51,741 bases of DNA from Caldanaerobacter subterraneus. GTDB taxonomy: Bacteria > Bacillota > Thermoanaerobacteria > Thermoanaerobacterales > Thermoanaerobacteraceae. Location of the stretch: positions 1-51,741 of the forward strand of contig NZ_SLWU01000019.1 in assembly GCF_004345675.1 (NCBI RefSeq), in the 5' to 3' direction. This document shows positions 1-51,741 of this stretch, piece by piece (position 1 is the stretch's first letter; each line of letters begins with the position of its first letter). The notes beneath the pieces were generated by a model. The model was not told the origin of the DNA and searched no databases. It saw nothing but the letters and a program-made list of their open reading frames with translations. A program made the translations under genes and the position numbers.

Positions 1-7
1 ATAACAT
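1..7 (-). CDS. Possible start of next gene downstream of prs (partial)
   Basis: On the minus strand a purine-rich stretch (GAGGAGAGGAGAAGGA, within 10-27) precedes an ATG at 7-5, and the reading frame runs off the window. This looks like a ribosome binding site and start codon. In related Firmicutes prs is followed by ctc or pth (peptidyl-tRNA hydrolase). Only two codons are visible, so the identity is a guess from gene order. Confidence 0.3.
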
Positions 8-32
8 CTTCCTTCTCCTCTCCTCTTTTGCT

Positions 33-73
33 TCATAAAAAACAAGGAACCCTTCTCATAATAACGGGTTCCC
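33..73 (-). terminator. Rho-independent terminator of glmU-prs
   Basis: Perfect 7-bp inverted repeat GGAACCC (46-52) and GGGTTCC (66-72) with a 13-nt loop. Read on the minus strand it is followed by TTGTTTTTTATG, a classical U-tract. It lies 39 nt beyond the prs stop codon. Confidence 0.85.
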
Positions 74-111
74 GATATTTTGTCAACAGTCTGAAAGGCA
101 CATAAAGTGCC

Positions 112-1062
112 TTAAGTGAAAAGCTTGCTGACAGACATCCCTTCGTGTATTCTCAAAATTGCCTCTGCAAAAAGCGGCGCAACTGACCTTACTTTTATCT
201 TGTCAATTTTCTTCTCTTCAGGGAGAGGAATGGTATCGGTTATGACAACTTCCTTGATAGGAGATTCTTTAAGCCTTTCAATGGCAGGACCTGAAAGCAC
301 ACCATGTGTTGCACAGGCGTAAATCTCCACTGCTCCGTGGTCTAAAAGGGCTTCTGCCGCCTGTACAAGCGTTCCTGCAGTGTCAATTAGGTCGTCTACA
401 AGTATCGCTTTTTTACCCTTGACATCGCCAATTATATTCATAACCTCGGCTACATTTGCTTTTGGCCTTCTCTTGTCAATGATGGCCAGAGGAGCATTTA
501 ATTTTTCTGCAAAATACCTGGCCCTTGTCACACTTCCATGGTCAGGAGACACAACCACCACATCATCTCCCAATTCCTTATCCATGAAGTACTTGGCAAG
601 AATAGGCCCACCTAATAGATGGTCTACAGGAATGTTAAAATACCCTTGAATCTGAGGAGCGTGCAAGTCCATCGTGACTACTCTGTGGGCTCCTGCTGCT
701 GTGATGAGGTCAGCTACCAGTTTAGCAGTTATAGGGTCTCTAGCTTTTGCCTTCCTGTCCTGCCTTGCGTATCCGTAATAAGGTATGACTGCGTTAATCT
801 CAGCAGCTGAAGCTCTTTTGAAAGCGTCAATCATTATGAGAAGCTCCATCAAATTGTTGTTCACAGGAGCACAAGTCGACTGAATCACAAAAACGCTTGC
901 TCCCCTTACGCTCTCCCCTATTCTCACACTTATTTCTCCATCGCTAAATGTGCCAACTTCTGAATCTGCCAGTTTAAGACCCAAGTGTTCAGCTATTTCA
1001 CTGGCCAGCTTAGGATTTGAATTTCCCGTAAAAATCTTAAGTGAGTTAGTATACCTCGCCAT
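112..1062 (-). CDS. prs: Ribose-phosphate pyrophosphokinase (PRPP synthetase)
   Basis: Cytoplasmic enzyme making PRPP from ribose 5-phosphate and ATP, for purine, pyrimidine, His and Trp synthesis. At 316 aa it has the usual class I length. The N-terminal half carries the ATP/Mg motif around [11 protein letters not shown] (about residues 130-140). The PRPP-binding loop is [12 protein letters not shown] (about 220-231). ATG start; the SD sequence GGGAGG lies inside the last codons of glmU, 7 nt upstream, so the two genes are one operon and may be translationally coupled. glmU-prs adjacency is conserved in Firmicutes. No anomalies seen. Confidence 0.97.
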
Positions 1063-1069
1063 TTTTACA

Positions 1070-2443
1070 CTAAAGCCTCCCTTTTTTTATTCTTTCCTCT
1101 ACCCAGCCCTCTTTATTGGTCTGTCTGCTCCTCGCAATGGCGAGGGCTCCTTCAGGCACATCTTCTGTAATAGTAGACCCCGCAGCAATATACGCATTAT
1201 TGCCAATTTTCACAGGTGCTACAAGGTTGACATTGCAACCCACAAACACATTGTCTCCTATAATGGTCTTGTGCTTCTGCTTTCCGTCATAATTTACAGT
1301 GATCGAACCGCAACCCATGTTGACATTCTTCCCAAGCTCTGCATCTCCTACATAAGTGAGGTGAGGCACTTTGCTCCCCTCATCAATCACAGACTTCTTT
1401 ATCTCAACAAAATCGCCAATCTTGACATTATTTTTTATAACAGATTCAGGCCTTATGTGGGCGAAAGGCCCTATTTTAACATTGTTGCCCACACTTGATG
1501 AGAGCACTACCGAATACGTGACACTACATCCATTTCCAATGGTAGAGTCCACAATCCTCGAATTAGGCCCTATTTCACAGTCTTCCCCTATCTTAGTCTT
1601 ACCCTGCAGAATAGTTCCAGGCAAGATAACTGTATCCCGTCCAATTTCAACTTCTGCATCTATATAAGTGCTGTCTGGGTCTATTATCGTTACTCCATTT
1701 TCCATGTGCTTTTCATTTATTCTCCTTCTCATCACCTTTTCCGCAACAGAGAGCTGAACTCGGGAATTTACTCCTATTATCTCTTCTGACTCCCCAACTA
1801 CAGCACCAATTTTTCCTCCCATATTCCTTATAATCTCTACAGCATCTGTCAAATAGTATTCTCCTTGAGCGTTATCATTAGTTATCTCCTTTAAAGCAGC
1901 TCTCAATTTCGCGATATCCACAACGTACATCCCCGAATTTATCTCTTTTACTCTTTTTTCTTCTTCGCTTGCGTCCTTTTCTTCCACAATCTTTACAACG
2001 TTTCCACTTTCATCCCTTATTATCCTTCCATAGCCTGTAGGGTCGTCAAAAATAGAAGATAAAATAGTAACATCATTTCCTTCGCTGATGTGATACTCTA
2101 CAAGCTTTCTCAAGGTGTCAGAAGTGATAAGAGGAGTATCCCCTGTGAGTATTAAAACCATTCCCTCAAGAGGCAAAAACTCTTCTGCCATCATCACAGC
2201 ATGACCTGTTCCAAGCTGAACTTTCTGGTATGCGTACTTCACCTCATCCCCAAGCACTTCCTCTACCATTTCCCGGCCGTGCCCCACTACAACGATTACT
2301 TCCTTGCTGCCTGCTTTCTTACTAGCCTCCACTACCCATTTTACCATTGGCTTGCCACACACTTTGTGAACAACCTTTGGATACTTTGACTTCATTCGTT
2401 TCCCTAACCCAGCCGCCAGAATCACACTTACTAGCTCTTCCAC
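1070..2443 (-). CDS. glmU: Bifunctional GlmU: GlcN-1-P acetyltransferase / GlcNAc-1-P uridyltransferase
   Basis: Makes UDP-GlcNAc, the first committed precursor of peptidoglycan. The N-terminal Rossmann-type uridyltransferase domain shows the nucleotide-binding signature [11 protein letters not shown] followed by [14 protein letters not shown]. The C-terminal half (from about residue 250) is a left-handed beta-helix built of hexapeptide repeats carrying the acetyltransferase site. About 457 aa, normal for the family. A longer frame opens at GTG 2452, but that codon overlaps the likely SD AAGGTGG; the next GTG at 2443 sits 5 nt after it and is preferred. It has its own promoter behind the spoVG terminator, and prs follows. 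Confidence 0.96.
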
Positions 2444-2486
2444 TTTACCCACCTTCTATAAAAAATCTACTATTCCACCCTATACT

Positions 2487-2515
2487 ATTTTAACTATAAT
2501 TCCCGCAAAGTTCAA
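2487..2515 (-). promoter_or_regulatory. SigA-type promoter of glmU-prs
   Basis: On the minus strand, TTGAAC (-35, 2510-2515) and TAAAAT (-10, 2487-2492) are separated by exactly 17 bp. This lies just after the spoVG terminator and about 40 nt before the preferred glmU start. Confidence 0.7.
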
Positions 2516-2516
2516 C

Positions 2517-2547
2517 AAAAAAATAAAAAGGAGACAAGCTCCTTTTT
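2517..2547 (-). terminator. Rho-independent terminator of spoVG
   Basis: Inverted repeat AAAAAGGAG (2525-2533) and CTCCTTTTT (2539-2547), loop of 5. On the minus strand it runs into TTTTTATTTTTTTG. It overlaps the spoVG stop, so spoVG is probably monocistronic with limited read-through into glmU. Confidence 0.8.
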
Positions 2548-2821
2548 ATTCCTTGTTAGAATTGTTTCCTTTTGCTTTCTCGTATTCTTCAAGGATAGCC
2601 TTCTGCAACTTATTCCTCGTATCTGAGTTTATAGGGTGAGCGATATCTTTAAACTCCCCTTCAGGAGTTTTACGGCTAGGCATAGCAATAAACAAGCCAT
2701 TTTGCCCTTCTATAACTTTGATGTCGTGCACCACAAATTCGTTGTCAAAGGTCACAGAAACAACTGCTTTCATCCTGCCTTCGTCGTTTAATTTCCTCAC
2801 CCTTACGTCTGTAATCTTCAT
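2546..2821 (-). CDS. spoVG: SpoVG family RNA/DNA-binding regulator
   Basis: Small site-specific nucleic-acid-binding regulator of septation and sporulation. It begins [12 protein letters not shown] and continues with the family pattern [20 protein letters not shown]; about 91 aa, the usual size. A frame opening at GTG 2833 adds four residues, but AAGGTGGTG (2827-2835) is a better ribosome binding site for the ATG at 2821. It lies between purR and glmU as in Bacillus, although the yabJ gene often found between purR and spoVG is absent. Expression is probably tied to the sporulation sigma factor SigH through the promoter at 2944-2972. Confidence 0.96.
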
Positions 2822-2943
2822 TGAGTTCACCACCTTCCTGAAGCATGCACCTATGTTGAATTAGGAACTGCCCTGCTCGCTTCATTGACTGCTATCTTTT
2901 TCTTGCAATCTCCGCAAGAACCAGGCTTATTCCTCTCTTTAAT

Positions 2944-2972
2944 ATATTCGCCAAAAACTTAAAATTTCCTTC
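2944..2972 (-). promoter_or_regulatory. SigH-type promoter of spoVG
   Basis: Read on the minus strand, GAAGGAAAT (2964-2972), an 11-bp spacer, then GGCGAATAT (2944-2952). Both boxes match every defined position of the Bacillus SigH consensus RnAGGAwWW / RnnGAATww. Upstream sequence is very AT-rich, as at the B. subtilis spoVG promoter. It implies a leader of about 115 nt before the spoVG start. Confidence 0.75.
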
Positions 2973-2988
2973 ATGAAATAAAAAATTT

Positions 2989-3810
2989 TTATTTTAAAAT
3001 CCAGTCGCTTATCTCTATCTCTACAGTATTCTTATCTTCCTCCACATTTTTTAACACAAAAATAGAGATGTAATTGTCTATCAACTTCTCCCTAGGTTCC
3101 TCTGTCGCAATCATCACTCCTGCCCCCACAACATGAGCATCAAATTCTTCCATAAGCTCTGTCATCCCCTTTAAAGTGCCTCCTGCCTTCATAAAATCGT
3201 CCACCAAAAGGACTTTTGCTCCCTTGTCAAGAGCCCTTCTTGCCAACGACATAGACCTTATATGCCTTTGAGAGCCTGACACATAATTTATGGACACAAA
3301 TGATCCCTCTGTCACACGGCTGTCTTTCCTCACTATCACCAGTGGCACATTCAAAACCCTTGCGCACATGAGGGCAATAGGTATCCCTTTTGTCTCCACA
3401 GTAACAACAGCGTCAATCTCTTTTTCAATAAAGGGATACACTAAAACCTCAGCAATTTTACTCACAATGGGGGGAGAATAAATCAAATCAGCTGTGTACA
3501 GAAAACCCCCTGGAATTATCCTTGAAGGGTCTTTAAGCTTTTCACATACCTCTTTCACAAAAGGTACATAGCTTTTTAAACTTGAAACAGGGATATACTT
3601 GACTCCTCCGCCAGCCCCCGGAAAAGTCATCAATTTCCCCATATCAAATTTTTCTAATATCTCTTCTAAAATATCTATATCTTCTGAAGCCGAAGACTTA
3701 GCTATATTAAACATATCCATAAACTGCTCGAGGTTTACCAATTTGTTGGGATTGTCAGTAAAAAATTTGAGAAGAGCCACAAGCCTCTCATACCTTTTAT
3801 ACTTTTCCAT
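2989..3810 (-). CDS. purR: Pur operon repressor PurR (PRPP-sensing)
   Basis: Gram-positive PurR, unrelated to the LacI-type PurR of enterobacteria. About 273 aa. The N-terminal winged helix (about residues 1-75, YKRYERLVALLKFFTDNPNKL) binds DNA. The C-terminal phosphoribosyltransferase-like domain carries the PRPP loop VLLVDDFMKAGGTLKG and senses PRPP. In B. subtilis it represses purine synthesis genes when PRPP is low. The ATG at 3810 is preferred over the TTG at 3813 because GGAGG lies 7 nt upstream. Transcribed from a promoter overlapping that of divergent murC. Confidence 0.96.
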   Translation of the reverse strand: MEKYKRYERLVALLKFFTDNPNKLVNLEQFMDMFNIAKSSASEDIDILEEILEKFDMGKLMTFPGAGGGVKYIPVSSLKSYVPFVKEVCEKLKDPSRIIPGGFLYTADLIYSPPIVSKIAEVLVYPFIEKEIDAVVTVETKGIPIALMCARVLNVPLVIVRKDSRVTEGSFVSINYVSGSQRHIRSMSLARRALDKGAKVLLVDDFMKAGGTLKGMTELMEEFDAHVVGAGVMIATEEPREKLIDNYISIFVLKNVEEDKNTVEIEISDWILK

Positions 3811-3845
3811 CAACTTACCTCCAATTCACAAACTTTTATACTAAA

Positions 3846-3874
3846 ATTATATTTAAAAGTTCACTTTTCTGCAA
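3846..3874 (-). promoter_or_regulatory. SigA-type promoter of purR
   Basis: TTGCAG (-35, 3869-3874) and TATAAT (-10, 3846-3851) on the minus strand with 17-bp spacing. It interleaves with the plus-strand murC promoter. Confidence 0.75.
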
Positions 3875-3887
3875 CATGTGGTATAAT
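3860..3887 (+). promoter_or_regulatory. Candidate SigA promoter of murC
   Basis: TTCACT (3860-3865) and TATAAT (3882-3887), 16-bp spacing, plus strand. The -35 is imperfect. The two divergent promoters share bases 3860-3874, so polymerase can probably occupy only one at a time. Confidence 0.55.
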
Positions 3888-3978
3888 TTTTTTATAAAAC
3901 AGTGACAGCAAAAAGGTCTCCAGCATATTCTAACCATACGATGGCAATAATATGAAGTAGAAACGAGAGGTGCATTTT

Positions 3979-5361
3979 ATGGAAATAGATCTTGAAAAAT
4001 TTAAAAGAATTCATTTTATTGGAATTGGCGGTATAAGCATGAGCGGGTTAGCCCACATATTATTAAACGAAGGGCATATAGTAACAGGTTCAGACATAAA
4101 AAACTCCCACCTGATTGAAAGGCTAAAAAAAGAAGGTGCCAGGATAAACATCCCGCACATGGCAGAGAGTGTAATAGGATCCGACTTGGTGGTTTACACA
4201 GCTGCAATACACGATGACAATGTAGAATACCAAAAAGCAAGAGAACTGGGCATTCCTATCATAGACAGAGCCACACTTCTAGGCCTTATAATGAAAAAAT
4301 ACAAATTTGGTGTTGCTGTTGCAGGAAGCCATGGAAAAACCACCACAACCTCTCTCATTTCAGTAATACTTGACAGAGCAGGCTATGACCCAACGGTCTT
4401 GGTTGGAGGAGAAATAGATGCAATAGGCGGAAATGTGAGGGTAGGAAAAAGCGAATATTTCGTCACAGAAGCCTGTGAGTACACAGATAGCTTCCTCAAG
4501 TTTTATCCCTACATAGCTGTAATACTAAACGTAGACTCAGACCACTTGGACTACTTCAAAAACATTGACAATATAAAACAATCCTTCAGACAATTTGCAA
4601 GCCTTGTTCCTCTAGATGGCTTTGTAGTAGCCTGCAAAGACGATGCAAATACAATGCATGTGATAAAAGGCTTAGACAAAAACATCGTAACATACGGCAT
4701 TAACGAAGAAAGCGACTGGCAGGCAAAAGATATAATTTACGATGAAAAAGGCTGTGCAAGTTTTAATGCTTACTACAGAGGAAAATTTATGGGGCATTTT
4801 AAGCTCTCCATTCCTGGCAAGCACAATATATACAATGCCCTCGCTTCTCTTGCTGTAACTTACCTTCTAGGAGTTGACACAGAAAAGGCTAAAGAATATA
4901 TAAAAGAATTTAAAGGCACCCACAGAAGATTTGAAGTCAAAGGAGTAGTAAAAGGGGTTACAGTTGTAGATGATTACGCTCATCACCCTGCAGAAATACG
5001 TGCAACCCTTGAAACCGCGAAAAATTATCCTCACAAAAGGATAATAGCCATATTCCAGCCCCACACCTATTCAAGGACAAAAGCTTTGCTCTCTGACTTT
5101 GCAGAATCTTTTGATGCTGCTGACAAAATAATAATAACCGACATATATGCCGCAAGAGAAAAAGACACAGGAGAAGTATCTTCAAAAGATTTAGTAGATT
5201 TGATCTTCAAAAGAGGAAAGGACGTCCTTTATATAAAGGATTTTGACTCAATTGTAGAATATCTAAAAGAAAACACAGAAGAAGGTGACTTAGTCCTCAC
5301 AATAGGAGCTGGCAACATATACGAGGTAGGAGAAAAATTTCTAGAAGAAAACAAAAAATAA
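3979..5361 (+). CDS. murC: UDP-N-acetylmuramate--L-alanine ligase
   Basis: Cytoplasmic peptidoglycan enzyme adding L-Ala to UDP-MurNAc with ATP hydrolysis. About 460 aa, normal length. The N-terminal UDP-binding Rossmann fold starts HFIGIGGISMSGLAHIL. The central ATPase domain has the P-loop GSHGKTTTT (about residues 113-121). The C-terminal domain holds DDYAHHPAEIRATL, a Mur ligase signature. A GTG at 3970 would add three residues but overlaps the SD GAGAGGTG; the ATG at 3979 is preferred. Divergent from purR. Confidence 0.97.
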   Translation: MEIDLEKFKRIHFIGIGGISMSGLAHILLNEGHIVTGSDIKNSHLIERLKKEGARINIPHMAESVIGSDLVVYTAAIHDDNVEYQKARELGIPIIDRATLLGLIMKKYKFGVAVAGSHGKTTTTSLISVILDRAGYDPTVLVGGEIDAIGGNVRVGKSEYFVTEACEYTDSFLKFYPYIAVILNVDSDHLDYFKNIDNIKQSFRQFASLVPLDGFVVACKDDANTMHVIKGLDKNIVTYGINEESDWQAKDIIYDEKGCASFNAYYRGKFMGHFKLSIPGKHNIYNALASLAVTYLLGVDTEKAKEYIKEFKGTHRRFEVKGVVKGVTVVDDYAHHPAEIRATLETAKNYPHKRIIAIFQPHTYSRTKALLSDFAESFDAADKIIITDIYAAREKDTGEVSSKDLVDLIFKRGKDVLYIKDFDSIVEYLKENTEEGDLVLTIGAGNIYEVGEKFLEENKK

Positions 5362-5400
5362 AGGAGAAGATTTACTTCTTTGTATAAGTCTTCTCCTTTT
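5361..5400. terminator. Bidirectional terminator between murC and the HEPN gene
   Basis: AAGGAGAAGA (5361-5370) pairs with TCTTCTCCTT (5389-5398), followed on the plus strand by a short T-run. It separates two convergent genes and can serve both. Confidence 0.75.
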
Positions 5401-5790
5401 TCATTTAACTTGATCCAAAATAAATTCTTTAATTTTATTTGCCGCACTAAAAGCCTTTTCTGCTTCATTTTTTGTTATTTTTTCATTCACTTCATATAAT
5501 GGATATCTGACCTCGTTATAAAAAACAGTTAAAAATTTGCAATCATCAAAAAAATTCATGAAGCCCTCATCATACACGGCACACATTTTACATAAAACAG
5601 TCAAATCGTGTGTTTTTCTAATAGACGTTCCTTGATATATTAAGTAGCCTTTTAAATACTTCTCTGCTGCCTGTTGGCAATGAAAAGCTACCGTATCATA
5701 CATATCATCAAATTCTAAAAGAATCTTTGCTGCTTTTAAGTCTTGCTCTGCTTTCTTAAACCATTCTTGATAATATTTTTCCTCTGTCAT
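5401..5790 (-). CDS. HEPN domain protein (partner of MNT nucleotidyltransferase)
   Basis: About 129 aa, all-helical, with the HEPN-family layout: KKAEQDLKAAKILLE at the N-terminus, FHCQQAAEKYLKGYLI in the middle, and EVRYPLYE near the end, a PF05168-like pattern. The canonical RNase motif RX4-6H is not evident, so nuclease activity cannot be claimed. The ATG at 5790 is preferred (AGGGG 9 nt upstream) over an upstream frame extension. It overlaps the end of the MNT gene by 35 bp, the organisation of MNT/HEPN toxin-antitoxin pairs, in which the MNT partner can adenylylate the HEPN protein. Role here is inferred from pairing. Confidence 0.8.
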   Translation of the reverse strand: MTEEKYYQEWFKKAEQDLKAAKILLEFDDMYDTVAFHCQQAAEKYLKGYLIYQGTSIRKTHDLTVLCKMCAVYDEGFMNFFDDCKFLTVFYNEVRYPLYEVNEKITKNEAEKAFSAANKIKEFILDQVK

Positions 5791-6112
5791 ATAATACAAC
5801 CCCTTTAGTGTTAATAAGGTGGGCAAAACTTTGTTTGTGTTGCACGTGTTCTTCCCACTCTTCAGGGGTATAAACTACTACATCTATTGGAATATCGTGC
5901 TCTATTTCATATATCTTCATTTTCATTTCCCTTTTATTTTCTGTACTTATAATAATACACAAATCTATATCACTTTCTAAATTTTCTTCTCCTTCAGCGC
6001 AAGATCCAAATAAAATTATTCTTTCCGGGCTAAACCTCTTTACAATTTCATTTTTCAATTTTTCTATTTCTTTCTCATATATATCTAGATTTTCAGCCAG
6101 CTTTTTACTCAT
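5756..6112 (-). CDS. Minimal nucleotidyltransferase (MNT domain, MntA-like)
   Basis: 118 aa, one domain. It shows the polymerase-beta-like active site as FGSCAEGEENLESDIDLCII: a GS pair, then the two catalytic Asp in DID. Such proteins transfer AMP from ATP; in type VII modules they neutralise the neighbouring HEPN toxin. SD GAGGTG sits 8 nt before the ATG. It begins 12 nt after the LacI-family gene in the same direction, so the three genes may be co-transcribed. Confidence 0.85.
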   Translation of the reverse strand: MSKKLAENLDIYEKEIEKLKNEIVKRFSPERIILFGSCAEGEENLESDIDLCIIISTENKREMKMKIYEIEHDIPIDVVVYTPEEWEEHVQHKQSFAHLINTKGVVLYDRGKILSRMV

Positions 6113-6124
6113 AAAATTTCACCT

Positions 6125-7138
6125 CTATCTGGAAACACAAGATTTTCTCTCTATAAGCTTTACTGGCACAATTATATGGTCCGATTCAATCTCCTTTTGC
6201 TTTAACCTTGCAATTAGAAGTTCTGCTGATTTTATCCCCAGCTCAAAAGTGGATATATCTATCGTCGTGAGAGGTGGATTGGCAAAAGCAGACAAAGGAA
6301 TATTGTTAAAGCCTACTATAGAAATATCCTCCGGCACTCTAAATCCCTTGTCAATAGCAGCTCTTATCACGCCAAAAGCCATCACATCGTCTGTGACAAC
6401 TACTCCTGTGGGCTTTGCCCTCTCAAGTATTTTCATCATAGCCCTGTATCCGCCGTCTTCAGAAAATTCCTCCTGCTCCACCAGCTCCCTCTTAAAAGTC
6501 AACCCATTTTCTTCAAGAGCCAGCTTATAACCATCCAACCTATCCAAACTCACCACATACTCCAGCGAACCGCTTATAAAAGCAATTTCCCTGTGCCCAT
6601 GCTTTATCAAGTAATTTGTGGCAAGCTTGGAAGCACCTATATTGTCATTGTCAACCCAGTAAACACCTCTAGCATCAAGAGGTTTGCCTATCACCACAAA
6701 AGGAAATTTTTCATCCCTTAACCACGGTATCAGCTCATCTGTAGTTCTTGAGGACAAAAGAATTATCCCATCCACCCTTTTCCCTTTTACCATCCTGATA
6801 ACCGCTTCTTTTTCCTCTTCTTTATTCCCGGAGGTTGACAAAAGCAAATCATATTTTTCCCTGTGAGCTACAACACTTATACCCCTCATGACCTCAGGGA
6901 AAAAGGGGTTGGAAAAAGCTTCTTCTGTTGAACGGGGCATAATAAGCCCTAGAGTATTTGTCACCTTGCTGGCAAGGCTTCTGGCAATGGCATTTGGGTA
7001 GTACCCCAGTTCTTCCATTGCCTTCCAGACTCTTTCCTTTGTCTCCTTGCTAATGCGAGGGCTGTCCGCAATAACCCTGGAAACCGTAGAAGGCGCTACA
7101 TTAGCTCTTTTCGCTACATCCTTAATTGTAACATTCAT
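6125..7138 (-). CDS. LacI-family transcriptional repressor
   Basis: About 337 aa. The N-terminal helix-turn-helix MNVTIKDVAKRANVAPSTVSRVI (residues 1-23) is typical of LacI/GalR regulators, followed by a periplasmic-binding-protein-like effector domain ending KLIERKSCVSR. The effector is unknown. Of several starts, the ATG at 7138 is favoured: the SD AGGTGGTGAT (7143-7152) is suitably placed and the family nearly always begins with this HTH. A good promoter and an operator-like palindrome lie directly upstream, so autorepression is likely. No sugar-utilisation genes adjoin it, so its regulon is elsewhere, or it is purely local and covers the MNT/HEPN genes downstream. Confidence 0.92.
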   Translation of the reverse strand: MNVTIKDVAKRANVAPSTVSRVIADSPRISKETKERVWKAMEELGYYPNAIARSLASKVTNTLGLIMPRSTEEAFSNPFFPEVMRGISVVAHREKYDLLLSTSGNKEEEKEAVIRMVKGKRVDGIILLSSRTTDELIPWLRDEKFPFVVIGKPLDARGVYWVDNDNIGASKLATNYLIKHGHREIAFISGSLEYVVSLDRLDGYKLALEENGLTFKRELVEQEEFSEDGGYRAMMKILERAKPTGVVVTDDVMAFGVIRAAIDKGFRVPEDISIVGFNNIPLSAFANPPLTTIDISTFELGIKSAELLIARLKQKEIESDHIIVPVKLIERKSCVSR

Positions 7139-7155
7139 TCTCATCACCACCTATA

Positions 7156-7169
7156 TGAAACCGATTGCA
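7156..7169. promoter_or_regulatory. LacI-family / cre-like operator upstream of the repressor gene
   Basis: TGAAACCGATTGCA matches the cre consensus TGWNANCGNTNWCA at all but one defined position and has the central CG typical of LacI-family operators. It lies between the -10 (7185-7190) and the start codon (7138), a roadblock position. It could be bound by the repressor itself or by CcpA. Confidence 0.55.
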
Positions 7170-7184
7170 TCCGTATTTACTTAT

Positions 7185-7213
7185 ATTCTACCCTATTATC
7201 TCACAAAGGTCAA
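7185..7213 (-). promoter_or_regulatory. SigA promoter of the LacI-family gene
   Basis: TTGACC (7208-7213) and TAGAAT (7185-7190), 17-bp spacing, minus strand. The -35 lies seven bases beyond the stop end of the upstream CPBP protease gene. Confidence 0.75.
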
Positions 7214-7219
7214 CACCTT

Positions 7220-8122
7220 TTATTGGGCTATTTTTACCATTTGCCACGTGACTCTATACACAAATATTAAAATAGAAAAGAAAAAAGGCCAGTATAAAAA
7301 GACTTTTACATCCTCTTTTACCCCTGTACCTCCTCTTATCACATACGGTGTAGTCATAGCAGTAAGTCTTCTCAAAAGAGCATAAAGAATCATCCCTGAA
7401 AAAACTGCAATGACACCGTAGAATAAAACCGCCGAAAAAGGTATGCTTATTCTTTCCACACCTGATACATTAGCCATACCTGACTGAGAAATAAAGTAAG
7501 ACAAAATAGTTGAAATAGCATTATTTGTAAAATGCACTATCATTCCAGCAAATATAGAATCCGTCCTGTAAACCACATACCCCAGTATAGTTCCCAAAAA
7601 CAATATGCTTAAAAAATTTTGCACATTCAAATGAAGCATGGCAAATAAAATTGCTGTAATAACAACGCTCTTTATGGATCCTCTCATTTCAAAGCTTCTC
7701 ATTACAAGGCCTCTCATAAAAATTTCCTCACAGCAGGCTGCCACCAGCCCAAAAATTATTAATTGAATAATAAGTTCATTAAGGTCCTGAGCAGGAGGAA
7801 TCTGCATCACAGGAACTTTCCCCAGCTTTGAAAGAAAATAATTTGTCAGAACTGCCAGAAATCCTGACACACCCCAGGAAGCAACAGCAATGAGTACAAG
7901 AAGGAGGACAAATTCACTTTTTAAAGGATTTAACCTTAGCACATATTTTACATCATAGCGCTTAATTAAGAGATAAGCAATTACAGGAATTAACACAAAT
8001 AGAATTTCAGTAATCAATATCCCTATGTACAATGACGCTTTTTGAACCAGATATCCCAAAGTTATGAAAAGAACCATAACAGAAAAGTACAACTTGCCTA
8101 CCTCTTTTTCATCCGGCCTCAT
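7220..8122 (-). CDS. CPBP (CAAX/Abi) family intramembrane metalloprotease
   Basis: 300 aa polytopic membrane protein with about eight hydrophobic segments. It carries the family motifs: EExxxR in ACCEEIFMRGLVM (about residues 136-148), FxxxH in FAMLHLN, and a third His in VHFTNNAIST. These bind the catalytic metal in Rce1/CPBP proteases. Substrates of bacterial members are mostly unknown; some process peptides or confer immunity to them. ATG start preceded by GAGGAAGTGGTGG. Monocistronic as far as can be seen. Confidence 0.88.
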   Translation of the reverse strand: MRPDEKEVGKLYFSVMVLFITLGYLVQKASLYIGILITEILFVLIPVIAYLLIKRYDVKYVLRLNPLKSEFVLLLVLIAVASWGVSGFLAVLTNYFLSKLGKVPVMQIPPAQDLNELIIQLIIFGLVAACCEEIFMRGLVMRSFEMRGSIKSVVITAILFAMLHLNVQNFLSILFLGTILGYVVYRTDSIFAGMIVHFTNNAISTILSYFISQSGMANVSGVERISIPFSAVLFYGVIAVFSGMILYALLRRLTAMTTPYVIRGGTGVKEDVKVFLYWPFFFSILIFVYRVTWQMVKIAQ

Positions 8123-8224
8123 TCCACCACTTCCTCATATCTTTTCTACATGCCCTCATAAATTTTACCACAAAAAGAATATAAAAATAAGAATTAAATG
8201 TGAAGTTTTTGTGAATCCTAATAA

Positions 8225-8252
8225 TTGCAAAAATTTATCAATGTGCTATAAT
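8225..8252 (+). promoter_or_regulatory. SigA promoter of hsp20
   Basis: TTGCAA (8225-8230) and TATAAT (8247-8252) with 16-bp spacing, followed by GGAGGTGAT about 20 nt later. No CIRCE or other heat-shock operator was seen. Confidence 0.65.
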
Positions 8253-8283
8253 AAATAATAGAAAAATATGGAGGTGATGTAAA

Positions 8284-8721
8284 ATGAGCTTAATGAGAAG
8301 AGGAAGAGACTGGTGGGACTGGCCCTTTGACATCAATATAAGAAACCTGCCCAGCATCTTTGACATAAATTTCCCTTCCCTATCCGGTCTGTTTTCAAGG
8401 CCAAGAGTAGACATAGTAGAATCAGAAACAGAAATAATCGCAACCGCTGAACTTCCCGGAGTTGACAAAAAAGATATAGAAATAAATGTTTACGACAACA
8501 TATTGGAAATAAAAGGGCAGACTTCAGTAGACGAAGAAAAAGAGGACAAAAACTATTACATCAGAGAAAGATATTATGGAAGCTTCGCGAGGAGAATTGA
8601 GTTACCCGCAGAAGTGGACCCTGAAAGGACCACAGCTAAATTTGAAAATGGAATACTCAAAATCACAATGCCAAAACTCCATCCGAGCAAGCCAAAAAAA
8701 AGAAGAATTGATATAGAGTAA
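8284..8721 (+). CDS. Small heat-shock protein (Hsp20/alpha-crystallin)
   Basis: 145 aa ATP-independent holdase chaperone that binds unfolding proteins and forms oligomers. The alpha-crystallin domain spans roughly residues 38-135, with AELPGVDKKDIEINVYDNILEIKG and FARRIELPAEVD..TAKFENGILKITMPK. The C-terminal tail has the IxI-type anchor (RRIDIE) used for oligomer assembly. Strong SD GGAGGTGAT at correct spacing. It has its own promoter and its own terminator. Confidence 0.96.
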   Translation: MSLMRRGRDWWDWPFDINIRNLPSIFDINFPSLSGLFSRPRVDIVESETEIIATAELPGVDKKDIEINVYDNILEIKGQTSVDEEKEDKNYYIRERYYGSFARRIELPAEVDPERTTAKFENGILKITMPKLHPSKPKKRRIDIE

Positions 8722-8752
8722 AAGAGGCAAGTTACTGCTTGCCTCTTTTACT
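8721..8752 (+). terminator. Rho-independent terminator of hsp20
   Basis: AAAGAGGCAAG (8721-8731), loop of 6, CTTGCCTCTTT (8738-8748), then TTACTTTTAC. It can also act for the convergent minus-strand gene. Confidence 0.85.
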
Positions 8753-8761
8753 TTTACTGTT

Positions 8762-8989
8762 TTACATCACCGCACTTGCCCAAGCTTCATTCTCTTTTTC
8801 TATAAGCTTTTCATTTTTATATTTTGATAATGCTCCTCGCAGTCGTCTTTTTTGCTCTTTTGAATCTACATCCTCCATATTTTCGTATGGTAGGACAATT
8901 ATTTCAACCTTTTTCCCTCTTAATTCTTCCGGAATCTCCATTATATCTGCCAATATATCACTATTTGCAACCTTCCTAATAAATTTCAT
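8762..8989 (-). CDS. Solitary antitoxin-like protein (hypothetical)
   Basis: About 75 aa: MKFIRKVANSDILADIMEIPEELRGKKVEIIVLP, then a charged helical tail. The N-terminal half, a short beta-rich segment with a K(V)EIIVLP end, resembles antitoxins that precede PIN or RelE toxins in thermophilic clostridia. The ATG at 8989 follows GAGGAG; an upstream in-frame start at 9019 lacks an SD. No toxin follows it: the next features are hsp20 and its terminator. An orphan antitoxin is the likely reading, but the family was not identified with certainty. Confidence 0.55.
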   Translation of the reverse strand: MKFIRKVANSDILADIMEIPEELRGKKVEIIVLPYENMEDVDSKEQKRRLRGALSKYKNEKLIEKENEAWASAVM

Positions 8990-9047
8990 GCTTTCAACTC
9001 TCCTCAACTCATACAACAAATTTACTTTATAGATATTATACCATGTA

Positions 9048-9063
9048 TACTATGCATATAGTA
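9048..9063. promoter_or_regulatory. Inverted repeat upstream of the orphan antitoxin
   Basis: TACTAT (9048-9053), GCAT, ATAGTA (9058-9063). It sits just upstream of a minus-strand TATAAT and so could be an operator for the 8762-8989 gene. No matching -35 was found. Confidence 0.35.
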
Positions 9064-9118
9064 GTACTCCGTCAGTAGTAAAGAAAATCTATACGCTAGG
9101 GAAAATACAATTTGTCAA

Positions 9119-9157
9119 TTGAGTTACACGTAAAAATGTGATATACTAGATTACGTG
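9119..9157 (+). promoter_or_regulatory. Promoter and operator of the CopG-type antitoxin
   Basis: TTGAGT (9119-9124) and TATACT (9142-9147) with 17-bp spacing. A perfect 7-bp inverted repeat CACGTAA (9127-9133) / TTACGTG (9151-9157) brackets the -10, as expected for antitoxin autorepression. Confidence 0.6.
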
Positions 9158-9172
9158 GAAGGAGGGAATTTT

Positions 9173-9436
9173 ATGAAAAAAAGTAAACGAAAAAAGGAAA
9201 TGCAAAATATCACACTATCTTTACCTAAGGATTTATTGCAAAAGATAAAACATATAGCCATAGACAGACAAACATCAGTATCCGGCCTTTTAACAGAAAC
9301 ACTAGAAGAAATAGTAAGAAAAGAAGATTTGTATGAGAGAGCTAAGCTGCGTCATATAAGCATATTAGAAAAAGGTTTTGACCTGGGTACAGAAGGCAAA
9401 ATCACGTGGAGCAGAGATGATTTAGGTTATGAATAG
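9173..9436 (+). CDS. Ribbon-helix-helix (CopG-type) antitoxin
   Basis: About 87 aa. The core MQNITLSLPKDLLQKIKHIAIDRQTSVSGLLTETLEEIVRKE is a ribbon-helix-helix DNA-binding fold: a beta strand, then two helices. The C-terminal DLGTEGKITWSRDDLGYE resembles toxin-binding tails of VapB-like antitoxins. AGGAGGG precedes the ATG at 9173; the longer frame from 9155 runs through this SD. Its cognate PIN toxin survives only as the fragment at 9764-9994. Confidence 0.8.
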   Translation: MKKSKRKKEMQNITLSLPKDLLQKIKHIAIDRQTSVSGLLTETLEEIVRKEDLYERAKLRHISILEKGFDLGTEGKITWSRDDLGYE

Positions 9437-9485
9437 TATTTAAAGTATTAAAAACTGTTCAAAATTTTATTAAACACTATTCTTT

Positions 9486-9711
9486 GTTAGGCTATATTCA
9501 GCCTAACTGGGTGTAACCCCACACCCTCTATCCCCTCTGCTAATGCTTTGGGGAATACTTTTTAATTCTTGATTGGTTAACTCACTTATACACACCATTG
9601 TTTCGGCGTCTAACTATGCAAGACTGATTTTAGTCTTGCAGTGAGCGAATCCCACCAAGGGGCTTTCAACCTTTGTGTATAAGTTCATCGTCCCTTGAAT
9701 TAAAAAAGTAT
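9486..9711 (+). ncRNA. Highly structured non-coding element, unclassified
   Basis: About 225 nt with no open frame but dense perfect pairing. There are three consecutive hairpins: GTTAGGCT/AGCCTAAC (9486-9507), GGGTGT/ACACCC (9509-9526) and CCCC/GGGG (9532-9553). They precede a long arm formed by ATACTTTTTAATTC (9555-9568) with GAATTAAAAAAGTAT (9697-9711, one bulge) and CTTATACACA (9585-9594) with TGTGTATAAG (9674-9683). The arm encloses TGCAAGACT/AGTCTTGCA (9617-9640). This could be a non-autonomous mobile element, an IS200/IS605-type end, an omega-RNA-like relic, or an undescribed ncRNA. Strand is assigned from neighbours only. Confidence 0.55.
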
Positions 9712-9763
9712 ATATTCTATCGAAAATTCTAACATATTTAAATCCGTTTGTCAATTTTTATGA

Positions 9764-9994
9764 CTAGAAGCTGCAGAAATTATTTCGGACCTTAGAAGTT
9801 GGAAATTGAGTGTGATAGATATTAAAGATATCCTGGAAGCAATTAGAGTTTCCCAACGCTATGTGATTTCTTTTTGGGATTCGTTGATAATTGTCAGTGC
9901 AGTTAATCTTGATTGTGAAATAATATGGAGCGAGGATTTAAATTCAGGGCAGTATTTTGGTAAAGTAAGAGTGCAAAATCCTTTTAACAAATAA
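9764..9994 (+). pseudogene. PIN-domain (VapC-like) toxin, N-terminus missing
   Basis: An open frame begins right after a TGA at 9761 and encodes the C-terminal half of a PIN ribonuclease: LEAAEIISDLRSW, then ISFWDSLIIVSAV and IIWSEDLNSGQ, then VRVQNPF. The central D and the SED motif correspond to late acidic residues of the PIN active site. The first half, with the IDTNVL-type strand and first catalytic Asp, is absent; its place is taken by the structured element. No start codon with an SD is visible, so the toxin is almost certainly dead. Confidence 0.8.
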
Positions 9995-10001
9995 AAAAAT
10001 G

Positions 10002-10028
10002 AGGGCAAACAAGAGCTTGCCCTAATTT
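10002..10028. terminator. Bidirectional terminator, toxin remnant / fruA
   Basis: AGGGCAA (10002-10008) pairs with TTGCCCT (10017-10023). T-rich tails follow on both strands: AATTTTTATT on plus, CATTTTTTTATT on minus. Confidence 0.75.
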
Positions 10029-11387
10029 TTATTCTACTTTCTTTTTAAGAAGTGCAACCATTAAGGCAGTTACAACTGTACCGACTGCTATCACACCAAT
10101 ATAAAGAAGTGGATTTGAAACAGTTATAGGTATCACAAATATGCCTCCGTGAGGAGCTCTTAATTCAATGTGGAAAAGCATTGAAAGTGCACCTGTTACT
10201 GCAGAACCCACCATTATAGAAGGTATTACTCTAAATGGGTCTGCTGCTGCAAAAGGTATAGCACCTTCTGTTATAAAAGATGCTCCCAATACCCAAGCTG
10301 CTTTACCTGCCTCTATCTCTTCCTTTGTAAATCTATCTTTAAACAAGACTGTTGCAAGTGCAAGCCCAAGTGGCGGTGTCATACCAGCTGCCATAACTGC
10401 TGCCATTGGAGTAAAAACATTGGAGGCCAAAAGTCCTGTTGCAAAGGTATAAGCTGTCTTGTTAACAGGACCACCCATATCAAAAGCCATCATAAGTCCT
10501 AATATTGCTCCGAAAATAACCGCATTTGTAGAGCTCATCCCTGTAAGCCAGTTAGTCAAAGATGTCATAATAGCTTTCATTGGTGAACCAATCACATATA
10601 TCATTAAAAGTCCTACTATTAAAGTAGACAATACCGGCAATATCAATACTGGCATTAAACCTTCTAAAGTCCTAGGCAGTTTTATTAACTTCTTCAAATA
10701 GTCTACCGTATATCCTGCTAAAAATCCCGAAATGATACCGCCTAAAAATCCGGCACCTGTTGATACTGCCAGCATACCACCTACCATACCAGGAACGAGG
10801 CCAGGTCTATCTGCTATAGAAAATGCTATATACCCTGACAAAATTGGTACCATCAGCGCAAATGCTGAACCACCGCCAATCTTCATCAAGGCCCAAGGAA
10901 GAGTTCCTTCCACTTCAAAAGCCTTGTATCCCCAGAAGAAAGAAAGCGCAATTAAAATACCGCCTGCAACTACAAAAGGTATCATGTAGGAAACGCCTGT
11001 CATGAGGTGCTTGTAAGCTCCTGTTCTCTGAGCAGCTCTTTCTCTGTGAATCTCCTGTACTTTCTCCACATAGTCAGTAGGTTTCTCCATCTTTAAAGCT
11101 TTTTCAATAAGCCCTTTTGCATCTTTTATAGCATCTTCCACGCCAACTTCTAAAACAGGTTTCCCAGCAAATCTTGATTTGTCCACCTTAGTGGAAGCAG
11201 CAATTATAACAGCATCCGCTTCTCTTATGTCCTCTTCTGTAAGAGCATTTTCTGCACCTATTGACCCTTGAGTCTCTACTTTTATGTCAACTCCCATCTC
11301 TTTTGCTGCCATTTGAAGGTTTTCAGCCGCCATATAGGTATGGGCAATACCTGTAGGACAAGCCGTTACCGCAACAATTTTCTTCAT
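10029..11387 (-). CDS. fruA: Fructose-specific PTS enzyme IIBC
   Basis: 452 aa membrane permease that imports fructose and phosphorylates it at C1. The N-terminal IIB domain (residues 1-100) carries the phospho-accepting Cys10 in [16 protein letters not shown]. The IIC domain (about 125-450) has multiple membrane helices and the loop [18 protein letters not shown], a substrate-pocket signature. The IIA domain is a separate gene just upstream (11409-11855). Last gene of the fru operon; a bidirectional terminator follows. Confidence 0.96.
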
Positions 11388-11408
11388 GTTTACTCCCCTC
11401 TTTCAGTT

Positions 11409-11855
11409 TTAATTTTCAAAAGCTTTTATGACTTCTTCCGGTGTAGAAGCTTTCTCCAGCGCTTCTCTCACCTCCTTATGCATCAAAGCCCTTGAAAGCT
11501 CAGCCAAAACTTTAAGGTGTAGCTCATTTGAATTGTCTGGCACAGCAATCAAGAAAAATAAATGGGCAGGTTTGCCATCCATTGAGTTATAGTCTATTCC
11601 TTGGCGAGACTTCCCAAATACTATTGCTGGCTTTTTTACAAGATTACTCTTCCCATGAGGTATTGCTACTCCATAGCCTATTCCTGTAGAAAATTCCTCT
11701 TCTCTTTTCTTAACAACCTCTAAAAAACCTTTTTCATCATCTACTACATCATTTTCCTTTAAAACCTTAACCAGCTCTTCTAGTACTTCTCCCTTTGTCT
11801 TTGCCTTTAAATCAAAAACCATCATCTTTTCATCTAAAACATCTTTTATCTCCAT
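11409..11855 (-). CDS. fruB: Fructose PTS enzyme IIA
   Basis: About 148 aa cytoplasmic phosphocarrier that takes phosphate from HPr and passes it to IIB. The active-site His lies in GYGVAIPHGKS (about residue 67). Typical PtsN/FruA-type IIA fold and length; no fused HPr domain. AAAGGTGAGG precedes the ATG at 11855, five bases after the fruK stop. The symbol follows common usage for a stand-alone IIA in a fru operon. Confidence 0.93.
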   Translation of the reverse strand: MEIKDVLDEKMMVFDLKAKTKGEVLEELVKVLKENDVVDDEKGFLEVVKKREEEFSTGIGYGVAIPHGKSNLVKKPAIVFGKSRQGIDYNSMDGKPAHLFFLIAVPDNSNELHLKVLAELSRALMHKEVREALEKASTPEEVIKAFEN

Positions 11856-11860
11856 TTTCC

Positions 11861-12796
11861 TCACCTTTCTATCCTCTCAATCTCAATCTTGTCTTTTAAT
11901 GCATTTACTTCTTCAATAGTACCTGCTCTTGTACCCTCTTTCATGACAACAGAAGTTGACAACGCTGCAGCTATTTTTATTGTCTCCTCAAGAGAAAGTC
12001 CTCTATATATCCCATGGGCAAAGCCTGCAACGTATGCGTCCCCTGCCCCGACAGTTCCTTTCACTTCAACTTTTAGAGGTTTCACTCTAAATACAGCATC
12101 ATTAGTTATAACAATGCTTCCCTTGCTTCCCATAGAAATTGCAACTATTTTTATGCCCAATTTGTTTAGTTTTTTCCCCTCTTCAATAATTTCTTCTAGA
12201 GTCTCAAGCCTTTTTCTTACCACATCCTCCAACTCATGCACATTAGGTTTTATCATAAAAGGCCTTTCTTCTATGCCATACAAAAGAGCTTGATTGTCAG
12301 CATCAAGAATAATTTTTAAATTGCTGTTTTTTAATTCTTTAATTATTTCCTTATAAAAAGTCTTAGGTACTCCCAGTGGTAGGCTTCCCGATAGTACAAG
12401 CACTTTAGATTTTTCTGCATATTTAAATATGCTTTCCTTAAGAAGCTTTATCTCTTCTTCACTTACCTCAGGACCATACTCATTTAAATCAGTCACTTCT
12501 CCTCTTGAAATATCGGAAATCTTTATATTCGTCCTCGTATCATTTTTTATCCTCACAAAATCGCTCTTTATTCCTTCCTCTTCAAGACAGTCAATTATAT
12601 AATTAGCATTGGGACCTAAAAAGCCCAAGGCAACTACCTCATCCCCGAGGTTTTTTAAGTTTTTTGCTACATTTATCCCCTTCCCTCCAGCGTCAACTCT
12701 TGAGCGAATCACCCTGTTCACACTGCCAGGCTTTAAATTTTCCACAATCACTGTCCTATCAATTGCTGGGTTTGCTGTCACTGTTGTTATCATCAT
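11861..12796 (-). CDS. fruK: 1-phosphofructokinase
   Basis: PfkB/ribokinase-family kinase converting fructose 1-phosphate to fructose 1,6-bisphosphate. The substrate site is seen in TVTANPAID and VDAGGKGINVAKNL; the catalytic Asp is in GTVGAGDAYVAGF near the C-terminus. About 311 aa. Several in-frame ATGs exist (12811, 12802, 12796, 12793); 12796 or 12793 best fit the SD AAAGGG. Either way the gene starts inside fruR, overlapping its end by about 35 bp, which suggests translational coupling. Confidence 0.95.
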   Translation of the reverse strand: MMITTVTANPAIDRTVIVENLKPGSVNRVIRSRVDAGGKGINVAKNLKNLGDEVVALGFLGPNANYIIDCLEEEGIKSDFVRIKNDTRTNIKISDISRGEVTDLNEYGPEVSEEEIKLLKESIFKYAEKSKVLVLSGSLPLGVPKTFYKEIIKELKNSNLKIILDADNQALLYGIEERPFMIKPNVHELEDVVRKRLETLEEIIEEGKKLNKLGIKIVAISMGSKGSIVITNDAVFRVKPLKVEVKGTVGAGDAYVAGFAHGIYRGLSLEETIKIAAALSTSVVMKEGTRAGTIEEVNALKDKIEIERIER

Positions 12797-13589
12797 CTTC
12801 ATCCCTTTCAAAATTTAGTATCTCTACATTTGCCTGTTCATACTTTTTCACAACCTCATAATCTATCTCATCATCAGTTATTATTGCCGTGATATCTTTA
12901 AGATCTGCAAATTTTACAAAAGACTTTTTGCCAAACTTAGTGTGGTCTGCCACTACATAAACTAAACTTGAAACTTCAATCATCGCTTTTTTAGTATTTG
13001 CTTCAATCAAATCTGGAGTCATAAGCCCATCCTCAAAAGATATAGCATTTGTACCTATAAAAGCCTTGTCTACTTTAAACTGCCTTATTACCATCTCTGC
13101 AATGGGACCAACTAAAGCCCTAGTCCTCCACCTCTGTATGCCACCTGTAACGATTAGCTCAATATCTTCATATTTTGAAAGCTCTATTGCAATTAAAGGA
13201 GAATTGGTGACAACAGTAAGCCTCATATTTTTTAAGTTTCTCGCAATCTCCAAGGTGGTTGTCCCTGAATCTAAAAGAATAGTATCCCCTTCTTCAATGA
13301 GGGATGCAGCAATTTTTCCTATTTTTCTCTTTGCTTCAAGCTCCACCTCTTCCTTTTCAAAAAAGGCTGGCTCATAGTGAGTACCAGTTTTTAAAATAGC
13401 TCCACCGTGAGTCCTCTGTATGAAACCCTTTTCCTCCAGCACATGCAAATCTCTTCTTATTGTAGACTCAGAAACGTTAAAGATTTTACTGAGCTCTGCC
13501 ACGCTTATACTTTTATCCTTACTTATAATCTCCGCAATTTTAAGACGCCTTTCCTCTCCAAACATCTTATCAGATACACTCATATTCAT
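12759..13589 (-). CDS. fruR: DeoR-family repressor of the fructose operon
   Basis: 276 aa. The N-terminal DeoR helix-turn-helix is SVAELSKIFNVSESTIRRDLHVLEEKGFIQRTHGG (about residues 28-62). The C-terminal sugar-phosphate sensor domain has LIEEGDTILLDSGTTTLEIARNL and IVTGG. Such regulators respond to fructose 1-phosphate. The acidic C-terminal tail (DEDDDNNSDSKPSN) is encoded where fruK overlaps, and may be a by-product of that overlap. The start is uncertain: no strong SD precedes the ATG at 13589, and several later ATGs exist, including one beginning MFGEERR. First gene of the operon. Confidence 0.92.
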   Translation of the reverse strand: MNMSVSDKMFGEERRLKIAEIISKDKSISVAELSKIFNVSESTIRRDLHVLEEKGFIQRTHGGAILKTGTHYEPAFFEKEEVELEAKRKIGKIAASLIEEGDTILLDSGTTTLEIARNLKNMRLTVVTNSPLIAIELSKYEDIELIVTGGIQRWRTRALVGPIAEMVIRQFKVDKAFIGTNAISFEDGLMTPDLIEANTKKAMIEVSSLVYVVADHTKFGKKSFVKFADLKDITAIITDDEIDYEVVKKYEQANVEILNFERDEDDDNNSDSKPSN

Positions 13590-13637
13590 TCACATCCGTT
13601 CAATTTATTTCCGCTCAAATATGAATGATTTTGCTTA

Positions 13638-13665
13638 ATTTTGATTATATACTACCGATTTTGAT
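13638..13665. promoter_or_regulatory. Putative FruR operator: direct repeat ATCAAAAT
   Basis: Minus-strand ATCAAAAT occurs at 13658-13665 and 13638-13645, exactly 20 bp (two helical turns) apart. One copy lies in the -35/-10 spacer and the other overlaps the -10. DeoR-family proteins commonly use phased direct repeats. Confidence 0.55.
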
Positions 13666-13672
13666 TTGTCAA
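13644..13672 (-). promoter_or_regulatory. SigA promoter of the fru operon
   Basis: Consensus TTGACA (13667-13672) and consensus TATAAT (13644-13649), 17-bp spacer, minus strand: the best promoter in the window. Such strength implies tight repression. Confidence 0.85.
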
Positions 13673-13737
13673 TAGGCAAAAAATAAGGTTCTATAATAAA
13701 TGTTGGGGTGGGGAAAAAGAAATCTATAAAAAAGAGA

Positions 13738-13812
13738 GCACTTATTCTGAATGCCTGCTATAATAGAAGTGGTTAAAAACAACCCAACAAAAGGAGGCAT
13801 CAGAATAAGTGC
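13738..13812 (+). promoter_or_regulatory. Inverted repeat masking the transposase start; internal -10
   Basis: GCACTTATTCTGAATGCC (13738-13755) is complementary to 13796-13812 except for one missing base. The right arm covers part of the SD GGAGG (13793-13797) and the GTG start (13809). A -10-like TATAAT (13759-13764) lies between the arms. Confidence 0.65.
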
Positions 13813-14991
13813 AAGGTAATTATATCACAAATTTCTTAAAATCTGAAGATATAATTTGGGAAGATATAATAGAGAATGACAACAGAATAGAGCTACATAT
13901 TAAGATGAAACAGAAACCACATATTTGTCCAAGGTGCGGGGCAACAACGTCTAAGATTCATTGATTATAGAGTACAAAGAATAAAAGATGTGCCATTATT
14001 CGGGAAACCAACAGTGATAGTACTAAAGAAGAGGAGATATGTTTGTAAACACTGTGGTAAAAGATTCTATGAACATTTAGACTATTTACCACGTTACCAT
14101 AGAATGACCAACAGACTATCTATTTACATACTACAACAACTGAAAAAACAACAAAGCATGAAAGAGATATCTGAAGTTACAGGAGTATCAATCACGACAG
14201 TGATGAGACTTTTAGATACAGTAGGAGTGGAACCTGATTATAAGATATTGCCTGAAGTTATCAGTATAGATGAATTTAAAGGAAACTCTGGAGGCAGGAA
14301 ATATCATTGTATTATTGTCGATCCAAAAGGAGGAAAAATACTAGATATTTTAAAAGACAGAAAACAAGAAGATCTAAGTGAATATTTCAAAAGATTTAAA
14401 GACAGGAAGAAAGTGAAGTGGGTTATTATAGACATGTGGAAACCTTTTTTATTAACAGTAAAAACATATTTCAAAGGAGCTAAGATAGCAATAGACAAAT
14501 TTCACTTTACAAGGTACGTATATTGGGCGATAGAAAATGTAAGGAAAAGAGTGCAAAAAGAGCTAGCAAGAGATAAAAGGAGATATTTTAAAAGAAGCCG
14601 TAAGCTGCTTCTTGCAAAATATGATACCTTAACGCCCGAACAAAAAGAAAAGCTGGAAATAATGTTTTGGTACAGTGACGACTTAAGAATGGCACACTTT
14701 TTAAAAGAAGAATTTAGTAATAGAGTGTTAAAATGCAAAAATTCAAAGGAAGCAAAAATAGAACTAAAAAGATGGATGCAATTAACTAAAGAAAGCAGAA
14801 TTGATGAATTTAAAAGATGCATACAGGTATTTAACCGTTGGTTTGAAGAAATAACAAATGCCTTTGATATACCTTACACCAATTCTGTAACAGAAGGCTA
14901 TAACAATAAAATTAAAGTACTAAAAAGACTTGCATACGGCTATAGAAATTTTTACCGATTCAGGAAAAGGATATTATATTGCAATGCTTGA
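13809..14991 (+). pseudogene. ISL3-family transposase, single-base frameshift
   Basis: Intact, this would be a DDE transposase of about 394 aa. The first part (GTG 13809 to about 13961) encodes NFLKSEDIIWEDII and a zinc-ribbon start CPRCGATTSKIH. One extra T at about 13961-13962 shifts the frame; the rest continues in another frame as DYRVQRIKDVPLFGK, RRYVCKHCGKRF and the catalytic region (VISIDEFKG, VIIDMWKPF, YTNSVTEGYNNKIK). Two CxxC pairs form the zinc finger, split by the shift. The distal part, open from 13990 to 14991, is complete to FRKRILYCNA. A truncated product is possible but would lack part of the DNA-binding region. Confidence 0.85.
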
Positions 14992-15189
14992 TATAACAGT
15001 GTTTTTAGCAACGAGAATATTTAAGGATATTATAGAGCTTCGACAAAAAAGCATAGGTAAATACCTGCTCACATTTCTAGCTATATCTTTCATTGCAACC
15101 AATAATTACAAATATTATCATATAACGTAAGAAAATTTATAGGTGGGCATTCAGAAAAAATACCCACCCCAACTATTGACAAAGAACCA

Positions 15190-15216
15190 AAAATAAAAAC
15201 AGGCGTAAAGCCTGTT
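15190..15216 (-). terminator. Second terminator downstream of the S-layer gene
   Basis: AACAGGC (15200-15206) / GCCTGTT (15211-15217, approximate by one base), followed on the minus strand by TTTTATTTTTGG. Together with the next hairpin it makes a tandem terminator. Confidence 0.8.
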
Positions 15217-15220
15217 AGAG

Positions 15221-15256
15221 CAATAAAAGAGTCCTCCAAGGAGGAGGACTCTTTTT
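15221..15256 (-). terminator. First terminator of the S-layer gene
   Basis: GAGTCCTCC (15229-15237) pairs with GGAGGACTC (15243-15251), extended by A/T pairs, and is followed on the minus strand by TTTTATTG. It starts 13 nt after the stop codon. Confidence 0.85.
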
Positions 15257-15263
15257 AAACTAC

Positions 15264-17690
15264 TTATTGAATTACTATAATAGTAACTTTTCCGCTTGTT
15301 GGATCCGCGTATGCTTTTACATTTGAACCATTTATAACAACTGCACCTGTTATATCTGTCTGTTGTGGTACTATTTCACCGAAGCTTGCTGCTGTTACAC
15401 CCGTTACATTGCCACTTGTATCTTTCACAAGCTTAAATACCTTAACTGCTGGATCTATTGGTTTTACAGTTCCGGCAATGTTAATAAATGCATTGCTTAT
15501 TGCATATACTTCGCCACTTACTGTATTTGCAGCAGGAGCAAGAGCTATATTATAGGCATTTCCTTGAGAATCAACACTAAAGGTGATAATATCGCCGTAT
15601 ACAAATGTAGGTGTTGTAGTGGTCAATACAGTATAAGCAGTATCTGTTCCATTGACATTTACATAGAGTTTGTAACCACCAGCAACTAATGCATATCCTT
15701 TGTACACACCAACTGTTGCAGTTGTTATCGGAGTTATTACATCATTGACTTCCAAATACTGTACTTGGTTGAATAAGCCTGTTGTGGAAAGTTTAACTTT
15801 TTTATCACCTGTACCAATGTCAGCAAATTTGATCGGTTTTACAGTAGTGTCATATACTTGATAAATTACTGTACTATCTGTTACATAGTAAGTTGTATTA
15901 TTGATTGTTAATGTTTTGTTAGTCTGATTCACAGCAGCAGTACCTGTTACAGTTAAGTCTATTTTCTTTATATTTGTAAATTGACCATTTGCATTTACAT
16001 CATAGATTATCGGAGAGTTTATATCTACTACACTATAAATGTTTTGGTATACATCAGTTTGTACAGTACCATCATATGCTGTTACATTATTTACTAAATC
16101 ATATACTGCTGTTGTCCCATCTGGTTTTACAATCTTGAATTTATATGTTGTATTACCAAATGCGTCTGTTGTAGAACCTTTAGCAACTACATATGCATAA
16201 TTAGCTGCATATGTTGTTGTAACGGCTTTTGCATCATATATCTTGCCATTAGGATCAAGGTATAATGTATAGGTGTTACCGGGAGTAAAATTGCTGGTGT
16301 TTACTTGGGCACCTGTAGCAAATCCATATTCTGCACCATTATCCAACTTAATAGTCTGAGTTAATGGTTTTACTTCTACTACTTTCCCTGTTACTGTGTT
16401 GCTGGAAGCTAATATATTGTATATTAAATTGTTAGGTGATGCTGCTACTTGGATTACATCTCCAACTGCTAAGTCAGCAAAAGTAGCTGCCTTACCATTC
16501 TTTGTTATTGTATAAGTTACATTTGCTGCACCTAAATTATATGTGCCATTAGCATATACTACTTTATTTGTCGCGTCAATAAATCTAATCTTTTCAGGAG
16601 CAGCATATTTAGTTGCAATGATATACTCAACCTTGCCATCATTGTTATTGTCAATTAAGGTTGCTGATGAACCTTTTACATATTCCAATGTAGTAGAATC
16701 AGAAAGCTTTGTCGTAAGAGTTTGGCCATTGTATATCACTACATTATTATCTGCTACAGGTATTGTTTTTACTGTATTATCAGATGCAACATAGTATATC
16801 GTTCCCGCTACTGTATCATTAGTAATTTGTGTTGTTGTGATTATTGTATTGCCAGTTGGAACCGCTATAAGTGCAGTACCGTTTTTCACATAGACCGTTA
16901 CATTTTGTCCTATTAATGACTTAAAGTCAACAGAACCAACATTAACAGTCGTTGAACCCACTGTAGCCTGTGTTGCAGTTACATTTGTAACTACACCTGT
17001 TATTTGGGTATATCCAAGATATGTTAAACCTGATGCCAACAATGTTTGTCCCTTTGGCAATCCTGTATTAGGATCTACTACAATGTTCCCGCTTGCATCA
17101 TAACTTACAACTGTGCAATCCAAAGCTCTATCTAATACTATTGCCAAGTCTCCACGCTTAATTATGTCATTGTATCCTACATTTATACCTGCTGTTAATC
17201 CTAATTTTTGTGCCTGAGCAATATATCCGTAAGGCCATTCAAGATTCTTGTAATTTAAAGCTCTCAACACAAATGCTAATGCTTGTGCATAAGTTAATTG
17301 TCCATTTGGATCGAATTTGCCATCGCCTACACCTTTAGCTAATCCCATCTTGTAAGCGAGATTGATGTGACCTACTGCCCAGTAATTCTGTGGTACATCT
17401 TTGAATACTGATTTTTCTGCTTTTGCCATTTCTGCCAAGCCTTCATAGCCCAGCATTCTGTTGACGAATGTTACCATTTGGGCTCTTGTAACTGGTTGGT
17501 CTACTCCAAATTTGCCATCCCCAACACCCTTTGTAATATCAAGAGCCACCAGTCGAGCCACTGCTGATGCGTAAGACGCATCATCCTTCACATCGGTGAA
17601 CGGCGTTGTTGCTGCGAAGCCTACTGCCATAGCGCTGAACACCAATGCGAAGCTTACGGCGAACGCTATTAACTTTTTGAGGCTCTTCAT
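15264..17690 (-). CDS. S-layer protein with three N-terminal SLH domains
   Basis: 808 aa secreted surface protein. Signal peptide MKSLKKLIAFAVSFALVFSAMAVGFA (residues 1-26) ends at an A-A-T site. Three SLH repeats follow: about 30-75 (VGDGKFGVDQPVTRAQMVTF), 92-140 (VGDGKFDPNGQLTYAQALAF) and 150-195 (a diverged copy). SLH domains bind pyruvylated cell-wall polymer. The remaining 600 residues are Thr/Val/Asn-rich beta sequence without enzyme motifs, consistent with a self-assembling array. SD GGAGGAGG at correct spacing, long leader, strong promoter and tandem terminators all fit a major surface protein. Charged residues are few, also typical. Confidence 0.92.
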   Translation of the reverse strand: MKSLKKLIAFAVSFALVFSAMAVGFAATTPFTDVKDDASYASAVARLVALDITKGVGDGKFGVDQPVTRAQMVTFVNRMLGYEGLAEMAKAEKSVFKDVPQNYWAVGHINLAYKMGLAKGVGDGKFDPNGQLTYAQALAFVLRALNYKNLEWPYGYIAQAQKLGLTAGINVGYNDIIKRGDLAIVLDRALDCTVVSYDASGNIVVDPNTGLPKGQTLLASGLTYLGYTQITGVVTNVTATQATVGSTTVNVGSVDFKSLIGQNVTVYVKNGTALIAVPTGNTIITTTQITNDTVAGTIYYVASDNTVKTIPVADNNVVIYNGQTLTTKLSDSTTLEYVKGSSATLIDNNNDGKVEYIIATKYAAPEKIRFIDATNKVVYANGTYNLGAANVTYTITKNGKAATFADLAVGDVIQVAASPNNLIYNILASSNTVTGKVVEVKPLTQTIKLDNGAEYGFATGAQVNTSNFTPGNTYTLYLDPNGKIYDAKAVTTTYAANYAYVVAKGSTTDAFGNTTYKFKIVKPDGTTAVYDLVNNVTAYDGTVQTDVYQNIYSVVDINSPIIYDVNANGQFTNIKKIDLTVTGTAAVNQTNKTLTINNTTYYVTDSTVIYQVYDTTVKPIKFADIGTGDKKVKLSTTGLFNQVQYLEVNDVITPITTATVGVYKGYALVAGGYKLYVNVNGTDTAYTVLTTTTPTFVYGDIITFSVDSQGNAYNIALAPAANTVSGEVYAISNAFINIAGTVKPIDPAVKVFKLVKDTSGNVTGVTAASFGEIVPQQTDITGAVVINGSNVKAYADPTSGKVTIIVIQ

Positions 17691-17743
17691 ACAGTTAATC
17701 CTCCTCCTTGTACTTTAATTTTGAAAAGGGTTTTTTATTTTTG

Positions 17744-17775
17744 TTTTTGAAAGGCTTGCGCCTTTCAAAAATTTT
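17744..17775 (-). promoter_or_regulatory. Stable hairpin in the S-layer mRNA leader
   Basis: TTTTTGAAAGG and CCTTTCAAAAA with a 6-nt loop form about 11 bp of perfect pairing, some 55 nt upstream of the S-layer start. On the minus strand it is followed by A-rich, not U-rich, sequence. It is therefore not a terminator on that strand; an mRNA-stabilising 5' hairpin is more likely. Confidence 0.55.
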
Positions 17776-17834
17776 TACCTATGTAAGTACATTTTAGAGA
17801 TATTGGTACGCTACTGGATACGCAACCTGATTAT

Positions 17835-17863
17835 ATTATATCATCCCCCCTACTGCGAGTCAA
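17835..17863 (-). promoter_or_regulatory. SigA promoter of the S-layer gene
   Basis: TTGACT (17858-17863) and TATAAT (17835-17840), 17-bp spacing, minus strand, giving a leader of about 135-140 nt. Confidence 0.8.
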
Positions 17864-18073
17864 TAATTGTTACCAATTTGTAATATTTCTGTAATATTGG
17901 TTTAACATTATTTATTTCCTCGTCAACAGATGGTACTGATAATATATTATTCGCCATTTAGTCAATTTTTCCTCTTTCCTAAATTCGATTTAATATTTTT
18001 TTAATATTTCTGTAACATATTTGTGATAATCTTGTGATATATTGGTGATAAATTTGTGGAGAGGTTGAAGAGT

Positions 18074-19390
18074 ATGAGGAAAAGGTTAATTTTTTTTGTA
18101 GTAGCAGTTGCATTGGTTCTTGCAGTATCAGTACCAACAATAGAGCTAAAAGCACAGTCAAACAGGCCTTTTGTACCCGTTTTGATGTATCATCACCTTC
18201 AAAAGGAAGGAACTTTTGATTCAAAAAAATACGGAGGAGTGATAGTTGACCCTGAAAGATTTGAAAAGCAAATGCTTTATTTGAAAGCAGCGGGATATCA
18301 TACTATAACTTTAGAAGAGCTAAGAGATTTTGTGCTTTATAATAAGCCTTTACCTCCTAAGCCTATTGTAATAACTTTTGACGACGGGTACTTGAGTAAT
18401 TATACTTATGCTTATCCTGTACTTAAAAAGCTGGGTATGAAAGCAGCTATAAACATCATAGTGAGTTATGTGCCAGATGAGGTAAATAAACAAAAGCCAA
18501 GTGTATCTGTGCCCCATTTTACGTGGAAACAGGCAAAAGAAATGGCAGATAGTGGAGTTATAGAGATTGAAAGCCATACTTATGACCTTCACGACTACAG
18601 ATCAAATGGCTTCAAGAAAATTCCTAAGGTGATGGGACCTGTGATAATAAATGGACATCTTGAAACAATGGAAGAATATAAGCAAAGGCTTTATACAGAC
18701 TTTTTGCGCTCAAGAGAGATAATTAAAGAAAAAATAGGAAGAGCACCTATATGCCTGGCATATCCCTTTGGGGCAGGAAATAAGATAAGCGATGAAATAG
18801 CGAGAAAAGTGGGCTTTGAGATGGCATTTAGAATACAGGAAGGAGTAAATTATTACGGGGATAACATAATGAAGCTTAAAAGAATCACTGTTCGGGATTC
18901 TGATACAGGCCAGGATATAGTGGAAAAAATTAACAAATTAAGTCACGGCATAAATTTTATCCCTTTTTGGGATATTAAAGGAAGGCAGTTTGAAAAAGAT
19001 ATTTTAAGCGCAATAGTGAAGGGAATTTTCGCAGGATATGAAGACGGGTCTTTTAAACCTGAGAAACCTGTCACAAGGGCAGAATTTGCTTCTTTGATAA
19101 ATAAAATCTTTTTGAAGGAGAAAAAAGTTTTAGAAAGAGAAGTGTATTTTAAAGATGTGCCTAAAAATGCGTGGTATTACAAAGCTGTAGTAAATGTAGT
19201 GAATAACGAAATTATGAAGGGATATGAGGACAATACTTTTAGGCCTCAAAAACCTGTCACCTGGGAAGAAGCATTTGATGTTATAAAGAAGTTTTTTGAT
19301 TTAAATAGTCTTGATAAAAATATGTTTAAATCGCCTGAAAAGACATTGACTAGAGAAGAGTTAGCAGTATTGCTGGATAAAATTATTTAA
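18074..19390 (+). CDS. SLH-anchored polysaccharide deacetylase
   Basis: About 438 aa exported wall protein. Signal peptide MRKRLIFFVVAVALVLAVSV. The NodB deacetylase domain (about 35-290) starts VPVLMYHHL and has the metal/catalytic Asp pair in VITFDDGYLSNYTYAYPVLKK, a His motif in ESHTYDLHDY, and LAYPFGAGN. It removes acetyl groups from a glycan, probably peptidoglycan or wall polymer. Two SLH domains follow (FAGYEDGSFKPEKPVTRAEF and MKGYEDNTFRPQKPVTWEEA) plus a partial third (TLTREELAVLL). The ATG at 18074 follows GGAGAGG; the frame from 18056 begins before that SD. Divergent from the S-layer gene. Confidence 0.92.
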   Translation: MRKRLIFFVVAVALVLAVSVPTIELKAQSNRPFVPVLMYHHLQKEGTFDSKKYGGVIVDPERFEKQMLYLKAAGYHTITLEELRDFVLYNKPLPPKPIVITFDDGYLSNYTYAYPVLKKLGMKAAINIIVSYVPDEVNKQKPSVSVPHFTWKQAKEMADSGVIEIESHTYDLHDYRSNGFKKIPKVMGPVIINGHLETMEEYKQRLYTDFLRSREIIKEKIGRAPICLAYPFGAGNKISDEIARKVGFEMAFRIQEGVNYYGDNIMKLKRITVRDSDTGQDIVEKINKLSHGINFIPFWDIKGRQFEKDILSAIVKGIFAGYEDGSFKPEKPVTRAEFASLINKIFLKEKKVLEREVYFKDVPKNAWYYKAVVNVVNNEIMKGYEDNTFRPQKPVTWEEAFDVIKKFFDLNSLDKNMFKSPEKTLTREELAVLLDKII

Positions 19391-19414
19391 GGAGTAGCCA
19401 AAAAGCTACTCCTT
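19389..19414. terminator. Hairpin between convergent envelope genes
   Basis: AAGGAGTAGC (19389-19398) pairs perfectly with GCTACTCCTT (19405-19414), loop CAAAAA. U-tracts are short on both sides, so termination may be only moderate. Confidence 0.65.
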
Positions 19415-21584
19415 AATAATTTGCAAATAAGTTTTTGTGTTCATCAGTGAGGGTGTTCCATTTGTAGACAGAATATCCTATTGCATTTGCTTCTCTTGCT
19501 CCGTCAATTCCTCCTCTTAGCTCCTCTAAAGTTGGAAGGCTTAAGCCTTTTTCTGCATAGCCCTGCAATATCACTTCTATGTGAACATCATCTCCAGCCA
19601 ATGTCCTTACAATATTTACAGAGTCCATTACAAAGCTTTTTGCATCATCATAAGTATAAGTTCTGTTCGATATGTTCCAGTAGTCCATAAGAGCTATTGC
19701 ATCAAAGTATTTTGCCATTGTGGCATAAGGATAACTTGGCCTATACTGAGGCGGGAAAGTGATTGCTATAAAGGATACATTTGAAGGTAGTTTACTTCTC
19801 ACTTTTTTCGCATAGTCCTCAACTATCTGAGCAGCTTTTACTGGGTCTTTTTGAGGCAACTCTTCAATATCTGCTGCAACAGCATCCACTGTATGGCCGC
19901 TGGGGGTAACGTATGTCGCTACCTGTACTGTCAGGTCAGCGTCATAAGAGGGATTTTTTAGGTCAGTGTAAAGCCAAGCTATAACTTTTATGCCTGCTCT
20001 GTGAGCTGCTGGAAGCACACTGTCTAGCCATGCCTTCCACTTATCAGGAAATCCTGATATGGAGGTTGCAACTTCAAGATAAATGTGAGTTATGTTGGAA
20101 GCCGCAAAAAGGCTTATATCTGACGCTGTAGGTGGAGTAGTGTATATGCTGTACCACACGCCTTTTCCAGCATAAGGCAATATGGAAAGCGCCTGGCCTA
20201 TATCTCCTCTAGAAGGTGTGGTACCTGTACGCCTGTCTGCTCCTACCACGTAATCTTTCTTTTCCGCTTTATCGTAAACCGTAACGTATAGAGCTGAAAT
20301 CCAACCTACTGTACCGTCTTTAAGGCGAACGTTATACCAGTCTCCTGATTTATTTAATGCTTCTAAAATTTCTCCTCTATTTACCTGTGTTATAATATCG
20401 TACTGAGTTCCAGGACCAGTTCTTATGTTTACTACGCTTCCACTCACCATCAGAGGCGGTAGAGAAAGCTTTGGAGTATCAGCAGGTGGAAGAGGGTTTT
20501 GAACGTTTTGTACACTTGGAATTATGTTTATTATCAATTTGCCATTTTGCGTTACTAAATCGTAATTGGCATCTTTATTAAGTGTAATTGCTATTTGAAC
20601 AGCTGTAGATGATACCTGGCTTGGGATAATACCTCTTACTACATCATCGTCAAGTGTCATTGCTGGAAAACTTTCTTTCAAAACCGTGTTGTCCAAATTT
20701 ACAAGAATAGCGCTTTTCGCTGAGTCTTTTGTCACTTTGTAAGCCGAAGAATTTGTAGAGATGACTACCTGTTTCAAATCGCCTTGTTTGTTAAATTTTA
20801 TATCTTCAACAGTGTAATATTTGGGCAAAGAAGCATCCTTCTGCTGTGAAGAAGTGGTATTAGGACTATTTTCTTCTTTGGGGGGATTCTGAGAAGACTG
20901 CTGCGCCTGGTCTTTTGGAATTACCAGCCACCCCGCAATCCAGCCCGCTTTATTGTCTTTTAATTGAACTTTATACCAATCTCCTAATTTTGCTAAGGCT
21001 TTCAGTACTTCCCCTTTGCTTACTGTTGTTATGACATCATACTTTGTATCAGGACCCGTTCGCACATTCACTCTATCTCCATTTACTACCACGTCCATTG
21101 AAATTTTTTGCTCTTTTGAAGTTATATATACAGTTTTTGTCTTACCATCCCAGTTAACGTCATTTTTTAAAGCTTCCCCGATAAACCTCAGAGGTACGTA
21201 TGTATAGCCGTAATTTATTAATTTGACTGAAGCGTCCAGTTTAATGGGCTTATCATTTATATATGCCGTGTCTTTGTAAAAGTAGAGGGTAATTTTGTCT
21301 CCCATGTAGGTAATTGTGACTTTTGTATTGTCATAATCAACTTTGGCACCCATTTTTTCTGATACGAATCTCACGGGAACAAATACTCTGTCATCAAACA
21401 TGAGAGGCTTCATTGGAGGGCTCTGTTTCTCGCCGTTTATCACGATTGTTATGGGCGGGTAATTGTAGTAGACATTTTTGCCGTTAACATTGTACACTTC
21501 AGCGCCATACACAGAAGCTATGCTGTGGATTAGAAAAAAGCTTCCCAGAATAAATCCAAAAAAATATTTTATTTTTCTTCTCAA
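19413..21584 (-). CDS. Exported multidomain protein: stalk, two SH3, AMIN-like, C-terminal TIM-barrel-like domain
   Basis: 723 aa. After a signal peptide (1-27) comes a copper-amine-oxidase-N-type stalk domain (about 45-155: DDRVFVPVRFVSEKMGAKVDY, TYVPLRFIGEALKNDVNWD). An SH3b domain (165-225, NVRTGPDTKYDVITTV...WIAGWL), a Gln/Pro/Asn linker, an AMIN-like beta domain (about 255-365), and a second SH3b (380-435, NIRTGPGTQYDIITQV...WISALY) follow. The C-terminal 260 residues look like a glycosidase-type barrel (KGVWYSIYTT, GIKVIAWLYTDL, AVAADIEEL, FDAIALMDYWN). A cell-wall-bound hydrolase is inferred; no family was confirmed. TTG start with SD GGAGGGGAG. Confidence 0.78.
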   Translation of the reverse strand: MRRKIKYFFGFILGSFFLIHSIASVYGAEVYNVNGKNVYYNYPPITIVINGEKQSPPMKPLMFDDRVFVPVRFVSEKMGAKVDYDNTKVTITYMGDKITLYFYKDTAYINDKPIKLDASVKLINYGYTYVPLRFIGEALKNDVNWDGKTKTVYITSKEQKISMDVVVNGDRVNVRTGPDTKYDVITTVSKGEVLKALAKLGDWYKVQLKDNKAGWIAGWLVIPKDQAQQSSQNPPKEENSPNTTSSQQKDASLPKYYTVEDIKFNKQGDLKQVVISTNSSAYKVTKDSAKSAILVNLDNTVLKESFPAMTLDDDVVRGIIPSQVSSTAVQIAITLNKDANYDLVTQNGKLIINIIPSVQNVQNPLPPADTPKLSLPPLMVSGSVVNIRTGPGTQYDIITQVNRGEILEALNKSGDWYNVRLKDGTVGWISALYVTVYDKAEKKDYVVGADRRTGTTPSRGDIGQALSILPYAGKGVWYSIYTTPPTASDISLFAASNITHIYLEVATSISGFPDKWKAWLDSVLPAAHRAGIKVIAWLYTDLKNPSYDADLTVQVATYVTPSGHTVDAVAADIEELPQKDPVKAAQIVEDYAKKVRSKLPSNVSFIAITFPPQYRPSYPYATMAKYFDAIALMDYWNISNRTYTYDDAKSFVMDSVNIVRTLAGDDVHIEVILQGYAEKGLSLPTLEELRGGIDGAREANAIGYSVYKWNTLTDEHKNLFANY

Positions 21585-21695
21585 TTACTCCCCTCCTCTT
21601 TTGTTTTTTATTCTAACTCCATTGTAGGCTACCTATGTTACAGCTTTATTTCAAAAGCATTACAATATGGTTACAAAAACTAAAAAAATTCTACA

Positions 21696-22112
21696 TTATG
21701 CGAGTAGATTTACAAATTCCTCCGCTGTTATTATTTTTATGCCTTTATACTCTTTCAGTTTGAGTAAATGGTGGTCTCCTGAGACTATAAAGTCGCATCT
21801 ACCTTCAAAAGCACATTCTAGAAAAATATTGTCCTTCGAATCTTCCTCTATTATGTTAAATTTTTCTTTTGGATAAACGAGCAAAACCCAATCAAGAGAG
21901 AGGAACTTATTTAAAAAATCAAGGCGCATTGAAACAGTCCCTAGGGCAGAAAATTTATCCCTTGTTAAAACTTCTGCGTATTCTTCTACAATTTCTGGGC
22001 TTACTACAGGGTCAAATTTATTCAAAATCCAATAATTAATTATTTTTGCAGGATAGCTTTTTTTACTGATAATACCGGAAATTAATACATTCGTATCAAT
22101 TACTGCTCTCAT
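21696..22112 (-). CDS. PIN-domain toxin
   Basis: 138 aa. It begins MRAVIDTNVLISGIIS, the first PIN strand with the catalytic Asp. Further acidic positions lie in VEEYAEVL and DSKDNIFLECAFEGRCDFIVSGDHHLL. The layout fits the PIN family of putative toxin components (TIGR00305-like). Such proteins are Mg-dependent ribonucleases. It overlaps the Phd-type antitoxin gene upstream by 4 bp, so both are translated from one message. Confidence 0.88.
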   Translation of the reverse strand: MRAVIDTNVLISGIISKKSYPAKIINYWILNKFDPVVSPEIVEEYAEVLTRDKFSALGTVSMRLDFLNKFLSLDWVLLVYPKEKFNIIEEDSKDNIFLECAFEGRCDFIVSGDHHLLKLKEYKGIKIITAEEFVNLLA

Positions 22113-22381
22113 TTTCTTACTTCCTTTATCTCTTTTTCTACGTCCTCTTCAGACAGTCCTGCTTTTTCTGCTTTATCTCTAAATTCATTTAAGATTTGCA
22201 TGATTTCCAGCTGTTTTGCTTTTTTTTCAAACTCTTTTAATTGATTGTACATAGAATAACTAATTAGCACTCCCTTTGGCTCAGATCGGGAAGAAACAAT
22301 TATTACATCCCCTTTTTCGACTTCTTTTAAATATTCCCCTAATTTGGGCCTTAATTTGTCTATTCCAATAACTTTTTCCAT
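22109..22381 (-). CDS. Phd/YefM-type antitoxin
   Basis: About 90 aa. IGIDKLRPKLGEYLKEVEKGDVIIVSSRSEPKGVLISYSMYNQLKE is the Phd/YefM DNA-binding fold. The C-terminal helices (EEDVEKEIKEVRK) would wrap the PIN toxin. The ATG at 22381 is preferred over 22390 because GGGGTGAT lies just before it. First gene of the pair. Confidence 0.85.
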   Translation of the reverse strand: MEKVIGIDKLRPKLGEYLKEVEKGDVIIVSSRSEPKGVLISYSMYNQLKEFEKKAKQLEIMQILNEFRDKAEKAGLSEEDVEKEIKEVRK

Positions 22382-22463
22382 TTGTATCACCCCATAGATT
22401 AATCTTAAAATTAATCTCTAAATGTATTATATCGTTTTTGATTTGATTATTCAAGGAAAATTT

Positions 22464-22484
22464 AAAGGCTGGGGAGTCCAGCCT

Positions 22485-22486
<2 letters not shown>
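22464..22486 (-). terminator. Rho-independent terminator of pyrG
   Basis: AAAGGCTGG (22464-22472) and CCAGCCTTT (22478-22486), loop of 5, followed on the minus strand by AAATTTTCC. It overlaps the pyrG stop codon. Confidence 0.8.
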
Positions 22487-24104
<1,618 letters not shown>

Positions 24105-24162
24105 TCACCTCTTGATGAGTATATCGTTTTTTGATAATAATTTTTTAGCTCTTTTAACACAT

Positions 24163-24197
24163 AAAAAAATCTCTATTTTTGAGAAAAATAGAGACTT
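24163..24197 (-). terminator. Terminator or attenuator in the pyrG leader
   Basis: On the minus strand, AAGTCTCTATTTT, a short loop and AAAATAGAGA are followed directly by seven T. It lies between a candidate promoter and pyrG. It may be an attenuator like those of other Gram-positive pyrG genes, or merely the end of the upstream toxin operon. The 5' arm is pyrimidine-rich. Confidence 0.65.
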
Positions 24198-24294
24198 GTA
24201 CCCCTTTAATAAAAAATTTTTGGTGTGCTTTTCTGTTTTAAAACTTTATCTTTATCCATTGAAAGACACCTCATAACCCATACATACTCTCTCA

Positions 24295-24323
24295 TTATAT
24301 AGGATTTGGGTGGAAAAGTAAAG
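24295..24323 (-). promoter_or_regulatory. Candidate promoter of pyrG
   Basis: TTTACT and TATAAT (-10 near 24294-24299) about 17 bp apart on the minus strand, just after the end of the upstream toxin gene. The initially transcribed bases are GAGAGAG, not the GGGCT start known for CTP-sensing pyrG leaders. Confidence 0.5.
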
Positions 24324-24326
24324 CCC

Positions 24327-24842
24327 CTACTTAAGTCTTTCAACAGTTTCCATTATTTTTCCATATACATCTTCTGATATCCAAAATCCTTTTAATATCA
24401 ATTGGTCTATTAAGCTCATTAAATTGTTGACGTAACCTTTTTTAAATCCTAAAAGAAGAAGACCTAAAGTTCCAATTGTATTTATTCCCATCGATTGTGC
24501 TTTATTTCTTGCTAATAAATCATCTAATAAGGCAAAATCTGCATTTAATTCTAGATAAGAAACCATCACCTCCACTTCTCCACGGTGGAGTCTTCCTAAC
24601 ATAGATAGCACCGCCATTTGATTTTTTACTACATACAATCTATATTTGCCTTTTTGCAATAAATGATTAATGTTAACAAGGATTTTTTCTTTTTCTCCTT
24701 TCTTTCTAATTTCATCATATACAGAATTTGGAATGTATACTTCAGAAAAAAGCTTCTCTAAAAGGTCTAACTTATCTATGCTATTAAGAAAAATTAAAGG
24801 ACTAGTGTTACACACTATTTTCACTTTTTTCATTCCCTTCAT
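24327..24842 (-). CDS. DUF3368-type PIN-like toxin
   Basis: 171 aa. VKIVCNTSPLIFLNSIDKLDLLEKLF is the DUF3368 opening, in which a conserved N/D-T-SPL replaces the usual DTNVL. The later acidic cluster LHRGEVEVMV and ADFALLDDLLARNKA completes the PIN-like site, ending IGTLGLLLLGFKKG. These proteins pair with UPF0175 proteins as presumed toxin and antitoxin. The N-terminus is uncertain (M1, M4 or a GTG a few codons on). It overlaps the upstream partner by 35 bp. Confidence 0.85.
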   Translation of the reverse strand: MKGMKKVKIVCNTSPLIFLNSIDKLDLLEKLFSEVYIPNSVYDEIRKKGEKEKILVNINHLLQKGKYRLYVVKNQMAVLSMLGRLHRGEVEVMVSYLELNADFALLDDLLARNKAQSMGINTIGTLGLLLLGFKKGYVNNLMSLIDQLILKGFWISEDVYGKIMETVERLK

Positions 24843-25116
24843 ACTTTTCCATTATACGTAAATCCAATTCATAATCTTCTTTAGAGTAATTTTTTACTGG
24901 AATCCCTTTGTTCTTTAAAAGCTCTATAAAATCTATTAGACTATAACCTGCTAATTCTGCAGCTTTACCTAAACTTATTACCTTTTCTACATATAAACCA
25001 ATTGCAAGAGCTTCTTTTAATACTTTATCAAGTGATACAAAAGAGGAAAAAGCATCTATTTCGACAAAAAGCTGCTTGGGAATTTCCAGTTCTATAGTAG
25101 TTTTTTGTTCTTTCAT
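24808..25116 (-). CDS. UPF0175-family antitoxin
   Basis: About 102 aa. The UPF0175 signature is seen in LEIPKQLFVEI, LKEALAIGLYVEKVISLGKAAELAGYSLIDFIELLKNKGIPV, a helix-turn-helix-like segment, then a charged tail. It is the presumed antitoxin of the following DUF3368 protein. The ATG at 25116 follows GAGGTGTG. Confidence 0.85.
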   Translation of the reverse strand: MKEQKTTIELEIPKQLFVEIDAFSSFVSLDKVLKEALAIGLYVEKVISLGKAAELAGYSLIDFIELLKNKGIPVKNYSKEDYELDLRIMEKYEGNEKSENSV

Positions 25117-25230
25117 TGTACACACCTCACGTATAATATGATTGTAACTCTACCAAACAGACTTCTTTAAAATTCTCACACAGACTTTTTTAAACAAATT
25201 CGTTTAATATTTATTTTATTATACCACAAA

Positions 25231-25259
25231 TTGATTTCCTTTTTTCAAAATATTATAAT
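25231..25259 (+). promoter_or_regulatory. SigA promoter of the PHP-family gene
   Basis: TTGATT (25231-25236) and TATAAT (25254-25259), 17-bp spacing, 32 nt before the start codon. Confidence 0.75.
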
Positions 25260-25291
25260 GGCACTAAAGAGATAAGAAAGGAAGTGGTTTT

Positions 25292-26110
25292 ATGGCAGCA
25301 GATTACCATGTACACATAGAAAACGGACCATTTACTATTGAGTGGCTCAAAGAATTTGTAAATCAAGGTTTAAAAAGAGGTTTAAAAGAAATAGGTATCT
25401 CTGAACACGGTCACAGGTTTAAAGAAGGTTTTAAGGCTTACAAAAGCGATGGATTCAGAACAGAGTGGATAAAAACTTACATGGACCAAAGCATTGAAGA
25501 TTACGTGGAACTTATCAAAGAAGCAAAACAAATGGGGCTTCCAGTCAAGCTGGGAATTGAAGCCGATTATTTTCCGGGAAAGGAAAAAGAAATAAGGGAT
25601 TTCCTACCTCCTTACCCGTGGGACTTTATAATAGGCTCTGTTCACTGGATTGACGATTGGGGAATAGACCTTGAAGAATCAATACAGGAATGGCACAGGA
25701 GAAATGTTGATGAAGTATATTTGGAATATTTTAATATAATTGAGAAAATGGCCAAGACAGGACTTTTTGACATAATAGGGCACATTGACCTCGTGAAAAT
25801 TTTTGGATTTAGACCCAATTATAAAGTTTTTGAAAAGATAGAAAGAAATATTGAAGAAATCTCTAAAACTAGCATAGTGATTGAGGTTTCAACTGCGGGA
25901 TTGAGAAAACCTGTTGGAGAAATTTATCCTTCAAAAGAGATAATGGCGATGATTAAGAAATACAATATCCCTGTTGTAGTAAATTCCGATGCCCACTATC
26001 CTGAACATGTGGGATATGAATTTGAAAAAGCCTATAACTATGTAAAAGAATTCGGTATAAAGAGGCTTTATTATTTTGAGGGGAGAAAAAGAATACCTTA
26101 CAATATTTAA
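25292..26110 (+). CDS. PHP-domain phosphoesterase (histidinol-phosphatase-like)
   Basis: 272 aa. Metal-binding PHP motifs: DYHVHIENG near the N-terminus, ISEHGH, GIEADYFPG, IIGSVHWID, IIGHIDLVK, and VNSDAHYPEHVG near the C-terminus. This order matches HisK-type histidinol phosphatases. However, no other his genes are near, and paralogues act on other phosphoesters, so the substrate is open. AGGAAG precedes the ATG. Monocistronic, with promoter and terminator. Confidence 0.82.
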   Translation: MAADYHVHIENGPFTIEWLKEFVNQGLKRGLKEIGISEHGHRFKEGFKAYKSDGFRTEWIKTYMDQSIEDYVELIKEAKQMGLPVKLGIEADYFPGKEKEIRDFLPPYPWDFIIGSVHWIDDWGIDLEESIQEWHRRNVDEVYLEYFNIIEKMAKTGLFDIIGHIDLVKIFGFRPNYKVFEKIERNIEEISKTSIVIEVSTAGLRKPVGEIYPSKEIMAMIKKYNIPVVVNSDAHYPEHVGYEFEKAYNYVKEFGIKRLYYFEGRKRIPYNI

Positions 26111-26140
26111 AGGAGCAAGAATAACCTTGCTCCTTTATTA
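26109..26140. terminator. Terminator of the PHP gene, shared with the convergent toxin remnant
   Basis: AAAGGAGCAAG (26109-26119) and CTTGCTCCTTT (26126-26136), then ATTATTTG. Confidence 0.8.
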
Positions 26141-26155
26141 TTTGTACACATCCCC

Positions 26156-26361
26156 TTAATTATCAATTTCAAAAATTATCCTATAATCTCCTACCCTTAG
26201 TCTGTATAATTTTTCTTTTTTAGAAGTTTTTAATTTTTTAACATCACCTTCAAACGGTAATTTTTCTATAGCTTTAATAACTCTCTCGACAGTTTTTCTA
26301 TTGTGTTTTCTAATTCTTTTAATACTTTCTTATTTACGATAATTCTGTACTCAAACTTCAT
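26156..26361 (-). pseudogene. RelE-type toxin with a one-base frameshift
   Basis: From ATG 26361 (overlapping the antitoxin stop by 11 bp) the first frame reads MKFEYRIIVNKKVLKELENTIEK, then hits a stop. Adding one A to the A5 run near 26300 restores a frame reading TVERVIKAIEKLPF and then EKLYRLRVGDYRIIFEIDN, the typical RelE/ParE C-terminus with the R..GDYRI..E core. Total 206 nt, one short of a 68-codon gene. Either a genuine inactivation or a homopolymer sequencing error. Confidence 0.8.
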
Positions 26362-26623
26362 TGTCATCTATTCCCAGTATTCTTTTCGTTTCCTCAAGTG
26401 TTACATAATCTTCCTCATCCTCATTCAATTGTTCTAACATTTTTTCTTCCTCTATGTCAATTTCTTCTAAATCAAGTCCTTTTTCCCATTCATTGAACCT
26501 TTTTAAAAGTTCCTTTTTCTTTTTTTTAAGATATTCAGCAAAATCAATTACCTCAGATAATTCACGCTCATTTAATGACTTAATTACCTCATTAAGTTTT
26601 TTTACCATGTAGCTATTGCTCAC
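26351..26623 (-). CDS. Antitoxin of the RelE-type module
   Basis: About 90 aa: KKLNEVIKSLNERELSEVIDFAEYLKKKKKELLKRFNEWEKGLDLEEIDIEEE, strongly helical and acidic, ending VTLEETKRILGIDDNEV. The helical segment resembles DUF2281-like antitoxins. The GTG at 26623 fits the SD AGGGTGAT better than the GTG at 26632, which overlaps it. It follows serA by a short gap in the same direction. Its toxin partner is frameshifted. Confidence 0.7.
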   Translation of the reverse strand: MSNSYMVKKLNEVIKSLNERELSEVIDFAEYLKKKKKELLKRFNEWEKGLDLEEIDIEEEKMLEQLNEDEEDYVTLEETKRILGIDDNEV

Positions 26624-26649
26624 TGATATCACCCTAACCCAAGATTATT

Positions 26650-28251
26650 TTACACCAACCCTTTTACCGCTTTTGCTTTAATTATGCTATTTAGTTTGTT
26701 TAAAGATTCCACGGCCTCCTCTGGAATTTCTTTATCGGTGCTTACAAGCATAAGGGCTGTACCGTCATTTTTATTGGGGCTTACCTGCATAGTAGAAATA
26801 TTTATGCCAAAATCTCCTAATACATTTCCTATGTGGCCTATAACTCCCGGCACGTCTTTATTCTTGACAAAAAGCATGTACTCTGTAGGCTCAAAATTCA
26901 CTTTGTGCCCCATATACTCCACAATTCTCAATTCTTCTCCGTATGTTGTTCCAGCAAATTGTGTCCTTTTGCCATTAGTATCTGTAATTTTTAAAATGAC
27001 AAGGCTTGAATAGTGGTCTATCTCTTCAATTTTTCCCTCTACAATTTCTATGCCCATTTCTTTTGCTCTTAACTTTGCATTCACAACACTTACATCTTCC
27101 TCTAATATAGGCTTTAAAAATCCTTTAATAGCATACAAGGTAACAATTTCTGTATTGCTTTTTGCAACTTCTCCTCTGTATATGACTTCAATTAATTTTG
27201 CAGGTGTTTCATTTATCTGGTAATAAAGGGCTCCCAGCACTTCTGCCAATTTCATGTAAGGTTTTAACTGAGAAAATTCATCTGATTTAAGTCCGGGAAG
27301 ATTTACTATGTTGCCATAGAGATTGCCATTTAACGCTGATATGACTTCCTGCGCAATTGCTATGCTGATATTTTCCTGCGCCTCATAAGTAGAAGCCCCT
27401 AAATGAGGAGTAAAAACCACATTGGGAAGTTCTAACAAAGGATTGTGAAAATCCTGATGCTCCACATTATACTTTGGCTCTACTTCTAAAACATCCAGCC
27501 CCACAGCTGCCACTATACCTTCTTTTATAGCGTTGTAAAGCGCTTTTTCGTCTATAATGCCACCTCTTGCAGCATTTACTATTCTCACACCTTTTTTCAT
27601 TTTTTTAAATTCTTTTTCTCCTATCATCTTTTTTGTCTCTTCAGTCTTGGGAATGTGAATAGTGATGAAATCCGATTGCTCTAATAGCTCATCCAATGTA
27701 ACTCTCTTGACACCGCACTTTTCAAATCTCTCATCTGGCATGTAGGGGTCATAGGCAATCACTCTCATATTGAAGGCCGCAAGGCGAGATGCAACCAAAG
27801 AACCAATTCTACCTAATCCTATTATACCAACCGTTTTACCGTTTAGCTCTACTCCTTTAAACCTATCCCTTCTGAAATCTCCGTTTAAAGCTGCATGGTA
27901 TGCCTGTGGTATATTTCTGGCAATGGCAAGCATAAGGCCAATAGTGAGCTCAGCAGCGGCAATAGTATTTCCTGCAGGAGTATTTACAACTAGAATGCCT
28001 TTTTCTGTTGCCGCGTCAACATCAATATTGTCAACACCATTACCAGCTCTGCCTATGACTTTCAGCTTCTCTCCCTTTTCTATAAGTTCTCTGTCTACTT
28101 TGGTGGCACTTCTAACTATTATGGCGTCGTAATCTTTTATAACCTCTAAAAGCTCTTCCCTAGAAATATTGGTCTTTACGTCAACATCAGCGTATTTTTT
28201 AAGATAATCGATACCATTTTCTGAAATTTTTTCTGTGACAATTATCTTCAA
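26650..28251 (-). CDS. serA: D-3-phosphoglycerate dehydrogenase (long, ACT-containing)
   Basis: First step of serine synthesis: 3-phosphoglycerate to 3-phosphohydroxypyruvate with NAD. 533 aa, the long type. Substrate domain 1-100 and 290-310, NAD domain with VGIIGLGRIGSLVASRL (about 143-159), catalytic Arg in VNAARGGIID and His in VFTPHLGAST. An intervening domain (about 320-450) is followed by a C-terminal ACT domain (KDVPGVIGHIGNVLGDFGINI), the presumed serine-feedback site. TTG start preceded by GGGAGGG. Follows the class-V aminotransferase by 26 nt: one operon. Confidence 0.96.
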   Translation of the reverse strand: MKIIVTEKISENGIDYLKKYADVDVKTNISREELLEVIKDYDAIIVRSATKVDRELIEKGEKLKVIGRAGNGVDNIDVDAATEKGILVVNTPAGNTIAAAELTIGLMLAIARNIPQAYHAALNGDFRRDRFKGVELNGKTVGIIGLGRIGSLVASRLAAFNMRVIAYDPYMPDERFEKCGVKRVTLDELLEQSDFITIHIPKTEETKKMIGEKEFKKMKKGVRIVNAARGGIIDEKALYNAIKEGIVAAVGLDVLEVEPKYNVEHQDFHNPLLELPNVVFTPHLGASTYEAQENISIAIAQEVISALNGNLYGNIVNLPGLKSDEFSQLKPYMKLAEVLGALYYQINETPAKLIEVIYRGEVAKSNTEIVTLYAIKGFLKPILEEDVSVVNAKLRAKEMGIEIVEGKIEEIDHYSSLVILKITDTNGKRTQFAGTTYGEELRIVEYMGHKVNFEPTEYMLFVKNKDVPGVIGHIGNVLGDFGINISTMQVSPNKNDGTALMLVSTDKEIPEEAVESLNKLNSIIKAKAVKGLV

Positions 28252-28277
28252 AATCCTTTCCCTCCCCTTTCTTCAAT

Positions 28278-29363
28278 TCACAGTGAGGATATGGCATCTT
28301 TTAGGGCATATAATGCTTTATCTAACATTTCATCTGTCAGATAACCCATGTGGCCAATTCTAATAATCTTGCCTTTTAAAGGCCCCTGTCCCCCTGTGAT
28401 TAAAACCCTGTGCTTTTCCTTTATATAGTTTATTATATCTGATGCTTTGTACCTTTCTGGAACTTTTATAGCAGTAATTAAATCAGAAGCTACTTCTTCT
28501 TTAGGAAGGAGTTCTAAACCCAATCCCTTTACATATTTTCTAACTTTTTTGCCATACTCGGATTGTTTTTTGTATACATTATCTAATCCTTTTTCTAAAA
28601 GCATATCTGTCGCCTTTGCTACAGCCATTATTGTGGATACAGCAGGAGTTGCAGGCGTATCAGGCTTAGGCTTTAATACTCCTTCTCTCGCTTTTATAAG
28701 GTCAAAATAGTATTTTGGAAGATTGGATGTTTTAGTCATTTCCCACGCCCTGTCACTTAAGGCGATGAAGCTCAAGCCAGGAGGTGACATTAAGCATTTC
28801 TGGGAGCAAGTAATGACAGCGTCAATACCCCATTCATCCATTTTAAGTGGTATTCCCCCCAATGAACTTACCGCATCTACTATCACGGGAACATTGTACC
28901 TATTTGCAATTTTTGCTATATTTTCTATATCATTTGTCACTCCTGTTGAGGTCTCATTGTGTGTAACTAAAAGGGCTTTGTAATTCCATCTTTTAAGTTT
29001 ATCTTCTAATATATTTAAATCTACTTCATTTCCCCAGCCAAAGTCATAAATTTCAGCGTCAAGCCCATACGCCTTTGCTATATCATAAAATCTTTCTCCA
29101 AAATATCCTATACTTGCAACTAAAACTTTATCTCCTGCAGAGAAAAGATTAGCTACAACGGCTTCCATTCCGCCCGTTCCTGAAGAAGTTAAAGTTATAA
29201 CTTCATTTTTTGTTTGAAATATTTTCTTTAAATTTTCGTTAAGTCTAGAAAACAATTGATAAAATTCTTCTGTCCTGTGATGAAAAGGCTGCATACCTGC
29301 AATTCTCTTCACTTCTTCTGGCACCATTGTCGGCCCTGGCGTCATAAGTAGCATATCTTCCAT
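28278..29363 (-). CDS. Class-V aminotransferase (serine-pyruvate / alanine-glyoxylate type)
   Basis: About 361 aa PLP enzyme. LLMTPGPTMVPEEV and RTEEFYQLF are typical of the SPT/AGT subgroup. The PLP Lys is in VITCSQKCLMSPPGLSF, and DAVSSLGGIPLKMDEWGID holds the cofactor Asp. Family members act on serine, alanine, glyoxylate or phosphoserine. Because serA follows directly and no serC is seen, it may supply the phosphoserine aminotransferase step; that is inference. The ATG at 29363 (SD GGGGAG) is preferred over 29381. Confidence 0.85.
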   Translation of the reverse strand: MEDMLLMTPGPTMVPEEVKRIAGMQPFHHRTEEFYQLFSRLNENLKKIFQTKNEVITLTSSGTGGMEAVVANLFSAGDKVLVASIGYFGERFYDIAKAYGLDAEIYDFGWGNEVDLNILEDKLKRWNYKALLVTHNETSTGVTNDIENIAKIANRYNVPVIVDAVSSLGGIPLKMDEWGIDAVITCSQKCLMSPPGLSFIALSDRAWEMTKTSNLPKYYFDLIKAREGVLKPKPDTPATPAVSTIMAVAKATDMLLEKGLDNVYKKQSEYGKKVRKYVKGLGLELLPKEEVASDLITAIKVPERYKASDIINYIKEKHRVLITGGQGPLKGKIIRIGHMGYLTDEMLDKALYALKDAISSL

Positions 29364-29397
29364 TTTCTCACTCCCCACCACTCGGTGTATATTTAAT

Positions 29398-29426
29398 ATG
29401 ATAAATCAATAAAGTGAAAAATGCAA
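29398..29426 (-). promoter_or_regulatory. SigA promoter of the aminotransferase-serA operon
   Basis: TTGCAT (29421-29426) and TATCAT (29398-29403), 17-bp spacing, minus strand. Confidence 0.6.
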
Positions 29427-29476
29427 GTGAAAAATACATGTGTCCGTGAAGTGAGGACAAAAGCTTTAAATATAAA

Positions 29477-29507
29477 CGGCTCCTTAAGACACTGTCTTAA
29501 GGAGCCG
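29477..29507 (-). terminator. Terminator of the subtilisin gene
   Basis: Perfect 14-bp stem CGGCTCCTTAAGAC / GTCTTAAGGAGCCG with a 3-nt loop, then TTTATATTT on the minus strand. Confidence 0.85.
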
Positions 29508-29523
29508 CCAGACTGTTATTCAA

Positions 29524-31026
29524 TTAATACATTGTCAGTGCCCTATAGGCATTAACAAGGCCATATCCAAAATATATATCTTTTCCTGGTTTCCCAATCT
29601 TTTCAGCTGAATTTTGCAACATAACTTTTACTTGTGAAGGACTCGCATCTTTATGTTTAGCAAAAAGCAACGCCGCCACTGCAGAAGCTTTTGGAGTTGC
29701 CATTGAAGTACCAACATACCAGCTGTATCCGGGCCTTACATAAGTATACCCTATTATTTGACCTTTGTCATTGTACTGATACTGAACAATTGGCACAGAG
29801 CTTAAATTAAATTCCTTAGTGTATAAACGTTGGTTTATATATTCATCAAATCTTCCTTCGTTCAGATATTTGTAATATAATTCCAAGTTGCCTCCCGGCG
29901 CAGCTACATCCACAAAGCCAGCACCATAGTTGGAATACATAGCCAATTCGTCATTGGGCCCTGTAGCAGATACAGTTACAACATTTGGCAGAGAAGCTGG
30001 CGTATAAAAACCCGCACCTTTAAATTCATATCCATATGGACCATATTTTTCATTTGCATAGTCTATAACTTCTTTTCTATTTGTAGCATTTAATCCATCA
30101 TTACCTGCTGCAACGACAATCAATGCTCCTTTCTTTTCGGCATATTTGGCTGCCCTCATGTAGGCAACATAATCAGCTACATCATTTCCAAGCTTTATCC
30201 TTTCACCTGTATCAGGGTCAGTCCACCAAACCTGTCCTTTTATGTATATTCCGCCAAGGCTCATATTAATCACATTAACCCCGTCATTTGCTGCAGCAAT
30301 TAAAGCCTTTATAATCCAAACATTATAAGCCCCGCCTTCTGCACCAAAAACGCGATAAGCTCTGATTCCGACATCAGGCGCCACTCCCAAAATTACTCCG
30401 TTTCCGGCTATGGTTCCGGCTACATGAGTTCCATGGCCATTTCTATCCTGTACATCATACAAATTACCTGTTTCTGAGAGGTCAACTCCGTAAATGCCGC
30501 CCTTTGGTACAAAATTTTTTGACCCTGGAAGCAAATTAGCTTGTATATCTGGATGATTTAAATCAATACCAGAATCGATAATTCCTACCACTACTTCATG
30601 ATTGCCTGTACCCAATTCAAAACTCTTTCCATTGTTTGTAACACGCTTTATATCCCACTGATACATATTGTAATACACAGCTTTTTCTAGATTTACACCG
30701 TCCATTTCTAAAGGAATACTTTTTATTTCCGGTAATTCTGTTATCAGGGAAGGAGTAACTACTAAAATTGAGGGATGTTTTACTGCCTTTTTCACAAAAG
30801 ATGCAGGAGCTTTTGCCTGTATGACTCCAATTTCCGGAATTTCGTAAATAACTTCCCCTCCAAGTTCTCTAATAATCTCTGAAGCGTTATTTGGCAATGT
30901 TTCATCTACAAAAACAACAGTAAAAGGAAGTTCTTCAGATTTCAATGTATCACCAAATCCAAATTGCGGTGCAGCAAAAGTAAATAATAGTACAAAAGCT
31001 ATAAAAAATACCATCAACCTTTTCAC
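29524..31026 (-). CDS. Secreted subtilisin-like serine protease (S8)
   Basis: 500 aa. Signal peptide MKRLMVFFIAFVLLFTFAAP, then an inhibitor-I9-like propeptide (about 30-105) with the pattern VVFVDETLP...GVIQAKAP. Catalytic triad: Asp in VVGIIDSGIDLNHPD (about residue 152), His in NGHGTHVAGTIAGN (about 197), Ser in GTSMATPKASAVAALL (about 440). The oxyanion Asn is in VVAAGNDG. An insert of about 50 residues separates the oxyanion region from the Ser motif. Extracellular protein degradation is the likely role. GTG start with SD AAGGGGGA. Confidence 0.95.
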   Translation of the reverse strand: MKRLMVFFIAFVLLFTFAAPQFGFGDTLKSEELPFTVVFVDETLPNNASEIIRELGGEVIYEIPEIGVIQAKAPASFVKKAVKHPSILVVTPSLITELPEIKSIPLEMDGVNLEKAVYYNMYQWDIKRVTNNGKSFELGTGNHEVVVGIIDSGIDLNHPDIQANLLPGSKNFVPKGGIYGVDLSETGNLYDVQDRNGHGTHVAGTIAGNGVILGVAPDVGIRAYRVFGAEGGAYNVWIIKALIAAANDGVNVINMSLGGIYIKGQVWWTDPDTGERIKLGNDVADYVAYMRAAKYAEKKGALIVVAAGNDGLNATNRKEVIDYANEKYGPYGYEFKGAGFYTPASLPNVVTVSATGPNDELAMYSNYGAGFVDVAAPGGNLELYYKYLNEGRFDEYINQRLYTKEFNLSSVPIVQYQYNDKGQIIGYTYVRPGYSWYVGTSMATPKASAVAALLFAKHKDASPSQVKVMLQNSAEKIGKPGKDIYFGYGLVNAYRALTMY

Positions 31027-31484
31027 ACTAATCCCCCTTTTCCCTCTTTAATTAACCTAAAATGATTAGACTTCTTTAAGCTTTTTACCTCTTTTCCACC
31101 TCCTTTTTTCACATTCCTAAGTTTTATTGCTTATCTTGTGTTTCTTTTTTTGTTTTAAAGTTAAATTTTAATATTATTAATCGGTTTTTTAAGGGAACTC
31201 GTTCAGAAATGTTTATGTATATTATAATGAATAAACTGACATTTGTTCCTGGTATTTCCTTTGTTAAAGTTTGAAATTCAGAGAAAGTACTGTAAACAGT
31301 AACTCTACATTCAATATTATTCTACATAAATCATGATTTTCCTTCTTTGGAAAATTAAAATTTTTTATTTATTAATTTTTTGGCGTGCAGGATTTCCTGC
31401 ATTTTACAAAAATTAAAAAGGCCACAGGTTTTGACTGTGACCTTTTTAGATGATAGGCAAAAATTTTAGTTTTAATAATACATT
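31027..31484. other. 458-bp gap upstream of the subtilisin gene
   Basis: Very AT-rich, no convincing gene. It contains the glycerate-kinase terminator (about 31416-31448), a small hairpin TGCAGG/CCTGCA (31386-31401), a minus-strand TATAAT (31221-31226) with a poor -35, and an SD-like GGAGGTGG on the minus strand (31096-31103) with no start codon at proper distance. A long leader for the protease mRNA is the simplest reading. Confidence 0.5.
31414..31448 (-). terminator. Terminator of glycerate kinase
   Basis: AAAAGGCCACAG (about 31416-31428) and CTGTGACCTTTTT (31434-31446) form a stem with one mismatch. On the minus strand it ends in TTTTTAATTTT. Confidence 0.75.
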
Positions 31485-32618
31485 TTACCTCTTTATTGAA
31501 GCAAGAAAAGTCCTTACAATATCTTCTATTCTGTCTGATATAAGCTGATAAACGTTTTTCATAGCTTCTTCTAAAGACATAGGTCTATTAGTTATACTAA
31601 AAAGAGCAGTTACACCTATGTCGTACAAACTTTTATAGTCTTTCCCTAAACCGCCCGAGAGGATAATCACAGGCTTATTATATTTTTTCGCAAGTTTGGC
31701 AATGCCTGCTGGAGCCTTCCCAAAGGCTGTCTGAAAGTCTGTATTGCCTTCTCCTGTTATGACTAAGTCTACTTCTTTTATTTTTTCTTCCAGTCTGGCA
31801 GTCTCTATTATTATTTCAATCCCTCTTTTTAGTTTGGCGTTTAAAAAAGCCATCAACCCAAAACCCAATCCTCCTGCAGCTCCTGCTCCGGGCACTTCTG
31901 AGTAGTCCTTACCAATAACTTTTTTAGCCTCATAAGCTAAGTGCTTTAAGTTTTCATCTAGTATTTTTATCATCTCAGGCGTTGCGCCTTTTTGAGGACC
32001 ATAAACATAAGATGCCCCTTTTTCACCGCATAAAGGATTGTCAACATCTGATGCCACAATAAATTCACTTTCATATATTCTTTTATCAATAGAGCTTATG
32101 TCTATCTTTTCAATTTTGTGAAGCTGCCCCCCTCCAAAGCCTATTTCATTGCCATCTTTATCTAAAAATTTTACTCCCAGTGCCTGAGCCATTCCAACCC
32201 CGCTGTCATTTGTGGCACTCCCACCTATTCCTATTATAAATTTGCGGCATCCTTTATCTAAAGCAAGTTTTATAAGCTCTCCCACTCCGTAAGTTGTCGT
32301 CTTTAGGGGGTTTCTCTTTTCTTCAGGAACAAGGTATAAACCGGCACAGGCAGCCATTTCAATGACAGCTGTGCCATCTTTCAAAATCCCGTAAAAAGCC
32401 TCAACCTTTTCCCCTAAAGGGCCAGTGACATCTGATCTTATTATCTCTCCTCCAACAGCGTAAACTAGTGCTTCAACTGTTCCTTCTCCTCCATCTGCAA
32501 TTGGAATAGATATTATTTCTGCGTCAATAACTCTTTTTATGCCATTTTCCATAGCATGGCATACTTCTTTTGAAGATAAACTTCCTTTGAAAGAATCCGG
32601 TGCAAGCAGTATTTTCAA
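31485..32618 (-). CDS. Glycerate kinase (GarK/GlxK family)
   Basis: 377 aa. Phosphorylates D-glycerate to a phosphoglycerate with ATP. Family motifs: APDSFKGSLSSKEVCHAM at the N-terminus, PIADGGEGTVEAL, IGIGGSATNDSGVGMAQALG, GAAGGLGFGL and VITGEGNTDFQTAFGKAP. Complete and of normal length. It starts 14 nt after ctpA in the same direction. With serA nearby it could salvage glycerate into the serine/glycolysis pool, though it is a separate transcription unit. Confidence 0.95.
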   Translation of the reverse strand: MKILLAPDSFKGSLSSKEVCHAMENGIKRVIDAEIISIPIADGGEGTVEALVYAVGGEIIRSDVTGPLGEKVEAFYGILKDGTAVIEMAACAGLYLVPEEKRNPLKTTTYGVGELIKLALDKGCRKFIIGIGGSATNDSGVGMAQALGVKFLDKDGNEIGFGGGQLHKIEKIDISSIDKRIYESEFIVASDVDNPLCGEKGASYVYGPQKGATPEMIKILDENLKHLAYEAKKVIGKDYSEVPGAGAAGGLGFGLMAFLNAKLKRGIEIIIETARLEEKIKEVDLVITGEGNTDFQTAFGKAPAGIAKLAKKYNKPVIILSGGLGKDYKSLYDIGVTALFSITNRPMSLEEAMKNVYQLISDRIEDIVRTFLASIKR

Positions 32619-32631
32619 ATGCGCATCACTC

Positions 32632-33993
32632 CTACATGTTTCTCAAAAGCTCCAAAGCTTTTTCAAGGACAGCATCTTTGTTATTTAAGCTGTCTATCAT
32701 TTTTAAAAGGGCATTGTACGTGTTCTTGTCAAATACACCTGTTGGGGAAAGCCCTGCTTTTTTCTGAAGTTCTTTTACAGCATTTGCTGTTTTAGGTCCA
32801 AATATGCCATCTTCCGGTCCGGCATTAAATTTGAGCAAATTGAGATATTTTTGCAATATTTTAACTTCATTTCCCCTTGAGCCAATCTTCAATTCTCCGG
32901 CAAATTTTATATCAGCAGTGTACTGCACATTTTTCACATAGACATCAGGAGTTAAACCTTCTTTTCCAATATACCTTCCTGAAGGAAGTTTGTAACGGGC
33001 AATTGTAAGTTTGAAGCCACTGCCGTCCTCCAAAGGTACTACTGACTGAACAGTCCCTTTTCCATATGTATTTTCTCCCACCAAAAATCCTACCTTTGTG
33101 TCCTGTATTGCTCCCGCCAGTATTTCCGCAGCAGAGGCAGTGCCTTTATTGACAAGAACAGCTAGTTTATATTTAGGCTTAGTCAGGTATGAGTAATAAT
33201 CATCTTTTTCTCCATTTCTCCTTTCTATTGTAACAACAATGCCCTGTGGCACAAAAAAGTTTGCAGCGCTCACCACTTCAGTGAGAAGCCCTCCAGGATT
33301 GTTTCTTAAATCGAGAACAAGCTTTTTAACGTTGTTTTTATCCATAAAAAGTAAAGCTTTTGCCAAATTGGCTGTAGTATTTTCATTAAATTCTGTTATT
33401 TTTATGTACCCGATTCCCTCTTCAAGGAGTTTGTAAGAGACAGGGTTGATGTGAATGACCTGTCTTATAAGTTCGATTTCTTTAAGAGTACCTCCTACGT
33501 CAAAAGTGATTTTCACCTTTGTGCCGGGGTCTCCCAGTATCATGTTTACTACATCTGTCAATTTCATCCCTTCCACGCTTTTGCCGTCAACTGCTTTTAT
33601 GATGTAACCGCTCTTCACACCAGCCTTTGCAGCAGGAGAATCTTCAATCACTGAATCTACAACAATTTTCCCATCTTTTTCAATAAGCACCATCCCTGTG
33701 CCGCTAAAAGTTCCAGAAGTGCCCCTTTCAAATTGAGAAAATTCTTCTTTTGTAAAGTATGTACTGTATTCGTCGAGACTGCTAAAAATTCCTTTTAAAG
33801 CAGCCTCTTTCAATTGTTCATAGGTGACATTGTCAATGTAGTTATCAGTTATGTATTTCATTATAGCTCCAATATCTGCTAATTCGTTGTAAAAGTCCTG
33901 GTCTTGCGTAGATACTTCGGCATAAGTGTAGGATGTAAATGCTAAGAAGAAGATGAGCAGAAGTGTAAAAATTCTAATAGAAAATTTTCTCAT
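32632..33993 (-). CDS. ctpA: C-terminal processing protease CtpA (S41) with PG-binding domain
   Basis: About 453 aa exported protease. Signal/anchor segment SIRIFTLLLIFFLAFTSYTYA. PDZ domain about 85-165 (GTGMVLIEKDG...SPAAKAGVKSGYIIKAVDG). S41 protease core with Ser in VNKGTASAAEIL and the general-base Lys in GENTYGKGTVQS. The C-terminal 75 residues are a peptidoglycan-binding domain (LKIGSRGNEVKILQKYL...GIFGPKTANAVKELQKKAGL). ATG 33993 has GGAGG upstream; the frame from 34047 has none. The added PG domain suggests action at the cell wall. Confidence 0.93.
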   Translation of the reverse strand: MRKFSIRIFTLLLIFFLAFTSYTYAEVSTQDQDFYNELADIGAIMKYITDNYIDNVTYEQLKEAALKGIFSSLDEYSTYFTKEEFSQFERGTSGTFSGTGMVLIEKDGKIVVDSVIEDSPAAKAGVKSGYIIKAVDGKSVEGMKLTDVVNMILGDPGTKVKITFDVGGTLKEIELIRQVIHINPVSYKLLEEGIGYIKITEFNENTTANLAKALLFMDKNNVKKLVLDLRNNPGGLLTEVVSAANFFVPQGIVVTIERRNGEKDDYYSYLTKPKYKLAVLVNKGTASAAEILAGAIQDTKVGFLVGENTYGKGTVQSVVPLEDGSGFKLTIARYKLPSGRYIGKEGLTPDVYVKNVQYTADIKFAGELKIGSRGNEVKILQKYLNLLKFNAGPEDGIFGPKTANAVKELQKKAGLSPTGVFDKNTYNALLKMIDSLNNKDAVLEKALELLRNM

Positions 33994-34049
33994 TCCTTCA
34001 AAACCTCCATTTCTCAACAAAATTCTTCTCAGTTTATTATAGCACATTA

Positions 34050-34086
34050 TATAAAAATAAGCGCCTCAAACAAATGAAGGCGCTTT
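34050..34086 (-). terminator. Terminator of the threonine operon
   Basis: AAGCGCCT (34059-34066) and AGGCGCTT (34078-34085) overlap the thrB stop. On the minus strand they are followed by ATTTTTATAT. Confidence 0.8.
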
Positions 34087-35004
34087 TAAAACTTGTGCTC
34101 CACTGTTTTCGCATTTTAACCTGTAGGCCCTGTACAAAAGCCCTCTTTCTTCATATACTTTTCCAACTTCCTTTAAAACCCTCTCAGAGTTTTCCGGGGA
34201 AGAGATGGCCATAATGGTCGGACCTGCACCGCTTAAAAAAGCAGCATAAGCACCTGCCAACAATGCTTTTTCAAAGCATTCCTCCATGAAAGGAACGAGC
34301 TTAGCTCTATACTTTTGGTGAAGCATGTCTTGGGTGGCAATTTTTAAAAGTTCATACTTTTTCTCAATCAATACGCTCACTAAAAAAGCCGTCCTTCCCG
34401 TGTTAAATACAGCATCCTTAAAGTCCACTTTTTCAGGCAAGACTTTTCTTGCAATTTCTGTCCTTACCATTTCCTGAGGTACAAAGGCTAAAAAATCTAT
34501 GTCATCCTCCAAGGCTTTTCTTGCATAATAAACTTTATTTTTATCAAAAATAGATACATTCAACCCTCCATTTAAAGCGGCTGTGACATTGTCCGCATGT
34601 CCTTCTATTGAAGCCGCCAAATTGAGTATTTCTTCTCTTTTCAATACTCTTCCTGTCAATTCGTTTGCAGCTAGTAGCCCGCCTACAATGGCTGCTGCAC
34701 TGCTCCCTAATCCCCTTCCCAGTGGAATTTCATTTTTTATTTTTATCCTCAACCCTTTATTAAAAACCCCTATTTTTTTAAAAATCACTTCTGCCGATTT
34801 ATAGACCAGATTATTTTGGTCATTTTCTATATCTTCTACCCCTTCCCCTTCTACAAAAATCTCCAGACCATCTTTTATGAACTCCATCGAAACCTCTGTA
34901 TAAAGGTTCAAAGCCACACCCAGCACATCAAAACCCGGGCCCAAATTAGCCGTAGATGCCGGCACCATCACTTTTACCATTCCGCCTGACATGTCACTAT
35001 CCAT
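34066..35004 (-). CDS. thrB: Homoserine kinase
   Basis: 312 aa GHMP-family kinase making O-phosphohomoserine. [24 protein letters not shown] at the N-terminus and the ATP loop [24 protein letters not shown] are diagnostic; [16 protein letters not shown] is the third GHMP motif. ATG at 35004 with GGAGGAAG upstream; an internal ATG at 34992 is a less likely start. It overlaps thrC by 8 bp. Last gene of the threonine operon. Confidence 0.96.
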
Positions 35005-36052
35005 ACAAAACTTCCTCCAATTCCTTTAGATTTGGCTGTATCCTCTTTACCTCTCCCCCTAGTTTAACAGCAGTATCAGGGTCTTTTAAACCATTCCCAG
35101 TAAGGATACACACCACAGAATCTCCTTCTTTAAAAAATCCTTCTTTGTACTTCTTTATCACACCCGCTATGGAGGCTGCAGAGGCTGGCTCTGCAAAAAT
35201 CCCCTCTGTTTTTGCCAAAATTGAATAAGCCTCAAGTATTTCCTCATCCGTAACTTTGTCAATTATCCCCCCCGACTCATCCCTTGCAGCCACTGCCTTC
35301 TGCCAGCTGGCAGGATTGCCAATTCTTATAGCCGTGGCAATCGTCTCGGGATTTTCTATTACTCTTCCTTCCACAATAGGAGCCGCTCCTGCCGCCTGAA
35401 ACCCAAACATTTTGGGAAGCTTTTTTATCTTCCCTTTCCGGTAGTATTCTTTAAATCCCATCCAGTAAGCAGTTATATTTCCTGCGTTGCCCACAGGAAG
35501 AGAGACATAGTCTGGTACTTCTCCCAAAGCATCACATATTTCAAAAGCTGCCGTTTTTTGACCTTCCAGGCGATAGGGGTTTATAGAATTTACCAGCGTA
35601 ATTGGAAATTTCTGTGAAATTTCTCTTACCAATCTCAGGGCATCATCAAAATTTCCATCTATTGCAATAACTTCTGCCCCATAAGCAATTGCCTGTGCGA
35701 GTTTCCCCAGAGCAATTTTACCGCCAGGAATTAATACCACACTTTTAAGGCCTGCTTTTGCTGCATAGGCTGCTGCAGAAGCAGAAGTGTTGCCTGTTGA
35801 GGCGCAAACAACTGCATTAGACCCTTCTTGCTTTGCTTGAGATACCGCTACCGTCATTCCCCTGTCCTTAAAAGAACCTGTGGGATTTAGCCCTTCGTAT
35901 TTTAGATACACCCTTATACCCGGCAAATATTTTCTTTGGAGGTTAAAAGCTTCAATTAAAGGTGTGTTGCCCTCTTTTAACGTGACAATATTTTCATCCT
36001 TTATGGGAGGCAAAAACTCTCTATAAGCTTTTATAATTCCTTCGTACGCCAT
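34997..36052 (-). CDS. thrC: Threonine synthase
   Basis: 351 aa PLP enzyme converting phosphohomoserine to threonine. The PLP Lys lies in [18 protein letters not shown] (about residue 62). Other features are [19 protein letters not shown] and the phosphate loop [13 protein letters not shown]. Short bacterial type, as in Bacillus. It starts 1 bp after the hom stop, so coupled translation is likely. Confidence 0.96.
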
Positions 36053-36053
36053 T

Positions 36054-37310
36054 TTAATCTTCCCTCACTTTTATCACACTTTCTATTTTTTCTACTTCCT
36101 TTAGCTCCTCTATCTCCTTTAAAGCTTCCAAAACCTTACCTGTATTTGCAATGTGAGTCACCAATACAATTTCCGCTGTCTCTCCCAAAGACCCTTTTTG
36201 AACTACTGAAAGAAGGCTTATCCCTTTTTTTCCCAAAACTCCTGTGATTTTGCTCATGACACCAGGCCTGTCAAAAGCGATAAGCCTTATATAGTATTTA
36301 GAAAAAGTATCTTCAATAGGTATTAAGTCTACCTCTTCACATCCATTTTGTATTACTATGTGATTTTTCACATCCATTATGTCGGCAACCACTGCGCTGG
36401 CAGTAGGCATCATGCCGGCGCCCTGCCCGTAAAACATAACTTCTCCTACCGCATTTCCATCCACAAGTATTGCATTGAAAACGCCATTGACTCCGTTTAA
36501 AGGGTTGGTCTTTCTTATCATGACGGGATGAACCCAGGCTTCTAAGCGTTCTTTCTCGTCAATTCTGGCATAGGCCAGAAGCTTTATGGTATAACCCATC
36601 TCTTCTGCATACTGTATATCTGATTTAGAAATAAAACTTATCCCTTTTGTGTAGATTTTCTCTGGAAGAACAAATTTGTTAAAAGCCAGCATGCACAAAA
36701 TGGCAAGCTTTCTCGCCGCATCAAAACCTTCTATATCGTCTGTGGGGTCTGCCTCTGCATACCCTTTTTGCTGCGCATCTTTTAAAACATCATCGAAGTC
36801 AAGGCCTTTTTCTTTCATTTCCGTCAAAATGTAATTGGTAGTACCGTTTAAAATTCCTTTTATCTCGTATATTTTATTCGCAGCAAGGCACTGCTTCAAA
36901 GGCCTTATGATGGGAATTCCGCCTCCTACGGAGGCTTCATAAAGAAGGTGCACTTTCTTTTCTGTAGCAAGCTTTATGAGGTCTTTTCCGTGCTTTGCTA
37001 TGACTTCTTTATTGGCAGTTACCACATGTTTGCCTTTTTGTAATGCTTTTGTTATATATTCTAAAGCGGGATGCTCTTTCCCCATCACTTCTACCACAAC
37101 ATCTATTTCCTCGTCTTCCAAAATATCTTCTGCGTTAAAAGTTATCTTCCCTTTTGCAAGAGGAGTTCTTTTTTTATTGGGGTCTTTTACAAGTATTTTC
37201 TTTATCTCAATTTTTTCGCCTATCTTTTTTTCAATATTTCTTCCATTCTGATCTATCAAGTGAACTACACCTGTTCCTACAGTACCTAGTCCCATCAGTC
37301 CAATTTTCAT
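36054..37310 (-). CDS. hom: Homoserine dehydrogenase with C-terminal ACT domain
   Basis: 418 aa. Reduces aspartate semialdehyde to homoserine. NAD(P) fold [19 protein letters not shown], catalytic-region motifs [14 protein letters not shown] and [20 protein letters not shown]. The ACT domain (from about residue 345, [24 protein letters not shown]) is the probable threonine-feedback site. Monofunctional, with no fused aspartokinase. Preceded by an ACT regulator gene 11 nt away. Confidence 0.96.
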
Positions 37311-37321
37311 ATTCTTCCTCC

Positions 37322-37762
37322 TTATTCTCCCAAAACTTCTATTTTTCTAACTCCTGGCTGTTTTGAAAGCTCTTCTATGAAATCCTCTATACTTGTTTCC
37401 ATGTACTGTGTATCAATAGAGATTGTGACACTCGCCACTCCCATAGAAGGAATGCTCTGATTTATTGTGACCACATTTCCCCTTTCTTTGGCAACCACAT
37501 CGAGAATGGAAGAGAGCACCCCAGGCATGTGCTCCAAGACCATGGAAAAAGTTATAATTTTTCCTTTGCTGAACTTAGAAAAGGGAAATACATAATCCCT
37601 GTACTTGTAAAAAGCACTTCTTGATATGCCCACCTGTTTTACCGCTTCATTTATTGTCTTGGCTTTCCCTGACTCCAAAAGTTCTTTCACCTTTATGGTT
37701 TTTTTGATTGAATCAGAAAGAATTTCCTCCCTTACTATGTAGAGCTTCCCGTCCTCTCCCAT
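37322..37762 (-). CDS. ACT-domain protein (PheB/UPF0735 type)
   Basis: About 146 aa. The N-terminal segment has a small helix-turn-helix-like region ([26 protein letters not shown]). The C-terminal ACT domain is [38 protein letters not shown]. Members precede hom in many Firmicutes and are thought to sense an amino acid; the exact role is unsettled. Two ATGs (37765, 37762) follow GGAGGTGG; the second has better spacing. The longer frame to 37816 is upstream of this SD and is not used. Confidence 0.88.
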
Positions 37763-37814
37763 CATTCCACCTCCATGTCTTTGTTTTATGGACATCAATC
37801 CATGTATAGAATAC

Positions 37815-37843
37815 ATTTTATCACATTAAATTCAAAAAATCAA
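37815..37843 (-). promoter_or_regulatory. SigA promoter of the ACT-hom-thrC-thrB operon
   Basis: TTGATT (37838-37843) and TAAAAT (37815-37820), 17-bp spacing, minus strand. The leader is under 60 nt; no T-box or riboswitch was seen. Confidence 0.75.
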
Positions 37844-37924
37844 GAGCGGTTTACGTTTACTAAACAAAAAATTAATATCGAAAATTTAAAGCTCCAGGTA
37901 TACCATGGACAGCAACAATAGTAA

Positions 37925-37958
37925 AAACGCGGCAAAGTTTCGTACTTTGCCGCATTTT
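37925..37958. terminator. Terminator of the WalJ-like gene
   Basis: Perfect stem GCGGCAAAGT (37929-37938) / ACTTTGCCGC (37944-37953) with T-runs on both strands. Confidence 0.85.
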
Positions 37959-38737
37959 TATATTTCCACTACATCGCTTTCAATATTTCTTAACGCCATA
38001 CGCACTTCAAATTTAACTCCCGATTTTTTAAGCATATTCGTTACAGTAGTAAAGGCAAGCTCAGGCCTATTATTATTTTGGCTCAAATGGCCTAAAAAAG
38101 CTATCCCTATAGCTTTCATTTTGAACAGCTTCATGAGAGCATCTGCAGCAGCATCATTAGAAAGATGTCCTAAATTAGATAAAATCCTTGCTTTAAGAGG
38201 CCAAGGATATGAACCATTAATAAGCATTTGTATGTCATGATTTGCTTCTAAAAGCACAATATCTGAATCTATAAGATTGCTTGCAACACCTCTTGTCATA
38301 TAGCCCAAATCAGTTGCAATGGAAATTTTTTTGCTACCTGCTTTAAACGAAAAACCCACTGGTTCTGCAGCATCATGGGGTTTTTTAAAAGGCATTATCT
38401 TTACACAACCAATTTCAAATTCTTCTCCTGTAGTAAAATAAAGCTTGTTTTTTTCTGGAACTTCTTTTATATCCTTCTCCATTGCTTCCCATGTGGCCTT
38501 ATTGGCATATATAGGTATATTGTATCTTCTAGAAAGTACACCGGCTCCTAGAATATGGTCTTTATGTTCATGAGTTATAAGAATGGCAGATAGACTTCTT
38601 GGATTTACCCCTATGTTTAATAAAGCTTTTTCAATTGTTCTGCCACTTAAACCCGCATCAACAAGTATATGTACATCTTTATGATTTATGTAAATAGCGT
38701 TTCCACTACTTCCTGACCTCAAGGAACAAAACTTCAT
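37958..38737 (-). CDS. Metallo-beta-lactamase-fold hydrolase (WalJ/YycJ-like)
   Basis: About 259 aa. Opens with FCSLRSGSSGNAIYI; metal site HEHKDHILGA (HxHxDH, about residues 59-64), then KPHDAAEPVGF and ATDLGYMT, LLEANHD, LSNLGHLSNDAAA. This matches the YycJ/WalJ family, 5'-3' DNA exonuclease-like proteins linked to replication and wall control in Firmicutes. The walR/walK genes are not adjacent. The start is either ATG 38737 or TTG 38743; neither has an SD at normal distance (see the hairpin at 38745-38763). Confidence 0.9.
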   Translation of the reverse strand: MKFCSLRSGSSGNAIYINHKDVHILVDAGLSGRTIEKALLNIGVNPRSLSAILITHEHKDHILGAGVLSRRYNIPIYANKATWEAMEKDIKEVPEKNKLYFTTGEEFEIGCVKIMPFKKPHDAAEPVGFSFKAGSKKISIATDLGYMTRGVASNLIDSDIVLLEANHDIQMLINGSYPWPLKARILSNLGHLSNDAAADALMKLFKMKAIGIAFLGHLSQNNNRPELAFTTVTNMLKKSGVKFEVRMALRNIESDVVEI

Positions 38738-38744
38738 AGCCAAT

Positions 38745-38772
38745 ATACCCGCATTGCGGGTATCCCCCTTTC
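38745..38772 (-). promoter_or_regulatory. Hairpin between SD and start codon of the WalJ-like gene
   Basis: SD-like GAAAGGGGG (38764-38772, minus strand) is followed by the perfect hairpin ATACCCGC / GCGGGTAT (38745-38763, 3-nt loop) and then ATTGGCT-ATG. Folding removes 19 nt and would leave about 7 nt between SD and ATG. Confidence 0.6.
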
Positions 38773-38805
38773 TCCAGTCTGTACACCTAAATTATACCAC
38801 AAAAA

Positions 38806-39044
38806 TTATCCACATCCTTCTTGTGTGTAAATTCTTTCATAGAAGATATACATAGAAGATATAATTCACTTCTCTTACTTCTTTAATTTCCAACAACAAG
38901 TTATCAACATATTCACAACTACTTGTGGATAATTTAAAATTTAATTGTGTTTTGCTATTGTCTCTTCTCTTTTGTTTAATTCGCTATGCCATAAAAATTG
39001 AGGGACCCTCTTATTATAAGTGGATCCCTTACACTTTATCCACA
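38806..39044. other. Cluster of DnaA boxes in an intergenic region
   Basis: Perfect TTATCCACA at 38806-38814 (plus), 38924-38932 (minus) and 39036-39044 (plus), and a one-mismatch TTATCAACA at 38901-38909. All lie in the AT-rich 338-bp gap between the WalJ-like gene and the MetS-like gene. No other gene was found in this gap. Confidence 0.7.
38996..39030 (-). terminator. Terminator downstream of the NSS transporter operon
   Basis: AGGGATCC and GGGTCCCT pair with one G-U across an AT-rich loop; the minus strand then reads CAATTTTTATGG. A second, GC-rich stem GGCTGCGGA/TCCGCAGCC (39051-39071) lies just before it, with an A-tract on one side and a T-run on the plus strand. Confidence 0.65.
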
Positions 39045-39075
39045 GTCTGAGGCTGCGGAAAATCCGCAGCCTTTT

Positions 39076-39177
39076 TTATTTCGCTTGGTGTTTTAAAAGG
39101 TTGCTCAGGGTATAATATACTCCTCCCAGTATTACGGCCCAGGCGAGGACCATGAAAAACAATGCGCTTCCGGACAT
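39076..39177 (-). CDS. MetS-like small subunit of an NSS transporter
   Basis: 33 aa, MSGSALFFMVLAWAVILG then GVYYTLSNLLKHQAK: one membrane helix with a short basic tail. Strong SD AAAAGGAGG precedes the ATG, and it starts 14 nt after the NSS transporter stop. Tiny single-span proteins next to NSS genes (MetS with MetP in Corynebacterium) are needed for methionine/alanine transport, so the call rests on size, helix and position. A 77-codon frame overlapping it on the same strand is spurious. Confidence 0.85.
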   Translation of the reverse strand: MSGSALFFMVLAWAVILGGVYYTLSNLLKHQAK

Positions 39178-39191
39178 GCTTACGCCTCCTT

Positions 39192-40769
39192 TTAGGCTTT
39201 CGCGCCTTTTTGTGTCTGAGCGCTGCCGTATTTCCTCTGAATGGTGTAGTAGGCTTCAGCAAAACCTATGACAAGTATTGCCAGGAGCAGTACCCGCGCA
39301 CCCTGGACCCAGGGAACAAGCTCCGGCATTTTTTCGACAAAGCTGGGTACCCACTTGAAATAACCGTTCTGTATATAGCTCTTCGTGGAGAATATGAGCA
39401 GTATCACGATCGAAAGCGGCGTAACGAATTTGATCATCAGGTTGAAAAACCCTGAGGACACCTTCCAGTAGCTGCCTCTGTTCATCTCTTCGAGCGCGTT
39501 CTTTTCGCCGAACAACCAGCCCACCACCAGAGCTTCAATAAGGCCCACGACTACCAGGAAGTAACTACCCACCCAGTTGTCGAGTTCGGTGAGGAAGACC
39601 AGTTCACTAGTCTTGGTTAAAATGGGTTCTAAGGCCGACGGCAGACCTACCAGGATATAGAACCCGAATACCAGTATAGCCCCGACCTTTCTCGGTATAT
39701 TTAAGTCCTCTTCGAGCATGGCTATCAGGTAGTTGTACATCGCTATAGCCGACGTGAAGCCTGCGAAAAACAGTACCAGGAACCATAAGGCACCGAAAAA
39801 TTGGCCACCCGCCATCATACGGAACACGTTGGGAAGAGCGATGAAGGAAAGCCCGACACCGGCTGCTATACCTTCAGGGCCGAGGAAGGTGTAGGCTATC
39901 GGAATGGCTATGGTGCCGCCCAGGATGACTTCAGCAAATTCGTTCAGGAATACCGTGGTCGTAGCGGAAAGAACAATGTCTTCATCAGGCTTGAGATAAG
40001 AAGCGTAGTTCTGGATGATGCCCATACCAAGGGACAGCGTGAAGAATATCTGGCCTGCAGCAGCCAAAGCCGATTGCCAATTCAGTTCGTTCCACTTCGG
40101 AGTCCAGAGGTAGTCGAGGCCTTTAATCGGCGACCAGTCGGGATTTATAGGCGAACCGAGGGTCAGCGCCCTTATGATCAAAATGAAGCCGAGCACGTAG
40201 AGCAGCAGCATCATTACCTTGGCCCATGCCTCGATACCCTTCTGGACACCGCGACTGAGAGCAAACGCCAGAAGAGCGAGCGCTATCACCCAAAATGTAA
40301 TCGACATGACTGGATTCTGGATATAGTTCACGAAGATCTCACCGGTAGATTTACTCGCATCCATGTAGCCGCCGGTCAGGGACAGGTAGCTGTAGCCAAG
40401 GGTCCACCCAATGATCTGGGTATAGTATGCGTTTACAAGGGTCGTCACTGAAAACACCAGCATACCAGCTAGGGCACCTATTATTGCTGCAGAGGAATGC
40501 CCGAGCTTTTCTTTGGCCTGCAAGTAGGTCATGCAGCCAACGGTCCCATGCCCGTACTTACCGCCGTAGCGGCCCTGCATCCACTCAACATACATGAGGG
40601 GTATACCAAGGACTAACAGTGCAGCAAAATAGGGTAGCATGAATGCGCCGCCGCCGTTTTTGGCAGCCTGGTAAGGGAATCTCCAAAAGTTGCCGAGACC
40701 TATGGCGTTCCCGGCCATAGCAAGTATAAGTCCTAGTTTAGTTCCCCAAGTCTCTCTATTTTCCGCCAT
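39192..40769 (-). CDS. Sodium-dependent amino-acid symporter (NSS/SNF family)
   Basis: About 525 aa integral membrane protein with roughly twelve helices. The N-terminus RETWGTKLGLILAMAGNAIGLGNFWRFPYQ is the family hallmark, the sodium- and substrate-binding unwound TM1. GGAFMLPYFAALLVLGIPLMYVEW is TM2. Substrate probably a neutral amino acid; not determinable from sequence alone. ATG 40769 follows GGAGGGG; the frame from 40838 lacks an SD. Codons are clearly GC-richer than in surrounding genes, suggesting transfer. Confidence 0.93.
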   Translation of the reverse strand: MAENRETWGTKLGLILAMAGNAIGLGNFWRFPYQAAKNGGGAFMLPYFAALLVLGIPLMYVEWMQGRYGGKYGHGTVGCMTYLQAKEKLGHSSAAIIGALAGMLVFSVTTLVNAYYTQIIGWTLGYSYLSLTGGYMDASKSTGEIFVNYIQNPVMSITFWVIALALLAFALSRGVQKGIEAWAKVMMLLLYVLGFILIIRALTLGSPINPDWSPIKGLDYLWTPKWNELNWQSALAAAGQIFFTLSLGMGIIQNYASYLKPDEDIVLSATTTVFLNEFAEVILGGTIAIPIAYTFLGPEGIAAGVGLSFIALPNVFRMMAGGQFFGALWFLVLFFAGFTSAIAMYNYLIAMLEEDLNIPRKVGAILVFGFYILVGLPSALEPILTKTSELVFLTELDNWVGSYFLVVVGLIEALVVGWLFGEKNALEEMNRGSYWKVSSGFFNLMIKFVTPLSIVILLIFSTKSYIQNGYFKWVPSFVEKMPELVPWVQGARVLLLAILVIGFAEAYYTIQRKYGSAQTQKGAKA

Positions 40770-41078
40770 AACACCCCTCCTTTTCATTAATTTAAATCTG
40801 GATATAATAAATATATCATAGTTCTGTCTTTTTTTCAATGATTGTTAAATATTTGTCAATATATTCATTTGGAAATTTTCTGAAATCTCAGTTAAAGAAT
40901 CACATCCGTTGTTATGGTTTTTATTTGGAATTTAAGCCTTCCAATGGCGTTTTCATAAAATCTATCATGTATTTTGCTTCACCATTTAGATAGGAAATTA
41001 TCAGTATACTTTCCAACAAAATTTTTCTATGATATAATAAATTGCAATAAAAAATTTGGAAGATTGGGAGGAGATACT
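40770..41078. other. Divergent gap between NSS transporter and membrane protein genes
   Basis: 309 bp, AT-rich in contrast to the GC-richer genes on both sides. On the plus strand a -10 TATAAT (41033-41038) with a weak TTTCCA 17 bp upstream probably drives the membrane protein. A minus-strand promoter for the transporter was not clearly identified. No other gene seen. Confidence 0.5.
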
Positions 41079-41774
41079 TTGGCAAACGAAGTATTTGAAA
41101 CACTCATTTCTATCGAAAAATGGACAAAGCTCACCGATATCCCTGCATACCACCTTGATAAGATAAAAAATGAAGTTGAAAAGGCCAAAGAACGCTACCG
41201 GAATTTCGATCCGAGTGGGATAAAAAGCGACGAACAGAAAAGAGTCTACGAGGCTCTGGTAAAAAAAGGCAGAGAGCTGGAGAAAAAATTGAACTTCAAA
41301 AAAAGCGAAATAAAGGATCAGGTCTATTCCTACCTGCGATACGCCAACGCCGCCTACTTCGATTTCATGAACGCCCTGACTCCTCTGAATATTGGGATTC
41401 GGTTTTTCACCTTCACATCAGCCTTGTTCATAGCCCTTTCCCCTCCATTTCTGGGAGCAGCTTTTTCGTTGGTCTTTGTGGTGCCCATACTCCTTGGCCT
41501 CAATGCCCTCAAAAAAAGGCGAGCTGTAGGCTACAGCCTGGCAATGCTAATAGTACCTGTATCTTTCGCAGTATCGACCATGTGGCTGCGCTTTGGATAC
41601 AGGGTCCTGGTCGACTACCAGACTGTGCTGTTGGAAACCATAAAGGCTACAGGAAAATCTCCTGAGGTTGCACGCCTTTTTATAACAGTTCCACCGTTAC
41701 TCTCTCTCCTGCTTCTCTTTTCGACAGGGTATATGGCCTACCAGCTCACCAGAGCCAGAGATATGCTCATATAG
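41079..41774 (+). CDS. Membrane protein of unknown function
   Basis: About 231 aa. A soluble, charged, coiled-coil-like N-terminal half (ISIEKWTKLTDIPAYHLDKIKNEVEKAKERY) is followed by four probable membrane helices (FTFTSALFIALSPPFLGAAF, FVVPILLGLNAL, YSLAMLIVPVSFAVSTMWL, VPPLLSLLLLFSTGYMA). No family recognised. A TTG start at 41079 fits the SD GGGAGGAG; the longer frame from 40974 crosses the promoter region. Codon use is GC-rich like the transporter, so both probably arrived together. Confidence 0.75.
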   Translation: MANEVFETLISIEKWTKLTDIPAYHLDKIKNEVEKAKERYRNFDPSGIKSDEQKRVYEALVKKGRELEKKLNFKKSEIKDQVYSYLRYANAAYFDFMNALTPLNIGIRFFTFTSALFIALSPPFLGAAFSLVFVVPILLGLNALKKRRAVGYSLAMLIVPVSFAVSTMWLRFGYRVLVDYQTVLLETIKATGKSPEVARLFITVPPLLSLLLLFSTGYMAYQLTRARDMLI

Positions 41775-41821
41775 TCAGTAACAATCCTTCAGCGTCTTCT
41801 TAAAAAAACAATAAGTAAAAA

Positions 41822-42751
41822 CTAGCTCTTTTCATTTTTTAAGAAATCAAGAATTTCTTTCATATTTCCAAAAGCTACTCCTATACTAGTATCTGCTGCA
41901 CCATAATAAACAATTAATTTTTCCTCTTCCTTTTTATATATCGCCCCTGTCGGAAATACAATATTTACAGCATTTCCAATCCTCTCGTACTCTTCCTCGG
42001 GAGCAAAAACCCATTCTCTACTTCTTCTTATGACCTTTTGAGGCTGTTCTAGATCCAAAAGTGCAAGCCCTACTCTATAAACGGCAGTTGAAGCAGTATA
42101 CCTTATTCCGTGATAAATAATCAGCCATCCTTCTTCAGTTTCAATAGGAGGTGCTCCTAATCCTACTCTGTGGCAGTCCCACATTCCCGGCCTTGCTGGC
42201 AGCAAAATCTGGTGCTTGCCCCAGTAGGTTAGGTCATGAGAAAAGGAAATCCAGATGTGTCCCTCTCCTCTAATTATTGGCCTATGTATAAGGGCATATC
42301 CGTCTTTAAATTTTTTGGGGAAAAGGCAGCCGTCTTTGTCTTCTGGCGGCACCAAAACTCCTTTCCTTTCAAATCTTTTAAAGTCCTCTGTAAGCATTAA
42401 TGATATTACAGGACCACCTGGAGAAAAAGAAACATAAGTTATGGCGTACTTTCCCATGTCCTCTAAGTACACAATCCTAGGGTCCTCAAGCCCCCACATC
42501 TCCTCACTGTAATTTTCATCTGGCAAGAGAGTGGGCTTATCTGGTATCTCCCAATTTGTAAGGCCGTCCCTGCTTTTGCAAAGTGTAAGATGAGAAAATC
42601 CGTCTTTGGTCTCTACTCGGCATAAAAGATAGACATAGCCGTCAAATTCTATTACTCCTGGATTAAACACTGCATTTGCATCATAGGGAATATCATCCTT
42701 TGTAAGTATAGGATTTTTGTCATACCTTATAAAAAGGTCTTTACTTTTCAT
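41822..42751 (-). CDS. GH130-family beta-mannoside phosphorylase-like protein
   Basis: About 309 aa five-bladed-propeller enzyme. Family features: NPILTKDDIPY, NPGVIEFDGYVYLLCRVE, the proton-donor Asp in GLEDPRI, and YHGI/YYGAAD near the C-terminus, which bind phosphate or substrate. GH130 enzymes reversibly phosphorolyse beta-mannosides; beta-1,2-mannobiose and oligomannan phosphorylases are known from Thermoanaerobacter, but the linkage here is not proven. Three ATGs in a row; the third (42751) best fits the SD GAGGGGAG. It overlaps the DUF4416 gene end. Confidence 0.85.
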   Translation of the reverse strand: MKSKDLFIRYDKNPILTKDDIPYDANAVFNPGVIEFDGYVYLLCRVETKDGFSHLTLCKSRDGLTNWEIPDKPTLLPDENYSEEMWGLEDPRIVYLEDMGKYAITYVSFSPGGPVISLMLTEDFKRFERKGVLVPPEDKDGCLFPKKFKDGYALIHRPIIRGEGHIWISFSHDLTYWGKHQILLPARPGMWDCHRVGLGAPPIETEEGWLIIYHGIRYTASTAVYRVGLALLDLEQPQKVIRRSREWVFAPEEEYERIGNAVNIVFPTGAIYKKEEEKLIVYYGAADTSIGVAFGNMKEILDFLKNEKS

Positions 42752-42753
42752 CA

Positions 42754-43287
42754 TCATCTCCCCTCATTCTTTATTTGGAGGGAATAAATTTCTCTTAATT
42801 TTAAGAAAAACTCTGTGTACTCTTTTGTCTTATAATCCGGATATGTCCAGGGAAGAAATTCATATTTGCCTTTTGTATAGTAAAGGGTCACCTCTGCAAA
42901 GATGCCTTTCCCAAGGTATATCCTGTGGTAGAAGTTTTTCGTCGAAAAAAGCACTACTTTGGCCATGTCTATGTAACCAGGGTCTATATTGACTTTTCTT
43001 TTTCCCTCCTTAGAAAAAATTTCTTCTACAGAATTTGTGAATAGCTTCCATTCATACGATTCATCTGGACTAAGAAGTTTTTCAAAGGATACAAAGCGCT
43101 TTTTTAAATCTTTACCCATCTCTTCTTCGTAATAATCCGTAAAGTCAAAGTGAAAAGGACCGGCCTCGAGGTCTATTTCTCCCCATTTTTCCTTTAAGCT
43201 CTTTATCGCTTCCTCTACTACATCCTCTTCTTTGTATATAAAGCCGCAAAAAAGTTTTACAGGCATCACTTCTTTCACTTTCCCCAT
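42754..43287 (-). CDS. DUF4416 protein
   Basis: 177 aa cytoplasmic protein of unknown function. PVKLFCGFIYKEEDVVEEA, GPFHFDFTDYYEEEMG, NIDPGYIDMAKVVLFSTKNFYHRIYLGKGIFAEVTLYY and FLPWTYPDYKT are the conserved blocks of this family. ATG preceded by GGAGGGAATTGA. Middle gene of a three-gene operon. Confidence 0.85.
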   Translation of the reverse strand: MGKVKEVMPVKLFCGFIYKEEDVVEEAIKSLKEKWGEIDLEAGPFHFDFTDYYEEEMGKDLKKRFVSFEKLLSPDESYEWKLFTNSVEEIFSKEGKRKVNIDPGYIDMAKVVLFSTKNFYHRIYLGKGIFAEVTLYYTKGKYEFLPWTYPDYKTKEYTEFFLKLREIYSLQIKNEGR

Positions 43288-43304
43288 TCAATTCCCTCCA
43301 ATGC

Positions 43305-43937
43305 TCATTCGAGTATAGCTACAGCCCTTACAGGGCTACCGTCAGAACCCTTTATTTTAAGAGGCAGCGCTATGAATAAAAATCTCTTTTTATCTATAGC
43401 TTCTAAATTTGTCAGATTTTCTATTATTCCCACTTTGTTCCCTAATAGAACGTGGTGAACAGGGAAATCTTCTGTTTCCACAGGGTCAGGAGATATAGTA
43501 TCTAGCCCTATTGCCTTTACCTTTTTGTCTACCAAAAAATGGGCGAGCTCTTCTGTGAGGTATGGAAATTCTTTTATATAAGCCTCTTCTCTCCAGTATT
43601 TGCTCATTCCTGTGCGGAAAATGACTATATCTCCCTCTTTTAAATCTACACCTTCCAAAAGTTCTGGCCTCATCAATCTATCTGGCAAATGAGGCACATC
43701 TACTATAACAGCTTCTCCTGAATAAAAGTCAACAGGAAGTTTTTCAATTGTGTCTCCTTTTTCTATGAAGTGAGCCGGCGCATCGCAATGAGTTCCTAAA
43801 TGTACGACATATTTCAGCTCTGTAAGTTGGTACCCGTCCTTTTCTACTTCAACAAGTCTTTCTACCTTAATTTCCGGCTGACCAGGGTATTGAGGCATAC
43901 CCTCTTCGATGAAGTGGGAAAGGTCTATCATCCTCAC
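43305..43937 (-). CDS. Cyclase-family hydrolase (kynurenine formamidase-like)
   Basis: 210 aa. The metal site is HLGTHCDAPAHF (HxGTHxDxPxH, about residues 46-56), with DLSHFIEEGMPQYPG at the N-terminus and DTISPDP with VHHVLLGN later. The fold hydrolyses N-formylkynurenine, isatin and other amides; substrate here unknown. GTG start (43937) with SD AGGGGGAAG. It heads the operon with DUF4416 and GH130. Confidence 0.88.
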   Translation of the reverse strand: MRMIDLSHFIEEGMPQYPGQPEIKVERLVEVEKDGYQLTELKYVVHLGTHCDAPAHFIEKGDTIEKLPVDFYSGEAVIVDVPHLPDRLMRPELLEGVDLKEGDIVIFRTGMSKYWREEAYIKEFPYLTEELAHFLVDKKVKAIGLDTISPDPVETEDFPVHHVLLGNKVGIIENLTNLEAIDKKRFLFIALPLKIKGSDGSPVRAVAILE

Positions 43938-43971
43938 GGCACTTCCCCCTTGTTTTGATTACTTTGACTTC

Positions 43972-43999
43972 AGTATAGCATATTAAAAAAATTAAACAA
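43972..43999 (-). promoter_or_regulatory. SigA promoter of the cyclase-DUF4416-GH130 operon
   Basis: TTGTTT (43994-43999) and TATACT (43972-43977), 16-bp spacing, minus strand, about 35 nt before the start. Confidence 0.65.
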
Positions 44000-44012
44000 C
44001 TACTTTTTGCGA

Positions 44013-44909
44013 TTAATTATCAATGTTTGGGGTAGAGACTTTATCACTTAAACTTAGCAAAATAACAGCACTTATAATACAAGTTATCCCTAAAAATTCA
44101 AATAAATTAAAAGGCTCTTTTAATACAAAAACTCCAATTAAAGTTGCCACAACAGGCTCCATAGTGGTAAATATCGCTGCTCTTCCTGCCTCCATAAAAG
44201 TAAGAGCTCGAGTGTAAAGAAAATACGGAAGTGCAGTAGAAAAGGCACCAAATAAAAACCCTAGAAGAATCACATGGGTATTAAAAAAGATGGAAGGCTT
44301 TGCTAATACAGAAGAAATCGGGACAAGAGCAATAGTTGCAATCAAAAAGGTAAAGGCTGCAATCCTCTCTGGTGGTATATGCCCTGAAAGTGGCTTTGCA
44401 AAAATAGTGTACAAACCATAGCCAACTGCTGATAAAAGCCCGTACAAAACGCCAAGCCACGATATTTCTTCACCGGTAATGAAAGACCTTAAAGCGCCTG
44501 AAACCAGTAAAACTCCTGTAAGAGTAAGGATTAGGGCTATACTTTTTCTTAAAGTTATCCTTTCTCCGTAAAAAATTCGCGCAAGGACCACTACAAAAGC
44601 GGGAGCAGTGTAAAGAAGAGCTACAGCTATAGGAAGTGTAGTAAGCTTAATTGCTTGAAAATAAGACCAGTTAAAGAGAGTAAGGCTCAAAATGCCCGTC
44701 CCAAGCAAATACTTCCACGACCACAGAGGTAATGAAAAAGATTGCCTCAATACTGCAATAATAGAAAAAGCAAGTAAGGCCCCAAAAAACATGCGCAGAA
44801 AAGCCACATCAGCGGTAGTAAAACCCAATTTAACTATCATCCTGACAAAAAGACCTGTCGTTCCCCACAGGGCACCTGCGGAAAGAGCAAGCACTTCCCC
44901 TCTTCGCAC
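44013..44909 (-). CDS. EamA/DMT-family membrane transporter
   Basis: 298 aa with ten hydrophobic helices in two EamA repeats (about 5-135 and 150-290). ALSAGALWGTTGLFVRMIV opens the first and GVLYGLLSAVGYGLYTIFAKPL the second. Likely a metabolite exporter; substrate unknown. It starts 2 nt after the TrmH-type gene stop, so the two are an operon. Confidence 0.92.
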   Translation of the reverse strand: MRRGEVLALSAGALWGTTGLFVRMIVKLGFTTADVAFLRMFFGALLAFSIIAVLRQSFSLPLWSWKYLLGTGILSLTLFNWSYFQAIKLTTLPIAVALLYTAPAFVVVLARIFYGERITLRKSIALILTLTGVLLVSGALRSFITGEEISWLGVLYGLLSAVGYGLYTIFAKPLSGHIPPERIAAFTFLIATIALVPISSVLAKPSIFFNTHVILLGFLFGAFSTALPYFLYTRALTFMEAGRAAIFTTMEPVVATLIGVFVLKEPFNLFEFLGITCIISAVILLSLSDKVSTPNIDN

Positions 44910-44911
44910 TC

Positions 44912-45544
44912 TTATTTTCTCCTTTCTTTTCTCCTAGCGATTATGTCATTATTCCACTTCATTATAATTTCTTCAATTTCCTTTTCTGAAAGGGTTGGCT
45001 TTAAATACATGCCTTTATCAAGCCTCTGCCTTAAAGCCTCATAAAGTATTATGCCTGTCGCCACAGATACATTCAGGCTTTGCACCATACCCATCATAGG
45101 TATAACAATTCTTTCATCCGCAAGATTTAATATATCCTCCGACACGCCTTTTAGTTCATTCCCAACCACCAATAAAGTAGGCTTTGTATAATCTATTTCC
45201 CGGAAATCTTTTGAGGACTCATCCAGCCAAGTGACAACAACCTGCAAATTTTCCCTTTCTTTTAGCTCCTTTATCGCCTTTTCTCTGTCATAAACCCTTT
45301 CAATAAAGAGCCACCTGTTTGCTGCCATTGACACCGCTTCATTTATTTCTATGCCCTTTTTTGCTTCAGAAAAGTAATACACTCTCATTACCCCTACGGC
45401 ATCACAGGTTCTTAATATGGCTGAAAAATTGTGCTCGTTCGTCACATCATCCACAAAGACGACAAAGTCTTTTTGCCTTTTCTGCAAGACTTCATAAAAT
45501 CTTTTTAGTCTGTCTTCTAGAACTATTATTTTATTAGACTGCAT
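44912..45544 (-). CDS. SpoU/TrmH-family RNA 2'-O-methyltransferase
   Basis: 210 aa SPOUT knot enzyme. Motif 1 NEHNFSAILRTCDAVGV (about residues 35-51); the knot motifs VVGNELKGVSEDIL, IVIPMMGMVQSLNVSVATGIILYEALRQR bind S-adenosylmethionine. Length and the QSLNVSVA block resemble TrmH (tRNA Gm18), but a 23S rRNA target cannot be excluded. ATG 45544 follows GGCAGGGA. It is separated from cmr6 by a leader with competing inverted repeats. Confidence 0.9.
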   Translation of the reverse strand: MQSNKIIVLEDRLKRFYEVLQKRQKDFVVFVDDVTNEHNFSAILRTCDAVGVMRVYYFSEAKKGIEINEAVSMAANRWLFIERVYDREKAIKELKERENLQVVVTWLDESSKDFREIDYTKPTLLVVGNELKGVSEDILNLADERIVIPMMGMVQSLNVSVATGIILYEALRQRLDKGMYLKPTLSEKEIEEIIMKWNNDIIARRKERRK

Positions 45545-45671
45545 AAGCTATCCCTGCCTTGTGTGAAATTTTATGTTTTTAAAAGATAATTTACAGCGTA
45601 TAAAGGTGTGTTTGAAAGTAGCTTAGTATGCCCTTTCACACAAGACACCTTTATTTATAATTTAGCATATT
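45545..45671 (-). promoter_or_regulatory. Leader with mutually exclusive inverted repeats
   Basis: One pairing joins ATAAAGGTGT with ACACCTTTAT (within 45600-45655, minus strand) and could end cmr transcription. The alternative joins CTTGTGTGAAA (45634-45644, minus sense) with TTTCACACAAG (45558-45568), an 11-bp perfect match ending next to the methyltransferase SD. Both cannot form fully together. Confidence 0.5.
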
Positions 45672-46652
45672 TCAGAGGATTTTGAAATATCCATATCCTA
45701 ATCTTGTCTTTGCACCTATACCAAATTCAGTAAGAGCTTTCTTTATCCAGTTTTCTACCAACTTTTGTAAGCGGGTGCAATCGTTCAAAAAATCTATTGC
45801 CCCTTTCACTTCCGGTGGAATTTTTTCTTTTATGAGTTCTTCAAAACGGACTCTGTCAAAAAGCACACTAAACTGAAAACTAGTATTCTCCTTCACGGTC
45901 AGAAAAGGTATAGGAATAGGGTTTTCCCAATCGCCTGGTGCCGTTTTCCCTGTATCATCGCCGTAATAACTTTTATAATGTACATTTATTACATCAACAT
46001 CGAAAAGCGAAGCATTATTATTGATAACCGGAAAAGCATCAAGGAAAAGAAGCAATCCTTTAAAATCCTGGGTACCAAAAAGCAATTTATGTAAAACTCT
46101 TTTTGGTGAATCTTCTTTCCCTTTATCTTCAGAAGAAGATCTATCAAAAATCAAACCTTCATAAAGCTCCTTTTGTAAATTCTCAATTTCTCCTTCTTCT
46201 ATCTCTTCACCCCTTGCTTCTTCTATTGCTATATCCCAAAAACTTACCATCCTACAAACACCTTTTAAAGCAGTACCAGGAATATAAGGTATTCCAAATA
46301 GATGATGTATTGTAAGAGAAGTTTCTAAAGGATGTTCTGCACCTAAACCTATTACCAATCTGGAAGCAGTTGTAATCTTGTATTGTCTTAAAATTGGTTG
46401 GTAGCCTTGCTTAGAAAGGTCTTCAACTTGAAGATTAACTTTGGAAAGATAAGCATCAAAATTTAAACTCTTCATGGAGTAGCTGGCAAGGCTAGTTAGA
46501 AATGCATTTTTGGCTCCTTCTTTCCCGCTTTCGATTAATTCCCTTCTTATTAGCTTTGAAGATGCTAGAGAAAAATTTTCACACTTATCCCAAGCAATCT
46601 TAGAATCATCTTTGTACACAACTCCTACCAAATCCGAAAAACTTTTTATCAT
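45672..46652 (-). CDS. cmr6: Type III-B CRISPR RAMP protein Cmr6
   Basis: 326 aa Cas7-like RAMP subunit at the 3' end of the crRNA in the Cmr complex. Family features: TTASRLVIGLGAEHPLETSLTIHHLFGIPYIPGTALKGVCR, PIPIPFLTVKE, and the C-terminal Gly-rich loop FGIGAKTRLGYGYFKIL. Complete. It overlaps cmr5 by 4 bp. Last gene of the cmr operon. Confidence 0.95.
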   Translation of the reverse strand: MIKSFSDLVGVVYKDDSKIAWDKCENFSLASSKLIRRELIESGKEGAKNAFLTSLASYSMKSLNFDAYLSKVNLQVEDLSKQGYQPILRQYKITTASRLVIGLGAEHPLETSLTIHHLFGIPYIPGTALKGVCRMVSFWDIAIEEARGEEIEEGEIENLQKELYEGLIFDRSSSEDKGKEDSPKRVLHKLLFGTQDFKGLLLFLDAFPVINNNASLFDVDVINVHYKSYYGDDTGKTAPGDWENPIPIPFLTVKENTSFQFSVLFDRVRFEELIKEKIPPEVKGAIDFLNDCTRLQKLVENWIKKALTEFGIGAKTRLGYGYFKIL

Positions 46653-47056
46653 TGTCCCTCCCTCTCTCCAAGCGAATTAGCTTTTTCTTCCTGTATTTCA
46701 ATTTCAACCGTTCTCTTTAGCCAATTTGCTAAGGCTAAAATTTCTGTAGTAGCTAATCGCAGAATTTGAAAATCTTTGTTCACAAGTTCATCAAAAGCAT
46801 CCTTATCCTTTGATATGTATCCTCTTTTTTGCAACCACTTGTTTAGCGTATAATATACTGGCTTAGTTTCCTCTTTGGATTTGTAAAAAGCAAGGGTGGA
46901 AATCAAACCATTTGAAACGATAAAAGCTGGCAACCTTCTGGCATTTGCCTTGTATTTGTCTCTTTTATCTTTTTCTTTGGGTAAATTTTTTACTTCTTCA
47001 AGGCAAAAATTCGCTCTTTCTTGCTCGAGGGTTTTAACTTTCAAACCTTCAACCAT
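46649..47056 (-). CDS. cmr5: Type III-B CRISPR small subunit Cmr5
   Basis: 135 aa, all-helical. KTLEQERANFCLEEVKNL and RRLPAFIVSNGLISTLAFYKSK and TTEILALANWLKRTVEIEIQEE are typical of Cmr5, which lines the complex opposite the Cmr4 backbone and helps bind target RNA. Preceded by GGGAGG at good spacing. Confidence 0.93.
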   Translation of the reverse strand: MVEGLKVKTLEQERANFCLEEVKNLPKEKDKRDKYKANARRLPAFIVSNGLISTLAFYKSKEETKPVYYTLNKWLQKRGYISKDKDAFDELVNKDFQILRLATTEILALANWLKRTVEIEIQEEKANSLGEREGQ

Positions 47057-47081
47057 CTTTCTTATCCTCCCTTTTAGAGAT

Positions 47082-48131
47082 TTATGGATAAATCTTTACT
47101 CTCATAAACCCTTTTCCCGTAGTTTCATCTCCCCCAAGCTGGAGAATAGTTCCATTTAATATTTCATGCAAATTATCTAAAACTTCTGCAGAGTTAAAAT
47201 AATTCCCTTCCCAAGCTTTTTTAAGATAAAATTCTTTATTTTTTACCTTTTCCAGCCATTCTTTTTTCTCAATCTTATTCTTTGCTTCTTCCCAGTTAAG
47301 TTTTCCCTGGGTCTTTTCTTTCACTTCAAGAAGGCAGCTATAAAATTCATCATCTATTCCAAAATAAGGGTCACTAATAAATAAAAGTGAATAAAATACG
47401 CTCTCAGAGGGTATGAGTTCCTCAGTAAACAATGCTCCCTCCTTCACCGTCCCTGTCTTTTGGTCAATTCTCACTCTTGTCCTCACCTCAACGGCATAAT
47501 TTACAAAATCTCTGAAGGTATCATCTGACACAATGGCAAAATGTTTTTCAATATCTGTTGTAAGGAAAGTTTTAGGAAGCAAATTCTTTATAAACTTGAC
47601 AACTTCTGAAATATTTTGCGACGTGTTTTTTATAGAAAATACAAATTCTTCAAAAGCCACTTGTTTATCATTTATCTCTAAAACTGAAATACTTTCTTTT
47701 GGAATCACTGCCTCTCCATCTTTTAAGTGTAAATTATCAATCACTTCGAAATTTTTATTAACTTCATTTATTCCTGCACTTTCCAATTCATCTTTAAATC
47801 TCTTCAATACAAAAGGACAGGTAATCCATGCAAACACGCCTCTGACAGAACGAACTGGATAGAGTAAAATCTTTGCATCTGTAATGCTTATACAACTAGA
47901 AAAATCGGAATCTTCCTCTGGACCAAAAATAAGATTTACTTTGTCTCTATCCCTCCAAATCCTGTAGCAAGTATCCCTTATAACTCCTTTGATTCCGCTG
48001 GACCAGAAAATTGGGAAAGCAGTATGTCTTTCCCTCTGGACTGGCAGGTCCACATAAGATACGCTCTGCCCTGCGCCCATATGAACAGGCGTTTCAGCGT
48101 AAAACGTTATTAAAGCGCTCTCTTTATACAT
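47082..48131 (-). CDS. cmr4: Type III-B CRISPR backbone RNase Cmr4
   Basis: 349 aa Cas7-family backbone subunit that cuts target RNA at 6-nt intervals. The catalytic Asp is Asp28 in SYVDLPVQRERHTAFPIF. KGVIRDTCYR and VRSVRGVFAWITCP follow, and the C-terminal LQLGGDETTGKGFMRV is the Gly-rich RNA-binding loop. It overlaps cmr3 by 8 bp. With the catalytic Asp present, target-RNA cleavage should be intact. Confidence 0.95.
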   Translation of the reverse strand: MYKESALITFYAETPVHMGAGQSVSYVDLPVQRERHTAFPIFWSSGIKGVIRDTCYRIWRDRDKVNLIFGPEEDSDFSSCISITDAKILLYPVRSVRGVFAWITCPFVLKRFKDELESAGINEVNKNFEVIDNLHLKDGEAVIPKESISVLEINDKQVAFEEFVFSIKNTSQNISEVVKFIKNLLPKTFLTTDIEKHFAIVSDDTFRDFVNYAVEVRTRVRIDQKTGTVKEGALFTEELIPSESVFYSLLFISDPYFGIDDEFYSCLLEVKEKTQGKLNWEEAKNKIEKKEWLEKVKNKEFYLKKAWEGNYFNSAEVLDNLHEILNGTILQLGGDETTGKGFMRVKIYP

Positions 48132-49257
48132 TTTTTACCTCCTCCTTGCCAATTAGAATTAGATTGGAACCAATAAAGTCCTGCTCACCATTCGGAATTT
48201 TAAAAGAGTAACCACCATCTTCATGTAATATGAAAGCTGGATTCACCAAAAGCATATCCCTCTTTGCTTTTAACCACATCACCGTGCCACTTGGGAAAGC
48301 CCTCACAGTCTTCCTTATTTTTAATTTGGGTGAGTACCTCCCTAGAATTGTGTATTTATCTAGAGCCAGTGAAAACACTTCAAATCCTTCCACGGAAAAT
48401 TTAAAATCAGGAAAAACTCCAGGGGTCAGAAATAAAACCTTTACAATATCTCCAGGTCTTACTTTTACCATTTGTGAAACTCCTAAATTTTCTCTCAAAA
48501 ATTCCAGAAAATTTTCTCTCCCCACTTCATAGAAGGCGTTTTTCATCTCACCTCCTATTTTTAAAGCTCTTGGCGGTTGATTAAAAATTTCCATCAATTT
48601 ATTTTCATCTGAAAAACCTGTTTTCTTAATCTCTTCAGCTTCAAAATCAAATTCTATCCATACAACAAGACTTACATTTTCCTTTAATCTCATAAATTCT
48701 ATTCTATAAAGTGCGTCTTCTTCTCCCCCTACTGCATTCACTGTGCTATCCATTTTGATTCCAACTCTTTCTTCTTTTGTGAAAATTTCTTTATACTGAA
48801 GTATTTCATGTATTTCTATTTTCTCTCCTTTAAGCCACTTCCTAAGCCCTTCTATAGAAATAAAAGCCGGAAAAGTTCCTATATCCTCTTTACCCATATA
48901 CACCGGAAATGTTCTAATGTTAGATTCAGCATTAGTATTTTCTTTCCTAAAAAGTTTAGTGTTTAATTCATAAGGGCGAGCATGAAATATATTTTCGATT
49001 TCTTCTTTTTTTCTCTCCCCCAAAATATTACTGGGTTTAGGGAAATAGAGCTTTCCGCCTTTTTCAATAAAAGGGCCATAAATACTTCTCAAAATCTTCG
49101 ATGTGTCAATTTTTGTATGTGCATGGATTTTTGCACAAATAGCTCCTGCAAGCGTGTGAGGATGAGGAAAAATGGAGTACACTACATCGCCCACATTAAA
49201 AGGCCTTCCTGAGCCAAAGAAAAACACATCGTAAGGGGTAATTTTAAACTTTATCAT
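48124..49257 (-). CDS. cmr3: Type III-B CRISPR protein Cmr3
   Basis: 377 aa Cas5-type RAMP that grips the 5' tag of the crRNA together with Cas10/Cmr2. Opens KITPYDVFFFGSGRPFNVGD and SIFPHPHTLAGAICAKI; later LYFPKPSNIL, RPPRALKIGGEM, FLTPGVFPDF and FPSGTVMWLKA, all Cmr3-like. Starts 6 nt after cmr1. Its usual operon partner cmr2 is not adjacent. Confidence 0.93.
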   Translation of the reverse strand: MIKFKITPYDVFFFGSGRPFNVGDVVYSIFPHPHTLAGAICAKIHAHTKIDTSKILRSIYGPFIEKGGKLYFPKPSNILGERKKEEIENIFHARPYELNTKLFRKENTNAESNIRTFPVYMGKEDIGTFPAFISIEGLRKWLKGEKIEIHEILQYKEIFTKEERVGIKMDSTVNAVGGEEDALYRIEFMRLKENVSLVVWIEFDFEAEEIKKTGFSDENKLMEIFNQPPRALKIGGEMKNAFYEVGRENFLEFLRENLGVSQMVKVRPGDIVKVLFLTPGVFPDFKFSVEGFEVFSLALDKYTILGRYSPKLKIRKTVRAFPSGTVMWLKAKRDMLLVNPAFILHEDGGYSFKIPNGEQDFIGSNLILIGKEEVKNV

Positions 49258-49263
49258 ACACTT

Positions 49264-50187
49264 TCACACTCCTGGGGGATTGACTTCTATAAATTCGTAT
49301 TTTTTTAACTTTGTTAAAAAATCTTCCACTGGTTTCTTCTGAGGCCACTCTTGCCATACCAAAATTACTCCAAAGTAATGATTTTTTGCATTTTTCTTGA
49401 TTTGTATTATTAAAGGCGAAGTTTTTCTTTTGCTTCCTTTAGGAGAATAAGAAACCTCTGAAGTTTTTAACTCATGTTTTAGAGCTCTATAGAAATTATC
49501 ACGCAAGTCATTCATAGCACTTTCATAAGAATCCCAAAATTTATTTTTGGGTTTAATTAGAAATATCTTTGTATTGGTAAAATTAATAAATTCTTGTAAA
49601 GGCTTTATTTTTGAAACATCTCTTTGTATATTCAACTCCATCAATTTTTCGTTTATCTCTTTTTTAATATCCTCTAATTCTTCACCACAAAGGATAAACT
49701 CTTCAACAACTATACTCCCAAATCCCCTTCTCCACCTGGCACCAATACCACCAAATAAACTTAAGCACAATATTGAATTTTTGAGATCTTTTTCATATTC
49801 TTTTAGAAAATGTGGCATAAATCTAAAATTTAAAATAAACTCTTGATTAGGAGCATAAGAAGTTCTTACCCTTTCATTGTAATTTGCTACAGCGCCATTT
49901 TCTCCTTTTTTTCTTCTATCATTCATACACAAATATGCTTTTTCAGTACTTTGGGGCTTTTGAAGTATCCTTATATAAAATCTTTTGGCTCTGTTCGTGG
50001 AACCAAAAACTTCACTTTCCCTTTTTTGCAGGTCCTGAAGATCTTGATATTTTAAGCCTCCATAAAATCTGAACCACCACCTCAGAATACCGTTAATAGA
50101 TTGCTCTCTCAGTTCAAGCGAATTTTTTCTTGCGCTACCCATTATTATTGGCGTCACTATTTGCAATTTACACTCATAATTTCTCAT
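49264..50187 (-). CDS. cmr1: Type III-B CRISPR RAMP protein Cmr1
   Basis: 307 aa. The N-terminus YECKLQIVTPIIMGSARKN, LELREQSINGILRWWFRFYGG is diagnostic of Cmr1, which caps the 3' side of the complex and captures target RNA. SLFGGIGARWRRGFGSIVV is the RAMP Gly-rich loop. It is short for a Cmr1 (often 350-450 aa), suggesting a reduced second RAMP domain. It starts 23 nt after csx1. Confidence 0.92.
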   Translation of the reverse strand: MRNYECKLQIVTPIIMGSARKNSLELREQSINGILRWWFRFYGGLKYQDLQDLQKRESEVFGSTNRAKRFYIRILQKPQSTEKAYLCMNDRRKKGENGAVANYNERVRTSYAPNQEFILNFRFMPHFLKEYEKDLKNSILCLSLFGGIGARWRRGFGSIVVEEFILCGEELEDIKKEINEKLMELNIQRDVSKIKPLQEFINFTNTKIFLIKPKNKFWDSYESAMNDLRDNFYRALKHELKTSEVSYSPKGSKRKTSPLIIQIKKNAKNHYFGVILVWQEWPQKKPVEDFLTKLKKYEFIEVNPPGV

Positions 50188-50210
50188 ATTTTCACCTTCT
50201 CACATAAAAC

Positions 50211-51638
50211 TTACACATGTTTTTTTAAACAATCTAAAAATTTTTTCTCGAGATTTTTATCATATCTTAGATACAATTTCCCCTCTTTTTTCCTTACTTC
50301 TGTGACATTTCTCTCAAAGCCTGCATGGGCCAAAAAATTTCTGTCCTCAAAGGAGCTGGGTTCCCCTTCATCTATAAAGTTATAAACTTTATTCCACTCT
50401 TCTGTAGCTTGATTTAAAATAGATTTCTCTTTTCCTCCGTAACATAAATTGCGAATTTCCTTTCCTAAAATTGAAACATGTGTTCCCAGCTCAAACAGTT
50501 CATAAATAGAATTCTCTTCAGAGGCAAAGAGCTGCTTTATCTCCTCTAGTGCAACTCCTTTTTCATAGTCATATTTTGATATGCCCCTAGCCTCTAAAAC
50601 CTCTAAAATTCCCGCATAAAATCCTAAAGACAGAATCGTATTTAAATAATCAGCTTTTGAAAGACCTGGGGAACTATTCCATGACCTTGAAAGTTTTTGC
50701 TTTAACATTTCCAAAAAATTTTTTAAAAACGAAATTACATCTTCCCGAACATCAAAATTGCGATAATACAAAACAAGCGGCGTATTATTCTTAATAGCAG
50801 AAAAGCAAATAAGAAAATTTTCAAATAGCTTTTGAAGAATATTTTTTAATTCCTTTTCCCCATTTGCTATTCTTCGCGCTAAGTTAAAATCTTCAATCTC
50901 TTTTTTCTTAATAGGAGAAGAAAAGAAAGTTCTAAAGCGCAATTCCTCGATATGTATTTTATAAGTTTTTTCTAACTCTGATAAAATGGGATCTGAAAAC
51001 GCTAAAAATATTTTGGGTCTTTTTTCTTTTTTAAGCCAATTTAAAAGGCCAGAAAATACTGAAAAATGCCTCACTGCTTCCAACAATGCTGAAATATACA
51101 TATTTTGTCCGCTAGATATGTCAATATAAAACTCTATTGCTCCATTATCTTTGTTGTATTCATTTAAATACCTTATAGCCATGTCACTAAAAATTTGTAA
51201 AACTATATCATCATAGGAACAATTAAACTTTACAGGTTTACCAAAAAGTTTATATTCTCCAATAGAGTAAATAACTAGAAAATCCTCCGCAATTTTGGAA
51301 TAGGGATGCATTCTAAAAAAATCATAAGGACTTGAAAGATATTCTTCCAACGCGTTCGAAGTTATACCACTAATTTTTTCTTTAAATTTGTTTAATTCCC
51401 TATACTGGTTGCCTTCTTTATCCTTCAAAAGCCAATCGATGACCGTTTCATTAAGCAAAAGACTCGTAGGATAGATTAAAACAACTTTTGCAGTTTCAGT
51501 TTGAAAGCCCTCTTCTTGAAACGCTCTTTTTATAGCAAAACTTGAAAGTAATTCTTTATAACTTTTGTCTTTAAAGTTAAACTCCCTCATTTCCATAAAA
51601 TCTTTTGCGAATCTCCCTATTTGATATATAAGTTTCAT
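50211..51638 (-). CDS. csx1: Csx1-family CARF-HEPN ribonuclease
   Basis: 475 aa CRISPR ancillary nuclease. The N-terminal CARF domain (about 1-225) has the ligand-binding strand-loop IEFYIDISSGQNMYISALLEAVRHFS, expected to bind cyclic oligoadenylate made by Cas10. The C-terminal HEPN domain carries the catalytic RX4H as RNFLAH (R433, H438), preceded by a long helical linker. Activated enzyme degrades RNA non-specifically. GAGGGAGG precedes the ATG. It is the first gene of the visible cmr operon, which implies that cyclic-oligoadenylate signalling operates here. Confidence 0.93.
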   Translation of the reverse strand: MKLIYQIGRFAKDFMEMREFNFKDKSYKELLSSFAIKRAFQEEGFQTETAKVVLIYPTSLLLNETVIDWLLKDKEGNQYRELNKFKEKISGITSNALEEYLSSPYDFFRMHPYSKIAEDFLVIYSIGEYKLFGKPVKFNCSYDDIVLQIFSDMAIRYLNEYNKDNGAIEFYIDISSGQNMYISALLEAVRHFSVFSGLLNWLKKEKRPKIFLAFSDPILSELEKTYKIHIEELRFRTFFSSPIKKKEIEDFNLARRIANGEKELKNILQKLFENFLICFSAIKNNTPLVLYYRNFDVREDVISFLKNFLEMLKQKLSRSWNSSPGLSKADYLNTILSLGFYAGILEVLEARGISKYDYEKGVALEEIKQLFASEENSIYELFELGTHVSILGKEIRNLCYGGKEKSILNQATEEWNKVYNFIDEGEPSSFEDRNFLAHAGFERNVTEVRKKEGKLYLRYDKNLEKKFLDCLKKHV

Positions 51639-51741
51639 ATTCTCGCCTCCCTCTATTATCTTTTATTTTCTCTTAATATCTTAGTTTTTCTTTAATTTTC
51701 TCATCACAACAAGAGCATCTCATGGCTTATATTAACATTTC
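51639..51741 (-). other. Window edge upstream of csx1; possible end of a preceding gene
   Basis: One minus-strand frame is open from the window end to TGA at 51704-51706. It could be the last codons of an upstream gene (for example cmr2/cas10), but eleven residues cannot identify it. The rest is AT-rich with no clear promoter. Confidence 0.25.

Follow-up and report, generated by a model that had tools for sequence, protein, structure and literature searches.

The occurrence of three perfect DnaA boxes in one intergenic gap of Caldanaerobacter subterraneus raises the question of what the initiator protein would do at this site. The window (the whole stretch of DNA that was analysed, 51,741 nucleotides) contains the perfect box TTATCCACA only in the gap upstream of yycJ; all three copies are located there, and none is present in the rest of the 51.7 kb. 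The gap and its surroundings contain the following features:

37958-38743, minus strand: yycJ/walJ, MBL-fold hydrolase, 261 aa (Pfam Lactamase_B_2, 6e-19)
38744-38775, minus strand: yycJ leader, GGGGG then hairpin ATACCCGC-AAT-GCGGGTAT, just before the start codon (from sequence and folding)
38791-38799, minus strand: predicted extended -10 of yycJ, TGGTATAAT, 59 bp before the ATG (from pattern and conserved spacing)
38806-38830, minus strand: module B, TTACACACAAGAAGGATGTGGATAA, with a DnaA box at its end (38806-38814), conserved in the family
38806-38814, plus strand: perfect DnaA box TTATCCACA (exact match)
38901-38932, minus strand: module A, a triad of DnaA boxes, at the same place in 20 of 20 family genomes
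38901-38909, plus strand: one-mismatch box TTATCAACA (pattern match)
38924-38932, minus strand: perfect DnaA box TTATCCACA (exact match)
39036-39044, plus strand: perfect TTATCCACA peculiar to the window genome, with no counterpart in the aligned gaps of relatives
39049-39073, no strand assigned: intrinsic-terminator-like hairpin of 11 pairs, separating the transporter gene from the box region

The three perfect boxes and the single-mismatch copy reported by the first-pass annotation are exact at these positions, and the cluster adjoins a yycJ/walJ-like gene as described, the gap lying directly upstream of yycJ. The strand of the flanking genes does not switch, since both yycJ (37958-38743) and the sodium-dependent transporter gene (39192-40838) are on the minus strand. 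The genome, which is Thermoanaerobacter-like (79 contigs; 2,575,920 bp), contains 51 perfect boxes, a total not above that of the reversed-pattern control (56), so that the unusual part is the clustering of the boxes and not their count. Three or more perfect boxes fell within 239 bp in only 0.06% of 20,000 simulations with uniform placement, which is a simple null but one of which the conservation across genera is independent; a triple of this kind was indeed not to be expected by chance. Genome-wide, the sole other group of three perfect boxes equally close is located at dnaA (C12:34158-34380), and neither the box counts nor inspection of other groups revealed comparable clusters scattered over the genome.

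Conservation in relatives, which had been set beforehand as a test, was found in all 20 genomes of the family sample, which represents three genera (g1, g2, and g3) and includes nine more genomes of the window genome's own genus. In each of them, a perfect TTATCCACA is present 195-433 bp upstream of the yycJ ATG and is followed 23 bp further on by a facing box or a one-base-changed copy, although these counts take related genomes as separate and the independent contrasts are the three genera. Among the individual boxes, conservation extends to those at 38924, 38901, and (as a box variant) 38806 but not to that at 39036.

The conserved element comprises about 140 bases just upstream of yycJ and is organized in two modules. 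In the direction of yycJ, module A consists of TTATCCACA (38932-38924), 6 bp, TGTGAATA (38917-38910), and then TGTTGATAA (38909-38901); in opposite-strand reading, TGTGAATA is a partial box, TATTCACA, and TGTTGATAA is the box TTATCAACA. The aligned core of the family is TTATCCACA-N6-TGTGnATA-TGTKGATAA, i.e., one box facing two adjoining boxes. Module B is located 104-126 bp downstream of box A, a distance conserved in the family, and its box is perfect in the window and TTATTCACA or TTATCAACA in most relatives. In the family alignment, no stretch of the gap other than box A (TTATCCACA) has nine consecutive invariant bases. Invariant runs consist mostly of box letters; after box A, the best ones fall in the remainder of module A, in box B, and in a GGGGnnnCCC close to the ribosome site. 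The two largest genera (g1 and g2) have an identity of 0.79 across module A and of 0.30 outside it.

Among the genomes sampled, the element is specific to the family. The exact 32-bp pattern TTATCCACA-N14-TGTKGATAA occurs at one site per genome in 19 of the 20 genomes (reversed control, 0), always upstream of yycJ except in G006, where the copy at yycJ has one change and a second, exact copy is located elsewhere; G003 is one change away from the pattern. A profile of the element, built from 15 of the 20 family sequences, matches at yycJ in all 20 genomes with E values of 2.5e-17 or better. Among 24 genomes of the order, strong profile matches were obtained only at yycJ of the family and at the extra copy of G006, with none in family f2, and among 398 sampled genomes of the phylum, the 32-bp pattern with at most one mismatch was found in family members only. 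At 75 yycJ loci outside the family, there are 2 perfect boxes versus 0.8 expected and 16 boxes with at most one mismatch versus 12.9. This background level rules out DnaA boxes at yycJ as a general rule, and any such control would be confined to the family.

The link between the element and yycJ is never broken in the family, whereas its upstream side is occupied by at least five different genes (identified by eye from their translations), and in each case synteny is lost beyond the element as seen from yycJ. The upstream gene encodes a sodium transporter in the window and a flavin oxidoreductase in most Thermoanaerobacter; its place is taken by cas genes in T. thermocopriae and by an ABC transporter, a divergent 2-oxoacid oxidoreductase, or a hydrogenase-like protein in other genomes. 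In the window, the neighbors are a GC-rich pair (39192-41774) of a sodium-dependent transporter, with a GC content of about 0.50 versus 0.34-0.40 around it, and a 266-aa protein without a match in Pfam or NCBIfam. An import of the boxes together with the GC-richer genes at 39076-41774, as proposed earlier, is contradicted by Thermoanaerobacter sp. A7A (L062), where homologs of the pair (87% and 94% identical) also lie upstream of yycJ but with cas2-like and oxidoreductase genes between them and the element; the pair in the window therefore adjoins the element only secondarily, and other relatives have the element beside quite different genes.

The yycJ gene of the window starts with TTG or with an ATG two codons downstream, and its product is 92% identical to homologs of Thermoanaerobacter sp. 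A7A and T. wiegelii and about 43-50% identical to YycJ-like proteins of other Firmicutes. In Bacillus, YycJ/WalJ acts in mismatch repair as a 5'-3' dsDNA exonuclease and influences how division is coordinated with replication (PMC4801191, PMC9836290, PMC8034640). A TATAAT-like hexamer is located 57-59 bp before the ATG in most genomes and is preceded by TG in Thermoanaerobacter; a good -35 was not found for this predicted -10, and a generic promoter scan did not return the hexamer. The distance from the end of box B to the hexamer is 50-55 bp in 17 of the 20 genomes, G015 being included via one of several candidates, and the exceptions are G003 (46 bp), G011 (76 bp), and the window (9 bp). The leader hairpin is perfect in the window and weak or absent in the other genera, with GGGGnnnCCC invariant in the family. 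The leader also contains a six-codon frame (ATG CGG GTA TAT TGG CTA TGA) with an ATGA overlap with yycJ.

The boxes are best explained as a cis-acting DnaA-binding element that controls yycJ (walJ), a reading to which we assign a probability of about 0.57. Control of the gene by DnaA would likely be the main role and origin-proximal DnaA-binding capacity the second. The reading is suggested because the element is conserved in two modules, fixed 5' of yycJ and origin-proximal; because its link to yycJ outlasts at least five changes of the upstream neighbor; because the spacing between box B and a conserved -10-like hexamer is nearly constant in most relatives; and because TTATCAACA and TTATCCACA are the box forms found most often in the window genome's own oriC. 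The earlier proposal of a putative DnaA-binding regulatory or titration cluster survives two of the checks set for it: the boxes are conserved in 20 of 20 genomes, and no similar clusters are spread over the whole genome.

As judged from the arrangement of the sites, DnaA would assemble on the triad, with its one box facing two, and contact box B, and the DNA between them would be bent or bridged. The spacing in most relatives, with the end of box B 50-55 bp upstream of the -10, would suit activation; in the window, about 41 bp (four helical turns) fewer separate the two, which would place box B in the -35 region of the predicted promoter, a position suited to repression. Both modes of action are documented in B. 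subtilis, where DnaA activates sda and represses other promoters (PMC4447404). The nuclease gene would then be transcribed in step with the level or nucleotide state of DnaA, i.e., with the replication cycle, and the element, replicated soon after initiation, would also bind some DnaA. Against control of yycJ by DnaA stand the lack of a good -35 for the predicted -10, the deviating spacing in the window and G011 and its ambiguity in G015, and the extra copy of G006 without yycJ and -10.

In the literature searched, no paper links DnaA boxes to yycJ, and none describes clusters outside oriC in Thermoanaerobacter. If confirmed, the element would provide a DnaA target in thermophiles that is simple and, in most genomes, single-copy, and it would connect replication initiation directly with a repair/division protein. 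According to Pei et al. in 2007, thermophile DnaA reportedly needs neighboring boxes at high temperature.

The arrangement resembles known systems in part. The B. subtilis clusters outside oriC (upstream of yydA/yyzF, ywcI, ywlC, sda-yqeG, and trmE, as well as gcp) are likewise intergenic, grouped, and away from oriC; several are near promoters, and the one at yydA, at position 4113012, is likewise some 100 kb away from oriC (PMC4447404). They differ in being located at other genes, with more sites each, whereas the yycJ element combines a fixed triad with a single distant site; yycJ is not among the locations of the eight strong B. subtilis regions given in PMC4447404. A B. subtilis cluster is also located near rlmH, which in most relatives checked lies about 40-80 kb from yycJ and in G011 far from it; the two genes are thus not adjacent, and a link of the element to rlmH was rejected. 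In the window genome, PF02590 (rlmH) matches twice, side by side and on opposite strands (G000:C15:2927-3776), as it does in three other Thermoanaerobacter genomes and in neither of the other two genera. Grouped boxes upstream of a promoter, as predicted at yycJ, are also found at the DnaA-controlled B. subtilis sda and at the purH-type double boxes of E. coli. In E. coli, the sites are pairs with a spacing of 2-3 bp (PMC11317965), whereas at yycJ a gap of 6 bp separates one box from two adjoining boxes that face it, and a further site follows 104-126 bp on. Like the yycJ element, datA and DARS1/DARS2 of E. coli are small non-coding DnaA-box loci away from oriC, but datA/DARS loci are characterized by a change in the nucleotide state of DnaA with IHF/Fis, a dependence described for datA and DARS2.

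A possible though less probable explanation is a locus for titration of DnaA or for control of its state, comparable to the B. subtilis clusters or E. coli datA/DARS, whose link to yycJ is incidental and which would bind DnaA soon after fork passage and restrain re-initiation. This would agree with the origin-proximal position of the element in all ten complete relatives, where yycJ maps to one replichore or the other, about 54-185 kb away from dnaA (and is always oriented with fork movement), and with the early initiation caused by joint deletion of six B. subtilis clusters outside oriC (PMC5295017, PMC13220808). However, the three or four boxes compare with 4-11 sites in the strong B. subtilis regions outside oriC (PMC4447404), the element stayed with yycJ through at least five changes of upstream neighbor, and a pure sink would not be expected to keep a nearly constant distance to the -10.

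The best evidence suggesting a role of the element besides yycJ is the second copy in G006, a stretch of 145 bp with 88% identity that is located between pabA- and cobS-like genes at 1.89 Mb (L164 1402-1545, about G006:C1:1891501-1891644). Neither yycJ nor a -10 accompanies it, which shows that the element can occur apart from the promoter. The modules of the two copies differ at about 2 of 110 positions and the spacers at about 15 of 46 (hand count; Fisher p ~1e-7). Since the modules were kept while the spacer diverged, both copies look constrained, which suggests that they are kept for what they bind and fits a titration locus; patchy gene conversion may be an alternative cause of this pattern.

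It is quite improbable that the motif merely resembles DnaA boxes and serves another DNA-binding protein or acts as an RNA hairpin. Module A does form an inverted repeat, whose 9-bp box arms are perfect in genera g2 and g3, but the second arm of Thermoanaerobacter, TGTTGATAA, breaks the stem and is yet a DnaA-box variant common in the same oriC. Moreover, the element lies upstream of the predicted -10, and an RNA element was rejected because no Rfam family scored above the gathering cut-off.

Still less probable is a displaced or remnant piece of an origin or a secondary origin. The first-pass annotation doubted that the site is the replication origin itself and asked for the location of dnaA and dnaN: both are on contig C12 (dnaA, Pfam E 4e-78; TIGR00362 9e-181), with eleven boxes (at most one mismatch) in the 354 bp before dnaA, whereas the yycJ element is on C19, and the distance of yycJ from dnaA in complete relatives likewise supports that doubt. 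Its suggestion of a remnant origin fails. The dnaA-dnaN gap of the family keeps AT-rich DNA and TACTACTACTATT-type repeats, the usual DnaA-trio signature (identified by eye), but at the yycJ element neither a trio-like repeat nor a recognizable unwinding region was seen by eye, dnaA and dnaN are not adjacent, and there is no switch in strand or skew; on these grounds, an origin or secondary origin at yycJ was rejected. What is present at yycJ are grouped boxes off oriC that are conserved beyond chance.

A point in favor of an origin comes from the sister family f3: its yycJ gap lacks the element, and the profile of the element instead matches best in oriC, at the dnaA-dnaN gap (E 2e-5 and 9e-5), where the three boxes have the order and spacing seen at yycJ. 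This gap differs from the yycJ element, which has no trio repeat or recognizable unwinding region, in that it adjoins dnaA, and the likeness may reflect either descent or convergence on one box arrangement. The f3 spacing reads WTATCCACATATCCACA-N6-TGTGGATAW (L200 1508-1551, L201 1505-1548); the dnaA-dnaN gap of the window genome's own family does not have it. An origin-type triad of the f3 kind before yycJ might tie expression of the mismatch-repair exonuclease and division coordinator directly to the initiator, in which case repair capacity would follow the replication cycle, but we consider this specific proposal doubtful.

Chance clustering of an AT-rich 9-mer has a negligible probability, given the simulations and a box A kept in 20 of 20 genomes against a background identity of about 30% between genera, which rules out chance as the source of module A, and may apply at most to the box at 39036 without a conserved counterpart.

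Other box groups of the window genome were also recorded. A tandem triple (G000:C54; L016 3054-3084) is located inside a DUF1284-like gene and recurs in most complete relatives, and the group at C6:92458 is inside the coding sequence of a SpoVB-like protein (both named by eye); conservation of these two groups may reflect coding constraint. An intergenic group of tandem boxes (TTTTCCACA, TTATTCACA, and TTATCCACATTATCCACA; L013 6575-6635, G000:C6:20574-20634) is located about 100 bp before an amino-acid ABC transporter operon, and its double box recurs in several complete relatives.
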